From NCBI GenBank assembly GCA_016191225.1, contig JACPPC010000002.1, forward strand, positions 1-64,000: DNA of 64,000 nucleotides. The letters run 5' to 3'. The notes below the pieces were generated by a model. It was not told the DNA's origin, did no database searches, and worked only from the letters and a program-made list of their open reading frames with translations. Of the stretch, positions 1-64,000 are shown one piece after another (the stretch's first letter is position 1; the number at the start of each line of letters is the position of its first letter). The position numbers were made by a program, and so were the translations under genes. This stretch comes from Gemmatimonadota bacterium. GTDB taxonomy: Bacteria > Gemmatimonadota > Gemmatimonadetes > Gemmatimonadales > Gemmatimonadaceae.

Positions 1-2787
1 CCGTTCACGCCCGGGTCGTACAGCGACCAGATGAACGGCGGGTCGTCGTCGTAGTGCGAGACCTGCCCCACGTATCCCCAGGCGGCGCTGCCCTGCTCCG
101 CGATGCGACCCGCGTACACCACCTCGCGACCGTCCTCCGACACGCTCAGCCAGTCGATGTGCCGCGTCGCGTCCTCGAATGCCGTGTCGAGCTGCTGTGT
201 CGCGAGGTTGAGGCGCAGTACGACGGCTCCCTCGCCGCTGAATTGCATGATTCCGTTGCGGCAGGTGCGCAGGTTCCCGAAGTCGTCATACGGTTGGCAG
301 TTCGTGTGCCAGGTCGTCCCCAGTTCGGTAATGCCCGCCCGGCGGCGGTTCACGGCCAGGTACACGTACCTGCCGGCGGGAGACACCGCCATCGCGGGAT
401 ATCGCAGCAGCCGCACGTCGGTCCACAACCGGAACGCCGTGCCCACGCCCGGTGGCACCCCGTACGACATCTCGACCGCCGTGTTCGTCGACGGCTGCGC
501 GATCGGGAGCGTGAAGGCGGCAAATGGCGCATTTGTGGCGCCGCCATCGGTCGAGCGGCGGAAGGTCAGCGAGGCGAAGCCCGGCGACGTTACGCCGAGG
601 GCGTACGGGTACGGCGTTGGCATCTCCAGCTGGGCGTAGATCACGGTGTCGCCGCCATGGCTGCGCCCGGACGCCGAGCGGGCGTAGGTCAGGCTGTCGC
701 CCTGCGCACTGCCGCTCGAGCGCGCCGAGCCGGAGATCGAGGTCGCGAAGGAGTCGGGGGGCAGCAGGCCGTATGGCTTCCAGTGCCCGGCGCTGTCGAG
801 GACGAAGCCGCGGGAGCTGTCGGCGGCGACGCCGCTGTAGATGGTCGTGTCGATGGCAAGGATGCCGAGCACCCGGCCACCATGATGCGGTTGAAGAGCG
901 GAGATGAAGAGGTTGGTCGGGACGGTTCCGATGATCTCGTTCGTGGCGCCGCGCCGGGCCCACACGCTGGAGCCGTCGGACCAGATGCGGTTGCCGCACA
1001 GGGGCGTGCCGGGCGTTCGCGCGACGAGCTTCAGTGCCTCGTAGATGTCCAGCGCGGGCACCGTTGCCTTGGCGGGGAGACTGGCTGTCGGGTTCAACAC
1101 AAGGCGGCCACCGTTGCGAGCTCCCTCGATGATCGCGGACTTTGTCGCTGCTGCCGAGAGCGATGGGTCGTTGGCGAGGGCCAGCGCGGCAGCGCCCGCA
1201 ACCTGCGGCGCCGCGTACGACGTGCCCGCAACTACGCCATCGACGTCATTTCCGACGAGTGCATGCACGTCCTTCGCCGGAGCGACGACGTCGAGCAGGT
1301 TTCCGACATTCGAGCCCTGAAGCGCGAAGTCGTACCAAAGTGCGGGCTGCGTGGTATGTGCGCTTCCTCCAACGATGATGACCTGGGCGGCGATTGCTGC
1401 CGAGTCGGCCGTGCTGACGGCAGCTGCGATCTCAGACCAGAACGCGTCCAGCGCGTTGTTGGCGGCGGCGAGCACGACGAGCGGGCGCGGCTTCCCCAGG
1501 CTGTCTTGGCGCAGAAAAGCAGCCTTGAGAGCTCGTCCGACCAGATCAGCGGTTCCGGCGACGTCCAGCGAGTCCTTCAGGCTCGTCGGCACGTAGGCCC
1601 AGTTCAGCCCGACCGAGATGTTCACGACACGCGCGCCGCCGCCGACCGCACGCTTGATCGCATGGAGCAGCTCGAAGCCGGCGGCTGGAGCCGTGTCTCC
1701 CGGCACCGGCGACGCCAGGTCGCCCTTCCAGTAGAACGTCAGGCCGCCGGCCCACGCAACGCCGGCCATTCCGGCGCCGCTGTTCCCATTCGCACGAAGG
1801 ATGGACGAGACGGCCGCAGCATGACTGCCGGAGGGACCGGACGCGCCGCCGACCGAGACCGGCACGTCAGGGTTGGCAGTGTAGAACTCATCGATGGTCG
1901 CGAGGGGGACTGAGCCGCTCCCTGTTGTGCATCCCCATGCGAGCGGCGCGCGATCGCTCTCCAGGTGCCATCCGTCGTGGCTCACGTCGACCGAATCCAT
2001 GTTCCATGAGTGCCAGCGCGGACCATCGTTTGGAGCGAGCCCCTGGGGCGAGAGCCACTCAGGGGACCGCTCAGGGAAGACCATTCTAACGGCAGCGTTG
2101 CGTAACAGTTGAAACCAGACTGCATCGCGGCGGGCGATGCCGCTGTCGAGTGGCAGCGGAACATCGACGTAGTAGAGGCCTTCGCGCGTGTCTACATGCG
2201 CCCCGCCGAGCACGGTCGCGTTCGCCGCGTCAAGCACCGCCTGACGCACTTCTTGCGACGTGCCCGCAACGAACTCGACGTGAAATCGGCGGTACGAGAG
2301 TCGTTTTCCACCGAAGCCGGGGTCCGGCAACAGATAGGCAGCGCCCGAAGCAACCGTCGCGGCGGTGATGGTTGGCGGGGCAGACGCGGGCACCACCGGT
2401 CGCACAGGGCACGCCGGCGGCCCCCACTGCGTGAACACCGACCGCGTCCCCGCCCGCAGGATCATCAACCCGCCGGGGTTCGACATCACCAGGAACGTCT
2501 CGCTGTACGGCGTCCCCCGCGGGCGCCCCGGCAGCGTCACCGTCACCGAGTCCGTCGCCGGCGGCACGACATACTTGAGCGTGATCGGGTCGTCGTTCGC
2601 GCTCTTGATCGTCAGCCGGTTGCCGCAAATGCGTCTTGATCGTCAGCCGGTTGCCGCAAATGCGCGCCACCGACACGCTGTCGGGGTTCGCGAGCGAGAG
2701 CACCCGCCCGCCGCGCGCATCCAGCGACTGTCCAGGATCGCAGGCCGAGAGCCCGGCCGCGGTGAGCATGCAGGCAATCAGGGACAT
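1..2787 (-). pseudogene. S8 (subtilisin-like) serine peptidase, predicted lipoprotein; reading frame interrupted by a 31-bp tandem duplication; runs off left edge
   Basis: Minus-strand translation: lipobox MSLIACMLTAAGLSACDPG at the start (ATG 2787); after removing one duplicate copy the frame continues as SANDDPITLKYVVPPATDSVTVTL..., then SVPLATIDEFYT (Asp), GPSGSHAAAVSSIL (His), RVVNISVG, GTSYAAPQVAG (Ser). Confidence 0.8.
2603..2664. repeat. Perfect 31-bp direct tandem duplication (2603-2633 and 2634-2664)
   Basis: tcttgatcgtcagccggttgccgcaaatgcg occurs twice back to back. Confidence 0.97.
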
Positions 2788-3114
2788 GCGCCGAATTCCT
2801 CCGGCGAGGGAGAGGGACGAGGACATGCGGGGCACTCCAGCGGGCGCCCGGCGCCCGATCGTGAAGTCTGCCAAACCGACGAGGCCTCGTTGCCCCATCC
2901 CGGGCGCGCCTCACTCCGCGCACCCACCAGCTTGATTGGCGCAACGATAGCCCTCACCCCCCCCCTCGCGCAAGACCCCTCGGCCAGGCATGTCTCGGTA
3001 CACCTTTGCCAACCTCTCGTGCGCTCCGCCGTTCGCGAGGGACTGAGCGACCCGGTCCCGCACGCCTCGGCTTTCCGGTCGCGCTCCGCTCCGTCCGGAC
3101 TCTCCTCGGCGCGA

Positions 3115-4227
3115 CTAGTCCGCCTCCCCACCCAGCAGCGCCTCGAACGCCGCCGCCACCTCCTCCGCCCGTATCGCCCCCACCGCCTGCCCCGGCGGCG
3201 CCACCAGCGCCCGGCTCGGCACCCCCACCGCCTTCCACAGGTCGGGCACGTTGCCGTCCGTCGTCGTGTGCAGCGACAGCACCGGCCGGCCGGTCGCCAC
3301 GGCCAGGTGCAGCGTCATCGTGTCCGGCGTGATCATGAGCTTCGCCCGCGACACGAGCGCCGCCACCGCGAGCAGCGGCGCCCCGGCATCGAACACGTGC
3401 ACCCGCGGCGACGCCGCCGCAACGCGCACCGCCTCGGCCTCGGCCACATCGGCCGGTCCCGGCACCAGCACGAACGACAGCTGCGGGTGCCGTGCCAGCA
3501 GCATCGGCAGCAGCCGCGCGCACTCGGCCGCCGTCCAGCTCCGCGCCGGTGCCGCCGACGCGAGGTTGATGGTCACGAAGTCCCCCGTCGCGTGCGACGC
3601 GAGCCACCGCTCCGCCTCCTCCCGCGCGCCCGCGGGAATCGCGAGCCTGATCGGCGCCGCGAGCGCGCTCGCCGCCGCCACGTCTCGTCCCCCCTTGCCG
3701 AAGCCCGCCCGCACCACGTAGCTCATCTGCCGCGACACGTGCGCCATGGCGAGCGACTGCGGCAGGCGAACCACCCGCGTGAAGAAGCCGTGGTAGCGCT
3801 TGGGGCGCCACGTGCTCACGCGGTGGGTGCGCGCGTGCGACGCCACCGCCGCCGTCCAGCCCTCGCGGATCGAGCGGCCCGGGATGAGGCTGAACACCGC
3901 GTCGTACTGCCGCTCGCGCAGGTACGGCCGCAGCCGCCACAGCCCGAGCCAGGTGCCGTCGTCCTCGAACACCATGCGCACCCGGTCGTCGCCCCGCACC
4001 AGCGCCGCGTTGCGCGGCGAGGCCAGCACGTCCACCTCGGCCCCCGGCGCGAGCTGCGCCAGCAGGTCGAACACCGGCGTGGTGAGGATCATGTCGCCCA
4101 GCCGGTCGTGCCGCACCACGAGCACGCGGCGCACCGACTTGGGCACGCGAGCGCCGCGCGGCACCCCCACGCCGCAAAGGAGCCGGTACACCGGCACCAG
4201 CCAGCCGTACACCCGGCGCTTCAGCAC
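3115..4227 (-). CDS. Glycosyltransferase family 9 (heptosyltransferase-like)
   Basis: VLVVRHDRLGDMILTTPVFDLLAQ N-terminus and ITPDTMTLHLAVATGRPVLSLH near the C-terminus; GTG start at 4227. Confidence 0.85.
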   Translation of the reverse strand: MLKRRVYGWLVPVYRLLCGVGVPRGARVPKSVRRVLVVRHDRLGDMILTTPVFDLLAQLAPGAEVDVLASPRNAALVRGDDRVRMVFEDDGTWLGLWRLRPYLRERQYDAVFSLIPGRSIREGWTAAVASHARTHRVSTWRPKRYHGFFTRVVRLPQSLAMAHVSRQMSYVVRAGFGKGGRDVAAASALAAPIRLAIPAGAREEAERWLASHATGDFVTINLASAAPARSWTAAECARLLPMLLARHPQLSFVLVPGPADVAEAEAVRVAAASPRVHVFDAGAPLLAVAALVSRAKLMITPDTMTLHLAVATGRPVLSLHTTTDGNVPDLWKAVGVPSRALVAPPGQAVGAIRAEEVAAAFEALLGGEAD

Positions 4228-4282
4228 CGCGCCTCCCCGCCAACGCGGCCCCCGCGCAGCGCAGGCCCCGGCCGGCGTGCGG

Positions 4283-5518
4283 CTACCACCCGTGCCCCCC
4301 GGCCTCGCGCACCACGGCGGACAGGGCGCCCACCATTGCCGCGGCACTGAAGCGACCCCGCACGCTTGCCCGCGCCGCCCGGCGCCGGGCGTCGGCCGCG
4401 CCGTCGGGAAGGGCCGCCACTTCCGCCAGCGCCGCCGCCACTTGCTCGGCGCTGAAGGCGTCCACGGTCCACCCCACCGCGCCCCCCTCGAGGATTTCCT
4501 GCGGACCGCCATGGTCGGGGCCGATGCACAACAGTCCCTGCGCCATCGCCTCGGTGAATACCATGCCGAACGGCTCGTCCACCGGCAGGAGCGCGAACAC
4601 GTCGCAGGCGTCGCGCACCGTTTCCAGGCGGTCGTCGTCGAGGAAGCCGTGAAAGGTCACGCGCCCCGGCGCGAGCTCGCCGGCCACCTCCCGCAACCGC
4701 TCCGCGTCCCCTCCCTCGCCCACGACGTGCAGGTGTGACCCGGCGTGCGATCGCGCGAAGGCCGCGAACCCGGCCAGCACCGTCTCCACGTTCTTCACCG
4801 CCTCGAGCCTCGTCTGCACCAGCACCTGGAGTCCGTCGCGGCGAATTCCCCGTCGCCGGGCCGCTCCCTCCTCGCGCAGCACCGCCGGCGGGTACACGAT
4901 CGTCTCGCTGCACCGGCCGTAGATCCGCCGCGCCATGTCGCGCGCGTAGGCGCTGATCGCGTACAGCCCGTCGAGGCGCGCCGTCATCCGCACGTCGAAC
5001 TGGCGCCGCGCCCCGAGGTCGCCGGCCCGCGCGGCGCGCACTTCCCAGCGCGCCAGCCGCTGCGCGAACGTGCGCGTCAGGTGGTCGGGCGCCCGCACCC
5101 CGAGGGCGCGGGCCCGCGCCGCGAGCACGGGGCTCGTGGCGGCGAGGTGCAGCGCCCGGGCCGGCTCGTTCACCTGCCACAGGCGCAGGGCGCCGAGCCG
5201 CATCGCCCCCAGCATCGCGTTGCAGGGATGGTTGTGCGCGATCACCACCCGGGCCCCGTCGAGCAACCGGCGTGCGCGGCGCGCCCGCAGTCGCAGCCGC
5301 GCCACGGTGGTCCAGGCCACCGCGTCGCCGAGGGCGCGCTGGCGGAACTGCCGCAGCGGAATCCCGTCCAGCGCCTCGCGCCACCGCGCCGCGTCCACGG
5401 GCCCGGTCACGATCCCCGCATCGACCCCCGCCTCGCGCAGCGCGCGCGCTTCCGCGGCGGCAAGCACCTCGGCACCGCCCACGGCGCCGAACATCGGGTG
5501 GAAGATCGCGAGCTCCAT
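4283..5518 (-). CDS. Glycosyltransferase family 4/1
   Basis: MELAIFHPMFGAVGGAEVLAAAEARAL... and DACDVFALLPVDEPFGMVFTEAMAQGLLCIGPDHGGPQEIL. Confidence 0.85.
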   Translation of the reverse strand: MELAIFHPMFGAVGGAEVLAAAEARALREAGVDAGIVTGPVDAARWREALDGIPLRQFRQRALGDAVAWTTVARLRLRARRARRLLDGARVVIAHNHPCNAMLGAMRLGALRLWQVNEPARALHLAATSPVLAARARALGVRAPDHLTRTFAQRLARWEVRAARAGDLGARRQFDVRMTARLDGLYAISAYARDMARRIYGRCSETIVYPPAVLREEGAARRRGIRRDGLQVLVQTRLEAVKNVETVLAGFAAFARSHAGSHLHVVGEGGDAERLREVAGELAPGRVTFHGFLDDDRLETVRDACDVFALLPVDEPFGMVFTEAMAQGLLCIGPDHGGPQEILEGGAVGWTVDAFSAEQVAAALAEVAALPDGAADARRRAARASVRGRFSAAAMVGALSAVVREAGGHGW

Positions 5519-5618
5519 GCGCTCCCGGCAGAGTGGCGCCCCGCTGCCCGTGCCACGCGCTCGTGCAGCCGGGGGCGCGGGGGGTAACTTGTCGCGTCGC
5601 GCGCGCCCGCGGCACTCC

Positions 5619-6629
5619 ATGGCCCCCGACCCCCTTCGCCTCCTCGTGAGCCGCACCGATCGCCTCGGCGACGTCGTGCTCACCCTCCCCCTGCTCGGGC
5701 TCCTGCGGCAGCGCTGGCCCGGCGCCGAGATCCTCTTCCTCACGCGGCAGTACGCCCGTCCCGTGGCCGAGGCCTGCGCCCACGTGCATCGCGTGGTCGA
5801 GTGGCCGGACCACCATGCGGCCACCGCCGCCGCTCGCGCGGCGCTCCTGCGCGACACCGGCGCCGACACCCTGCTGCACCTCTTCCCGCGGCGCGAGGTG
5901 GCCATCGCCGGCCGCGACGCGGGCATCGCCCGCCGCATCGGCACCGCGCGCCGCTGGTACCACTGGCTCACCTGCACCGAGCGCGTGAACGTCTCGCGCA
6001 AGCGCTCGGCGCTGCACGAGGCCCAGCTCAACCTGCTCGTCGCCGCGCCCCTGCTCCACCAGTCGCGGCTCTCCCTCGCCGAGCTCGTGCCGCACGCCGG
6101 ACTCACGCGCGCGGCCCCGCTCGACGCCGCGTGGGCCTCGCGAATCGACCCGGCCCGCTGCACGGTGCTGGTGCAGCCCCTCACCGGCGGGACCGTGCCC
6201 GCCTGGCCCCTCGAGCGGTGGACCGCGCTGGCCCGCGCGCTCGATCCCTCGCGATTCCAGCTGTTCGTGACCGGGAGCGCGGACGAGGGGGCGCAACTGC
6301 GCGAGTGGCTCCGTTCCCTGCCAGCGCACGTCGAGGACGCCACCGGACAGTCGCTGGCCCTGCTGCTGTCGTTCACGCGCGCGGCCGATTGCTTCGTGGG
6401 AGCGAGCACCGGGCCGCTGCACATCGCCGCCGCGCTCGGCGTGCCCACGATCGGGCTCTACCCGGCGCGCGAGTCGGGGCTGCCCGCGCGCTGGGAGCCG
6501 CTCGGGGCGCGTACCACGATGCTGCTCCAGGCACCGCCGCCCGGTGGCGACCACGCCACCCTCGACATCAGCGCGATCGACGTGGACGAGGTGCGGCGCG
6601 AAGTCGAGCGCGTCGCGCGCGAGCGGTAG
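5619..6629 (+). CDS. Glycosyltransferase family 9 (heptosyltransferase-like)
   Basis: LLVSRTDRLGDVVLTLPLLGLLRQRWPGAEILFLTRQ ... FVGASTGPLHIAAALGVPTIGLYP. Confidence 0.87.
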   Translation: MAPDPLRLLVSRTDRLGDVVLTLPLLGLLRQRWPGAEILFLTRQYARPVAEACAHVHRVVEWPDHHAATAAARAALLRDTGADTLLHLFPRREVAIAGRDAGIARRIGTARRWYHWLTCTERVNVSRKRSALHEAQLNLLVAAPLLHQSRLSLAELVPHAGLTRAAPLDAAWASRIDPARCTVLVQPLTGGTVPAWPLERWTALARALDPSRFQLFVTGSADEGAQLREWLRSLPAHVEDATGQSLALLLSFTRAADCFVGASTGPLHIAAALGVPTIGLYPARESGLPARWEPLGARTTMLLQAPPPGGDHATLDISAIDVDEVRREVERVARER

Positions 6630-6665
6630 CTGCCGGCCTGCCGGCGCCGCGCCCGCGCCGGCCTG

Positions 6666-7649
6666 TCACTCCTCCGGCGGAGCGGCCCCGGCAACGGCCG
6701 CGCCCTGTCGCACCGGCGGCCAGGTGGTTCCCGGGGGCGGCGCGTGCTTCCACCGCCGGTGCTGCCAGAAGTACTGCCCCGGCGTCTCGCGAACGTAGCG
6801 CTCCAGCGTGGCCGTGTAGGAGGCCACGATCGTGTCCACGTCGAACTCACGGTCGCCGGTCGGCACCACAGGCACCCGCTCGAGGCGCAGCACGTACTTG
6901 CCGCTGGGCTGGCGAATCGCGGCGGCAAAGACCACCGGCGCCCCGAACCGCAGCGCAAACACCGCCGGCCCGCGCGGCGTCTTGGCCAGCCTGCCGAAGA
7001 AGGGCACGAAGGTCGACGCGAGGCCCACCACTCCCTGGTCCATCACGAACGCCACCACCCGCCCTTCCCTTAGCGCGCGCGGCGTGCGCCGCACCGCCTC
7101 GCTGTCGTGCACCACCGTCATCCCCAGCCGCCGCCGCGTGCGGTACAGGTACGCGTCGAACAGCGGGTTGCCCTGCCGCCGCACGATCGCGTCGAGCCCC
7201 GACCCGGCGGCCGTCATCCGCGCCCCCACATACGCGCCGGCGAGTTCCCAGTTGCCGAAGTGGCCGGTCACGAAGCAGGCCCCCTTGCCCTCCGCCATCG
7301 CCGCCTCGGCCACCGGCCAGTCGGCACAGGGCTCGAAGCGCTCGAACACCGTCTCCGGCTTCTCCCCCGACAGGAGGGCCGCCTCGATCGACACGCGCCC
7401 CAGGTGCCGATAGCTCGCGCGGGCGGTCGCGCGCACCTGCTCGGGCGTGAACTGCGGAAAGCACATCGCGATGTGCCCCTCCACCAGGTCGCGCCGGATG
7501 CCGAGGGGCCAATAGCCGAGCCGCCCGATCCACTCGCCCGCCTTGGCCGCCGCGTCCCAGCCCACCAGGCGCAGCGCGCCGAACACGCCGCGCAGGGCGG
7601 CGTACTCGGCGCGATGCTGCAGCGTCGGCGCGGACGGGTGCGAAGCCAT
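6666..7649 (-). CDS. Lysophospholipid/lipid A acyltransferase (LpxL/HtrB-like)
   Basis: FVTGHFGNWELAGAYVG motif and GVVAFVMDQGVVG-like region typical of the family. Confidence 0.82.
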   Translation of the reverse strand: MASHPSAPTLQHRAEYAALRGVFGALRLVGWDAAAKAGEWIGRLGYWPLGIRRDLVEGHIAMCFPQFTPEQVRATARASYRHLGRVSIEAALLSGEKPETVFERFEPCADWPVAEAAMAEGKGACFVTGHFGNWELAGAYVGARMTAAGSGLDAIVRRQGNPLFDAYLYRTRRRLGMTVVHDSEAVRRTPRALREGRVVAFVMDQGVVGLASTFVPFFGRLAKTPRGPAVFALRFGAPVVFAAAIRQPSGKYVLRLERVPVVPTGDREFDVDTIVASYTATLERYVRETPGQYFWQHRRWKHAPPPGTTWPPVRQGAAVAGAAPPEE

Positions 7650-7683
7650 CGTGGGGCGGAAACTACCCGGCCGAACGCACGAA

Positions 7684-7711
7684 CGCCTCCGTCACCGAGG
7701 TGACGGAGGCG
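7684..7711 (-). terminator. Candidate terminator hairpin for the OmpA-family gene
   Basis: Perfect 12-bp inverted repeat cgcctccgtcac-cgag-gtgacggaggcg 32 bp past the stop codon; no strong U-tract. Confidence 0.6.
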
Positions 7712-7742
7712 CCCGCGTGCTGCCGGTGCCGTTCGGGTCTGC

Positions 7743-9329
7743 CTAGTTGGTGCGGCGGAGCTCGACGCGGCGGTTCTGTGCGCGGCCCGCCTCGGCGGCG
7801 TTGCTCGCCACCGGCTTGGCCGGACCGAAGCCCTTGGCGGTGATGTTCTCCGCAGGGACGCCCTTGCTGATGAGGTAGTTGCGCACCGCATCCGCACGGG
7901 CCTGCGACAGGCGGCGGTTCACGGCCGCGCTGCCACGGTTATCGGTGTAGCCCTCGACCGCGATCTTCACGTCGGGGTTGTTGACGAGGCTCTCGGCCAC
8001 CTTGTCGAGCGCGCCGGACGACTCGGGCAGGAGGTCCGCCTTGGCCGTCACGAAGTTCACGCCCTGCAGGGTGACGCTCTTCTTGCCGGTCTCGAAGAGC
8101 AGCGTGCAGCCCTTCGCGTCGACCTTGGTGCCGGACGGCGTGTTGGGGCACTTGTCGAGGTCGTCGGTCACGCCATCGCCGTCGGTGTCGACCGGGCAGC
8201 CCTGCGCGTTGACCTTGATGCCACGCGGCGTGTTCGGGCACCGATCGTCGTTGTCCGCCACACCGTCGGAGTCGCTGTCGATCGAGCACCCGTTCGCGTC
8301 CACCTTGGCGCCGGGGACCGTGTTCGGGCACTTGTCGAGGTAATCGGCCACGCCGTCCTTGTCCGTGTCGACCGGGCAACCCGCGGCGTCAACTCGCACG
8401 CCGGCGGGAGTGTTCGGGCAGCGGTCGACGTAATCCGCCACGCCGTCCTTGTCGGTGTCGACCGGGCAACCCGTCGCGTCGACCTTGGCGGTCGTGGGCG
8501 TGTTGGGGCACTTGTCGAGGTAGTCGGCCACGCCGTCGCGGTCGCTGTCCACCGGGCAGCCCGACGCATCCACGCGCACGCCAGCCGGCGTGCCCGGGCA
8601 CTTGTCGAGGTGGTCGGCCACGCCATCCTTGTCGGTGTCGACCGGGCAGCCATCCGGCGTCACCTTCACACCCGCCGGCGTGTCAGGACACTTGTCGTTC
8701 TTGTCGGACACACCGTCCTTGTCAGTGTCCTTCGATCCGCCGACCTTGTAGACTAGGCCGGCCTCGAGGCCGAGGTTGACGTCGATGCCGTTGGGCGACG
8801 AGCCAAGGCGCTGCTTGGGGTACGGCACGAAGCCGAAGGTGCCGTCGACGCGGGCGCCGAAGTGGTCACCCCACCACCAGTCGAGGCCCAGCAGGCCGCG
8901 AGCGCCGAAGTCGGTCACCTTGGTGTCGCCGCTGTTGACCGGCACCGTGTTCAAGTAGCCGAAACCGCCCGTGCGGTAGTAGCCGGCGTTCGCGAGCAGG
9001 TAGCCGACGCCGAAGTGCACGTCGACGCCCTCGAGGGCGGGGATGTGGTACGTGAGCGTGCCCGTCTGCGAGTAGTTGCGCTCGTTGGGATCACCCGTCG
9101 TCTTCGCGCCGGTCACCTCCAACGCGAGATTCTGCATGAAGAAGTAGCCGAGTCGGCCACCAAAGCCGGTCTGGCTCCGGCTGCTCCACGGCATGCCGGC
9201 ATCCAGGCGCTCGAACTTGAAAAACGCTCCAACCGTGATCGTACCGGGGTCCTGCGCACGCGCAGCGCGGGACGGGAGCGCGAGCGCGGCGAGACCAACG
9301 GCCAGCAGCGCACCGCGACGAAGACTCAT
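7743..9329 (-). CDS. OmpA-family outer membrane protein with TSP type-3 repeats
   Basis: Signal peptide, beta-barrel-like N-terminus, repeats [30 protein letters not shown], C-terminal OmpA domain [29 protein letters not shown]. Confidence 0.95.
   Translation of the reverse strand: [528 protein letters not shown]
8100..8729 (-). repeat. Seven in-frame TSP3-type repeats of 90 bp (30 aa)
   Basis: Seven consecutive D(T/S)D.DGV.D..D.CP.T......V...GC.. units. Confidence 0.93.
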
Positions 9330-9612
9330 GCTTCCTCCAAGAGTGTGAACGGACGTACGGGCCGTTCCCCGCCTTCAGGCTCGTCGCGCGCCCTGCTCCG
9401 GCAACCACGCCGGAGGCGCGACGACCCACACCAGCCCCGGGTGGGGCCGATACGCGGATTTCGGCGAACCAAAAAATGTCCCCTTCCGAGGGTGGGCCGC
9501 AAGCCCCCACCAAGGTAACCGCTGGCGTGTCACGCCGATGACAGTCAAATACCCGACAGGGCCGCAGGGGCGACGGCACGTGCGGCGCCCCCGGCCGGAC
9601 CCGCAGCCTCCC

Positions 9613-11835
<2,223 letters not shown>

Positions 11836-11899
11836 GGGCTGGAACGCTCCAGGTTGGGGGTGCGACGGTGGGTGGTCGTTCGGGCGCTGCCGAGCGCCG

Positions 11900-11989
11900 T
11901 TTGCAGAATGTGCAAACCTAGTCGACAGCATAACCGCGTGCAACCGCTTGGCTTGCAATATTGCGCTTGTGCTTGTGCATATTATGCAC
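11900..11989. promoter_or_regulatory. glnN upstream region: candidate promoter with several TGCA palindromes
   Basis: Minus-strand -35 TTGCAC (11938-11943), 17 nt, -10 TAGGTT (11915-11920); palindromes tttgca-gaatg-tgcaaa (11900-11916), gcaatattgc (11955-11964), gtgcata-t-tatgcac (11975-11989). Confidence 0.5.
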
Positions 11990-12030
11990 TGTCGGCGATG
12001 CTGTTGTGCAAGTTGCTATAAATAAATGTG

Positions 12031-12984
12031 TTACGGAGTGGCAGCCGAGTCCGGGAAGATGAGCAAGCCGAGCGGCACCCGGCGGATACCAGGGAAGCGG
12101 GCCCCCTCGCCGCCCGGTTCGCGTACCAGCAATTGCGCCGAGATTCCGCCGTCGAGCAGCGCGCCGTCGTTCACGCCCAGGGCGCCCATCACGGCCGCCA
12201 TTTCCGGCGTCGTGAGGCCGAACGGCACGAAGCCCAGCGACTCGCCCATCGCGCCGAATCTCGTCATCGCGATCAGGAGTGTCCCGTCGGCTCGCGTGCC
12301 GATCGCCAGTCGCGCGTCGCGGTGTGCGACGTCGACGCCCCCCGTGTCGGCCATCAACGGCGCCGGCACGCGGCCGGCGGCGAGCAACGTGGGATACGAC
12401 TGGAAGGCCCACCGGACGCCGCCGGCGCCGGGGGGGGGCGCGCCGTGCCACCAACGCAGCGCGCCGGTGGTGTCGATCGTGAGGGTGCTCACGAGTGGCC
12501 CGCGCCCCGGCGCGAGGTATTGCCGGCCGTCGAGCACGACCCAGCCCCACGGCAGGTCGGCCACGAACTGTCCGGCGTTCAGGGCCACGCGCGCGCCCAC
12601 GGGCGCCCGGTCGATCGTCCACGCCCGCCGCAGCTTGCCCGTGAACGCGGTGTCGAGCGCGAGCCGCGCCCGGTGCGGGTCAACCTGGACGACGATCAGC
12701 GTCGTCCGCCACGCCTCGCCCTTCCCCGCCAGCTCGGCCCGGCCCCAGCGGAACCCCGGGGCGAGCGGGCGCCACGCGATTGCCCGTGCGAGGGGGGCTT
12801 CCGGGCCCCACTCGCGCGGCGCCTCGTCCGAACGCCACCAGGTGCGCCAGGCACCTCCCTCGCGCACGGCGAGCGTCGAGCGTGGCAGCGTCGGCCGGAC
12901 CGGAGGCGCGATCGTCGCCGCCGGCCCGGCCGCCAGCGCCGCCAGGGCCACAGCGGCGAGGCGTCGCCGCTGCCGCACCCGCAT
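12031..12984 (-). CDS. Phosphodiester glycosidase (NAGPA-like/DUF2233) family protein
   Basis: ALNAGQFVADLPWGWVVLDGRQY ... VMGALGVNDGALLDGGISAQLLV. Confidence 0.72.
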   Translation of the reverse strand: MRVRQRRRLAAVALAALAAGPAATIAPPVRPTLPRSTLAVREGGAWRTWWRSDEAPREWGPEAPLARAIAWRPLAPGFRWGRAELAGKGEAWRTTLIVVQVDPHRARLALDTAFTGKLRRAWTIDRAPVGARVALNAGQFVADLPWGWVVLDGRQYLAPGRGPLVSTLTIDTTGALRWWHGAPPPGAGGVRWAFQSYPTLLAAGRVPAPLMADTGGVDVAHRDARLAIGTRADGTLLIAMTRFGAMGESLGFVPFGLTTPEMAAVMGALGVNDGALLDGGISAQLLVREPGGEGARFPGIRRVPLGLLIFPDSAATP

Positions 12985-13880
12985 CAGAGCGCGCGCTTCA
13001 GCTTGTCGATCTCGGCCTTGCGCGCACGCAGGCGCTCGAGCTCGGCGGCGGTGAGCAGCTTGCCGCCCTTTCCCGTCCCCGAGAAGGTGAGCACCTTCTC
13101 GCGCGCCAGCGCGAAGTCGGTGCCGTTCATCCCCGCCGCCACCGAGCCCTGCGCCTGCGCGGTGCCCTCGAGGGCGCGAATCTCCTCGCCGAGCTTGTTC
13201 GAGCGGTTGGTCAGCGTGTCGATCGTGACCGCCACGGCGAGGCGCCGCGGCTCGGCGCCGCACGGCCCGCGCGCCGTCGCCGAGTCCTTCTTCACGTCGA
13301 TCCCGAGCATCTGCTGGTGCGCCGACTGGGCCTTGGCGCTCGCCCGCTGGTAGGCCAGGGTGTCGCCCGCTGCCAAGGCCGTCTGCATCTCCTGCGACGC
13401 CGCCAGCGAGGCCTGCGCGTACTGCTGCTGCACCCTGGGATCCGACATCGCCTTCATCAAGCGCGACTGCATCTCGGAATTGCGCGACTCCTGCAGCTTC
13501 TCCCACTGCACGTCGAAGCACGACTGCCAGCTGCGCCGCCCCTGGTCGTTGGCGTCGATCTCAGCCTGGTGCTTCTCGCGCAACGCGCTCACCTGGTCGC
13601 TCACCGACTGCTGGCGGGCGGCCATCCGGTCGCGCTCCTCCATCTTGGCCGCCACCACGGCCAGCCCCTTGAACAGCTTGTTGATCTGCTCATCGGTGAG
13701 CTCGGTGCCCTGCACGCGCGGGGACACCTCGTCCTCGGCGCCGGTGGCCTTGTCCACCACCTTGTCCTGGGCCTTCTTTAGCAGCGAGCCGAACTGGGCC
13801 CGCGCCGGCGCGGGGAAGGCAAGGACGGCCGCGCAGAGCAGCGCGACGAATGGGGTCCGGCGGATGAGTGGTCGGGTCAT
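12984..13880 (-). CDS. Secreted hypothetical protein, Gln/Lys-rich coiled-coil-like
   Basis: Signal peptide MTRPLIRRTPFVALLCAAVLAFPAPARA then helical low-hydrophobicity sequence; no family recognised. Confidence 0.65.
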   Translation of the reverse strand: MTRPLIRRTPFVALLCAAVLAFPAPARAQFGSLLKKAQDKVVDKATGAEDEVSPRVQGTELTDEQINKLFKGLAVVAAKMEERDRMAARQQSVSDQVSALREKHQAEIDANDQGRRSWQSCFDVQWEKLQESRNSEMQSRLMKAMSDPRVQQQYAQASLAASQEMQTALAAGDTLAYQRASAKAQSAHQQMLGIDVKKDSATARGPCGAEPRRLAVAVTIDTLTNRSNKLGEEIRALEGTAQAQGSVAAGMNGTDFALAREKVLTFSGTGKGGKLLTAAELERLRARKAEIDKLKRAL

Positions 13881-14042
13881 GCGGACAATCTCCACGACGG
13901 GGTCAACGGAAGGTCGGGGGCGGCGGCCCCGGACGCCACCAAGTCGAGGGCGCCCAGGGCGTCGGCGCGCGGCCCCGGTGGGGATATAGCGCGGCCGGCC
14001 CCGCCGCGACACTGCCGTGCCGCCGCCCCGCGCGCCGGCCGG

Positions 14043-15407
14043 CTAGTACTTGGCCAGGTACTGCTCGAGCTCCCAGCTCGAGACCTGCGAGATGTAGTCG
14101 CGCCACTCCTGGCGCTTGGCGGCGAGGAAGTGCCGCGCGATATGCTCGCCCAGCGCGTCGGTGACCACGCGGTCGCGCTCCAGCTCGTCGCAGGCCTCGT
14201 TGAGGTCGTGCGGCAGGTCGTCGATCCGGAGTCGCCGCTTCTCGCGGTGCGACATCTCCCAGATGTTCGTGTTCACCGGCTCGCGCGAGCTCAGCTTCTG
14301 CTCGAGGCCGTCGAGCCCGGCCGCGAGCAGCACCGCCAGCGCGAGGTAGGGGTTCGCGCTCGGGTCCGGCATCCGGCACTCGACGCGCGTGCCGAGGCCG
14401 CGGCGGTCCGGAACGCGGAGCAGTGGCGACCGGTTGCGCATCGACCAGGCCACGTTGACCGGCGCCTCGAACCCGGGCACCAGCCGCTTGTACGAGTTCA
14501 CCAGCGGGTTGGTGATCGCGCACATCCCGCGCGCGTGCGCCAGCAGGCCGCCAATGAACCAGTGCGCGTACTTGCTCAGCTCCCAGCGTGCCTTCGGGTC
14601 CCAGAACAGGTTGGTGCCCCCCTTGAACAGCGACAGATGGGCGTGCATGCCGGAGCCGTTCTGGCCGAAGATCGGCTTTGGCATGAAGCTCGCGTGCAGC
14701 CCGAACTGCTGCGCCACGTTGCGCACCACGAACCGGAAGGTCGCGATGTTGTCGGCGGTGGTGAGGGCGTCCGCGTATCGGAAGTCGATCTCGTGCTGGC
14801 CGTGGGCGACCTCGTGGTGCGCCGCCTCGATCTCGAACCCCATCCGCTCCAGCACGTCCACGATCGCCCGCCGCGCGTCCTCGCCGCGGTCCACCGGCGT
14901 CAGGTCGAAGTAGCTCCCCACGTCGTGCGTGGTGATCGTCGGCCGGCCGTCGTCCCCCTGCTTGAACATGAAGAACTCGGCTTCCATGCCGGCATTCATC
15001 ACCAGCCCGAGCTTCGCCGCGCGCGCCACCTGCCGCTGCAGCGCCGCCCGCGGGTCGCCCTCGAACGGCCGGCCGTCGGGATGCACGATGTCGCAGATCA
15101 GGCGCGCGACCCGCGAGTCGGCCTCCCCCCAGGGAAAGATCCGGAAGGTCCGCAGGTCCGGCACGAGGAGCATGTCGCTCTCCTCGATCCGCACGAACCC
15201 CTCGATCGACGACCCGTCGAACATGATGTCGCCGGCCAGTGCCTTCGCGAACTGCGACGACGGCACCTCGACGTTCTTGTTGACCCCGAGGATGTCGGTG
15301 AACTGCAGGCGCAGGAACCGCACGTCGTGCGCCTGCGCCAGCGATGTGAGGTCGGCGGGCGTGGCGCCCGAGAGGTCGGGCAGGGGCGTGCGGGGGGTGG
15401 GGGCCAC
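14043..15407 (-). CDS. glnA: Type I glutamine synthetase
   Basis: IMFDGSSIEGFVRIEESDMLLVPD, MEAEFFMF, EVAHGQHEIDFRY, NGSGMHAHLSLF, MPDPSANPYLALAVLLAAGLDG; GTG start 15407. Confidence 0.93.
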   Translation of the reverse strand: MAPTPRTPLPDLSGATPADLTSLAQAHDVRFLRLQFTDILGVNKNVEVPSSQFAKALAGDIMFDGSSIEGFVRIEESDMLLVPDLRTFRIFPWGEADSRVARLICDIVHPDGRPFEGDPRAALQRQVARAAKLGLVMNAGMEAEFFMFKQGDDGRPTITTHDVGSYFDLTPVDRGEDARRAIVDVLERMGFEIEAAHHEVAHGQHEIDFRYADALTTADNIATFRFVVRNVAQQFGLHASFMPKPIFGQNGSGMHAHLSLFKGGTNLFWDPKARWELSKYAHWFIGGLLAHARGMCAITNPLVNSYKRLVPGFEAPVNVAWSMRNRSPLLRVPDRRGLGTRVECRMPDPSANPYLALAVLLAAGLDGLEQKLSSREPVNTNIWEMSHREKRRLRIDDLPHDLNEACDELERDRVVTDALGEHIARHFLAAKRQEWRDYISQVSSWELEQYLAKY

Positions 15408-15563
15408 GAGGGACCGGTGCGGGGAGGGCGGGGCGCGCCGGCGGCGCGCGGCCAGAAGGTAACCGGCGCCGGCGCCCTTCGCCCGGCCGGCGCCGGCGCG
15501 GTACCTTTCGGGGTTCGACCGCTCGGCCACGCCGGCCGCGCGCACCGCGCCCCCGGGTCCCCG

Positions 15564-16397
15564 ATGACCACGATCCACGTTGCCCACAGCCCCGATTCCG
15601 ACGACGCCTTCATGTTCTGGGCGTTGGCAGAGGGGCGGATCGACACCGAGGGGCTCACGTATGTCCACGAGCTGCAGGACATCGAGACGCTGAACCAGCG
15701 CGCGCGGCGCGGCGAGCTCGAGGTGACCGCGGTCTCGATCCACGCCTACGCCTACATCGCCGACCGCTATGCCCTGCTGCCGCACGGCGCCTCGATCGGC
15801 GACCGCTACGGCCCGCGCCTCGTCGCCCGCACCCCCATGACCCGCGCCGCCGTGCGCGGCAAGCGCATCGCGATCCCGGGGCCGCTGACCAGCGCCTACC
15901 TCGCGCTCCGCCTCTACGAGCCCGACTTCGTGGCGGTACCGACGCCGTTCGACCGGATCGAGGACGCCGTCGCCGACGGTGCCGTCGACCTCGGGCTCCT
16001 GATCCACGAGGGACAGCTGACCTTCGGCGACCGGGGACTCCACCTCGTGGCCGACATGGGCGAGTGGTGGTTCGGCGAGACCGGCCTCCCCCTGCCGCTC
16101 GGCGGCAACGTCGTGCGCAAGGACCTCGGCCCCGCCCTCGTGTCGCAGGTCTCGCGCCACCTGCGGGCGAGCATCGCCCTCGCCCTCGAGCACCGGGGCG
16201 TCGCCCTCGACCACGCCATGCGGTACGCGCGCGGCCTCGACCGCGGCAAGGCCGACACCTTTGTCGGCATGTACGTGAACGACTGGACCCTCGACTACGG
16301 CGACCGCGGGCGCGAGGCCGTGCGGCTCTTCCTCGAGCGCGGCGTTCACGCGGGCATCATCCCCCAGGCCGTCGCGGTGGAGTTCGCGGACGGATGA
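15564..16397 (+). CDS. mqnD: 1,4-dihydroxy-6-naphthoate synthase (futalosine menaquinone pathway)
   Basis: HSPDSDDAFMFWALAEGRIDTEGL, ELQDIETLNQRARRGELEVTAVSIHAYAYIADRYALL, LLIHEGQLTF. Confidence 0.92.
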   Translation: MTTIHVAHSPDSDDAFMFWALAEGRIDTEGLTYVHELQDIETLNQRARRGELEVTAVSIHAYAYIADRYALLPHGASIGDRYGPRLVARTPMTRAAVRGKRIAIPGPLTSAYLALRLYEPDFVAVPTPFDRIEDAVADGAVDLGLLIHEGQLTFGDRGLHLVADMGEWWFGETGLPLPLGGNVVRKDLGPALVSQVSRHLRASIALALEHRGVALDHAMRYARGLDRGKADTFVGMYVNDWTLDYGDRGREAVRLFLERGVHAGIIPQAVAVEFADG

Positions 16398-17161
16398 GCG
16401 GCGCGCCCGCCACCCCGGCTGACGCCGCGCTGACCGAGGGCCAGCGCCGCCAGCGGCACCTCGCCGCCCTGGGCGAGCTGATGCCGGCGCTCGTGCACGA
16501 CCTCAACAACCCGCTCACCGGCATCTCGGCCTTCGCCGAGCTGCTGGAGGCCGAGGTCACGGACCCCGAGCACCGCAAGTCGTTGGGGATGATCCGCGCC
16601 GAGGCCATGAAGGCCGTGCGCCTGCTCAAGGACGTGCAGGCCTTCGCCCGCGGCTCGGCCAATCCCTCGGCCAGCGTCGACCTCAACGCGATCCTCGAGT
16701 CCACCCTGCGGTTGCGCGGCTACCTCCACCGGGGCGGGGGGCTGCAGGTGCACCTTGCGCTCGAGCCCGAGCTTCCCCGCGTGCGCGGCGACGCGCAGCA
16801 GCTGCAGCAGGCGATCATGCACGTGGTGGCCAACGCCGAGACGGCCCTCGCCGACCTCGAGCCGGGCGTGCGCGAGATGCGGATCATCACCGCCAGGGAC
16901 GGGATGTCGGTGGTCTGCACCATCGACGACAGCGGACCCGGGATGTCGCCCGACGTCCTGGCGCGTATCTTTGAGCCGCGCTTCACGACGCGTGCCGCCG
17001 TCGGCGCGGCCGGACTGGGCCTCGCCATCGCGCGGCAGGTGATCACCGCCCACGGCGGCACCATCGCCGTCGACAGCACGCCGGGACGCGGCACGCGCGT
17101 CACGATGCGCTTGCCGGCGGCCCCGGCCGCCGCCCCGTCCCCCCGGGAGTCCGCCGCATGA
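16394..17161 (+). CDS. Soluble sensor histidine kinase
   Basis: LVHDLNNPLTGISAFAELL (H box), IDDSGPGMSPDVLARIFEPRFTTR and GLGLAIARQVITAHGG; no transmembrane segment. Confidence 0.88.
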   Translation: MSGAPATPADAALTEGQRRQRHLAALGELMPALVHDLNNPLTGISAFAELLEAEVTDPEHRKSLGMIRAEAMKAVRLLKDVQAFARGSANPSASVDLNAILESTLRLRGYLHRGGGLQVHLALEPELPRVRGDAQQLQQAIMHVVANAETALADLEPGVREMRIITARDGMSVVCTIDDSGPGMSPDVLARIFEPRFTTRAAVGAAGLGLAIARQVITAHGGTIAVDSTPGRGTRVTMRLPAAPAAAPSPRESAA

Positions 17162-18276
17162 GCTCGCCGACCCGCCCCTCGCAGATGCTCCGCATGACGC
17201 GCACGATGCGCTCGCTCGCGGACACGGGTGTCAAGCGCGTGCTCGTGATCGACGACGAGGAGGCGATCCGGGTTGCCCTCGCCAAGTTCCTGCGGTCCAG
17301 GGGCTACGAGGTGCAGACCGCCGAGTCGAGCGAAGTCGCCCTCGACATCCTCGCCATCGAGCGCTTTCACGTCCTCCTCTGCGATGTGCGCATGCCCGGG
17401 ATCAGCGGTCTCGACCTCGTGCCCCGCGCCCTCGCCCTCGACCCAGACGTCGCGATCCTCATGCTGACGGCGGTGAACGACGCCCCCACCGCCACCGAGG
17501 CCCTCCTCCTCGGCGCGGTCGACTACCTCATGAAGCCGATCGAACTCGCCGACCTCGAGCAGGTCATCCAGCGCGCCCTCCACAAGCGCGAGCTGGGGAT
17601 CGAGCAGCGCAAGGTCGACACGATGATCCGCGAGGAGGTCGCCCAGCGGACCCGCGAGCTGGAGAAGGAGCGCGCGGCGCTTCGCCAGCTCTCCGTGGCC
17701 GTGATCGACTCGCTGATCGCCGTGCAGGAGGCCAAGGATGCCTACATGCGCGGCCACGGGCATCGCGTTGCGGACATGGGGGCGAGCATGGCCGAGTACC
17801 TCGGGCTCAACGCCGAGGTCGTCGAGGCGGTGCGTGTCGCGGGACGGCTGCACGACGTCGGCAAGATCGGCATTCGCGAGGGCGTGCTGCACAAGCCGGG
17901 GGCGCTCACCCCCGAGGAGTTCGAGCACGTCAAGGAACACGTGCGCATCGGCCTCGAGGTCCTCCGCCCCCTCGAGTTCCTCGGCGTCGCCCTCGAGTTC
18001 GTCGCCGACCACCACGAGCACTGGGACGGCGGCGGCTACCCCCGCGGCATCAAGGGCGAGGACATCGCCATTGGTGGGCGCATCCTCTGCGCCGCCGACG
18101 CCTTCGACTCGCTCACCACCCGGCGGCCGTACCGCGAGCCGATTGCCGCCGCCGACGCGATCGAGTACCTCGCCGCGCACGTGAACTCGCTCATGGACCC
18201 GCGCGTCTACGAGGCATTGCGGGCGGTTGTCGTGCGCCGCAAGAGCCTGGTCTTCATCGACGACATGATCGTCTAG
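17158..18276 (+). CDS. Response regulator with HD-GYP output domain
   Basis: VLVIDDEEAIRVAL...LLCDVRMPGISGLDLV receiver; RLHDVGKIGI ... HHEHWDGGGYPRGIKGEDI. Confidence 0.93.
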   Translation: MSSPTRPSQMLRMTRTMRSLADTGVKRVLVIDDEEAIRVALAKFLRSRGYEVQTAESSEVALDILAIERFHVLLCDVRMPGISGLDLVPRALALDPDVAILMLTAVNDAPTATEALLLGAVDYLMKPIELADLEQVIQRALHKRELGIEQRKVDTMIREEVAQRTRELEKERAALRQLSVAVIDSLIAVQEAKDAYMRGHGHRVADMGASMAEYLGLNAEVVEAVRVAGRLHDVGKIGIREGVLHKPGALTPEEFEHVKEHVRIGLEVLRPLEFLGVALEFVADHHEHWDGGGYPRGIKGEDIAIGGRILCAADAFDSLTTRRPYREPIAAADAIEYLAAHVNSLMDPRVYEALRAVVVRRKSLVFIDDMIV

Positions 18277-18297
18277 CGCGGCGGGCGCGTCCCGGCC

Positions 18298-20622
18298 CTA
18301 CAGCTGGCCGCCGAACGCCACCAGCAGCTTCCACCGGTCGGGACGGTCGACCGCCCGGCTCGCGCCCACGCTGAACGCGCCCCCGAAGAAGCGCATCCGC
18401 GCGTCCACCGTTGCCCGCGCACCCTGCGTCGACACCCACCCCAACCCCTGCATCTGCGCGTAGGTGGTGGCGTCGGCGCTCGTGCGCCCGGCAAAGACGC
18501 CGATCAACGGCATTGGCGCGACCCCGGGCAGCACGATCCCCCAGAACCGGAGTGGCGCCGTCCAGAGCGGGAGCTGGTAGCCGACCGTGACGCGTGCCAG
18601 CGCCGCCTTGTCCCCGGCGAATGCCTTGTAGTCGTATCCCGGCAGCCCTTCCACGCCGCCCACCTCCAGCAGCTGCTGCGGCGGGAGGTGGCGGCCGATC
18701 ACCCAGCTCGCGTCGCCGCGGGCCGCGAACACGAACGCGCCGAGCCAGGTGCGCGTCTCGAGGCGCGCGCCCAAGCGCTGCCAGTTGAGGGTGCCGTCAC
18801 CGCGCTGGTAGGTGAGCGTGGTGCGCGTGCCGCCCTGCGCCGTATGTGCGCCGGCATTTCGCCCGAGCTCGAGCGTCACGCTGGTCAGGACGAAGCTCCC
18901 CGGCGCCACGGGGCGATTCGGGCGGAAGGCCCCGCCGAACGGCCCCCGCGTCTCGACCACCGGCGGCGACACGTCCTCCGCCCACCCCGACTCGACGCGC
19001 ACCGCGGCCGCGTGCGCCGTGCCCAGCTCGCGCGTCACGCCCACGAGCGCCACCCGGCGATCGACCCAGTCGGCATCGTCACGGCCGAATAACCCGCCGA
19101 GCGCGCTCCCGCCACCGCCGAGCAGCGACGAGAAGTCGTTCGTCGAGGCCAGCAGGCGCTCCGCGCGCAGGCTCGTCACCCACGGCCCCCGCACCAGCGC
19201 CGCCTCGATGCCCCCCTTGGGCGTCGCCGCCGACCACGCCCATCCCACCATCCCGCGCACCTGCAGCCCCGGGGCAAGGTCGCGGAATGCCAGTGTGCCG
19301 GACACGCCGGTGTAGAGCCCCTCCACTCGGTTGAACCGCACGATGTCGCCGAACCGGCGGGCCTGCCACGTAAACTGCGGCCGCCCCGTGGGGCGCAGCC
19401 GCTCCGGCGCCACATCATCGAAGTCGCGCGCGGTGACCTCGCGTGTCGTCGAGCCGATCTCGCGCCGCCAGTCCTCCCACGCGTGAAGGCTGTCCCGCGG
19501 TGCGAAGGTGAGCCGGTATCGCGCCAGGCGCATCGAGTCCCGCGCCGCCCCCGGCACATCCTCGCGCGCGGTCACCTCCATCTCGTGCCACTGCGAGACG
19601 ATGCGCATGATCGGCCGCGTTTCCGTGAGCGCGGTCATGGCCTGGAACTCGAGCCGTTGCCGCCGCGGAAGCCAGTAGCGGCCCAGCACCTCGGCGTTCT
19701 CGAAGTCGATGTACGCCACGCCCTCCAGCCGCGCCACCGACTGCGCGAGGCGCAGCGCCAGCGGCATCCGCCCTCGCGGCGGTCCGGACGCGAAGAGCCG
19801 GCCGCGCATGCGGATCAGCTCGGCGCGCTCGGCGTCGAGGAACAGCTCGCCGCCGAAGAGCAGCGACGCACTCGCCGGGTCGGGCCGCGGATCCACCGTC
19901 ACCCGCACCACAGTCACCACACGCGTGGCGAGCCCGATGCGGGCCACCGTGTCGCCGCCACCGTAGCGGTAGTACTGCGCGGCATCGATGGCGAGGGGAT
20001 GCACCGCCGAGCGGGGGCGGCCGCTGTCCACGGCCGGCGCGCGGGCCGTGGTGTCGCGGGCGGCGACTCCTCCCGTGCGCTGCGAGTCGGCCGCCGGCGG
20101 CAGCCCGAAGAAGAACGCCATCCGGTTGCCGTACAGCAGCGGCACCGTCCACGACCGCCGCAACCAGGTGAGGGCCGAGACGCTCGGCCCCGACATCTGG
20201 GCCCGGTACCCGATCACGCGCTGCTCGTAGGCGCCGCTCCGGTCCCACCGGGAGTCGCTCTGGAACTGCTCCACCTGCCCCGACTGCTCGCTCGATCCCG
20301 CCGACGTTCCGGCGACCGCCCCCGGGCTGCTCGTTGTCATGTTCAGCACCAGGCCGATTTCCGATTCCACGCGTGCCCGATAGGCCTCGAGCCCCGCAGG
20401 CAGCGCCCGGTTCGCAACCGTGGCCCGGTTCACGATCTCGCGCAGCGCTGATGTCGCGAAAGTGGCAGTGTCGGGACCGGGCGGCACGCGCACCGTGTCC
20501 GCCCCACCCGGGACGGACGGCAGCGGCCCGGTGCCCCCCCGGGCACTCCGCTGGCTGTCGGCGGGGGTCTGCGCGACCGACGTGAGCAGCAGGGCGGAAA
20601 CCAGCACAGCCGTCGTTGACAT
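18298..20622 (-). CDS. Outer-membrane beta-barrel protein (surface-antigen/DUF5686-like)
   Basis: Signal peptide, N-terminal soluble domain, C-terminal amphipathic strands with LLEVGGVEGLPGYDYKAFAGDKAALARVTVGYQLPL. Confidence 0.7.
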   Translation of the reverse strand: MSTTAVLVSALLLTSVAQTPADSQRSARGGTGPLPSVPGGADTVRVPPGPDTATFATSALREIVNRATVANRALPAGLEAYRARVESEIGLVLNMTTSSPGAVAGTSAGSSEQSGQVEQFQSDSRWDRSGAYEQRVIGYRAQMSGPSVSALTWLRRSWTVPLLYGNRMAFFFGLPPAADSQRTGGVAARDTTARAPAVDSGRPRSAVHPLAIDAAQYYRYGGGDTVARIGLATRVVTVVRVTVDPRPDPASASLLFGGELFLDAERAELIRMRGRLFASGPPRGRMPLALRLAQSVARLEGVAYIDFENAEVLGRYWLPRRQRLEFQAMTALTETRPIMRIVSQWHEMEVTAREDVPGAARDSMRLARYRLTFAPRDSLHAWEDWRREIGSTTREVTARDFDDVAPERLRPTGRPQFTWQARRFGDIVRFNRVEGLYTGVSGTLAFRDLAPGLQVRGMVGWAWSAATPKGGIEAALVRGPWVTSLRAERLLASTNDFSSLLGGGGSALGGLFGRDDADWVDRRVALVGVTRELGTAHAAAVRVESGWAEDVSPPVVETRGPFGGAFRPNRPVAPGSFVLTSVTLELGRNAGAHTAQGGTRTTLTYQRGDGTLNWQRLGARLETRTWLGAFVFAARGDASWVIGRHLPPQQLLEVGGVEGLPGYDYKAFAGDKAALARVTVGYQLPLWTAPLRFWGIVLPGVAPMPLIGVFAGRTSADATTYAQMQGLGWVSTQGARATVDARMRFFGGAFSVGASRAVDRPDRWKLLVAFGGQL

Positions 20623-20714
20623 TCAGGAGTTCCGGGTGGGAGGGCTGCGTCGCCCGGTTGTACGGCGGCTTGCGACACGAGGTTTCCGGAATCGGCCTGA
20701 CCGAAAACGCCGCC

Positions 20715-20743
20715 TTGACCTCGCCGGGATGTCGTTATATACC
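20715..20743 (+). promoter_or_regulatory. Candidate sigma70-type promoter
   Basis: TTGACC-N17-TATACC upstream of the 20862 CDS. Confidence 0.55.
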
Positions 20744-20861
20744 CTGCTTCGGAAAACCGGTGTACCGGAATCTTCCTGTCGCGAGGCGCCCCGAATTGGC
20801 GCGACGCGGCATGAACCAGGATGCGACCAGCTGCAGGCGATCAACCAGAGAGGAGGCGGTC

Positions 20862-21464
20862 ATGCCCCGCGGTGATGAACGGGAGAAGGCTTGGAAGTTC
20901 GGTGAGCGCGATGACGAGGGTGACGACCTCGGCTACGGCGGCGGTGGCGGGAGCGCCTCGTACGATGACGAGGACGAGGAGGATGGGGGCTGGGCGCTGA
21001 CGAAGGATCGCAGCGACGATCTCTGGGACAGCACCGAGGATCTCGACGACGACACCGACGAGGCCGAGGAGCCGGTGGTCGAAGTCGAGGAGGAGGAGGA
21101 GATGGTCTTCGGCTCTGCGCCGCCGCCGCGCCAGCGCGGGCCGAAGTCCGCCAAGGTGGCGCCAGCGCCAGCGGGCGCGGCTCCCGCAGCCGGTGCCAAG
21201 GCGGCGGCCGCGAAGCCCGCTCCGGCGGCCGCCAAGTCCGTCGCCAAGCCCGTCGCCAAGCCTGCGGCGAGGCCCGCCGGCAAGCCAGCGGCCAAGGCCG
21301 CTCCCAAGGCGAAGAACGCGGTGAAGAAGGCGGCGCCAAGGAAGAAGGCGGCCGCGAAGCCGAAGACGCTGCCGAGGAAGGCCGGCAAGAAGGCGCCTGC
21401 CAAGCCGGCCCGGAAGCCGGCCAAGGCGAAGGCGGCGAAGAAGCCAAAGAAGGGGCGCCGCTAG
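20862..21464 (+). CDS. Acidic N-terminal / Lys-Ala-Pro-rich C-terminal (histone H1-like) protein
   Basis: Good Shine-Dalgarno (gagaggaggcggt) before ATG 20862; C-terminus AKPAPAAAKSVAKPVAKPAARPAGKPAAKAAPKAKNAVKKAAPRKKAAAKP. Confidence 0.8.
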   Translation: MPRGDEREKAWKFGERDDEGDDLGYGGGGGSASYDDEDEEDGGWALTKDRSDDLWDSTEDLDDDTDEAEEPVVEVEEEEEMVFGSAPPPRQRGPKSAKVAPAPAGAAPAAGAKAAAAKPAPAAAKSVAKPVAKPAARPAGKPAAKAAPKAKNAVKKAAPRKKAAAKPKTLPRKAGKKAPAKPARKPAKAKAAKKPKKGRR

Positions 21465-21488
21465 GGAGTGGGTGGGGTAACGCGGGCC

Positions 21489-21512
21489 GGGGGGCTCCAT
21501 TTGGAGCCCCCC
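21489..21512 (+). terminator. Intrinsic terminator-like hairpin
   Basis: ggggggctcc-attt-ggagcccccc followed by gccttgttt, just after the stop at 21464. Confidence 0.75.
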
Positions 21513-21612
21513 GCCTTGTTTCGTCCCACTTCGCCGAGGCCCTCCCCGGTCGCACTCTCCGACAACTGGCGCGATGCTGCGCGCAGCGCTCGTGCGCGCT
21601 ACTTTAGGCCTC

Positions 21613-22161
21613 ATGACTGAGAACCCGGTCGTGCTCCTGCGCGCCCACGCCAAGCACGCGCCGTGGAACGCCCGCGGCCTCGCGGCGCATGCGTCCGCCC
21701 TCGCCGGCGCCGCCGGCGTGCGCCCCACCAGCGCCGTCGCCCGCGCCGCGCCGAGTGCGAGGTCGGTGCGTTTCTACGTCTCCATCGGCCTGCTCGACCG
21801 GCCCGAGGGCGCCGGAACGGCCGCGACGTATGGCTACAAGCACCTGCTCCAGCTGCTGGCCATCAAGGTGCGCCAGCGCGAGGGGCAGACCCTCGACGTG
21901 ATCAAGGCGGAAATGCGCGACGTCACCGGCGATGCGCTCGAGCGTCGCGTGGCCACCGCCCTCGCCGCCTCCCTCGGCGCGATCGCCCCCGCCGCCGGCG
22001 TATCCGAGGACACCGGCGACGCGCCCGCCTGGCGCCGCCTCGTCGTGGCCGACGGGATCGAGGTGCATGTCCGCACCGACTCCCCGGCCGCGCGCGACGA
22101 CGCCCTCGTCGCCATCCGCGAGTCGGTGCGGTCGGCGCTCGCCCGCCACGACGCCAGCTGA
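21613..22161 (+). CDS. MerR-family-like transcriptional regulator
   Basis: ARSVRFYVSIGLLDRPEGAGTAATYGYKHLLQLLAIKVRQREGQTLDVIKAEM. Confidence 0.78.
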   Translation: MTENPVVLLRAHAKHAPWNARGLAAHASALAGAAGVRPTSAVARAAPSARSVRFYVSIGLLDRPEGAGTAATYGYKHLLQLLAIKVRQREGQTLDVIKAEMRDVTGDALERRVATALAASLGAIAPAAGVSEDTGDAPAWRRLVVADGIEVHVRTDSPAARDDALVAIRESVRSALARHDAS

Positions 22162-22171
22162 GGCCGCGCCG

Positions 22172-22891
22172 ATGACGAACCCCGGCGCGTTCGCCGCACG
22201 CACCGTCGTGCTCACGGGGGTTGGCCGGCCCGGCCAGGTCGGTGAGGCCGTCGCGCGCGCCTTCTTCGAGCGCGGCGCCGAGTGCGTGCTGCTCGACCGC
22301 GATCCCGCCGTGCACGAGCGCGCCCTCGCGCTGGGTGCGGGCTCGGGCCGCGTGACCGGCGAGGTCTGCGACCTTGCCGATGCCGACGCCGTGTCGGCGG
22401 CGGCGGCACGCGTGGGCGCCGCCCACCCCGGCGGCGTGCACGCGCTCGTGAACCTCGCCGGCGGCTTCGCGATGAGCGGCCCCCTCGCTGGTGCCGACCC
22501 GGCCGTGCTCCACCAGCAGCTGGCGATCTCGCTCGTCACCGCCTGGTGCACCACGCGCGCCTTCCTGCCGCTGCTCCGCGTCGGCCGGGGCGCCGTCGTC
22601 TTCTTCGGCGCCGCCTCGGTGCTGCCCGGCGGCGTGGTCAAGGGGATGAGCGCCTACGCCGCCGCCAAGGCCGGCGTGCTCGCGCTCATGCAGGCGGTGG
22701 CGCAGGAGGAGCGCGACACCGGCGTGCGGGCCAACGCCGTCGCTCCCACCGCGGTGCGCACCGCCGCCAACACCGCGTCGATGGGGGACACGGTGCGCTA
22801 CGTCGAGCGCGAGGCGGTGGCCGACGTCGTCTGCTACCTGTGCAGCGACGAGTCGCGCGCCATCACCGGCCAGGTCGTCCGCCTGGCATGA
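22172..22891 (+). CDS. Short-chain dehydrogenase/reductase
   Basis: TVVLTGVGRPGQVGEAVARAFFERGAECVLLDRD; NLAGG; SAYAAAKAGVLALMQAVAQE. Confidence 0.88.
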   Translation: MTNPGAFAARTVVLTGVGRPGQVGEAVARAFFERGAECVLLDRDPAVHERALALGAGSGRVTGEVCDLADADAVSAAAARVGAAHPGGVHALVNLAGGFAMSGPLAGADPAVLHQQLAISLVTAWCTTRAFLPLLRVGRGAVVFFGAASVLPGGVVKGMSAYAAAKAGVLALMQAVAQEERDTGVRANAVAPTAVRTAANTASMGDTVRYVEREAVADVVCYLCSDESRAITGQVVRLA

Positions 22892-22910
22892 CGACGCCGG
22901 CGGCCCGCCC

Positions 22911-23756
22911 ATGACCCTGGCCGAGCGGCGACGCGCGATGGTGCGGACGATCCTGCTCGATCGTTCCCTCGAGGCGCTGCCACTCTTCCGGCTCAGCGAC
23001 TCGGCTGACGACGGCGCGATCACCTACGCGCCCGCCGAAGGGGTGCGCTGGCGCGTGCTCCCCGCGCCCGGCGACCGCCTTCCCGGGACCTTCGACCAGG
23101 ATGTCTACGTCGAGCTCATGCACCGTTGGCACGATGCCGGTCATCCCGGCGACGGCGTGGTGCACTTCACCCTGCACGACTTCCTGCGCTCGATGGGGCG
23201 ACGGGCCGACGGCCGCACCTACGAGCTGCTCCGCGGCGCCCTCGCCAGGCTCGAGCGCACCACCCTCGAGTCGAACGGCGCCTACGTGAGCCGTGGCGCC
23301 GCCCTCGCCGGGAGGTTCACCGTGTTGTCGTCGATCGCGATCGACCGTCGGCGGGCGGGTGATCGAGACCAGTTTCCGCTCTTCCCCGCCCTCCCCGCGG
23401 GCGAGCCCGGCGACGCGCGCGTGATCATCGGTCCGGAAGTGCGGGGCAACGTTGCGGCCGGGCACAATGTCACCCTGTCGGCGGTGCACTACCGCGCCCT
23501 GCCGTCGCCCGTCGCGCGCCGCCTGTACCGGTTGCTCGAGGTGGCGCGCGAGGGAGGGATGGTGGCGTGGCGGGTGCCGCTGGAGCGGCTGGCAGGGCAG
23601 ATGCCGCTGGCCCAGCGGTACCCGTCGCACCTGCAGCGCGTGCTGCAGCCGGCGCACGAGATGCTGCTTACGGCGGGGCTGGTGCGGCTGGCGGCGATCA
23701 AGCAGGTCAAGCGGCAGTGGTTCGCCGAGTACGCGCTGGCGCCCCGGGCCCCCTGA
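22911..23756 (+). CDS. Plasmid-type replication initiator-like (RPA-like winged helix) protein
   Basis: FDQDVYVELMHRWHDAGHPGDGVVHFTLHDFLRSMGRRADGRTYELLRGALARLERTTLESNGAY ... LSSIAI resembles replication initiator protein A; family call from memory. Confidence 0.5.
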   Translation: MTLAERRRAMVRTILLDRSLEALPLFRLSDSADDGAITYAPAEGVRWRVLPAPGDRLPGTFDQDVYVELMHRWHDAGHPGDGVVHFTLHDFLRSMGRRADGRTYELLRGALARLERTTLESNGAYVSRGAALAGRFTVLSSIAIDRRRAGDRDQFPLFPALPAGEPGDARVIIGPEVRGNVAAGHNVTLSAVHYRALPSPVARRLYRLLEVAREGGMVAWRVPLERLAGQMPLAQRYPSHLQRVLQPAHEMLLTAGLVRLAAIKQVKRQWFAEYALAPRAP

Positions 23757-23912
23757 CCGGTCCATCCGCCGGCAGTTCGCACCTGATGCGGGCTCGCCCG
23801 CTGGTGTCGCCTGACCTGCGCCCGATCGTCCGCCGCGCGGGCCGGAACCCTGCCTGACCCCCCAGGGTTTGAGTAGATTCGACCGTTCGACCCTTTTCCC
23901 CGAGTCGCCCCA

Positions 23913-25499
23913 ATGTCCCGCGCCCGATTCCTGACGACCGCCGGCATCCTCGCCCTCCCGCTGCTCGCCGGGGGCTTTGCCTGGCAGGCCCGCGCCTCGG
24001 CCGATGGGGCGCGCCTGTTCGACGAGGTCTTCTCGCTCGTCTCCGACCGGTTCGTGGACACCGTCGGTGCGGCCGGGCTGTACGAGAGGGCGGCCCGCGG
24101 ACTCGTGCGCGAGTTGCAGGATCCCTACAGCGAACTGCTCTCGCCCAAGCAGCTCTCGACCTTCAACCGCAACACCGCCGGCCGCTACGGCGGTGTCGGC
24201 ATGCAGATCGAGGACCAGCAGGGGAACATCACGGTGAGTCGCGTCTTCCCCGGGACGCCTGCCGAGGCGGCCGGCATCCTCGAGGGGGACCGGATTGTGC
24301 AGGTGGACACGTCGTCCACGCGCGGCTGGAAGATCCAGCAGGTCTCGGACCGGCTGATCGGCACGCCGGGCACGAAGGTCGACGCCAGGTTCGCCCGTCA
24401 GGGAATCAGCGAGCCGATCGCGGTCACCTTCACGCGTGCCGTGATCCACATCCCCTCCATTCCGTACACGATCTCGTTCGACGGCAAGATCGGGTACGTC
24501 CCGCTCCAGAACTTCAACGAGAGCACCAGCGAGGACCTCGCGCGCGCGCTGCGGCAGCTGCAGGCCGATGGGGCGAGGGGGTTTGTGCTCGACCTGCGCG
24601 GCAACCCCGGCGGCTACCTCGACCAGGCCCTGTCCGTGAGCAACATGTTCCTGCAGCGCGGGCAGGAGATCGCGAGCGTGCGCGGCCGGGAGGCCGAGCA
24701 ACGCTACATGGCACAGAATGCACCCCTCGCACCGACGCTGCCAATGGTGATCCTCACCGACGGCTACTCGGCGTCGGCGTCCGAGATCGTGGCCGGCGCG
24801 CTGCAGGACCACGACCGAGCGCTCATCATCGGCACGACCACGTTCGGCAAGGGGCTCGTCCAGACGGTGTTCCAGCTCGACGGCGGCTGGGCCCTCAAGA
24901 TGACCACCGGCAAGTGGTTCACCCCGAGTGGCCGTACGATCCAGAAGGAGCGCAAGCTCCTCCCCGACGGCCAGTTCGTGGAGACGCACCCCGACTCGCT
25001 CGAGTCCGACTCGCTGCGCCGCGCCCGCCCCGCCTACAAGAGCGACGGCGGCCGCCTGGTGTTCGGCGGCGGCGCCGTCACGCCGGACCTGATCGTCAAG
25101 CCCGACACCTTCACCGTCGGGGAGCAGGCGTTCGTCAAGCTGATCGCCCCCAAGTCGCAGGACGTGTACGTGCAACTCTACGAATTCGCCCTGACGCAGA
25201 AGGGGAAGGTCGGCGCCGACTTCCAGGTCACGCAGGGATGGCGCGACTCGCTCTTCCGCCGCATGACGACGGTCGGCGTCAAGGTCGACAAGCCCACCTT
25301 CGATGCCGCCCAGCGCTACGTCGACCGGCTGCTCGAGAACCGCGTGGCGCGGTTCGCCTTCGGCGACTCGACGGCCAAGCGCCGCGACCTCGACGACGAC
25401 GTGCAGCTGCGCCGCGCGATCGAGATCCTGCGCAAGGGCCAGAGCCAGAAGGACGTCTTCGCCCTCGGCATGGCGGCCGCCCGCTCGTCCAAGCAGTAG
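23913..25499 (+). CDS. S41 family C-terminal processing peptidase with PDZ domain
   Basis: GRYGGVGMQIEDQQGNITVSRVFPGTPAEAAGILEGDRI; YSASASEIVAGALQDHDRALIIGTTTFGKGLVQ. Confidence 0.93.
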   Translation: MSRARFLTTAGILALPLLAGGFAWQARASADGARLFDEVFSLVSDRFVDTVGAAGLYERAARGLVRELQDPYSELLSPKQLSTFNRNTAGRYGGVGMQIEDQQGNITVSRVFPGTPAEAAGILEGDRIVQVDTSSTRGWKIQQVSDRLIGTPGTKVDARFARQGISEPIAVTFTRAVIHIPSIPYTISFDGKIGYVPLQNFNESTSEDLARALRQLQADGARGFVLDLRGNPGGYLDQALSVSNMFLQRGQEIASVRGREAEQRYMAQNAPLAPTLPMVILTDGYSASASEIVAGALQDHDRALIIGTTTFGKGLVQTVFQLDGGWALKMTTGKWFTPSGRTIQKERKLLPDGQFVETHPDSLESDSLRRARPAYKSDGGRLVFGGGAVTPDLIVKPDTFTVGEQAFVKLIAPKSQDVYVQLYEFALTQKGKVGADFQVTQGWRDSLFRRMTTVGVKVDKPTFDAAQRYVDRLLENRVARFAFGDSTAKRRDLDDDVQLRRAIEILRKGQSQKDVFALGMAAARSSKQ

Positions 25500-25600
25500 G
25501 ATTTCCCGATCGGCGGGGCGCGCATCGCGGCACGCGCGCGGGGCGCCCCGCTTCATTTCGCCCGCCGACCGTCCACGCCCACAGGGCCGTCCCCGTCCAG

Positions 25601-26665
<1,065 letters not shown>

Positions 26666-26734
26666 CGGCGGGGGCGCCCCTACCCCCGCCCGCCCACACT
26701 CCGCATCTTCCGCGCACCCTCACCCAGCGACGCC

Positions 26735-27781
26735 ATGTTCATCACCGGTATCATCGTCGCCGCCCTCGTCGTCCTGCTGTTCTCGTCGTTCAAGGTCGTC
26801 GGGCAGGCCGAAGTCATGGTCATCGAGCGGCTTGGCCGCTTCAATCGCCTCGCCCGCTCCGGGTTCAACGTCCTCCTGCCGTTCCTCGACCGCCCCCGGT
26901 CGATCGATGTGCGGTATATCGAGGCCGACGCGAGCTCCGGCATCAAGAAGATGATCGCAAGTTCCTCGGCACGGATCGACCTTCGCGAGCAGGTGCTGAA
27001 CTTCCCGAGCCAGCCGGTCATCACCAAGGACAACGTCACCATCGACATCGACGCGGTGCTCTACTATCGCGTGGCCGACCCGCAGAAGGCGACCTACGCG
27101 GTGCAGAACCTCCCCTTCGCGCTCGAGACGCTGACCCGCACCACGCTCCGCAACATCGTCGGCGAGATCGAGCTCGACCAGACGCTCGCCAGCCGCGACA
27201 TGATCAACAAGCGCATGCGCGAGGTGATCGAGGAGGCCGCGGTCAGCTGGGGCGTCGAGGTGACGCGCGTCGAGCTGCAGAGCATCGAGCCGCCGCGCGA
27301 CATCCAGCAGTCCATGGAACTGCAGATGCGCGCCGAGCGCGAGCGGCGCGCGGCCGTCACCAACGCCGAGGCCGGCAAGCGGGCCGCAATCCTCGAGTCG
27401 GAGGGCTCGCGCGAGTCGCAGGCCCTGCGGGCCCAGGGCGAGAAGGAGGCCGCGGTGCTGCGCGCGCAGGGCCTCGCCGAGGCGCGACTGGCCATGGCCG
27501 ACGCCGAGGCCGAGGCGATCCGCCGCATCGCAGCCGCCCTCCCCGACGGTGACGTGGCCACCTATCTCCTCGGGATGAAGTACCTCGAGGCGCTCCCCCA
27601 GATCACCCAGGGCAAGGGAAGCACGATCTTCCTCCCGTCGGAGGCCGCCGGCGTGATGGGCGCCCTCGGTGGGCTCAAGGAACTGCTCAAGTCCAGTGCC
27701 CAGTCCAGCGACCTCGCCGCCGCGGCACGCAATGTCAGCGCGCGGGCCACGATCGACCCGAACGTCCCCAAGGGCGCGTGA
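26735..27781 (+). CDS. SPFH/stomatin-like (slipin/QmcA-type) membrane protein
   Basis: VGQAEVMVIERLGRFNRLARSGFNVLLPFLDRPRSIDVR; VEVTRVELQSIEPPRDIQQSMELQMRAERERRA. Confidence 0.93.
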   Translation: MFITGIIVAALVVLLFSSFKVVGQAEVMVIERLGRFNRLARSGFNVLLPFLDRPRSIDVRYIEADASSGIKKMIASSSARIDLREQVLNFPSQPVITKDNVTIDIDAVLYYRVADPQKATYAVQNLPFALETLTRTTLRNIVGEIELDQTLASRDMINKRMREVIEEAAVSWGVEVTRVELQSIEPPRDIQQSMELQMRAERERRAAVTNAEAGKRAAILESEGSRESQALRAQGEKEAAVLRAQGLAEARLAMADAEAEAIRRIAAALPDGDVATYLLGMKYLEALPQITQGKGSTIFLPSEAAGVMGALGGLKELLKSSAQSSDLAAAARNVSARATIDPNVPKGA

Positions 27782-28002
27782 CGACGCCGATCTCCAAGGC
27801 GATGGCCGAACGCGTGGCGCGGGCGCACGGCTGCGTGCGCTGCGGGGAGTACAGCTACAAGAAGGTCAAGATCGTCGAGGCGACGCCCGAGGCGGCCGCC
27901 CAGTTCAAGGAAGCTTGGCACGCACTGCTGCGGTGCGGGGTGTGCGGCGCCGAGTCGGAGCTCGGGCTCGACGAGGAAGGCGAGGTGCTGTATGCGAACT
28001 AG
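27778..28002 (+). CDS. Small zinc-ribbon-like protein (two CxxC)
   Basis: HGCVRCGEYSYKKVKI ... LLRCGVCGAESELGLDEEGEVLYAN; overlaps preceding stop (GTGA). Confidence 0.7.
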   Translation: MTTPISKAMAERVARAHGCVRCGEYSYKKVKIVEATPEAAAQFKEAWHALLRCGVCGAESELGLDEEGEVLYAN

Positions 28003-28021
28003 CGCCGCCTAGGACCGCGCC

Positions 28022-29296
28022 ATGTCGCTGACGGCGCGGGTCCTCGCGGGGCTGGTGGCCGGCTTCGCTCTGGGCCTCGTCGTGAGCGGCAGCGACGCGG
28101 GCTGGCTCCGCGCGATCCCCGGCGTCCTCGACCCGGTGGGCGCGATCTGGGTGAACGGAATCCGCATGACCGTGATTCCGCTCGTCGTCGCGTCGCTGGT
28201 CGTGGCCGTGGCCGGCGCCCCCGATCCCCGCACCATCGGCCGCATCGGCCTGCGCGCCTTCGTCGCCTTCGTGCTCGTGGTTCTCGCCGCTGGCATCGTG
28301 TCCGCGATGGTGGGGCCGCCGCTCGTGGGATTGCTCGCGATCGACCCCGCCGCCGCCGCCGCGCTGCGCGAGCACGCCGTCGCGGCCGGGAGCGCGTCCA
28401 CCCGCGTGATCGAGCCGCCCACGCTTGCGCAGTGGCTCGTGAGCCTCGTGCCCGCGAACCCGGTCGCCGCGGCGTCGGACGGGGCGCTGCTGCCGCTGAT
28501 CGTCGCGGCCCTCGCCTTCGGCGCCGCCGCGTCGCGCGTTCCCGCGGAGGGGCGCGAGGCGCTGGTGCGTGTCGTGGCCGCGGCGCGCGACGCGTCGATC
28601 GTGCTCGTGCGCTGGCTGCTGGTGCTCGCCCCGGTCGGCGTCTTCGCGCTGGCGGTGGGCCTGTCGGCGCGCCTCGGCGTCGCCGCCCTCGGTGCGGTGG
28701 CCGGCTACGTGGCCCTCGTCTGCGGGCTGAGCGCCGCCTTCAGCCTGCTCGCCCTCTATCCCCTCGCCGCGATCGCCGGGCGCGTGGGCTTCCGGGCGTT
28801 CGCGCGTGCCGCCCTCCCCGCCCAGGCGGTGGCCTTCAGCTCCCGCAGCTCCATGGCCGCGCTCCCCGCCATGGTCGAGGCCGCCGGGCGCACCCTCAGG
28901 CTGGGCGACGAGATCAGCGGCTTCTTCGTGCCCCTCGCGGCGAGCACCTTCCGCACCGGCGGCGCGGTGGGACAGGTGATCGGCGCCCTCTTCCTCGCCC
29001 GGCTCTACGGCGTCGACATCGGCGCGACGGCGCTCGCGGCGATGGTCCTCACCACCGTGATCACCTGCTTCAGCGTCCCTGGCATCCCCGGCGGCGCAAT
29101 CATCACCATGGTGCCGGTGCTCCAGGCGGCCGGGATCCCCGTCGCCGGCGTCGGCATCCTCCTCGGCGTCGACACGATTCCCGACATGTTCCGCACCACC
29201 ACGAACGTCACGGGCGACCTCGCGGTGGCCACGGTCCTCGCGCCGCGACCCGGCGCCCCGCCGGAAGCCGGCGCGCGCGGGGCGGCAGCCGCCTAG
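28022..29296 (+). CDS. Dicarboxylate/amino acid:cation symporter (DAACS family)
   Basis: NGIRMTVIPLVVASLVVAVA; AFSSRSSMAALPAMVEAAGRTLRLGDEISGFFVPLAASTFRTGGAVGQV. Confidence 0.9.
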   Translation: MSLTARVLAGLVAGFALGLVVSGSDAGWLRAIPGVLDPVGAIWVNGIRMTVIPLVVASLVVAVAGAPDPRTIGRIGLRAFVAFVLVVLAAGIVSAMVGPPLVGLLAIDPAAAAALREHAVAAGSASTRVIEPPTLAQWLVSLVPANPVAAASDGALLPLIVAALAFGAAASRVPAEGREALVRVVAAARDASIVLVRWLLVLAPVGVFALAVGLSARLGVAALGAVAGYVALVCGLSAAFSLLALYPLAAIAGRVGFRAFARAALPAQAVAFSSRSSMAALPAMVEAAGRTLRLGDEISGFFVPLAASTFRTGGAVGQVIGALFLARLYGVDIGATALAAMVLTTVITCFSVPGIPGGAIITMVPVLQAAGIPVAGVGILLGVDTIPDMFRTTTNVTGDLAVATVLAPRPGAPPEAGARGAAAA

Positions 29297-29404
29297 CCCG
29301 GCGGCGGGCCGTACGCCCATGCGGCACCCCGCCCCGCAAGGATCCGGTGCCTCCTGCAACGCCACGCGCTTGCCGCCCGCGCCAACCCTGCGCACCATTC
29401 GCCC

Positions 29405-30394
29405 ATGAGCACGTTCGACCTCGCGCACGCCAAGGTGGGCGACCGGGTCCAGCACCAGTTCCTCGTCGCCGAGCGCGCCGAGCGGCAGGCCAGCAATGGC
29501 AACCCCTTCGTGGTGCTGTCGCTCACCAACCGCACGGGGCGCATCGACACCTCGCCGATCTGGAGCGAGAAGCTGCCCTGGGTCGAGGGGGTCGCGAAGG
29601 GGCGCATCGTCCAGGTCATTGGCAACGTGAACGAGTGGGGCAAGGACGGGCAGCGCAAGCGCCAGGTCGACGTCACTGGGCCCGTGCACGTGGTCCCACT
29701 AGAGCAGGCGCAGCTCGAGGACTTCCTCCCCCGCATCGCCGACGACCCGCAGGTCTACTGGGAGCGCCTCGACAAGGCGCGCGCGAAGATGAAGTCGCGG
29801 CAGTTGCGACGCGTGGTGGACCTCTTCTTCGCCGACGATGCGTTCCGGGCGCGCTTTGAGCGCTGGCCGGCGAGCGTGAACGCGCACCACGCCACGGTCG
29901 GCGGGCTGCTGCAGCACGTCACCGAGGTCGCCGTCTTCGCCCACACCATGGCGACGACCATGGGCGCCAACGCCGACCTCGCGCTGGCCGGCGCCCTGCT
30001 GCACGACATCGGCAAGCTCGAGGCGTACACGATCGGGCCGTCGGGGTTCGCGTTCACGACCGCGAACGCGCTCATCGGGCACGTGGTGCAGGGGATGCTG
30101 ATGCTCGAGCGGCGCCTTCCCGCCCTCGGCGACGATGCGCTCTCGGACTCGCAGGTGCAGGAGCTCCGGCACCTGATCCTGGCGCACCACGGCGTCCTCG
30201 AGTTCGGCTCGCCGGTGCAGCCGGCCACGCTCGAGGCCGAGATCGTGCACTGGGCCGACGAGGCGAGCGCGAAGGCGGGCGACATGGGCGACGCGCTGGC
30301 CGACGCATCGGCGTTCTCCGACGGCGAGGAGGTCTCGCAGCGCATCTGGCGGGTGGGGCGCCGGGTCTGGCGCCGGCCGCACGACTGGCGGTAG
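29405..30394 (+). CDS. OB-fold plus HD domain 3'-5' exoribonuclease (YhaM-like)
   Basis: N-terminal OB-like NPFVVLSLTNRTGRIDTSPIW; HD motif ALAGALLHDIGKLEAYTIGPSGFAFTTANALIGHVVQG; ILAHHGVLEFGSPVQPATLEAEIVHWADEASAK. Confidence 0.85.
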   Translation: MSTFDLAHAKVGDRVQHQFLVAERAERQASNGNPFVVLSLTNRTGRIDTSPIWSEKLPWVEGVAKGRIVQVIGNVNEWGKDGQRKRQVDVTGPVHVVPLEQAQLEDFLPRIADDPQVYWERLDKARAKMKSRQLRRVVDLFFADDAFRARFERWPASVNAHHATVGGLLQHVTEVAVFAHTMATTMGANADLALAGALLHDIGKLEAYTIGPSGFAFTTANALIGHVVQGMLMLERRLPALGDDALSDSQVQELRHLILAHHGVLEFGSPVQPATLEAEIVHWADEASAKAGDMGDALADASAFSDGEEVSQRIWRVGRRVWRRPHDWR

Positions 30395-30419
30395 CCGCAC
30401 TGGCGCGGCAGCTTCGCGC

Positions 30420-31658
30420 ATGGGCTTCCGCGTTTCCAACCGCTCCCTTGCCGGCGTGCTCGTCGCAGGGCTCGCCCTCGCGGGCCCGCTCGCCGGGCAG
30501 TCCCCTGCCGCTCAGGGACCCGATCCGGCGCTGGTCATGCCGCCGCGGCCGATGGTCGGCGGCAACGCCGACTCCAACGACGCCCGGGCCTACGTCGAGC
30601 TCGCCACCGAGCTGATCGTCAAGGAGCCCCTCGCCGCCGCGAATGCCTTCCACTGGGCACAGCGGCTCGATCCGTCGTCCGCTGCCGCCCTGTATGGGCG
30701 TGCCGTCGCGACGATCCTCGCCGACGACGAGTTGGTGCGGGCGCGCTTCGAGGGCGCGAGGAGTGACAAGGCGCGGGCCGCCTTCCGGCTTGCGGATTCG
30801 CTCGATGCCCGGGCGCGGCTGCTCGACCCGTTCCTGCATCGCGTGCACGACAAGCTGTTCCTGATCTCCTACGTCGCGCGCCGGAACCACATCGGCAACC
30901 TGGGACAGGCGCTCGGCGCCATCGAGAGTGCCCTCGGGGACATGGAGCCCGCCGTCCAGGGCTGGTACTTCTACAGCACAGAGCAATGGAAGGAGGCGTT
31001 GCAGCGCTACGCCGATGCCCTCCGGCGCGGCGACGACCTCGCGTTCATCCTCCAGCGGCGCGCCGAGATCTTCCAGTACACCAGGCAGTACGACAGCGCG
31101 TTCCAGCAATTGCGGCAGGCGATCGCCGAGCACGAGAAGCGCGAGAAGTCGCGGGTCGTCTGGATCTACGCGCCCAAGGCGTTGCTTGAGCACCAGTCGG
31201 GGCTCCTGCTCGAGAGGACCGGCCGCGCCGCCGAGGCGCGCGAGGCGTACGGACGCGCCCTTCTCGAGGACATCTCGTACGCGCCGGCCCACGTGCGCCT
31301 TGCGGCCCTTGCGCTGCAGGCCGCCGACACGGTGGCAGCGGCCGGCGAGTTCGTGCTCGCCGCACAGGCCGCGCCGCTCGACGCCTTCCGCCGGTACCAG
31401 TGCGCGTATGGGCTCGTGCTCGCGCGCAAGCCGGCCGACGCGATCGAGCACCTGCGCGCCGCGATCGCGCTGGAGCCCTGGTTCGCTGATCCCCGCTTCC
31501 TCCTCGCCAAGCTCGCCGACGACGGCGAGCGATACGACGAGGCCGTCGTGCAGTACCGCGCCTTCCTCGAGCGGGCCCGCGAGCGCGACCCGCAGCGCGG
31601 CTTCGCCTCGCGGCGGCTCGCGACGCTTTCGGCGCGGAAGGCGGGCGGGCTCCGGTGA
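30420..31658 (+). CDS. Secreted TPR-repeat protein, paralogue 1
   Basis: Signal peptide; MPPRPMVGGNADSNDARAYVELATEL; C-terminal IALEPWFADPRFLLAKLADDGERYDEAVVQYRAFLERA. Confidence 0.8.
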   Translation: MGFRVSNRSLAGVLVAGLALAGPLAGQSPAAQGPDPALVMPPRPMVGGNADSNDARAYVELATELIVKEPLAAANAFHWAQRLDPSSAAALYGRAVATILADDELVRARFEGARSDKARAAFRLADSLDARARLLDPFLHRVHDKLFLISYVARRNHIGNLGQALGAIESALGDMEPAVQGWYFYSTEQWKEALQRYADALRRGDDLAFILQRRAEIFQYTRQYDSAFQQLRQAIAEHEKREKSRVVWIYAPKALLEHQSGLLLERTGRAAEAREAYGRALLEDISYAPAHVRLAALALQAADTVAAAGEFVLAAQAAPLDAFRRYQCAYGLVLARKPADAIEHLRAAIALEPWFADPRFLLAKLADDGERYDEAVVQYRAFLERARERDPQRGFASRRLATLSARKAGGLR

Positions 31659-32806
31659 ACCGGCGCCTGGTCGCCGCGGCAATCTGCGCCACTCTCGGCA
31701 CTGCGCCCGCGCCGGCATTGGCGCAGGACAGCGTGCCCCCTCGGCCCCGCCTCGACGCCGAGGCCGACACCAACGACGCCCAGGCCTACCTGCTGTTCGC
31801 CGTCCGCGCAATCGCCCGCGACGAGCGCGCGGCAGGGGCCGCGTACTACTGGGCCAGCCGCATCGACCCCGGTTCCGCCATGGCCGTCTACGGTCGCGCG
31901 GTGAGCGCGATCCGCGCCGAGCGCCGCAACCCCTTCCAGCAGGCCGAGTTCGCGCGGGCCGATACGCTGCTCCTCCGTGCGTCGCTGCTCGATCCCTTCC
32001 TGCACCGGAACCTCGACCCAGGCATCGCCTCGTCCCTCACCGGCGCCTCGCTGGCCATCGGACGGTACCTCGCCGCCAGTGGATCAAGCCGCATGGCATG
32101 GACCGCGTACAGCGAGCGCCGGTTCGGAGATGCGGCCGGGCTGTACACCCTTGCCCTCGACGAGGCGAAGGCCCCCGGCCTCGGCGTCCTGCGGGCCCTG
32201 CTGCACGAACGGCGCGGCGGGGCCCTCTGGCTCGGGGGGGAACCCGACAGCGCGATCGCCGAGCTTCGGCTCGCGCTGCAGGAGCAGCGCCGGGTCGAGG
32301 ACAAGGGGGTGGTGCGCTTCTACCGTCCGAACGCGCGACTCGAGTACCAACTGGGACACATGCTCGAGCGCACCGATCGCCTGGCCGAGGCACGCGAGGC
32401 GTACGGCCGGGCCCTCGTGGAGGACCTCGCGTTCCACCCGGCGCACGTGCGCCTTGGCGCTCTCGCGCTCGAGGCTGGCGATACGGCGACCGCCTTCAGC
32501 GAACTCGAGATCGCGGTGCAGGCCGCGCCGCGCGATGCGCCGCTCCGCTTCCAGCTGGGTTGGCTCCTCGTCGCGGCCCGCCGGCACGGCGACGCAGCGC
32601 ACCACCTGCAGCAGGCGATCGTGCTCGAGCCGTGGTATGCCGCGCCGCGCCTGCTCCTCGCCAAGTTGTATGAAGTGAGTGACATGGCCGACCTCGCACA
32701 ACTCGAGTACCAGGCCTTCCTCGACCGGGCGCTCCGCTTGGACGAGCAGCGTGCCTTCGCCGAGGAGCGACTGCGGATACTCAAGGGCGGCAGGGCCGGA
32801 CCGTAG
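31655..32806 (+). CDS. Secreted TPR-repeat protein, paralogue 2
   Basis: VPPRPRLDAEADTNDAQAYLLFAV; IVLEPWYAAPRLLLAKLYEVSDMADLAQLEYQAFLDRA; ATGA-type overlap with the previous gene. Confidence 0.8.
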   Translation: MNRRLVAAAICATLGTAPAPALAQDSVPPRPRLDAEADTNDAQAYLLFAVRAIARDERAAGAAYYWASRIDPGSAMAVYGRAVSAIRAERRNPFQQAEFARADTLLLRASLLDPFLHRNLDPGIASSLTGASLAIGRYLAASGSSRMAWTAYSERRFGDAAGLYTLALDEAKAPGLGVLRALLHERRGGALWLGGEPDSAIAELRLALQEQRRVEDKGVVRFYRPNARLEYQLGHMLERTDRLAEAREAYGRALVEDLAFHPAHVRLGALALEAGDTATAFSELEIAVQAAPRDAPLRFQLGWLLVAARRHGDAAHHLQQAIVLEPWYAAPRLLLAKLYEVSDMADLAQLEYQAFLDRALRLDEQRAFAEERLRILKGGRAGP

Positions 32807-32925
32807 CCATCGCGGGCGTCCCCCTTGCCGCCCCCGCTGGATAGGCACATGCTTGGCGCACGTGTTTCTGCTGGCAGGCCGGCGACGAGGCCGGTCCTCC
32901 CCCACCCCGAGCGGGACCCGTCACC

Positions 32926-34125
32926 ATGCGCCTCCTTGCCCTCGCCGCCTGCGTGGCGGCCGTGTTCGCGTCCCCGATTCCCACGAGAGCGCAGGACAAG
33001 CTCCCACCGCGGCCCAGGCTCGCCGCCGACCAGGACACGAACGACGCGCAGTCGTACCTGCTCTACGCGGTCGCCAACCTCGACAAGGACCCCAGGCTCT
33101 CGCAGCAGGCGTATTACTGGGCCAGCCGCATCGACCCGAACTCGGGCCAGGCCATCTACGGCCGCGCGATCACGACCCTGCTCGCCGACGACGGGCTCCT
33201 GCGGATGAGCTACAACGGCCCCAGGAACGACCGGGACCGCTCCGACCTCAGGGCCATCGACTCGCTTTACCTGCTGGCGACGATCCTCGACCCCTTCCTC
33301 CACCGCAACCTGCAGCGGCGGATCTTCATGGCGCAGGTCACCGCCGTCCTTGGCGGCCGCGCCAGCCAGGCCGCGATCTGGGCGGCCGTCGAGGACGAGA
33401 TGCGCCGCGGGGGGCCGGCCGCCCTCGGCTACGCCGCCTACACCGAGAGCAAGTTCCCGGCTGCGCTCGACTACTATCGCGAAGCGCTCGAGAAGGCCAA
33501 GACGAAGTCCTACTTCTACAAGATGCGCGGCGAGATGTTCTGGCTGATCGGCAACGCCGACAGCGCCATGGCCCAGTTCAAGCTGGCCATCCAGGACCAG
33601 AAGAAGATCGAGGACAAGAAGGTCGTCATCCTTTACCAGCCCAAGGCGGTGTACGAGTACCAGCTGGGCTGGATTCACGAGCGCGAGGGTCGCACGGCGG
33701 AGGCCAAGGAGGCCTACGGCCGGGCCCTCGTCGAGGACCTGTCGTTCTATCCGGCCCATGTCCGCATCGGCGCGCTCGCCCTCGAGGCCGGCGACACCGC
33801 CACCGCGGTGAGCGAGTTCGATCTCGCGGCGCAGGCCGCGCCCAAGGACGCCAAGGTGAAGTACCAGAACGGCTACGTGCTCGCGCTCACGCGCAGGCTC
33901 GCCGAGGCGTCGCACCAGCTGCAGGAGGCCATCGCCCTCGAGCCATGGTACGCCGAGCCGCGCCTCCTCCTCGCCCGGCTCTACGAGGCCAGTGACATGG
34001 CCGACCTCGCCGGCAAGGAGTACGATGCCTTCCTGCAGCGCAGCGCGCAGTCGGACCTGCAGCGCGCCTTTGCGCAGGAACGGATCACCGTGCTCAGGGG
34101 CGTGGCGTCGAAGCCCAGGCAGTGA
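32926..34125 (+). CDS. Secreted TPR-repeat protein, paralogue 3
   Basis: LPPRPRLAADQDTNDAQSYLLYAV; IALEPWYAEPRLLLARLYEASDMADLAGKEYDAFLQRS. Confidence 0.82.
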   Translation: MRLLALAACVAAVFASPIPTRAQDKLPPRPRLAADQDTNDAQSYLLYAVANLDKDPRLSQQAYYWASRIDPNSGQAIYGRAITTLLADDGLLRMSYNGPRNDRDRSDLRAIDSLYLLATILDPFLHRNLQRRIFMAQVTAVLGGRASQAAIWAAVEDEMRRGGPAALGYAAYTESKFPAALDYYREALEKAKTKSYFYKMRGEMFWLIGNADSAMAQFKLAIQDQKKIEDKKVVILYQPKAVYEYQLGWIHEREGRTAEAKEAYGRALVEDLSFYPAHVRIGALALEAGDTATAVSEFDLAAQAAPKDAKVKYQNGYVLALTRRLAEASHQLQEAIALEPWYAEPRLLLARLYEASDMADLAGKEYDAFLQRSAQSDLQRAFAQERITVLRGVASKPRQ

Positions 34126-35741
34126 CCCCGCCGCCCATGCCGCGCCTCCGCGCCGCGACCATCGCCGCCACGTGCGCCGCCCTCCTCGCCGGCCCGCCCC
34201 TGGCGGCGCAGCAGGCCGACACCGCCACCAAGGTGCTGCGCAAGCGAACGGCCTACGAGGACCTGCAGATGTTCTCGCAGGTCCTCAACCAGATCCGCGT
34301 CAACCACCTCGATACGGTGGACTCGCACGAGCTGCTCATGGCGGCGATCCAGGGGATGGTGCGGCGGGCCGACCCGCACTCCTACGTCATTTCCGCGGTG
34401 CGCATGTCGCCCGAGAAGCAGCGGCAGCTGGAGGACGGCAAGCTCGTCGCGATCCCGATCCAGTGGGACTTCAGCCTCGGCGCCCCGCGCGTGGTCAGCG
34501 TCAGCCCCGGAACGAGGGCCGCCGCCCTCGACATCCTCCCCGGCGACGAGCTGGTGCTCGCCGACGGCAAGCCGATCGTCGCCGAGAGCGAGTTCGAGCT
34601 CGAGGTCACCCTCGCCGGCCCCAAGGCCACGAGCGCCCGGCTGACCCTCGAGCGCCTGCGCTCCGACGGCTCCTTCTCCCGCCTCGACCGCGAAGTGCGG
34701 CGCGAGCGGAGCGGGGACGCCCCCACCGCGGTTCCCGCCGTCACCACCTTCGGGGATGGCACCGGCTACATCCGCATCACGACCTTCTCGAACGACAAGG
34801 TCGCCGATGACCTGCACAAGGCGCTCGAGACCGTCGAGGGGATGAAGATCCAGCGGCTCGTGCTCGACCTCCGCGACAACGGCGGTGGCCTCGTGCGCGA
34901 GGCGGCCCGCATCGCCGGCGAGTTCCTCCCGCGCGGTTCCCTCGTGTACTCCTCGTGGGGACGCAAGCAGGAGTTCATCGACACGGGGCGCGTCGAGCGC
35001 TCGTTCTGGCGAGGAGCCCGCAACTATCCGGTGGCCGTCCTCATCAACGCAGGAACGGCGAGCGCCTCCGAGCTGGTGGCCGGCGCCCTCCAGGACCACG
35101 ACCGGGCCGTCATCGTCGGCCGGCCGAGCTTCGGCAAGTCGCTCATGATGCAGAGCTTCCCCATGACCGACGGCTCCGTGTTCGTGCTCGTCATCGGCAA
35201 GGTCCTGACGCCGTGCGGCCGCGCCGTGCAGCGCGAATACCAGGGGCTCCGCACCCAGGACTACTACCGCCGCGCGCGCGCCGACCGGGACACCGCCGGG
35301 CGGCCCAGCTGCAGGACCGACAACGGGCGCACGGTCTACGGCGGGGGCGGCGTCGTCCCCGACGTCCTCCTTGCCGACCGGATGGGCCCGCCGGCCTGGC
35401 TCGTGCGCCTCGCCGAGGATGACCTGTTCGGGCGCTTTGCCGCGGGCTGGGTCACCGACCAGGGGGCCGCGTACACGACGCTCGACGAGTTCGACGCCAA
35501 GCTCCCGCCGTTCGATGACGCCATGGTGGCATTCCGCGCGCTGGCGGCCAAGGCCGGCCGCGACGTCCCGCCCGACAGCGCGGCGGTGGCCCGGGTGCGC
35601 CGCAACCTCCTCGTCGCCGTCGCCGCCGCCAAGTGGGGTGACGCCGGGCGCTACCGCGTCAGTGCCCGGCTCGACCCCGAGGTCCAGGCCGCCATCGCCG
35701 CCCTCGGCCGCGCCGGCGAGATTCTCGCCCCGAAGAAATAG
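34122..35741 (+). CDS. S41 family peptidase with PDZ domain
   Basis: GDGTGYIRITTFSNDKVADDLHKALE; LDLRDNGGGLV; AGTASASELVAGALQDHDRAVIVGRPSFGKSLM. Confidence 0.9.
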   Translation: MTPPPMPRLRAATIAATCAALLAGPPLAAQQADTATKVLRKRTAYEDLQMFSQVLNQIRVNHLDTVDSHELLMAAIQGMVRRADPHSYVISAVRMSPEKQRQLEDGKLVAIPIQWDFSLGAPRVVSVSPGTRAAALDILPGDELVLADGKPIVAESEFELEVTLAGPKATSARLTLERLRSDGSFSRLDREVRRERSGDAPTAVPAVTTFGDGTGYIRITTFSNDKVADDLHKALETVEGMKIQRLVLDLRDNGGGLVREAARIAGEFLPRGSLVYSSWGRKQEFIDTGRVERSFWRGARNYPVAVLINAGTASASELVAGALQDHDRAVIVGRPSFGKSLMMQSFPMTDGSVFVLVIGKVLTPCGRAVQREYQGLRTQDYYRRARADRDTAGRPSCRTDNGRTVYGGGGVVPDVLLADRMGPPAWLVRLAEDDLFGRFAAGWVTDQGAAYTTLDEFDAKLPPFDDAMVAFRALAAKAGRDVPPDSAAVARVRRNLLVAVAAAKWGDAGRYRVSARLDPEVQAAIAALGRAGEILAPKK

Positions 35742-35751
35742 TATCTGATCG

Positions 35752-36765
35752 CTACGAAATCGGCTTCGGCGACACCACGGCCTTCCCGATCGTGTTGTTG
35801 TCCGTGCCGAACCAGATCACGCCCGTCGCCCGGTCGAACACCATGTGCCGGATCGTGCCGCCGCCGCTCTTCACCTCGGTCGCGCCCAGCATCTGCTGCG
35901 TTGCCGGGTCGAACCCCACCAGCCGGTTCGGCTGCTTGCCGGTTTCCACCCACCACAGCCGGTCCCTGTCGTCCACCGTCATCGCGTACGGCAGCGACGC
36001 CTTGCCGAGGGGCGACGCCCACTCCTTCCATTGCTTCGTGCGCGGGTCGTACGCCACGAGCATCCCCCGCATGTAGTCCACCGTCCACACGCGACCGTCG
36101 CTCGTCATCGCGATCCGGCGCGGGCGGTACATCGAGTCCGGGCCGGCGATCTCCGTCACCTGCATCGTCGCCGGATCCACCGTCCCGATCCGGTTCGTGC
36201 CGAACAGGCAGAACCACGGGCGGCCGTGCGGGTCGATCACGATCCCGTACGGCCGCGACCGCGGCCGCTCGAGCGCCAGCAGCTGCACCTTGCCGCTCGA
36301 CACCGTGAGCTTCCCCACCACGTTCGAGTTCTGCGCCGTGAACCAGATGTCCCCCGCCGGGTCGAACGCCAGCGTGTGCGGGTCCTTCACGTTCGCGTCC
36401 GGCATCGGGTAGCGCGTGATCGCCCCGGTCGCCGGGTCGAGCCGGCCGATCATGCCGTTCATGTTGCCCGAATACCACGCGAACCCCCTCCGGTCCACCA
36501 CCACGTTGTGCGGCATCGTGCCGGCGTCGATCGCGAACTTCTCGAAGTCACCCGTGCGCGGGTCGAGCCTGGCGACGTAATTCCCGACCTGCCCCACGAA
36601 GAAGATCCGCCCCTGCGCGTCGACCGCCGGGTCGCGCGGGCGCGACTTCTCCCACGGCACGGTCCACTCCTGCATCGGCACGGCGGCGCCGGCCTGCGCC
36701 GCCGCCGGAACGGGGGCGCCGGCCGGAACGAGCAGCGCGGCGGCGATTAACATCTGGCGCGACAT
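35752..36765 (-). CDS. Virginiamycin B lyase-like (Vgb/SMP-30-like) secreted beta-propeller
   Basis: Signal peptide MSRQMLIAAALLVPAGAPVPAAAQA; repeats DPAVDAQGRIFFVGQVGNYVARLDPRTG, TLAFDPAGDIWFTAQNSNVVGKL. Confidence 0.83.
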   Translation of the reverse strand: MSRQMLIAAALLVPAGAPVPAAAQAGAAVPMQEWTVPWEKSRPRDPAVDAQGRIFFVGQVGNYVARLDPRTGDFEKFAIDAGTMPHNVVVDRRGFAWYSGNMNGMIGRLDPATGAITRYPMPDANVKDPHTLAFDPAGDIWFTAQNSNVVGKLTVSSGKVQLLALERPRSRPYGIVIDPHGRPWFCLFGTNRIGTVDPATMQVTEIAGPDSMYRPRRIAMTSDGRVWTVDYMRGMLVAYDPRTKQWKEWASPLGKASLPYAMTVDDRDRLWWVETGKQPNRLVGFDPATQQMLGATEVKSGGGTIRHMVFDRATGVIWFGTDNNTIGKAVVSPKPIS

Positions 36766-36932
36766 CGGGGTCTCTCCTGGAAGCGGGGCCATTCGGGCAC
36801 CCTACAATGGCTCGCGCGGGATGGTTGGCGCCACTCCCGCGCGGGCGCATATTGTCCTCGTCGCCCGGCCCCCGCCCTTGGGCTCCCGTGGCGGCATCCT
36901 CCAGTCCGCGCCGCGTCGGCGGCGCTCCCGCC

Positions 36933-37526
36933 ATGCGTCTTCTGCCCAGCGTCCTCGCCCTCCCCGCGTGCGCCCTGCTCGCCGCCTGCGCCTCCTCCCC
37001 GGGCGGGAACGACGATTCGGCTGCCGCGACCATGACGCGTACCAGCACTTCCATCCTCAGCACCGGCTCCGGGCAGGCGAATGGCCCCAACATCGGCTCG
37101 GGAATGACCTCCGTCGTCGCAGCGACCACCACCCGCCTCGGCGCCCCCGCCGATCAGGTGTTCAGCACCCTCTCCTCGGTCTACGAGAAGCTCGGGATCG
37201 CCGTCACCACCATGGTCAGCAAGGAGCGGATGCTCGGCAATCTCGACCTCCGCGCCCGCGCCCGCCTCGGCAGCATGCCGTTGCGCCGCCTCTTCGATTG
37301 CGGTGGCACCACCGGCGAGCCCAACGCCGACACCTTCCAGCTCACCATCTCCGTCTCGTCCGAGGTCAAGGACAACGGCGACGGGAGCTCGATCCTCGCC
37401 TCGCTGGTGCAGGCCACCGGCCGGCCCGTGCAGTTCGCCGGCAACGACGTCCGGTGCACCACCACCGGCGAGCTCGAGCGACAGATCGCGCAGCAGGTCA
37501 AGCTCAAGCTCGTGCTCTCCAACTGA
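36933..37526 (+). CDS. Predicted lipoprotein of unknown function
   Basis: MRLLPSVLALPACALLAACASSPGGND lipobox. Confidence 0.7.
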   Translation: MRLLPSVLALPACALLAACASSPGGNDDSAAATMTRTSTSILSTGSGQANGPNIGSGMTSVVAATTTRLGAPADQVFSTLSSVYEKLGIAVTTMVSKERMLGNLDLRARARLGSMPLRRLFDCGGTTGEPNADTFQLTISVSSEVKDNGDGSSILASLVQATGRPVQFAGNDVRCTTTGELERQIAQQVKLKLVLSN

Positions 37527-37578
37527 CCTCCGGGGCGCGGGGACCCGCCGCGCTCCCCGCCTCCGCCCACGCCCCGTG

Positions 37579-38337
37579 ATGCAGTTCGTCGACCCGAAGC
37601 TCCCGCGCCACCTCTTCGGGTGGCGCAGCCCGTCGCTCGGACTCAACATGCCGATCGTCGGCTACGGCCACGCCGGCAAGCCGATCCTGCTGTTCCCCAC
37701 CGCCGCCGCCGATTACCTCGAGAACGAGCGCTTCTTCCTCGTCAAGGCGCTGGAGCCGCTCCTCTTCGCCGGCCGGGTGCGGATCTTCTCCATCGACTCC
37801 ATCAACCAGCATGCCTGGATGGACCGCAAGGTCGCCGTCCGCGAGTCGGCGCGGCGCCAGGCGCTCTATGTGAAGTACGTCGAGGATGAGGTCGTCCCAT
37901 ACATCCGGCTGGCCTGCGCCGATGGCGGCGCGCGCATCCTCACCACGGGTGCCTCCTTCGGGGCCTTCCACAGCGCCAACTGCATGCTGCGGCGCCCGGA
38001 CCTGTTTGACGGGTTGATCGCGATGAGCGGCTTCTACGACCTCAGCCAGTCGTACTTCAACGGCTACTCCGACGACAACTGCTTCTACAACAACCCGGCC
38101 TGGTTCTTGCCGGGTCTCGGTGGCCACTACCTCGACCTCCTTCGCCACCACTGCCGGATCCTCGTCCTCACGGGACAGGGGGCCTACGAGGTCCCCGACG
38201 CCTCCCGCAAGCTGTCGCGCCTCCTTGCCGACAAGGGGATCCCCCACGAGCTCGACCTCTGGGGGCACGACGTGAACCACGACTGGCCTTGGTGGCGCAA
38301 GATGCTTCCTTACGCCGTCGAGCGCCTCGGGTACTGA
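37579..38337 (+). CDS. Esterase (EstD/PHB-depolymerase-like alpha/beta hydrolase)
   Basis: ILTTGASFGAFHSANCMLRRPDLFDGLIAMSGFYDLSQ nucleophile-elbow motif. Confidence 0.8.
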   Translation: MQFVDPKLPRHLFGWRSPSLGLNMPIVGYGHAGKPILLFPTAAADYLENERFFLVKALEPLLFAGRVRIFSIDSINQHAWMDRKVAVRESARRQALYVKYVEDEVVPYIRLACADGGARILTTGASFGAFHSANCMLRRPDLFDGLIAMSGFYDLSQSYFNGYSDDNCFYNNPAWFLPGLGGHYLDLLRHHCRILVLTGQGAYEVPDASRKLSRLLADKGIPHELDLWGHDVNHDWPWWRKMLPYAVERLGY

Positions 38338-38429
38338 TCCCGGCTCGCCCACGGGGTCGCACAGCCACTGGTTGCCGGGGGTCCCCGGGAACGGTACCTT
38401 GGAACGGCTCCCGTGGTTGCCCCCCGGAG

Positions 38430-39251
38430 GTGTCATTGCCTCATCGGTCCAGCCTGGCCAATTCGTCGTCTGTGGTCGCCGTCGTGGCGGCGATCACGGT
38501 ATTGGCCGGATGTGGCACGTCGTCGGCGCTGGACCTGCCGTTCGGCCGGTCCCCACGCGACCCCCTCATGGCATCGGCAGGGCGCGACATCGGGACTGGC
38601 GACCTGAGCGGCGTGGTCACCGACTCGAGTTCCGGACAGCCCATCTCCGGCGCGGTGGTCTTTGCGACGATCGACACCGTGCCCGGCGCCCCCGTCTCGA
38701 ACTTCTCCACGGTCACCGACGCCGAGGGCCGGTTCCTGCTCACCGACGTCCCCGCTGGTGCCCGCGTGATCGAGGCGCGCATGCTCGGGTTCACGCGTGA
38801 GCGACACGTGATGACCGTCCGGCGCGGCGCCGTCGACTCGCTCTCCCTCGAACTGCGAAGCGGCGAGGCCCTGCTGCTGCAGCAGCTCGAGGTCCTGCGC
38901 ATCCCGACCCCAGCCTCCCCCTGCCGACCGAGCGACGTGAGCGCCGCTTGGATCAGCGGCGCGCTGGCCGATGCGCTGGCCGTCACGGCGGCCCCGGCCC
39001 CCGGCGTGAGACTTCCGGCGATTGCGGCGGACCGGATTCGCCTCGTCCTCAAGCCGGGGCTCTGCCAGCGCGCCCTCGCCGCCTGGCAGAAGCGCTCCGG
39101 CATCGCCAACCCATTCGCGCAGGTGTACCTGTTCGACCTTGGCGGCGACGGCTGGGCGCTATTCGATCCGGCGCAGGCCCTCGGCAACAGCACGGCGATC
39201 GTCCCAGTCCTCGACCGCGACTTCAAGGTCATCGCGACCCTGGCCTTCTAG
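38430..39251 (+). CDS. Lipoprotein with carboxypeptidase-regulatory-like domain
   Basis: GTG start after gccccccggag; LAGCGTSSALD lipobox; GVVTDSSSGQPISGAVVFATIDT...TVTDAEGRFLLTDVPAGARVIEARMLGFTRE. Confidence 0.75.
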   Translation: MSLPHRSSLANSSSVVAVVAAITVLAGCGTSSALDLPFGRSPRDPLMASAGRDIGTGDLSGVVTDSSSGQPISGAVVFATIDTVPGAPVSNFSTVTDAEGRFLLTDVPAGARVIEARMLGFTRERHVMTVRRGAVDSLSLELRSGEALLLQQLEVLRIPTPASPCRPSDVSAAWISGALADALAVTAAPAPGVRLPAIAADRIRLVLKPGLCQRALAAWQKRSGIANPFAQVYLFDLGGDGWALFDPAQALGNSTAIVPVLDRDFKVIATLAF

Positions 39252-39337
39252 GACCGCGAGCGCCTCCGGCGAGGACGTCGGCCACGCGCTCGCCACCCGC
39301 GCACACCCGCACAGCCCCCTCGACCCCGGAGCAATCC

Positions 39338-40297
39338 ATGGGCCTCGGCAAGTTCATCAAGAAGCAGTTCGTCGACGTCATCCAGTGGACGGAGGATGCC
39401 GAGGGCACGCTTGCCTGGCGCTTCCCGATGGCTGACATGGAGATCCAGTACGGCGGCAAGCTCACCGTGCGCGAGTCGCAGATGGCGCTCTTCGTGAACG
39501 AGGGCAAGGTCGCCGACGCCTTCGGTCCCGGGCTCCACACCCTCGTGACCCGGAACATCCCGGTCCTCACCAACCTCCAGCACTGGGACAAGGGGTTCGA
39601 GTCGCCCTTCAAGAGCGACGTCTACTTCTTCTCCACCCGGCTGCAGGTCAACCAGAAGTGGGGAACGCAGAACCCGATCACGATTCGCGACAAGGACTTC
39701 GGCGCTGTCCGGCTGCGCATGTTCGGGATCTACAGCTACAAGGTCGCCAACCCCCTCGTCTTCCACCAGAAAGTCGGCGGCACGCGCGACGTCTATCGTG
39801 CCGCCGACCTCGAGGGCCAGCTGCGCAACACGATCGTGGGTGCGGTGTCCAACGCATTCGCCCAGAGTGGCATTCCGTTCCTCGACATGGCCGCGAACAC
39901 CTGGGACCTCGCCAAGCGCATGCAGGGACTTCTCGCCCCCGGATTCGAGGAGATCGGCCTGGCGCTCGACTCGTTCGTGGTCGAGAATGTCTCGCTCCCC
40001 GAGGAGCTCCAGAAGCGCCTCGACGAGCGCATCGGCATGAACATGGTCGGCAACCTCGACCAGTACGCCAAGTTCCAGGCGGCGCAGTCGATCCCGATCG
40101 CCGCCGCCAATTCCGGCGGCGCCGCCGGGCTCGGTGCGGGCCTCGGCGCGGGCATGGGGATCGGCCAGGCCATGGCGAACGCCCTCAATCCCGCGCTGCC
40201 CGCTCCTCCCGCGGCCCCTGCTCCTCCCGCGGCCCCTGCTCCCCCCGCGGCACCGGCACCACCGGCGCCCGATCCCGCCACGGGTAAGGGGAGCTGA
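39338..40297 (+). CDS. SPFH-domain protein (YdjI/virion-core-like) with Ala/Pro-rich tail
   Basis: MGLGKFIKKQFVDVIQWTEDAEGTLAWRFPMADMEIQYGGKLTVRESQMALFVNEGKVADAFGPGLHTLVTRNIPVL. Confidence 0.88.
   Translation: MGLGKFIKKQFVDVIQWTEDAEGTLAWRFPMADMEIQYGGKLTVRESQMALFVNEGKVADAFGPGLHTLVTRNIPVLTNLQHWDKGFESPFKSDVYFFSTRLQVNQKWGTQNPITIRDKDFGAVRLRMFGIYSYKVANPLVFHQKVGGTRDVYRAADLEGQLRNTIVGAVSNAFAQSGIPFLDMAANTWDLAKRMQGLLAPGFEEIGLALDSFVVENVSLPEELQKRLDERIGMNMVGNLDQYAKFQAAQSIPIAAANSGGAAGLGAGLGAGMGIGQAMANALNPALPAPPAAPAPPAAPAPPAAPAPPAPDPATGKGS
40202..40255 (+). repeat. 18-bp tandem repeat (3 copies) encoding APPAAP
   Basis: gctcctcccgcggcccct x2 plus one diverged copy. Confidence 0.85.
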
Positions 40298-40301
40298 GCC
40301 C

Positions 40302-40709
40302 GTGCACGGCCGCGAGTGGATCGTCGAGGCCCACGGCTGCGTCCCGCCACGGCTCGCCGATCCCGCCGTTGTCGCGGCACTCCTCGACCAGGTGATCGGC
40401 GACCTGTCGCTCAGTCCCGTGGCGCCGCCGCAGTGGCACAAGTTCCCGGCGCCGGGCGGCGTCACGGGAGTCGCGATGCTCGCCGAGTCGCACCTCACCG
40501 TCCACACCTTTCCCGAGCACGGTTCGCTCTGCATGAACCTCTTCTGCTGCGGCCCGCGCCCTGAGTGGGACTTCGCGGCGGCGCTGCGAGCCCGCTTCGA
40601 TGCGCAAGTGGTGCAGGTGCGCTGCTTCGAGCGCGCCTACGGGCCCATGCAGGACGGCAAGGTCGCGCGCACCACGCCGGTCTCGGTGCGCATCGTCCGC
40701 GCCGGATGA
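40302..40709 (+). CDS. speD: S-adenosylmethionine decarboxylase proenzyme
   Basis: AMLAESHLTVHTFPEHGSLCMNLFCCG: processing site E-S plus family motif; GTG start 4 nt after upstream stop. Confidence 0.92.
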   Translation: MHGREWIVEAHGCVPPRLADPAVVAALLDQVIGDLSLSPVAPPQWHKFPAPGGVTGVAMLAESHLTVHTFPEHGSLCMNLFCCGPRPEWDFAAALRARFDAQVVQVRCFERAYGPMQDGKVARTTPVSVRIVRAG

Positions 40710-40739
40710 TCGTGCTGGCCCCATGAAGGCCCGGGGTCC

Positions 40740-41375
40740 GTGAGCTCGGTCGGTGCCAGCTGCCCCAACTGCGGCGCGGCCATCGTGTTTCGCTGGGCGC
40801 AGGCGGTGCAGGCCACCTGCGACTACTGCCGCTCGGTGCTCGTGCGCCACGACGTCGCGCTGGAACGGGTCGGCGAGTCCGCGATCGTGCCGCTCACGCC
40901 CTCGCCGCTGCAGCTCGGCACCGAGGGCACCTGGCGCGGCGCCGGGTTCACGGTCATCGGCCGGCTCGTGTACGCATGGGAGCGCGGCGGCTGGAGCGAG
41001 TGGCACCTGCGGCTCGACCGCGACGAGAGTGCCTGGCTCTCCGATGCGCAGGCGGAGTACGTCGTCACCTCGCAGGTGACCCCCGAGGCGGCACTGCCGG
41101 GGGCGCACGGCGTGGCACCCGGCCTTGCCCTGCTCCACCGCCATGTGCGCTACGAGGTCACCACCGTGACGCGGGCCCAGTACGTGGGCACCGAGGGTGA
41201 GCTGCCCTTTGCCTCGTGGGACCGCGCCGAGGTCACCTTTGCCGACCTCCGCTCCGCAACCGGCGGTTTCGCGACCATCGACTACAGCGAGGAGCCGCCG
41301 CTGCTCTTCACCGGCGAGGCGGTCGAGTTGAGCCAGCTCGCCTTGCGCAACCTGCGCACCTTCGAGGGATGGTGA
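40740..41375 (+). CDS. DUF4178-like protein with N-terminal zinc ribbon
   Basis: CPNCGAAIVFRWAQAVQATCDYCRSVLV then TWRGAGFTVIGRLVYAWERGGWSEWHLRL. Confidence 0.78.
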   Translation: MSSVGASCPNCGAAIVFRWAQAVQATCDYCRSVLVRHDVALERVGESAIVPLTPSPLQLGTEGTWRGAGFTVIGRLVYAWERGGWSEWHLRLDRDESAWLSDAQAEYVVTSQVTPEAALPGAHGVAPGLALLHRHVRYEVTTVTRAQYVGTEGELPFASWDRAEVTFADLRSATGGFATIDYSEEPPLLFTGEAVELSQLALRNLRTFEGW

Positions 41376-42706
41376 CCCGCCCCGCGGCGGGTCCCCGGGG
41401 CGCCGGGCCGGTGAAGGTCCGCGGCCTCAACTGTCCCAGTTGCGGCGCGGCCATCCAGCTGCGCGGCTTCCAGTACACGCAGCGCGTGATCTGCGACTCC
41501 TGCTGTGCCGTGCTCGACGCCCAGGACCCCGGCTACGCGGTGATCCAGAAGTTCGGCGAGCGGATGGCGCGCCGCACCCCGCTCATTCCCCTCGGCACGC
41601 GCGGACGCTGGAAGGGGGAGCCGTGGGAGGTGATCGGGTTCCAGGTGCGCACGATCGCCGTGGAGGGTATCCAGTATTCCTGGCACGAGTACCTGCTCTT
41701 CAACCCGTACCTCGGCTTTCGCTACCTCACGCAGTTCGACGGCCACTGGTGCGATGTGACCGCCTTGCGCGGCCTCCCCGAAACCGGCAGCGCCGCCGGC
41801 CGGCCCGTCGCCCGCTGGCGCGACCTCGAGTTCAGGGCCTTCCAGACGGCACGAGCCGTGACCACCTTCGCCGTGGGTGAGTTCCCTTGGGCGGTGGCGG
41901 TGGGCGACGCGGTCACGGCACGGGATTTCGTGAGCCCGCCGCTGATGCTGTCGTCCGAGACCACTGACGACGAGGTCACCTGGTCGCTTGGCGAGTATGT
42001 CAGCGGCGCGCGCGTCTGGGAGGCGTTCAACCTCGAGGACGACGCACCGGCCCCACAGGGCGTCTATGCCAACCAGCCGAACCCGGTGTCGGGGCGCGTC
42101 GGCGCCCGCTGGCGCACCTTCGCCCTCCTCCTCGCGCTGCTCGTGGCGCTGTTCGTCCTGCGACAGGCCACCGCCGCCAATGCGGTCGCTTTCAGCGGGG
42201 CCTACCGCTTCACTCCCGGCACCGGCGACACGGCCGCCTTCGTGACCGAACCCTTCGCGCTCACCGGCGGCACGGCCAACGTCGTCGTGCGCACCACCGC
42301 CACGGCCGACAACAGCTGGATCTTCGTCAACTACACGCTCATCAACGAGGAGTCGGGCGCCGTGTTCGAACTCGGTCGCGAGGTGAGCTACTACCACGGG
42401 CGCGACAGCGACGGCGCCTGGTCGGAGGGGGCGCGCGAGGATGACGCGCGCATTCCGGCCGTTCCCGCAGGACGCTGGTTCCTGCGCATCGAGCCCGAGG
42501 GGCCGCCCACGGGAGCGACGATCGACTACGCGGTGCAGGTCCGCCGCGACGCCCCCGGGGCGCTGCCCTTCGGGGCGGCCCTCGTCTTCCTGCTGCTCCC
42601 GCCGGTCGTCGTGTCGCTGCGATCGGCGTCGTTCGAGGGCAAGCGCTGGGCCGAGTCGGACTACGCCCCCGCATCGGACAACGACAGCGACGGCCGGGAC
42701 GACTGA
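41369..42706 (+). CDS. DUF4178-like membrane protein with N-terminal zinc ribbon
   Basis: CPSCGAAIQLRGFQYTQRVICDSCCAVL; RWKGEPWEVIGFQVRTIAVEGIQYSWHEYLLFNPYLGFRYLTQFDGHW; two C-terminal TM segments. Confidence 0.82.
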   Translation: MVTRPAAGPRGAGPVKVRGLNCPSCGAAIQLRGFQYTQRVICDSCCAVLDAQDPGYAVIQKFGERMARRTPLIPLGTRGRWKGEPWEVIGFQVRTIAVEGIQYSWHEYLLFNPYLGFRYLTQFDGHWCDVTALRGLPETGSAAGRPVARWRDLEFRAFQTARAVTTFAVGEFPWAVAVGDAVTARDFVSPPLMLSSETTDDEVTWSLGEYVSGARVWEAFNLEDDAPAPQGVYANQPNPVSGRVGARWRTFALLLALLVALFVLRQATAANAVAFSGAYRFTPGTGDTAAFVTEPFALTGGTANVVVRTTATADNSWIFVNYTLINEESGAVFELGREVSYYHGRDSDGAWSEGAREDDARIPAVPAGRWFLRIEPEGPPTGATIDYAVQVRRDAPGALPFGAALVFLLLPPVVVSLRSASFEGKRWAESDYAPASDNDSDGRDD

Positions 42707-42891
42707 TGGCGCTCTCGCGCGGCTACCTCGTGTTCGGCATCCTCGTGCTCGCCCTCGCCGGTGTCGCCGAATGGCGCGGCTGGCGCCTCGCCGGCACCGC
42801 CGAGGCGCGCACCGATCCCCGCTCGGTTCGCAACAATCCCGGGTCCTACCGCTCCACCTACTACGGTGGACGCGTCCACTACGGCAAGTGA
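42706..42891 (+). CDS. Small single-TM protein with Tyr/Gly-rich tail
   Basis: MALSRGYLVFGILVLALAGVAEWRGWRLAGTAEARTDPRSVRNNPGSYRSTYYGGRVHYGK; TGATG coupling to upstream gene. Confidence 0.72.
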   Translation: MALSRGYLVFGILVLALAGVAEWRGWRLAGTAEARTDPRSVRNNPGSYRSTYYGGRVHYGK

Positions 42892-42904
42892 GGAGGAACA
42901 GCTG

Positions 42905-43117
42905 ATGGACAACCTGCTTCGCAACAGCGCCGCGGTCGTCTTCTACGCCGTGCTCGGCATCGTGATCTACACCGCGGCGTTCATCGTCGTGGACAAGATC
43001 ACGCCCGGCCAGCTCTGGAACGAGCTGCTCGAGAAGCGCAACACCGCCATGGCTCTCTTCATGGGCGCGCTCGGCATCGGGATCTCCATTATCATCGCCG
43101 CGTCGATCCACTCGTAA
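42905..43117 (+). CDS. DUF350-like small membrane protein
   Basis: 70 aa, two TM helices, IYTAAFIVVDKITPGQLWNELLEKRNTAMALFMGALGIGISIIIAASI; gaggaaca Shine-Dalgarno. Confidence 0.8.
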   Translation: MDNLLRNSAAVVFYAVLGIVIYTAAFIVVDKITPGQLWNELLEKRNTAMALFMGALGIGISIIIAASIHS

Positions 43118-43147
43118 CCGCGCCCCTCCGCCCGCGATCGCCGATCC

Positions 43148-44647
43148 GTGCCCGCCGCCCTCTTCGCCACCACGCTGCTGATCGCCGCCTGCGGGCTCGT
43201 CTACGAGCTCGTGGCCGGCGCCCTCGCCAGCTACCTCCTCGGTGACTCGGTCACGCAGTTCTCCACCATCATCGGGGCCTACCTCGCTGCCATGGGCGTC
43301 GGCAGCTGGCTGTCGCGGTTCATCGGCCGCGGTCTCGTGGCGCGCTTCCTCGCTGTCGAGCTCCTCGTCGCCGTCGTCGGCGGCTTCTCGTCCACCGTCC
43401 TTTTCCTCGCCTTTGCCTGGACTGACGCCTTCCGGCTCGCGCTCTACGCGATCGTCGTGGTCGTCGGCATCCTCGTCGGCCTCGAGATCCCGCTCCTCAT
43501 GCGCATCCTGCGCGAGCGCTTCGAGTTCAAGGACGTGGTGGCCAGCGTGCTGACCTTCGACTACCTCGGGGCGCTCCTCGCTTCGCTCCTCTTTCCCCTC
43601 GTGCTCGTTCCCCAGCTCGGCCTCGTGCGGTCGGCGCTCGCCTTCGGCCTCGTGAATGCGGCTGTTGCCCTCTGGGGCACCTGGCTCTTTCGCGCCGCCC
43701 TCGGCGGCACCCGGGCGCTGCGAGTCGCCGGCGTCGCCGCCCTCGCGCTCCTCGCGGGCGGCTTCGTGTACGGCGAGCGCATCACCGCCGCCGCCGAGCG
43801 CGGCCTGTATGCCGACGACGTCATCTTCGCCCGCACCACGCCCTACCAGCGGATCGTCCTCACCGTGTGGAAGGACGACCTGCGGCTCTTTCTCAACAAC
43901 CACCTCCAGTTCAGTTCGCGCGACGAGTACCGCTACCACGAGGCGCTGGTGCACCCCGGCCTTGCCGGCCTCCAGGGGGCGCGGCGCGTCCTCGTCCTCG
44001 GCGGCGGCGACGGCCTCGCCCTCCGCGAGGTCCTCAAGTACCCGGGCGTCGCCCACGTCACGCTGGTCGACCTCGACGCCGGCATGACCGGGCTCTTCCG
44101 CACCCACCCGCGCCTCGTCGAGCTCAACGGCGGCGCCCTCTCGTCGCCGCGCGTGCGCGTCGTCAATGCCGACGCGTTCTCCTGGCTCGACACCAGCCAG
44201 GATCGCTTCGACTTCGTTGTCGTCGACTTTCCGGACCCCTCCAACTACTCCGTCGGCAAGCTGTACTCCACGGCGTTCTACCGGCTCCTCACCCGTCACC
44301 TGTCCCGCGACGCACGCATCGTCGTGCAGAGCACCTCTCCCCTCTTTGCCCGCGCGTCCTTCTGGTGCGTCGACCGGACGCTGCGGGAGGCCGGACTCCG
44401 GACCGCACCCTACCACCTCTACGTCCCTTCGTTCGGCGAGTGGGGATTCGTCCTCGCCAGCCTCGGCGAGCCATACGCCGCGCCGACGCAGCTTCCCGCC
44501 GGCCTCCGGTTCCTCACCGCGTCGCAGCTCGCTCCGCTCTTTGACTTCCCCCTCGACATGCAGCCGGTGCCAGTCCTGCCCAACCGGCTGAACGACCAGG
44601 TGCTCGTGCGCTACTACGAGCGGGAGTGGGAGCGCATCAACCGGTGA
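43148..44647 (+). CDS. Membrane-embedded polyamine aminopropyltransferase (spermidine synthase-like)
   Basis: Multi-TM N-terminal half; C-terminal RVLVLGGGDGLALREVLKYPGVAHVTLVDLD ... VVVDFPDPSNYSVGKLYSTAFYRLL. Confidence 0.9.
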   Translation: MPAALFATTLLIAACGLVYELVAGALASYLLGDSVTQFSTIIGAYLAAMGVGSWLSRFIGRGLVARFLAVELLVAVVGGFSSTVLFLAFAWTDAFRLALYAIVVVVGILVGLEIPLLMRILRERFEFKDVVASVLTFDYLGALLASLLFPLVLVPQLGLVRSALAFGLVNAAVALWGTWLFRAALGGTRALRVAGVAALALLAGGFVYGERITAAAERGLYADDVIFARTTPYQRIVLTVWKDDLRLFLNNHLQFSSRDEYRYHEALVHPGLAGLQGARRVLVLGGGDGLALREVLKYPGVAHVTLVDLDAGMTGLFRTHPRLVELNGGALSSPRVRVVNADAFSWLDTSQDRFDFVVVDFPDPSNYSVGKLYSTAFYRLLTRHLSRDARIVVQSTSPLFARASFWCVDRTLREAGLRTAPYHLYVPSFGEWGFVLASLGEPYAAPTQLPAGLRFLTASQLAPLFDFPLDMQPVPVLPNRLNDQVLVRYYEREWERINR

Positions 44648-44705
44648 GCGGCGCCGGATGCACCCCGTGGCGCCCGCCATCGCCGCCGGCGAGGGCGCCG
44701 TGACC

Positions 44706-46247
44706 ATGCCACAGTCGCGACGCGCCTTCCTCGGCGCGGTGGCCGGGGCGAGCGCCGCACTCGTCGGGCTGTCGTGCAAGGGCGGGCCCCGCATCGCTGG
44801 CACCTTCGCCGACGATGGCGGAGCCGCCGGCCACCTGATTCGCGACGGGGCCACGCTCGCCAAGCCCCGCGAGCGCCGGCGGGTTCCCCTCGTCATCGTG
44901 GGTGGCGGCATCGCGGGCCTCTCGGCCGCCTGGTGGTGCGAGCGACAGGGGATGCGCGACTTCGTCGTGCTTGAGCTCGAGGCCGAGGCCGGCGGCAACG
45001 CGCGCGCCGGGCGAAACGACATCGGCGCCTTCCCTTGGGGGGCGCACTACGTCCCGGTGCCCGGCAAGCGCGCCACGCTGGCCCGCGCCCTCTTCGAGGA
45101 CCTCGGTGTCCTTCGCGACGGGACATGGGACGAGCGCTCGCTCTGCTACGCTCCGCAGGAGCGGCTGTTCTGGCGCGGCCGCTGGCACGAGGGCTTCGAG
45201 TCGTTCCTCCTCGACGCGCCGGCGGGCCGGGCTGAGTGGTCCCGCTTCAGCGAGCGCCTCGCGGAGCTGCGGGCCGGCGGCGGGTTCACCGTGCCCCTCT
45301 CCATCGGGGCGCCGGCCTCCTCGCCCCTCGACAGCGTCACCTTCAGCGACTGGCTCGAGCGAGAGGGATTTCGGTCGCCGGCGCTGCGTTGGTATGCGGA
45401 CTACGCCTGCCGCGATGACTACGGCACGCGTGCCGTCGACACGTCGGCGTGGGCCGGGCTGCACTACTTCGCCGCGCGCGAGCACGAGGAGCTGGGTCCC
45501 CTCACCTGGCCCTCGGGCAACGGGTGGATCGTCGAGCGCCTGCTCGAGCGTGTGGGCGACCGCGTGCGCACCGGCGCCGCCGTCCGGCGGGTCACGCTCT
45601 CGGGCTCCCGGGCGGTCGTGCGCACGGCGACTGCCGAGTACCGGGCGGACGCCGTGATCTGGGCGGCACCGATCTTCCTCGCCGCGCACATGGTGCAGGG
45701 ATTCCCCTCCACCGCGGACGTCACGTACGCCCCCTGGCTCGTGGCCAACTGCGTGCTCGACCGGTGGCCCGAGGATCATGGCGCACCGGCGGCCTGGGAC
45801 AATACGATCGTTGGCTCTCCGGGTCTCGGCTACGTCGTCTCCACGCACCAGCAGGTGGCGCGGGCCGGGGACAGGTCGGTGTGGACCTATTACCGCTCGA
45901 TTCCCGGCGTCACCCCCGCCGCCGCCCGTCGCTACCTGCTCCGGACTCCCTGGCATGACTGGGCCGACCTTGTCCTCGACGACCTCGAGCAGGCCCACCC
46001 CGACATCCGCTCCTGCGTGTCCCGCCTCGACCTCCGCCGGTACGGACACGCAATGGCGCGACCGGTCCCCGGCTTTCTCGACGCTCGCTGGCGGCGCACG
46101 TTGCAGTCGTCGCGGGGGCCGGTCTGGTACGGCCACGCCGACCTGGGCGGGATCTCAATTTTCGAGGAGGCGCAGGATCGCGGTGTTTCCGCGGCCCGAA
46201 AGGCCCTCGACAGGTTGGCAGGTGCGTATGGCGCCTCCGGCGCGTAG
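44706..46247 (+). CDS. FAD-dependent amine oxidase-like protein, twin-arginine-like signal
   Basis: MPQSRRAFLGAVAGASAALVGLSCKG; VPLVIVGGGIAGLSAAWWCERQGMRDFVVLELEAEAGGNARAGR. Confidence 0.85.
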   Translation: MPQSRRAFLGAVAGASAALVGLSCKGGPRIAGTFADDGGAAGHLIRDGATLAKPRERRRVPLVIVGGGIAGLSAAWWCERQGMRDFVVLELEAEAGGNARAGRNDIGAFPWGAHYVPVPGKRATLARALFEDLGVLRDGTWDERSLCYAPQERLFWRGRWHEGFESFLLDAPAGRAEWSRFSERLAELRAGGGFTVPLSIGAPASSPLDSVTFSDWLEREGFRSPALRWYADYACRDDYGTRAVDTSAWAGLHYFAAREHEELGPLTWPSGNGWIVERLLERVGDRVRTGAAVRRVTLSGSRAVVRTATAEYRADAVIWAAPIFLAAHMVQGFPSTADVTYAPWLVANCVLDRWPEDHGAPAAWDNTIVGSPGLGYVVSTHQQVARAGDRSVWTYYRSIPGVTPAAARRYLLRTPWHDWADLVLDDLEQAHPDIRSCVSRLDLRRYGHAMARPVPGFLDARWRRTLQSSRGPVWYGHADLGGISIFEEAQDRGVSAARKALDRLAGAYGASGA

Positions 46248-46474
46248 GCGCGTCAGGCGGAGAGCCGCATTTCGCAGCTGCTCGCGCAACCCATTGTACG
46301 CGAATTGGTTGAGGCAGAACTGCGTCACTCTTTCGAACTGTCCTCACTTGTGGACGATCCGCCAGCGGCGAGTCGCAAGTTCCATGGGGACTTCAATTTA
46401 GGAACATGAGCGGTTACGTTGCTCAGCGCGCGTCACCGCTCGTGACGACGCCTGAATCACCGTTTGGAGGTTGC

Positions 46475-46684
46475 ATGCGTAAGCCGCGCCCGAATTCGTA
46501 CAACCCGGCACAGGCCCTCCACCTTATTTCCAGCGACCGCGCGGGCGGCGCCCTCAGTTGCCCGAGCTGCTCGGGAAAGATCAAGCGGGACCCGGCCAAG
46601 AGTCCACCGCCGCCCCTCTCCCATGTCACGCTGACGTGCACTAGTTGCGGCCGGTTCGCCCGGTACATCGCCGGAGCCGCCTAG
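46475..46684 (+). CDS. Small zinc-ribbon-like protein (two CxxC)
   Basis: LSCPSCSGKIKRDPAKSPPPPLSHVTLTCTSCGRFARYIAG; ggagg Shine-Dalgarno. Confidence 0.65.
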   Translation: MRKPRPNSYNPAQALHLISSDRAGGALSCPSCSGKIKRDPAKSPPPPLSHVTLTCTSCGRFARYIAGAA

Positions 46685-46804
46685 CCCTTCGGTGGAACAT
46701 TCTTGGAGCCGCCGCCTCCGACCGCGGGTGCGGCGGCTTGGCGTTCCGGGGTTGCGGTGATGCGTTGACGCCCGGTTCGTGCTAGGTTAGCGCACATTCG
46801 CTCG

Positions 46805-46885
46805 GATTCCCGGGGGGTGGGTGCGCGCTGCGGCGGCGACACCCGATCGGGAATCACGTATCTCCGTCAGAGTCCCGCACGGGAC
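46805..46885 (+). promoter_or_regulatory. Structured 5' leader of the cold-shock gene
   Basis: Nested pairs gattcccg/cgggaatc (46805-46812/46848-46855), gggtg/caccc (46819-46823/46840-46844), then hairpin gtccc-gcac-gggac (46872-46885) just before the Shine-Dalgarno. Confidence 0.45.
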
Positions 46886-46899
46886 GAAGGAAGGTCGGT

Positions 46900-47109
46900 A
46901 TGGCTCGCATCACCGGTACAGTGAAGTGGTTCAACGACGCGAAGGGGTTCGGCTTCATCTCGCGCGAGGGGGGGCCCGACGTGTTCGTGCACTTCAGCGC
47001 AATCGCGGGTACCGGATTCAAGTCGCTCGCCGAAGGCGATCGGGTTGAGTTCGAAATTGTCCAGGGCCAGAAGGGCCCGCAGGCGGCGGACGTGACGAAG
47101 CCGGCCTGA
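46900..47109 (+). CDS. Cold shock protein (CspA family)
   Basis: [60 protein letters not shown]. Confidence 0.97.
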
Positions 47110-47130
47110 TCCCGAGTCGGAATCGACCAC

Positions 47131-47176
47131 GAACGCGAAACGCCCCGGCCGATCACGGCCGGGGCGTTTCGCGTTC
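47131..47176. terminator. Bidirectional intrinsic terminator, 21-bp perfect stem
   Basis: gaacgcgaaacgccccggccg-atca-cggccggggcgtttcgcgttc between convergent genes. Confidence 0.9.
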
Positions 47177-47213
47177 CGGGTCCCCTGCGGGGTCCTTCCG
47201 GTCCCGCTCGCGC

Positions 47214-47235
47214 GGGGGGGGGCGCGGGGGGGGGG
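47214..47235. repeat. Two poly-G tracts (G9, cgc, G10)
   Basis: gggggggggcgcgggggggggg directly past the stop of the minus-strand gene ending at 47239. Confidence 0.9.
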
Positions 47236-47238
47236 CGC

Positions 47239-47514
47239 CTAGGCCGCGGCGCTCGTGCGCGTTCGCGCCGGGGCGCGTAGCATGGGCACCGCGGGGTCGG
47301 CCGCCGCCCCTTCGAGGTGCGCCACCTGGTGGGTGAAGCGCAGCGTCTGCAGCGGAATCCAGCTCGCCGGCGGGTGTCCGGACGTCCCGCGCCGGGCCTC
47401 GGCGTGCACGGCCGGTGGCAGCGTGGCGGCGAGCGGGTCGTCGAGCAGGCGACGCACCTCGTCGGTGTCGCGAGCCAGCAGCGCGTCGCACAGGCCGTCC
47501 AGGTAGCCGAGCAT
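47239..47514 (-). CDS. Small hypothetical protein
   Basis: MLGYLDGLCDALLARDTDEVRRLLDDPLAATLPPAVHAEARRG...; AT-rich upstream region, gggaggg before ATG. Confidence 0.6.
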   Translation of the reverse strand: MLGYLDGLCDALLARDTDEVRRLLDDPLAATLPPAVHAEARRGTSGHPPASWIPLQTLRFTHQVAHLEGAAADPAVPMLRAPARTRTSAAA

Positions 47515-47679
47515 CGCTCCCTCCCGGTTTGACGTTAAATACATATTGCAACTAATAACACCCGCCCGCAAGATGGGTTCCATCACGGGCCCGGAACGTG
47601 TTCGTGACAAGGTTCGCGACGGCACGGCTGGGTCACTCCCGACTCGCCGCGTCCCGCACGGCGACGGCGGCCCGTGGTC

Positions 47680-48342
47680 TCAGCCGGCCAGCAACTCGAA
47701 GCGCACGCCTCGGCGGCTCGTCCGGCGCTTGCGCGGCGCGTAGCGGTACAGCTGCGCCGGCCGCCCTCGGCCCTCGCTCCGCCATTCGTCGGTCGGTTCC
47801 ACCAGGTACGCGGCCTGGAGCGACCGCCGGAAGCTCGCCTTGTGCAGCCGGCGGCCGAGCAGGAGCTCGTACATCGCCTGCAGGTCGCTCAGCGTGAACG
47901 TCGCCGGCAGCAGCTTGAACGCGATCGGCGAGTGGTCGAGCCGCGCCCGGATCGCCGAGATCGCCGCCGCCAGCATCGCCGACTGTCGCGGCGCAAACCC
48001 GGCCGCGCCGTCCACCGCCATCCACTGCGCCCCTTTCGTCGCCCGAGCCGCCGCCGCGCCGATTACCCCGACAAACGCGACCGACACCGCTGCCCCGGCC
48101 GGGTGCCGCTCATCGCCCCCGAAGGCGCTCAGCTGCTCGAGCCACCCCGGCTCGGCACCGGCCGCGCTGCGCGCCAGCTGTCTCGCCGATTGCACGAGCG
48201 CATCGGCCGACCGCGGCGTCGACCAGGGCAGCGCGACGCCCTTGCCCGCGCCGCTCTGCACCAGCACCGCGAGCGTCCCGTCCCGCTGTGTCAGCAGCAC
48301 GAGGTCCACCGAGTGTGTCGCCCCCCGCCGCGCGGCGGTCAC
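47680..48342 (-). CDS. NrtR-like transcriptional regulator (degenerate NUDIX-like domain plus winged helix)
   Basis: VDLVLLTQRDGTLAVLVQSG; C-terminal FTLSDLQAMYELLLGRRLHKASFRRSLQAAYLVEPTDEWRSEGRGRPAQLYRY. Confidence 0.72.
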   Translation of the reverse strand: MTAARRGATHSVDLVLLTQRDGTLAVLVQSGAGKGVALPWSTPRSADALVQSARQLARSAAGAEPGWLEQLSAFGGDERHPAGAAVSVAFVGVIGAAAARATKGAQWMAVDGAAGFAPRQSAMLAAAISAIRARLDHSPIAFKLLPATFTLSDLQAMYELLLGRRLHKASFRRSLQAAYLVEPTDEWRSEGRGRPAQLYRYAPRKRRTSRRGVRFELLAG

Positions 48343-48382
48343 GACGGGTGCTGGCGAAGGGTGCGATGCATGGCCGGGTCAA

Positions 48383-48409
48383 TTAGTAACAAACTGTTAC
48401 TAAAGTCAA
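48383..48409 (-). promoter_or_regulatory. Candidate autoregulatory operator and -35 element of the NrtR-like gene
   Basis: Perfect inverted repeat ttagtaac-aaact-gttactaa (48383-48403), abutting minus-strand TTGACT (48404-48409). Confidence 0.55.
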
Positions 48410-48552
48410 CCCCTCGGCTCGGGAACGGCGCGTCACGATCGCGGAACCTGCGCGCGACTCCGGCACGGCACGCGAGCCACAGATTTACCACGCGCGGCCG
48501 GACGCCGCAATGCGATGACGTCCCTCGCGCGCCAGCCCGAGCTGGCGCTCGG

Positions 48553-50421
48553 TCAGTTCGTCCGAGGCGAACGTGTCACGCCGCCGCCGAGTGGCGCGAC
48601 TGGCGGGATGCTGACCGGAAGGCGACCACGGATCGCGACCTCGCCCAGCAGTCCGTGCGCTGCGGCGACTTGCGACACTGTTGAGCCACCCCACGCCACC
48701 AGGTACGCCGCCACCTGCGGAATCTCGCGCAGCAGGTATGGATTCCCGAACGCCACCACCACCGGGCGCTTTCCGCGCCCCGCGAGCCCCTGCACCAGAG
48801 CCGTCAGCCCCCCCGGCGCCGCCGACGAGCTGGTCGTGCTCGTCTGGATCGCGAAGCTCGACACGATCACCACGTCGGCCGAGTCGGCGGCCGCGAACAG
48901 GCGTTCCACCGCCCCGGCGCCCGCGTCGAGATCGCTCAGCAGAAGCTCCGTGCGCAGCCGAGGCGCCCCGCGCCGCAGTGTCGCATTGAACGCCGTCCCC
49001 GCCGCGAGGTCCGCCCGCGGCGCCACTGTGATCGACAGCACCCGCGACTCCCGCGGCAGCGGCACTTGGCCCAGGGAGTCCCTGACCAGCGTGAGCCCCG
49101 CCGCCGCCACGCGCCCCGCGACCGCCACGTGCGCGCTGTCACCCACCAGATGCCGCACCGAGTCCACCGGGACGAGGCGGCGGCGGTGCAGCCCGAGCCG
49201 CTGCTTGAGCGCCAGCAGCCGCCGCACGCTGGAGTCCAGCCGAGCCTCTGTGTAGCGCCCCTCGTGAACCCCGGCCACCACCGCGTCGATGCTCCCGGCA
49301 ATGTCGGGCGGCATCAGCAGCACGTCGGCGCCGGCTGCAATCGCGCGCTTGCAGGCCTCGAGTACGCCGAACTGCTGCGTCACGCCCGCCATGTCCATCG
49401 CGTCGGTGATGATCAACCCGTCGAACGCCATCTCGCGACGCAAGAGCCCGGTCAGCACCTGGCGCGACAGCGTCGCCGGAACCCCGGTCGAGTCCAGCGC
49501 CGGCAGCACGCCATGGTACGTCATCATGGCACCAAGGCCCGCGCGCACCGCTGCCCGGAACGGCACCAGCTCGAGCGAGTCGAGCCGCCCCCGGCTCACC
49601 GACACGACCGGGAGGGCGAGGTGCGAATTGACCTCGGTGTCGCCGTGCCCGGGAAAGTGCTTGCCCGTGGCGACCATGCCGTGCTCCTCGATGCCGCGCA
49701 CCAGCGCAGCCCCCAGCCGCGACACGACCCGCGGATCCTCGCCGATCGAGCGGGCGCCGATCACCGGATTCAGCGGGTTGTTGTTGACGTCGAGAACCGG
49801 CCCGAAGGCGATATGCACCCCGAGCGCCCGGCCCTCCAGCGCCGTCACTCGCCCCTGCTCGTACGCGAGCGCCGAGTCTCCCGACGCCCCCAGTGCCATC
49901 TGCAGGGGAAAGTTCGTCGCCCCACCAAGGGGAATCGCATTCGGCACGAAGTACCCTTCGCGCGCCCGGAAGCCGACCCCCGTCTCGTAGTCCGCGCTCA
50001 CCAGCAACGGCAGGTTCGACAGCCGCTGCAGCGCGTTCACCTTGAGAGCGATCTCCGTGGGCTGCCCGACGCTCACGATGATGCCGCCCACTTGCTGCTC
50101 CATCACGAGCTGCATCAGGCGGGCCCACTCGAGCGACCCTTCGGGCACGTAATCGCCCATCAGCCACGGCCACACCAACTGGGCCGCCTTCTGCCGCAGC
50201 GACAGCGCGCCCAGCACGGAATCGGACCACGCCCGCGGCGCGCCGGCAGCGGCCGGCCGGCCTCCGGTGCGCGGCGCCTGTGGTCTGGGCGCCGGCGGCG
50301 GCCGCGTCGGCGGGCGTTGCGCCCACGCCGCCCCGGCGCCGTACCAGGTCGCGACCGCCGCCACCGCGAGGCGCGAGGCGCGCGTCATCAGGCCCACGAT
50401 CGGCCGCGAGCCCCTGCGCAT
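48553..50421 (-). CDS. Glycoside hydrolase family 3 (beta-N-acetylhexosaminidase-like)
   Basis: GPVLDVNNNPLNPVIGARSIGEDP; MVATGKHFPGHGDTEVNSHLALPVV; DGLIITDAMDM. Confidence 0.93.
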   Translation of the reverse strand: MRRGSRPIVGLMTRASRLAVAAVATWYGAGAAWAQRPPTRPPPAPRPQAPRTGGRPAAAGAPRAWSDSVLGALSLRQKAAQLVWPWLMGDYVPEGSLEWARLMQLVMEQQVGGIIVSVGQPTEIALKVNALQRLSNLPLLVSADYETGVGFRAREGYFVPNAIPLGGATNFPLQMALGASGDSALAYEQGRVTALEGRALGVHIAFGPVLDVNNNPLNPVIGARSIGEDPRVVSRLGAALVRGIEEHGMVATGKHFPGHGDTEVNSHLALPVVSVSRGRLDSLELVPFRAAVRAGLGAMMTYHGVLPALDSTGVPATLSRQVLTGLLRREMAFDGLIITDAMDMAGVTQQFGVLEACKRAIAAGADVLLMPPDIAGSIDAVVAGVHEGRYTEARLDSSVRRLLALKQRLGLHRRRLVPVDSVRHLVGDSAHVAVAGRVAAAGLTLVRDSLGQVPLPRESRVLSITVAPRADLAAGTAFNATLRRGAPRLRTELLLSDLDAGAGAVERLFAAADSADVVIVSSFAIQTSTTSSSAAPGGLTALVQGLAGRGKRPVVVAFGNPYLLREIPQVAAYLVAWGGSTVSQVAAAHGLLGEVAIRGRLPVSIPPVAPLGGGVTRSPRTN

Positions 50422-50423
50422 CG

Positions 50424-50702
50424 TCACCAGTCGATCGTCCCCTGCCGGCTCGTGTCGACTTCGGCCTGCGCGCCGGCGCGGAACAGGAAAGCCTCCATGT
50501 TCTGCGTCAGGAACTTGCGCGCCTGCGGATCCATCACGTTCAGGCCGTAGTGATTGATCAGCATTGTCTGCTGCCTCAGCCAGTCGCCCCAGCACACCGT
50601 GCAGGTGCCCTCGAGCACCCGGGCCCCGATCACCCCCGGAAACGGCGGCTTCTCGAAGCCGGCGCGCGCTTGGCCGCACCGGAGGCAGGTGACGTCAGGC
50701 AT
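50424..50702 (-). CDS. YggX-like Fe(2+)-trafficking protein, CxxC variant
   Basis: PFPGVIGARVLEGTCTVCWGDWLRQQTMLINHYGLNVMDPQARKFLTQNMEAFLF matches the YggX core. Confidence 0.85.
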   Translation of the reverse strand: MPDVTCLRCGQARAGFEKPPFPGVIGARVLEGTCTVCWGDWLRQQTMLINHYGLNVMDPQARKFLTQNMEAFLFRAGAQAEVDTSRQGTIDW

Positions 50703-50735
50703 CGCGACCGCTCGCGGGGCACGCGGGTCCCGCGC

Positions 50736-51491
50736 TCACGACCCGGGTCGTGCGTACTCGACGCGGGCCAAGCCGACGAGCGAGAGCAGGCGGATGTAGA
50801 TCCAGCCGATGTCGAACTCGAACCAACGGTGGCTGAACTTCGCACTGTGCGGGTCGGCGTGGTGGTTGTTGTGCAACTCCTCACCGGCAATGATGAACGC
50901 GATCGGTGTCATGTTCCGGCTGGCGTCCTTCACGTCGTGGTTCCGGTATCCCAGCGCGTGGCCCATGCCATTGATGATGCCGGCCGCCCAGAAGGGGATC
51001 CACGCCATCTGGACTCCCCACACCACAGGGCCCACCAGCCAGCCGAACAGCCACACGTCCACCAGCGCCATGATCCCGATGCCAAGCCAGTTGCGGTGGC
51101 CGAGCAGGTGCCGCTCCAGCCAGTCGTTCGGTGTCCCCTTGCCGTACTTCTCGAGCACCCCCTCCTGCCGGACAGCGCGCCGGTAGTAGAACGCCCCCTT
51201 CAGTACGATGTTGCGCAGACCCTCCACGAGGGGGCTGTGCGGGTCTCCTTCGCGGTCGGCGAAGGCGTGGTGCTTGCGATGGCAGGCGACCCATTCCTTC
51301 GTCACGATCGCCGTCGTCAGCCACAGCCAGACGCGCATCGGGACGCCTGCCAGCGCATGCAGGCGCACGCTCCGGTGCGTCTGCGCCCGATGCAGGAAGA
51401 TGGTGACGCAGATGTTGGTCAAGTGACCAGCCACGAGAATGAAAACGACCGGCTTCCACCACTCGGTCGCCCAACTGCCGAATTCGGGCAT
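50736..51491 (-). CDS. Fatty acid desaturase (acyl-CoA delta-9 type)
   Basis: His boxes HRAQTHRS, HRKHHAFAD, HNNHHADPHSAKFSHRWFEFDIGW. Confidence 0.92.
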   Translation of the reverse strand: MPEFGSWATEWWKPVVFILVAGHLTNICVTIFLHRAQTHRSVRLHALAGVPMRVWLWLTTAIVTKEWVACHRKHHAFADREGDPHSPLVEGLRNIVLKGAFYYRRAVRQEGVLEKYGKGTPNDWLERHLLGHRNWLGIGIMALVDVWLFGWLVGPVVWGVQMAWIPFWAAGIINGMGHALGYRNHDVKDASRNMTPIAFIIAGEELHNNHHADPHSAKFSHRWFEFDIGWIYIRLLSLVGLARVEYARPGS

Positions 51492-51625
51492 GTCGCGATC
51501 CTGTCGTGCGGAGAGAGAGAACTACCCTGGCGCAGAACTGGGCGCCGGGGTGGCCGCTGACCGCAAGCTACCCGCCGCGACCTCGGGCCGACAGTGAGCG
51601 CTCGCGCTGGCCGCTCGCGCGGCGG

Positions 51626-52290
51626 CTACCGCTGCGCCGGCCGCGCCGCCGAGGGGCGCGTTCGTGGCGCCGGGCGCACCGGCGTGGACCGCGCCGGAGC
51701 CGGCGCCGATCGGCTCGCCGCACCAGGCTGGCGGCTCGAAGGCGCCGAGGCACTCGGCGCCACCGGGCGCCCGAGGCCGGGCGCGCTCGGCCTCGGGCGA
51801 ACCGGCGCGCTCTCGGTCGTGCGCCCCGGCGCAGGCGCCACGGGGCGGGCCGCTGGCGGCCTCCCCGGCGGACGGGCCGGGTTCGGGCGCAGGGGGGCAC
51901 TCTCGAGCGAGCGCGGGGGTGCGTTCGGTCGCACGCGGGCGGGGGCGCTTTCGCTCGGACGCACGCGGGCGGGCACGTTCTCACGCGGCCGCGGCCGGGC
52001 GGGGGCGCTCTCGCTCGGACGCGCGGACGCCGACGGGCGCGGGCGCACCGGTGCGCTCTCGGTCAAGCGCGCGCGGGGGCTCGGGGTCGGGGCCGGCCGG
52101 GTGGGCGTGGCCGACGGCGCGGGCGCGGAGACCGGCGGGGGCACCGGCGCCACGTTCGGCGCGCGCACCGGCGCGCGCACCGGTGCACTCTCACCGGCGC
52201 GCGCGCGCGCGGCGGGCGGGCGCACCGGCCGGAGTGCAGGGGCGGGTGTGGGAGCCGGCGAAGTGAGGGCGCGGCGCGCACCGGGCCGCA
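51626..52290 (-). repeat. Low-complexity tail region with imperfect ESAPxRxRPS repeats
   Basis: ESAPVRAPVRAP, ESAPVRPRPS, ESAPARPRPR, ENVPARVRPS, ESAPARVRPN, ESAPLRPNPA, ESAPVRPRPS. Confidence 0.85.
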
Positions 52291-55054
52291 GCGCGGAAAC
52301 CCCGCGACCAGTGCCTGCGGGTGCGGGAGTCGCCAGGCGGCGCAGCGTGTCGGGGAAGAAGGCGGGCGGCAGCGCGATCGGCTCGATCACCGGGGCGGGA
52401 ATCGCCAGCTCCGGCACGAGGGGGAGGGTCACGCTCTCGACGAACGCCGCGTCGTTGTTCTCCCGCACGACCACCTGGAGCGGCAGGCTCCGGGCACGGG
52501 CCCGGCGAAGCGTCGCGTTCGAAGGCGACACTTCATAGGTGCCCGGGCGCAGTTTGTACGCCTCGAACGAGCCGTCCGAGAACGTGACCACACGGCGCAT
52601 GTCGCGCGTCTCGACGTTGACGACCTCGATTTCGGCGCCGGCCGGCCCGCGCGAGCGGTCTGCGTACTCGACGATGCCGACGATGCCGCCGCCGGGGCGC
52701 ACGGGGATCGACAGCCGCAGGAACGAGTTCGGCCGCGGAACCACGCCCACGATGGCACGCTCGGTCATCCACATCGGATTTGGCAGCGACACCGTGTCGA
52801 CCTCGACCACCGTGGGCACATACGAGAGCAGCGTGCCCATCGTGAACCAGCCGTCTCCATCGGTCGTGACCTGCTGCGACCCGATCGTGACGTGCACGTT
52901 GGGCACGCCGGCCTCGCCGGTGTCGCGCTTGCCGTTGCCGTTCGCGTCCACGAACAGCTCCCCCTCCACGCCACCGTAGCCAAGCCCGCGCCCGTTGGCG
53001 AGGTCATTGCCGACCTGCACACGGCGGCGACCGCCATCGTACTGCGCCGTGCCTGACAGCGTCTGCGCACCCACCACCTGCCCCGCCACTACCTGCGTGG
53101 TGGTCACGAGCTGGAACGACGGCAGGTTCGCCTGCACCTGGAACCTGACGATCGGCGACGAAAGGCTGCGCACCCACAGCACGCCCCCTTCGATGCGGAA
53201 GCGCCGCGAGAAGCTGTTGAACAGGAGGGCGGACACCTGCGCGAGCGAGCCGTCGGCCTCGAACAATGCCGACGCCCGGCCGTACAGCCCGCGCGTGAAC
53301 GTCCACGGCGAGAGCACCGCGCTTTCGACGATCAGTTCCTCCTGCTGCGTCGCGACCGACGGACCGCTTCCCGCCAGCGCCGTCTGGCCGAAGATCAGTG
53401 ACCCCTGCACGCGCGCTGGCCCGCGCGTCGCGGAAGCGGTGAGCTGCTCGCTCGTCGTCGCCACGCCGGCGCGCTCCTCGCGCCACAGCGTCGCCGCACC
53501 CCACCAGCCACGCCGGGCCTCGTACGGACGCCAGAAGAGCCGGGCGTCGACGCGCGACGAGGCCCGGTTCACGTTCACGAACTGGCTCGACGCGCTCGTG
53601 TCGAATCGCGTTGCTCCCACGGTCACCCGGAAGTCCAGGTTCGGCTGGAAGTCGAACTCGCCGCGGGTCAGGCCACCCGCCACGTGCTCGGCGGTCAGGT
53701 TGAGGCTGCGAATGATGCCCACGCTCGCCAGCGCGAACGGATTCGAGAACCGCGTACCGTCGCGCAACGCGAATTCGTTCGTGCCCCCGTGCACCGTCAG
53801 CCAGTCGGTGACACCGTAGCGCAGGTCCACCGTGCCGGTGCGGTCGCACTGCTCGAAGCGGCAGGCACCGGCGGCGGCCACATACTCGAGCTTCCCCCGC
53901 GGCAACCGCTCGAACGGCACGACCACGTTCTCGCGCCAGCGGCGTGAGGCCCCGCCGGGGCCGTACGCGAGCAGCTCGATCTCGTTCGGCCCGTAACTCG
54001 TGGGAACGTTGAACCGCCATGCCCCCTGCGCGTCGGGGCGCACGGTGCCGACTGGAGCGCCATACCGCTGGATCTCGAGCTCCCACCCCGCCGGCAGCCG
54101 TCCCTGCAACCATTCGTCCGCGTAGTCCGCCGCGCGGAAGTACGGCACGTTCGTGACCATCGCACCGGTGATCGCCCGCGGCCGGCGTCCGCTCGTGTTC
54201 ACGGAGCCCAGGCCCAGCTGCCGAACCCAGCGGCGGTCCTGCCAGGCGCGCGTCCAGTTCCACGTCGTCTCTCCTCGGCTGAAGGGCTCCGTCCCCGACT
54301 GTTGCTGCTGCAGTTCCACGCCGCCGCCGAACAGTTGCGCCCCGAGCGCCAGGCGCGCCGACGAAAGGCGCGACGGCTGGTCGAGCGGCGACAGGAACGA
54401 CCAGTCGAGTACTGCGCCGTCGAACACCCGTGGCCGGTCCTCCGTGACGGCGAACGGCGGCGGCGCGCCCGCGGTGCGCCAGGCCAGCGTGCGCTGGCGC
54501 ACCCGCTCGAGGCGCCGGAGCACGGGCATTTCGCGCACACCCATGAATGTCACGGTCAGCGAACCCAGGTCCACATCGGCGCGCACACGGAGCGCGCGCG
54601 CCAGCAGTGCCGGCGTGGCGTACAGCTCGCCCTGCTGCCAAGCCACGTCCGCATTCCGGAACGACACCACGCTGTCACGCCCCTCCAGCCGCCGCGTGTC
54701 CGTGTTGAAGCCGACCGGCGGCAGCTCCGGGTCCACGAGCCCGGCCAGCCGCCGCCCGGGAACGTCCACGGTCATCGCGATCTCGAGCATGCCGAACACC
54801 TGCCGCACGGGCAGCAGCAGCATCGTGTCGCGCCCCAGCCCCACCAAGGTCGCCTGCGGGCCGTTCTCGATCACCACGCGCACCACGGCGTCGGCGTCCG
54901 CGCTGTCCTCGAGCGCCCAGGCCGGCCGCGCCGGCGGTGCCAGCGGCGGCGTCGCCACCGGGCGGCCGCGAACCGGCGGCTGCGCCGCAGCGCGCGCCAG
55001 CGGCGGGAGAGTCGCGGCGGCAGCCAGCAGCAGGCAGGCGAGGCGCGCGCGCAT
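51626..55054 (-). CDS. Usher-like outer-membrane protein with long Pro/Arg/Ser/Ala-rich C-terminal tail
   Basis: Signal peptide; PVGTVRPDAQGAWRFNVPTSYGPNEIELLAYGPGGASRRWRENVVVPFERLPRGKLEYVAAAG, VTDWLTVHGGTNEF, VFVDANGNGKRDTGEAGVPNVHV-type domain; tail with ESAPVRPRPS repeats. Confidence 0.72.
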   Translation of the reverse strand: MRARLACLLLAAAATLPPLARAAAQPPVRGRPVATPPLAPPARPAWALEDSADADAVVRVVIENGPQATLVGLGRDTMLLLPVRQVFGMLEIAMTVDVPGRRLAGLVDPELPPVGFNTDTRRLEGRDSVVSFRNADVAWQQGELYATPALLARALRVRADVDLGSLTVTFMGVREMPVLRRLERVRQRTLAWRTAGAPPPFAVTEDRPRVFDGAVLDWSFLSPLDQPSRLSSARLALGAQLFGGGVELQQQQSGTEPFSRGETTWNWTRAWQDRRWVRQLGLGSVNTSGRRPRAITGAMVTNVPYFRAADYADEWLQGRLPAGWELEIQRYGAPVGTVRPDAQGAWRFNVPTSYGPNEIELLAYGPGGASRRWRENVVVPFERLPRGKLEYVAAAGACRFEQCDRTGTVDLRYGVTDWLTVHGGTNEFALRDGTRFSNPFALASVGIIRSLNLTAEHVAGGLTRGEFDFQPNLDFRVTVGATRFDTSASSQFVNVNRASSRVDARLFWRPYEARRGWWGAATLWREERAGVATTSEQLTASATRGPARVQGSLIFGQTALAGSGPSVATQQEELIVESAVLSPWTFTRGLYGRASALFEADGSLAQVSALLFNSFSRRFRIEGGVLWVRSLSSPIVRFQVQANLPSFQLVTTTQVVAGQVVGAQTLSGTAQYDGGRRRVQVGNDLANGRGLGYGGVEGELFVDANGNGKRDTGEAGVPNVHVTIGSQQVTTDGDGWFTMGTLLSYVPTVVEVDTVSLPNPMWMTERAIVGVVPRPNSFLRLSIPVRPGGGIVGIVEYADRSRGPAGAEIEVVNVETRDMRRVVTFSDGSFEAYKLRPGTYEVSPSNATLRRARARSLPLQVVVRENNDAAFVESVTLPLVPELAIPAPVIEPIALPPAFFPDTLRRLATPAPAGTGRGVSALRPGARRALTSPAPTPAPALRPVRPPAARARAGESAPVRAPVRAPNVAPVPPPVSAPAPSATPTRPAPTPSPRARLTESAPVRPRPSASARPSESAPARPRPRENVPARVRPSESAPARVRPNAPPRSLESAPLRPNPARPPGRPPAARPVAPAPGRTTESAPVRPRPSAPGLGRPVAPSASAPSSRQPGAASRSAPAPARSTPVRPAPRTRPSAARPAQR

Positions 55055-55057
55055 TGG

Positions 55058-55900
55058 CTACGGCACCGTGACCTGCGTGCGGGCCCGCGCCTCGGGCGCC
55101 GGCAGGACGTCGGCGGTGCGCAGGTCGGTCCGCACCGGCGACAGCGTCGCGACCAAGGTGTACGTCCCGGCGGCCAGCTTCTCGAGAGGCCATGCCAGCC
55201 GGCGCCGGTAGCTCTTCTGGTAGATCGACATCGCCACCGTCCACTCGCGCACCGGGCGCTGCCGGGCGTCGAGCAGCGCGAAGGTCGCCGTGCCAAGCCA
55301 CGACGCGTTCCCGCCGCGCGACAGCACCGCCCGGGCCCGCAGCGTGTCGCCGGCAGCGACGGCGGTGAGCGTGTCCATCGAAATCGAGGTGGTGACGGCG
55401 CCCTTGCGGTACCAGAGCGGGATGCTCGTCACGATCGCGAAGCTCACACCCACCTGGGTGCCCTCACCGGCCTTGGTGGTGTCCGGCAGCCGCTTCGCGG
55501 TGGCGAGGAAGCGCGCCCAGTATTCGCCGTCCGGCAGCGCGGGGGTCGGCGACGCGAACAATCGCACCGTCTGCGACTGGCCGGGCGCGAGCACGACCCG
55601 CCGCGGGAAGACTCGGATGAACCGCGCCGCGGACGGCGCCTCGGCCGAGAGGCTTTCCGGCGCGAACGACGGCACCATTGGCGACTCGTTCGTGTCCGTC
55701 GTCGAGTAGCCGTAACGCAGGTCGACCGTCACTTCCTCCGTGGCCGTGCTGGTGTTCGCGAGCATCACCTCGGCCGTGCGCGTCCGCGTGTCCATGAAGA
55801 TCGCCAGCGGCGACACGAGCACCGCGCGGGCGATGCCCGACAGGGTGACGGCGGCGACAAGCGCGACGAGGGCCCCGAGGCGGAGGCGGCGGCGCGTCAT
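55058..55900 (-). CDS. Periplasmic chaperone-like (PapD-like fold) protein
   Basis: VSPLAIFMDTRTRTAEVMLANTSTATEEVTVDLRYG...RFIRVFPRRVVLAPGQSQTVRLFA resembles pilus-assembly chaperone N-domain. Confidence 0.75.
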   Translation of the reverse strand: MTRRRLRLGALVALVAAVTLSGIARAVLVSPLAIFMDTRTRTAEVMLANTSTATEEVTVDLRYGYSTTDTNESPMVPSFAPESLSAEAPSAARFIRVFPRRVVLAPGQSQTVRLFASPTPALPDGEYWARFLATAKRLPDTTKAGEGTQVGVSFAIVTSIPLWYRKGAVTTSISMDTLTAVAAGDTLRARAVLSRGGNASWLGTATFALLDARQRPVREWTVAMSIYQKSYRRRLAWPLEKLAAGTYTLVATLSPVRTDLRTADVLPAPEARARTQVTVP

Positions 55901-56415
55901 GGGCAGCTCGCCCCCGTGTACACCACGTGCGCCACCACCGTGCCGGCATACGCGCCGCGGCGCTGTGTCGGGCGCGGCTGCACGAGTCCGCCCAGGAAGA
56001 GGAAGAGCGAGCCGGTCGCCGGATCCAGGCAGCCGAGCTTGATCGCGTTCGGGTCGAACCGCGTCCCCGCCGACGGGTCGAAGGTCGGCGACAGGAGCGC
56101 GTCGCTCGTCGAGTACTGCACGGGCATGAACACGCCTCCGGTCGTCAGGATCACGGTCGGCAGCGTGAGGGTGATGCGGACCTGCTTCCCCCTGTCGCCG
56201 CGGAACTCCAGCACGCCTCCGCTGGCGGTCGCCGCGTCGACCGGCTTGACCAGTCCCGGCAGCACCGACCCGAAGTCGAGCGCCCGGAGCGGCACGATCG
56301 TGATGGGTGCCTGCGCCAATGCCGCTGCCCCGCCGGCCAGGAATCCGGCGAACACGGCCACGAGGCGCGCGACGGCTGCGCGACCGCGGACCAAGGTGAG
56401 TAGCGGGCGGGGCAA
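55897..56415 (-). CDS. DUF4402-like secreted structural protein
   Basis: Signal peptide; ITIVPLRALDFGSVLPGLVKPVDAATASGGVLEFRGDRGKQVRITLTLP; ATGA overlap with chaperone gene. Confidence 0.72.
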   Translation of the reverse strand: MPRPLLTLVRGRAAVARLVAVFAGFLAGGAAALAQAPITIVPLRALDFGSVLPGLVKPVDAATASGGVLEFRGDRGKQVRITLTLPTVILTTGGVFMPVQYSTSDALLSPTFDPSAGTRFDPNAIKLGCLDPATGSLFLFLGGLVQPRPTQRRGAYAGTVVAHVVYTGASCP

Positions 56416-56544
56416 GGGGAGGCTGGGTGGTGGGGTCCGTATAACCCAATGGTCGGCCCAAGCACGCTGCTGCCTGAGCCGACCACTGGAATTCGCGTCA
56501 CACGGTCTCGCCGTCCGCGCCCGTCGGGCGCGGACGTGGGCAGG

Positions 56545-57060
56545 TCACGGGCCGTAGGTGACCGTGATCGTCAGCGTGCCGCTGAAGCTGCCGTTCGAGG
56601 TCCCCGCCGTGGTCGTCAGCCGGCCGCCGACCGCGTAGCAGAGGATGCCGCCGGAGCCGAGGTTCGTGCTCAGCGCGCCGCCGGTCACGTCCACCGGCGT
56701 GACGCCCGAGCGATCACACGAGCCCGATGGGATGTTCTTCGTCCCGACCGACGAGGAGAGAATGCTGTACACCGGCGCCGTGCCAGGGCCCGTGAACGTC
56801 ACGGTGAGCGGGAAGGTGACGGTGACGTTGGCACTCGCAGCGCCGACGACTTCGATGAGACCGGTCGTCGCCGCGTTGAACGCGACGTCGGTGACCGACG
56901 GCTTGGTCACGGCCCCGAAGTTGAGCCCGGCCGGGCTCGTGATGCTGATCGCCGGGTTGACCGCAGCGGTCACGGCCATCTGGGCACCGGCCACCGACGA
57001 CGCGGCGACGAGTGCGGCTCCGAGCAGTGACGCCCGCAGGGTGAACGGAAGGCTACGCAT
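56545..57060 (-). CDS. DUF4402-like secreted structural protein
   Basis: ISITSPAGLNFGAVTKPSVTDVAFNAATTGLIEVVGAASANVTVTFPLTVTFTGPG...SNGSFSGTLTITVTYGP. Confidence 0.75.
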   Translation of the reverse strand: MRSLPFTLRASLLGAALVAASSVAGAQMAVTAAVNPAISITSPAGLNFGAVTKPSVTDVAFNAATTGLIEVVGAASANVTVTFPLTVTFTGPGTAPVYSILSSSVGTKNIPSGSCDRSGVTPVDVTGGALSTNLGSGGILCYAVGGRLTTTAGTSNGSFSGTLTITVTYGP

Positions 57061-57226
57061 GGACCTGACTCCTTGGAAATATCCGGGGGACAAGCGGAGG
57101 GCAGAGAATGCTCCGAAGCCATGTGTGTCGCAAGATCGTTGCCGCGGAGTCGCGCCGAAGTGCATGAAATCGAGCCGGTTATGCCTGCTCGTCCGGGGTG
57201 ACATGGCGCACACGGCCTGCCGGAGC

Positions 57227-57250
57227 TGTGATGGCCCGTACTACATCACA
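57227..57250. promoter_or_regulatory. Inverted repeat upstream of the chaperone-usher-like operon
   Basis: tgtgatg-N10-catcaca, perfect 7-bp arms. Confidence 0.35.
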
Positions 57251-57519
57251 AAAATGCCGTTGCAGGTCGTGACTGTGGGCAAGTCGTCTTCGCCGGCTGA
57301 TCACGTAAGCCACGCAACCACATGCACGAAGGGATCAGGCGCCTCTCGCGCGGCGCTAGGACTGGCTCCGGCGGGCCCGGCCTGCGAAAGGACATCCTGG
57401 CCGAGCGCCGCGACGCGTTTCTCGACAACCGACCCGCGCTCGATATTTGGCGCTGTCTTGCCTTTCCCAGGAGTGTGTGGCGCCTCGGACGCGACGCTCT
57501 GTGGCGCCCATGCCACAGC

Positions 57520-58974
57520 CTACAGCTGCTTCACCTCGGCCACGAGCTTCGTCAGTGACGTCTTGGCGTCGCCGAACAGCATGCTCGTCTTCGGGTCGTA
57601 GAACAGCTCGTTCTCGATCCCGGCGAAGCCGGCCGCCATGCCTCGCTTCAGCACGATGATGCTTTTCGCCACGTCGGCGTTCAGGATCGGCATCCCGTAG
57701 ATCGGCGATCCTTTGTCGTGCTTCGCCGCCGGGTTCACTACGTCGTTGGCGCCGATCACAAGGGCCACGTCCGCGGTCGCGAACTCGTCGTTGATCTCGT
57801 CCATGTCGAACAGCTTGTCGTAGGGCACGTTCGACTCGGCGAGCAGCACGTTCATGTGGCCCGGCATGCGGCCGGCCACGGGGTGGATCGCGTACTTCAC
57901 CTCACCCCCCTTCTTCTCGATCAGCTCGGCGAGCTCGCGCACGGTGTGCTGTGCCTGGGCCACCGCCATCCCGTACCCGGGGATCACGATGACCTTGCTC
58001 GCGTAGCCCAGCTGGATCGCGGCGTCCTCGGCGGAGATGCTCTTCACGCTCAGTCCCGCCGTGCTCCGGGCCGACGACTCGGGCGGCGTGCCGAAGGCCC
58101 CGAAGATGACGTTGCCGAACGAGCGGTTCATCGCCTTCGACATGATGATCGACAGGATGAAGCCGCCCGCGCCCTCGAGGGCGCCAGCGATGATCAGCAC
58201 CGTGTTGCCGATCGCGAAGCCGGTCGCGGCGGCCGCCAGGCCCGCGTACGAGTTCAGCAATGACACCACGACCGGCATGTCAGCCCCGCCGATCGGCAGC
58301 ACGAGCGAGATGCCGATCGCGAACGAGAGCGCGGACATCGTCCAGAACGCCCACGCGGCCGACGGGTCGAACACGAGGTACACGAGCAGCCCCGCCGTGC
58401 CCGCCAACGCGGCGATGTTCACCGCGTTCTGGCCGGGATAGGTAAGCGGCCGGCCCGGGATGAACTCCTGCAGCTTGCCGAACGCCATGAACGAGCCCGT
58501 CACCGTCAGCGAGCCGAACAGCACCTCGAAGCCGAGCGCCCCCATCTCGAAGCGCGGGATCACCCCCGCAACGCCGGTCGCGTCGGGCGCGGTGCGGTGC
58601 AGGTACTCGGCGATTCCCACCAGGCTCGCCGCGAGCGCACCGAACATGTGCGACACGGCGATCTGCTGCGGCACCGCCGTCATCGGGACCTTCGTGCCGA
58701 GTGGATAGCCGATCAGGGATCCCACAGCGAGCCCCGCGATGATCCACTGGTACTCGACGATCTCGTTCACGATCAGCGTGCCGACGATCGCGAGCAGCAT
58801 GCCGGCTGCGGCCTGCTGCATGCCGCGGCGGGCACTGTCGGGCTTGGTGAGCGACTTGAGGCCGAGGATGAAGAAGACCGCCGCCGCGAAGTAGCTCCCC
58901 TGCGTCAGCAGGGTGCGGGCCAGCGCGCCCGCCCCCGCCGACCCGGCGGCGTCGATCAGCGTCGAGAGAGTCAC
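57520..58974 (-). CDS. pntB: NAD(P) transhydrogenase subunit beta
   Basis: VIVIPGYGMAVAQAQHTVRELAELIEKKGGEVKYAIHPVAGRMPGHMNVLLAESNVPYDKLFDMDEIN. Confidence 0.95.
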   Translation of the reverse strand: MTLSTLIDAAGSAGAGALARTLLTQGSYFAAAVFFILGLKSLTKPDSARRGMQQAAAGMLLAIVGTLIVNEIVEYQWIIAGLAVGSLIGYPLGTKVPMTAVPQQIAVSHMFGALAASLVGIAEYLHRTAPDATGVAGVIPRFEMGALGFEVLFGSLTVTGSFMAFGKLQEFIPGRPLTYPGQNAVNIAALAGTAGLLVYLVFDPSAAWAFWTMSALSFAIGISLVLPIGGADMPVVVSLLNSYAGLAAAATGFAIGNTVLIIAGALEGAGGFILSIIMSKAMNRSFGNVIFGAFGTPPESSARSTAGLSVKSISAEDAAIQLGYASKVIVIPGYGMAVAQAQHTVRELAELIEKKGGEVKYAIHPVAGRMPGHMNVLLAESNVPYDKLFDMDEINDEFATADVALVIGANDVVNPAAKHDKGSPIYGMPILNADVAKSIIVLKRGMAAGFAGIENELFYDPKTSMLFGDAKTSLTKLVAEVKQL

Positions 58975-59279
58975 GGTGCGTCGCCCGCCGTCTTCGTGTC
59001 CGCCCGCTTGAACATGTGGAGCATCCGGTCAGTGATCCCGAAGCCGCCCACGACGTTGATCGTCGCGCAGGTGACCGCCACGAAGCCGAGGATCGACGTC
59101 AGCGTCGAGTGACGCGAGCCGGCCACCACCAGGGCGCCCACGATCGAGATCGCCGAGATCGCGTTTGTCGCGGACATGAGCGGCGTGTGCAGCAGCGGCG
59201 GCACGCGCGTGAGGATGCTGAAGCCGACGAAGCCGGCGAGGATAAAGACGTACAGCTGCAGGATGATCGTGAGCGTCAT
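58971..59279 (-). CDS. NAD(P) transhydrogenase alpha2 (membrane) subunit
   Basis: FVGFSILTRVPPLLHTPLMSATNAISAISIVGALV. Confidence 0.93.
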   Translation of the reverse strand: MTLTIILQLYVFILAGFVGFSILTRVPPLLHTPLMSATNAISAISIVGALVVAGSRHSTLTSILGFVAVTCATINVVGGFGITDRMLHMFKRADTKTAGDAP

Positions 59280-59295
59280 CGTGGGGTCCGGGGAA

Positions 59296-60405
59296 TCAGG
59301 GGCGCACCTGGCCGCCGTGGGTCACGGCCATCGGGCCCGTGATCTCGTCGGCGAGGTCGATCGTGAGCCCCTGGTCCTTGGGGGCGAGGTGCTGGAGCAG
59401 CTCGAGCACGTTGCGGCTGAACATCGCGCTGGCGTGGGTCGGCAGGGTGCTGGGCAGGTTGAGTGGGCCCATGATCGTCACGCCGTGCCGGGTGACGGTC
59501 TCGCCGGGGACGGTGATGGCGCAGTTGCCCCCGGATTCCGCCGCGAGGTCCACCAGCACGGCGCCCGCCTTCATGGTCCGCACCATCTCCTCGGCGATCA
59601 GCACCGGGGCGCGCTTGCCGGGAATCGCCGCCGTGGTGATCACCAGGTCCATCTCCGGCAGCACCGCGGCGATCGCCGCCTGGGTGCGCGCTTGCGCGTC
59701 CGCGGCTTGCTCCTTCGCGTACCCGCCGGCGGTTTCCGCCGCCCCGGCGGCGAGCTCCGCCGCGATGAACTTCGCCCCCAGCGAGTGCACCTGCTCCTTC
59801 ACCGCCGCGCGCACGTCGAAGGCGCTCACCACCGCGCCGAGGCGGCGGGCCGTCGCGATCGCCTGCAGTCCGGCCACGCCGGCGCCGAGCACGAAGGCCT
59901 TGGCCGGGGGGATGTTCCCCGCAGCCGTGGTGAGCATCGGCAGGAAGCGCGGCAGGGCGCCGGCGGCCAGCAGGACCGCCTTGTACCCCGCCACCGTCGC
60001 CTGCGACGACAACACGTCCATGCTCTGCGCGCGCGAGATGCGCGGCACTCGCTCGAGGGCCAGCGCGGTGACCTGGCGCTCGGCCAGCCGCGCCAGAAGG
60101 TCGGCGCTCTGGCCGGCCGGCAGCAGCGAGACGAGTACGGTGCCTGCCGAAAGTCGCGCCGCCTCGTCGAGGGTCGGTTTCTGCACCTTGCAGACCACGG
60201 CGGCGCCGGCACACGCCTCGGCCGCATCGGCGGCAATTGTCGCGCCGGCCTTGACGTACAGGGCATCGGCGAATCCGGCGGCGGCGCCGGCGTCGTGCTC
60301 GACGGCCACCGTGGCGCCAGCCTTCAGCAGCCTGACGACGCTGTCGGGAACGACGGCGACGCGCTGCTCGCGCTCGGCGGTCTCCTTCAGGACTGCAACG
60401 CGCAT
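59296..60405 (-). CDS. pntA: NAD(P) transhydrogenase alpha1 (NAD-binding) subunit
   Basis: MRVAVLKETAEREQRVAVVPDSVVRLLKAGATVAVEHDAGAAAGF; VLGAGVAGLQAIATARRLGAVVSAFDVRAAVKEQVHSLGAKF. Confidence 0.94.
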   Translation of the reverse strand: MRVAVLKETAEREQRVAVVPDSVVRLLKAGATVAVEHDAGAAAGFADALYVKAGATIAADAAEACAGAAVVCKVQKPTLDEAARLSAGTVLVSLLPAGQSADLLARLAERQVTALALERVPRISRAQSMDVLSSQATVAGYKAVLLAAGALPRFLPMLTTAAGNIPPAKAFVLGAGVAGLQAIATARRLGAVVSAFDVRAAVKEQVHSLGAKFIAAELAAGAAETAGGYAKEQAADAQARTQAAIAAVLPEMDLVITTAAIPGKRAPVLIAEEMVRTMKAGAVLVDLAAESGGNCAITVPGETVTRHGVTIMGPLNLPSTLPTHASAMFSRNVLELLQHLAPKDQGLTIDLADEITGPMAVTHGGQVRP

Positions 60406-60502
60406 GCGATCGGGGATCGAGGCTCGGGCGGGACATGGCACAACCGGCGGGGGCACCCGCGCGCCACCCGACGTGGCCGCCCGGAAGCGGCCCGCGCGGG
60501 AT

Positions 60503-61411
60503 TTACATCACGTGCACGGCCGGGGCAACCGCATGTGCCGCAATCCAGTCGGTCACCTGCGCGCAAACCGCCGCGTGGCCGTAGTCCACCGCGATCACGT
60601 GTCCCGCCCCAGTCACCCAGCGCAGCTCCCGTTCGGGGCTGCCGATCCGGCCGAACGCGGCCTCCGTGCGCACGCCCTCGACCCGGTTGTCCTCGCGAGA
60701 CTGGAGCACCAGCGTCGGCGCCGTGACGCGCGGCAGGGCCTCGACGGCGCGATGTACGAGGTTCACCAGTTGCGGGCCGAGTCGGACGGGCAGGGAGCCG
60801 TAGCTCCTCGCCCGGGCGGCCTCGGCCGGGTCGTGGATCGAGCGGCGATCGCTGCCCGTGAGGGCCGGCCGGAGGAGCCAGACCAGCCACCAGAACCGGG
60901 CCCCGATCTCCATGCCGCGCGTGGTGCTGATCAGGGGGGCGAGCCAGACGCACGACTGGGTGCGTGGCTCGCCGGCGGCAAGGAGTGCGCCCAAGGCCGC
61001 GCCCATCGACTGTCCCACGATGGCCACTCGCCGGTGCCGGGCCAAAAGGCCCTTCAACGCCTCTCGCGCTCCCCGCTCCCAGTCGGCGGCACCCGACGCG
61101 GCAAACGCCTCCAGCGAGTGTCCATGCCCTGGCAGCAGCGGCACGTGCACCGTCCAGCCGCGCTCGTGACAGGCGGTCGCGACGTAGCCCAGCGACTGCG
61201 GAGTATCGCCGAAGCCGTGGAGGGCAAGCACCGCGACCGCGCCCGATCCCTCGAGCAGGATCGGCTCGGCCCCGGTGACCGCCCCACCGGGGCCGGGCGG
61301 GCCAAGCCGCTGGCGCACACCGCGCGCCGCGGCCCGCCATGACGCGGTCCGCACCACGGCGGCGCCCGCCGCCGCGAGGGCCGCGAGGCCCGAGGAGAGG
61401 AGGGCGTTCAC
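60503..61411 (-). CDS. Alpha/beta hydrolase (carboxylesterase/monoacylglycerol lipase-like)
   Basis: VAVLALHGFGDTPQSLGYVATACHERGWTVHVPLLPGHG; VAIVGQSMGAALGALLA; start uncertain. Confidence 0.82.
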   Translation of the reverse strand: MNALLSSGLAALAAAGAAVVRTASWRAAARGVRQRLGPPGPGGAVTGAEPILLEGSGAVAVLALHGFGDTPQSLGYVATACHERGWTVHVPLLPGHGHSLEAFAASGAADWERGAREALKGLLARHRRVAIVGQSMGAALGALLAAGEPRTQSCVWLAPLISTTRGMEIGARFWWLVWLLRPALTGSDRRSIHDPAEAARARSYGSLPVRLGPQLVNLVHRAVEALPRVTAPTLVLQSREDNRVEGVRTEAAFGRIGSPERELRWVTGAGHVIAVDYGHAAVCAQVTDWIAAHAVAPAVHVM

Positions 61412-61472
61412 GAGGGCCTTCCCGTCGGAAGCCCGATCCGCACCCCGTGCCCGCAGCGCATCCACTAATACC

Positions 61473-62663
61473 CTAGTAACTGGGCACGCGCGGGTCCACG
61501 TCCGTGCTCCAGCGGGCGATCCCGCCATCCAGGTTGGCGACGCGCGTGTAGCCCTGCGTGCGCAGGTACGCCATGACTGACCGGCTGCGCTGGCCATGGT
61601 GGCAATGCACGATCACGTCGCAGTCGCGCGGAATCCGCTCGAGGGCGCCGGGCACATCGCGCATCGGGATCAGCATCGCGCCATCGATGTGCGCGATCGC
61701 GTGCTCATGAGGCTCGCGCACGTCGAGCAGCAGGGCCCCGCCGCGCGCCAGCCGGTCGCGGGCCTCCATCGGCGTCAGCTCAGCCGAGGCCCCACTCGGT
61801 CCGGTGAGCGGCGCCGCGCCCGCGTACGGCGCCCCGCAGAAGGCTTCGTAGTCGATCAGCGCGGTGATCGTCCGCGTGCCGCACGCCGGGCACTCGGGGT
61901 CGCGCCGCACCGCGATCGATCGCATACCCATCCGCAGCGCGTCCACGAGGAGCAGTCGCCCGTCCAGGGTCTCGCCAAGGCCGAGCATGAACTTGATCGC
62001 CTCGGTGGCCTGGATCATCCCGATCAGCCCCGGCATCACGCCGAACACGCCCGCCTCGGCGCAGCTCGGCACAAGCCCCGGCGGCGGTGGCTCGCGGAAC
62101 AGGCAGCGATAACAGGGACCTGTCGCGGTGCAGAAGATCGCGGCCTGTCCCTCGAAGCGCTGCACGCTGCCATACACATTCGGCTTTCCCAGCAGCACGC
62201 AGGCGTCGGAGAGCAGGTAGCGCGTTGGAAAGTTGTCGCTGCCGTCCACGACGAGATCGTACTGGCCCACGATCGCCAGCGCGTTGGCCGAGGTCAGTGC
62301 CTCGGCGTGCGGCACCACCCGCACGTGCGGGTTCAGGTCGGCGAGCCGCGCCCGGGCCGATTCGGTCTTTGCCTCGCCGATGCTCGCCGTGCCGTGCAGC
62401 ACCTGTCGGTGCAGGTTGGAGGCGTCGACGCGGTCGAAGTCGACCAGTCCGAGTGTGCCGACGCCAGCTGCAGCCAGGTAGAGGGCCACCGGCGAACCGA
62501 GGCCGCCGGTGCCGACCACGAGCACGCGAGTGGCGCGCAGCTTCTCCTGTCCAACGAGGCCGACCTCGGGTAGCGTCAGCTGGCGGCTGTAGCGCAGCAG
62601 CTCGGCGGTTGACAGCGGCGCTGGAGGTGACGCGTGGGGCACCGGAGAGGGCGGCGCGCTCAT
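61473..62663 (-). CDS. ThiF/MoeB-type adenylyltransferase with C-terminal rhodanese domain (MoeZ-like)
   Basis: LLRYSRQLTLPEVGLVGQEKLRATRVLVVGTGGLGSPVALYLAAAGVGTLGLVDFDRVDASNLHRQ; DVIVHCHHGQRSRSVMAYL. Confidence 0.94.
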   Translation of the reverse strand: MSAPPSPVPHASPPAPLSTAELLRYSRQLTLPEVGLVGQEKLRATRVLVVGTGGLGSPVALYLAAAGVGTLGLVDFDRVDASNLHRQVLHGTASIGEAKTESARARLADLNPHVRVVPHAEALTSANALAIVGQYDLVVDGSDNFPTRYLLSDACVLLGKPNVYGSVQRFEGQAAIFCTATGPCYRCLFREPPPPGLVPSCAEAGVFGVMPGLIGMIQATEAIKFMLGLGETLDGRLLLVDALRMGMRSIAVRRDPECPACGTRTITALIDYEAFCGAPYAGAAPLTGPSGASAELTPMEARDRLARGGALLLDVREPHEHAIAHIDGAMLIPMRDVPGALERIPRDCDVIVHCHHGQRSRSVMAYLRTQGYTRVANLDGGIARWSTDVDPRVPSY

Positions 62664-62703
62664 GGCATGGAAGCTAGGGCCGGCGCCTCGCCGGGGGGAG
62701 CCG

Positions 62704-63930
62704 TCAACGGTCGTGCCGCGCTCCCGTTATGTACCCGTGGGCCAGCAGGCCCGCGGTGCTGTCGGCGTCGATCGTGGTCTTGTATCGCTCGAGCCGGCCG
62801 TCGCCGGCGACGTGCCGCGTCTTCGCCCGCAGTGCGTCCATGTCGCCGGCGTGAAACAGCCGGCCCTCGCGCGCCACCGCGAGCGACTTCCGCAGCACCG
62901 TCCGCGACTCCGCCCCCACGAGCACGCTCGAGACCGGCAGCGACAGTGCGTAGCGCAACACGTCGTCCGGCCTCGCCAGCCGCGACTGCGCGAGGGCGCC
63001 CCCCGCGAACGCCTTCATGCCGATCACGCCAACGCCCCGCCGCACCAACTCGGGCAAGACGTACCGCTCGAACGAGCGGAAGTGCGCATCGAGGGGATTG
63101 AGTGGGATCGCCACCACGTCCCAGTCGTGTCCCTTGGCGAGGAGCTTGAGCAGGATGTGGGGCGCCTTGTGTCCGGCGAAGCCGATGTAGCGCACCTTGC
63201 CTTGGTCGCGAGCCTCCAGCGCCGCGTCGAGGGCGCCATTCGCGTAGATCCACTCTGGGTCGTTGTCGTAGATCACCTCGTGGATCATCCAGATGTCGGC
63301 CCGGTCGGTCTTGAGGCGAGCCAGCGACGTCTCCAACTCCGCCATGGCCGTCTTGTAGTCCCGAAGCGGTGCGTGCTGCTGCAGGCAGATCGTGGCCCTT
63401 TCGCGCGCCGCCCCCTGCAGCGCGAGCCCGAGCCAGCGCTCGGCCCGCCCGTCGCCGTACTGCGGCCCGGTCTCGAACAGCGTGACGCCCTTGTCGAGCG
63501 CGTCTTGGATGGTGCGGAGCGCTTCCGCCTGCGTCGCCCGCGCGAGGTGGCCGCCACCGAGGCCCAGCACAGAGACGGCGTGTCCGTGGCGGCCAAGCGC
63601 GCGCGTGGGCATCGCTGGAGGCGGAGCGACCTTCGCCGGTCGCACTGGCGGCCTGACCGGTGGCCGCAGAGTGGCCGGTGCCGGCGGTGGCGCGGCGGGG
63701 CGTGCGGCTGGACCGGCCGGTTGCCTCGCTGCCGGCTTGGCAGCTGGCTTCGGCCTCGGCGTGGCGCCGGACTTCGCCACCAACATCGTCGCCGCCTTCG
63801 CTCCCGGCTTCGGTCGCGGCTCTGGTCTCGGGCGGCGCACGGATGCCGCGCGGTGCGCCGGCCTTGGAGAAGCGGAGCTGCGCGTCTTCGTGCGTGCGGT
63901 GCCCGCACGGCGCCTTCCTCGTGCGGCCAT
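62704..63930 (-). CDS. Aldo/keto reductase with ~105-aa Ala/Pro/Arg/Lys-rich N-terminal extension
   Basis: VSVLGLGGGHLARATQAEALRTIQDALDKGVTLFETGPQYGDGRAERWLG; start coupled by TGATG to the upstream gene. Confidence 0.85.
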   Translation of the reverse strand: MAARGRRRAGTARTKTRSSASPRPAHRAASVRRPRPEPRPKPGAKAATMLVAKSGATPRPKPAAKPAARQPAGPAARPAAPPPAPATLRPPVRPPVRPAKVAPPPAMPTRALGRHGHAVSVLGLGGGHLARATQAEALRTIQDALDKGVTLFETGPQYGDGRAERWLGLALQGAARERATICLQQHAPLRDYKTAMAELETSLARLKTDRADIWMIHEVIYDNDPEWIYANGALDAALEARDQGKVRYIGFAGHKAPHILLKLLAKGHDWDVVAIPLNPLDAHFRSFERYVLPELVRRGVGVIGMKAFAGGALAQSRLARPDDVLRYALSLPVSSVLVGAESRTVLRKSLAVAREGRLFHAGDMDALRAKTRHVAGDGRLERYKTTIDADSTAGLLAHGYITGARHDR

Positions 63931-64000
63931 CAGCGGGCGTCCAGTTCGTCGAGCACCGCCGCGACGGCGGCCCGCAGGGCTCCGTCGGGATCCGAGGTGC
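63930..64000 (-). CDS. C-terminal fragment of an upstream gene (runs off right edge)
   Basis: ...TSDPDGALRAAVAAVLDELDAR* ending in TGATG overlap. Confidence 0.5.
   Translation of the reverse strand, partial: TSDPDGALRAAVAAVLDELDAR

Follow-up and report, generated by a model that had tools for sequence, protein, structure and literature searches.

A lysine-tailed microprotein as candidate aminopropyl acceptor in a conserved SpeD–membrane SpeE gene module

Eight adjacent genes of a Gemmatimonadota genome constitute a real module that is kept across several bacterial phyla. The most informative of them was mentioned only in passing in an earlier account made from the DNA alone (here called the sequence-only reading): it encodes a lysine-tailed microprotein, a new element that had been overlooked and is unannotated. 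Clusters that combine speD, a gene for a membrane-bound SpeE (mSpeE) and a DUF350 gene have hitherto been without an acceptor for the aminopropyl group, and the invariant C-terminal lysine of the microprotein supplies a single candidate. Our tentative reading, for which our confidence falls short of even, is that the module carries out a new protein modification, in which mSpeE would grow an aminopropyl chain from decarboxylated SAM (dcSAM) on this lysine, possibly at the outer face of the membrane.

The window is the whole 64,000-nucleotide stretch of DNA that was analysed, from a Gemmatimonadota assembly (3.04 Mb, 23 contigs); the closest related loci are in Gemmatimonadetes. Re-derivation of the open reading frames of positions 39338–46247, with Pfam and NCBIfam profile searches, bore out the description of eight genes of named families on one strand (+). 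Two of the three overlaps that had been reported are true ones (41369/41375, of 7 nt, and 42706, of 1 nt), and the third (40297/40302) turned out to be a 4-nt gap. The cluster begins with the gene for an SPFH/band-7 protein (Band_7_1; 39338..40297, +; 319 aa; PF13421, E 1.2e-75), which has an Ala/Pro-rich C-terminus; only Band_7 models of Pfam match it at E <= 0.1, with no SHOCT and no fused 2TM domain, and a sequence search for solved relatives found none. Two DUF4178 genes follow after speD. DUF4178-a (40740..41375, +; 211 aa; PF13785, E 7.7e-18) has an N-terminal CxxC...CxxC zinc ribbon, whose four cysteines are invariant in the alignment, ahead of the DUF4178 domain. DUF4178-b (41369..42706, +; 445 aa; PF13785, E 8.8e-18) has the same two elements followed by a transmembrane (TM) helix, a β-sandwich ectodomain and a second TM helix (residues 241–268, 273–393 and 399–428, respectively, in an AlphaFold2 model of mean pLDDT 87.6); its solved relatives were limited to weak β-sandwich matches and zinc ribbons, and coverage of DUF4178 was sparse in the literature searched. 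The DUF350 membrane protein (42905..43117, +; 70 aa; PF03994, E 4.2e-12) covers positions 4–66 of the 133 in the Pfam model, and is thus a half-length unit with two TM helices. The last gene encodes a flavin amine-oxidase-like protein (44658..46247, +; 529 aa; PF01593, Amino_oxidase, E 5.4e-14) of Tat type, a twin-arginine signal being present in 67 of 70 orthologues.

Conservation of the module was assessed in 35 Gemmatimonadota neighbourhoods and in 80 loci of named genomes, mostly of Acidobacteriota. In all 115 of these related loci the genes that are present keep the order seen in the window, so the cluster is not a product of chance, and the full set of eight genes occurs in 75 (24 + 51). 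The neighbourhood search that the sequence-only reading had recommended thus revealed genes co-conserved far outside the lineage, in Gemmatimonadota, Acidobacteriota and Proteobacteria. The module is missing from about 88% of the sampled Gemmatimonadota: DUF4178 is found in 36 of 298 genomes, every time at least as an adjacent pair. Its least constant member is the flavin oxidase, absent from its place in 19 loci for reasons other than contig ends. SPFH is the first gene in most loci, and in one family of loci (L061–L067) it is absent from the cluster and the two DUF4178 genes are fused into one open reading frame. An apparent loss of SPFH in family f6 may not be a true one, as a different Band_7_1 protein is encoded elsewhere there. 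Two genomes of one genus (L035, L049) retain only SPFH, DUF4178-a and a DUF4178-b that lacks the ectodomain. A phage or viral origin was considered and rejected, as neither viral contigs nor phages gave a match. PspA was also considered as a hidden partner of the cluster: one PspA is encoded in each of the 19 genomes tested, including one with a reduced cluster, so that its presence is not diagnostic.

Proteobacterial megaplasmids carry a rearranged module. The order on a Novosphingobium plasmid is SPFH–DUF4178–DUF4178–hypothetical–DUF350–aminopropyltransferase–oxidase–speD, and plasmids of Burkholderia, Tritonibacter, Ensifer and Alteromonas have partial or rearranged versions.

The module has two polyamine genes. 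The first (40302..40709, +; PF02675, E 5.8e-24) encodes a class 1b S-adenosylmethionine decarboxylase, SpeD, which scores below the NCBIfam cut-off for the SpeD equivalog. The positions of S63, H68 and C83 of Thermotoga maritima SpeD, which are the processing and catalytic residues of that enzyme (PMC10407285), are conserved, and E62-S63-H64, H68 and C83 are invariant in the orthologue alignment; the intact ESH self-processing site had already been noticed in the sequence-only reading, and the proline of the HTFPE stretch is also kept. SpeD therefore has the residues needed for making dcSAM, and no other SpeD homologue of the genome has the ESH, His and Cys residues. A second homologue was rejected as a donor: it has CH for SH (the pyruvoyl Ser being replaced by Cys) and the cysteine is missing. 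The other polyamine gene (43148..44647, +; NF002956, 692 bits) encodes mSpeE, in which seven N-terminal TM helices precede an aminopropyltransferase domain (AlphaFold2, mean pLDDT 86.6). A profile comparison of the soluble domain with SpeE of Thermus thermophilus gave an E of 2e-42, the same enzyme is the closest solved fold to the predicted structure (TMt 0.72), and all 103 orthologues have the DxxDP gate. mSpeE thus retains both the fold of an aminopropyltransferase and the catalytic DxxD gate, and it is the only strong SpeE in the genome. The seven-TM SpeE, together with SpeD and the co-conserved partners, supports the earlier view of a membrane-localised aminopropyl module, and on account of those TM helices and partners we reject an ordinary cytosolic spermidine operon.

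The microprotein gene (42706..42891, +; 61 aa) lies between DUF4178-b and DUF350, and its product matches no Pfam or NCBIfam family. This protein contains a single TM helix and, in its tail, the motif PRSVRxNPGxYR, and it ends in Gly60-Lys61 (codons at 42883..42888, +, followed directly by the stop codon), Lys61 being the proposed acceptor. All 110 complete copies (99 of them distinct, 59–84 aa) end in GK; the background, in 1280 other open reading frames of the same loci, is 63 with C-terminal Lys (4.9%) and 0.4% with GK, and no other gene of the cluster has an invariant last residue. A pattern for the microprotein DNA motif had 24 matches in 298 genomes, 23 of them inside clusters and the other in a genome where a contig end interrupts the cluster; the reversed control pattern had zero matches in these genomes.

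Small TM proteins in the alpha- and betaproteobacterial versions of the module cannot be aligned with the microprotein of the window, yet they too have a C-terminal lysine. The tails are ...PSHK and ...PTHK in Novosphingobium and ...GSHK in Burkholderia (HK in three plasmids in each case), ...NRVK in Tritonibacter and ...ESGK in Ensifer, and the counterpart in Alteromonas is a 510-aa lipoprotein (lipobox ISAC) with the tail ...PSSGK. In all the SpeD-containing operons of this type that we examined, the tail protein thus has a C-terminal Lys, a pattern which was recognised post hoc. A second operon in one Gemmatimonadota genome (L068) comprises DUF4178, lipoprotein, CesT and PspA genes without SpeE, and its lipoprotein, which has a 35-residue motif in common with the Alteromonas one (E 8e-6), ends in ...RRRH. 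The three loci that have the microprotein but no adjacent SpeE are in genomes that each encode an mSpeE elsewhere (68–70% identity), and mSpeE is missing, too, from two genomes of genus g6 in which microprotein, SpeD and DUF350 have been lost. A counter-case is provided by haloarchaeal operons with a membrane SpeE, in which a Tat lipoprotein ends in ...SPRI. No speD was present in the neighbourhoods of these genes that were seen, and the mSpeE of Salinibaculum has DIPGAKD in place of DxxDP, the second gate Asp being missing; we regard the haloarchaeal operons as representing a different state, a decision made after seeing them.

How might these components work together? SpeD would make dcSAM, and mSpeE would then move the aminopropyl group from dcSAM to the amine of the C-terminal lysine, so that a peptide anchored in the membrane would acquire a cationic tail of lysine-polyamine type. 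The flavin oxidase, presumably exported by the Tat system, might, where it occurs, act on the modified amine by oxidising or resetting it, and SPFH, the paired zinc-ribbon DUF4178 proteins and DUF350 may scaffold the system or sense the state of the membrane. Aminopropylation of the tethered microprotein by mSpeE, at its C-terminal lysine, is, in our estimation, a serious possibility of somewhat less than even probability. The modified peptide would be an analogue of what the Escherichia coli enzymes YjfC and YgiC make by ligating spermidine to peptides.

The topology of such a reaction deserves comment. The mean number of K + R residues in mSpeE is 2.9, 3.8 and 2.0 for loops 2, 4 and 6, and 0, 0.7, 0.7 and 1.0 for loops 1, 3 and 5 and the segment after TM7, a distribution which suggests that the N-terminus is inside and the SpeE domain outside. 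The lipoprotein versions of the tail protein likewise place the lysine outside the cytoplasm, whereas dcSAM is made inside, which is awkward for the proposal: with SpeE domain and lysine both outside, dcSAM would have to cross the membrane, with DUF350 or the 7TM domain as a possible passage. Should TM7 not actually span the membrane, the SpeE domain would be inside, and modification would precede export.

The same genes might serve another acceptor, such as a lipid head group, a peptidoglycan precursor or a small amine, in a polyamine-independent reaction, the microprotein then being a structural or regulatory subunit whose lysine docks. A lipid substrate would suit a membrane enzyme, and DUF350 and SPFH also point to membrane lipids; Ravi et al. 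(2024; PMC11237479) refer to Li et al. (2019) on the aminopropylation of alternative substrates. We nevertheless consider this unlikely, though the best of the alternatives, as it leaves unexplained why the last residue alone survives in tails that are otherwise unalignable, and the module encodes no further candidate acceptor.

Alternatively, mSpeE might perform ordinary polyamine synthesis at the membrane, converting putrescine or agmatine to spermidine or aminopropylagmatine, with its neighbours regulating or using the product. Its SpeE domain is indeed closest to the T. thermophilus triamine/agmatine aminopropyltransferase, a long Orn/Arg decarboxylase match in the genome is consistent with SpeA, and the only intact SpeD and only strong SpeE of the genome are those of the cluster. 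Against this, the genome also codes for a deoxyhypusine-synthase-like protein, which could be a homospermidine synthase, and the need for polyamines may be met elsewhere; most sampled Gemmatimonadota are without the cluster; and fusions of the mSpeE type, in the 2019 work of Li and colleagues, reportedly fail to complement a spermidine synthase mutant of E. coli. This possibility seems to us distinctly improbable. A polyamine route outside the cluster, involving the SpeA-like and deoxyhypusine-synthase-like proteins, may therefore exist, which fits a different job for mSpeE but is not proof of it. The type of deoxyhypusine-synthase-like protein correlates with the cluster, in what looks like lineage structure, and a search of the literature for the polyamine content of cluster-bearing cultures found nothing. 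Finally, it is very unlikely that the microprotein is a tether like Braun's lipoprotein (Lpp), which is bound to peptidoglycan via its C-terminal lysine, with L,D-transpeptidases making the link and the polyamine genes only tuning it: the shared terminal lysine, the Gly/Ser/Tyr-rich tails and the extracytoplasmic position of the lipoprotein versions are in its favour, but the module has no L,D-transpeptidase, the lysine tracks SpeD and mSpeE, and in size and TM anchor the microprotein is unlike Lpp.

Modules of this kind have been described before. Li, Kurihara, Kim, Liang and Michael are said to have reported, in 2019, clusters comprising AdoMetDC, a membrane SpdSyn fusion and DUF350, and to have suspected an acceptor other than putrescine, the fusion reportedly being inactive on putrescine and making no spermidine. 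SpeD, the TM-SpdSyn fusion and the DUF350 neighbour are common to those clusters and ours; we know of no paired DUF4178, lysine-tailed microprotein or SPFH-to-oxidase order in that work. For a polyamine-independent role of AdoMetDC, that work (Biochem J 476:2579) is cited by Ravi et al. (2024; PMC11237479). Ravi et al. themselves describe a PSP-linked operon with a CesT/Tir-PspA pair, 7TM-SpdSyn, DUF350, a lipoprotein and DUF4178, and a band-7/SHOCT variant of ATP-grasp operons with AdoMetDC and a polyamine oxidase, so that the related neighbourhoods mentioned in the sequence-only reading do exist in the literature, with nearly all parts.

In comparison with the former operon, the window has in common 7TM-SpdSyn, DUF350, DUF4178 and a small partner protein, presumably extracytoplasmic, but lacks the CesT/PspA dyad (Pfam found no such pair within 39338–46247, PspA being encoded elsewhere in the genome), has two zinc-ribbon DUF4178 proteins and a 2-TM DUF350, and adds SpeD and the flavin oxidase; in place of the Ctha_1186-type lipoprotein, compared here by description, is the 61-aa microprotein with its one TM helix. 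With the band-7/SHOCT variant it shares SpeD, a gene of the flavin amine-oxidase type and a band-7 protein that takes the place of the PspA dyad; there the band-7 domain is fused to a C-terminal 2TM-SHOCT, whereas here there is no SHOCT, and a Pfam search of the eight genes found no ATP-grasp ligase, in agreement with the earlier statement that neither ATP-grasp nor PspA is visible in the cluster. The suggestion of a distinct variant therefore stands, in that the layout differs from those of Ravi and Li (band-7 without PspA/CesT, paired zinc-ribbon DUF4178, 2-TM DUF350, Tat-type oxidase), but the supposition that its kind was unknown does not. What is new and specific is the acceptor proposed here, to which we would give somewhat less than an even chance of being right.

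Aminopropyl units on protein lysines have a precedent in diatom silaffins (PMC4557024), which share with the present proposal the placing of such units on lysine side chains; they are eukaryotic, use internal lysines and have a silica-forming role. If the proposal is true, bacteria gain another protein modification, linked to SPFH/PSP-type envelope biology. In E. coli, yjfIJKLMC and ygiBC are peptide-spermidine ligase systems, according to PMC12568646, which cites Pederick et al. (2023). The yjf/ygi systems have in common with the module a neighbouring DUF350 gene (in the case of yjf), a small, presumably extracytoplasmic partner whose tail is rich in Gly/Ser, and polyamine chemistry on a peptide, but they use ATP-grasp spermidine ligation and a GG partner where aminopropyl transfer and a GK partner are predicted here. 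The partner lipoproteins YjfM and YgiB, whose genes adjoin those for YjfC and YgiC, both end in GG; their tails fit ligation of spermidine to the carboxylate of a C-terminal glycine, although we found no demonstration in the literature that they are ligase substrates. In each case the tail end would then match the neighbouring chemistry, GG for ligation and GK for aminopropyl transfer. If so, two enzyme classes would be unified by a common outcome, a tethered envelope protein with a polyamine at its end, and the module would represent a second route to polyamine-tipped envelope proteins, parallel to ATP-grasp spermidine ligation.

In family f6 (loci L061-L067), DUF4178-a and DUF4178-b, the adjacent zinc-ribbon proteins of the cluster, are encoded by one fused ORF, roughly 635-680 aa long, and this fusion is evidence that the two function as a pair. 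One genome (G223) has the cluster together with a separate DUF4178-lipoprotein-CesT-PspA operon (L068:6901-9655, on contig C61), so the two architectures are able to coexist.

The cluster is likely to be mobile, since it lies in its entirety on a 1.1-Mb plasmid of Gemmatirosa kalamazoonensis (L042; NZ_CP007129.1), while Novosphingobium sp. THN1 and N. resinovorum carry it on megaplasmids of conjugative type.

The window's own genome (G000) encodes a second SpeD homologue of 116 aa (C14:96535-96855 = L151:6509-6859), adjoined by a cyclic-nucleotide-binding-like ORF. It has Cys in place of the pyruvoyl serine (GCHMSVHALPSRG) and lacks the catalytic Cys; it is probably not an active decarboxylase. 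Deoxyhypusine-synthase-like proteins of 60 Gemmatimonadota genomes fall into two types, the short one being present in all eight genomes with a strong membrane SpeE (mSpeE) and the long one in most of the others.

Haloarchaeal plasmids carry membrane spermidine-synthase-like genes (L179, L180 and L182), each with a hypothetical gene upstream (encoding Tat lipoproteins with a KVSPRI terminus in L179 and L180) and a short gene downstream (DUF2617 in two); in this set, the Salinibaculum SpeE has a degenerate version of the DxxDP gate motif. On a megaplasmid of Alteromonas mediterranea (L172), the operon runs mSpeE-SpeD-hypothetical-TelA-like-DUF4178-lipoprotein-DUF350, with the 'toxic anion resistance' (TelA-like) protein at the SPFH/PspA position.
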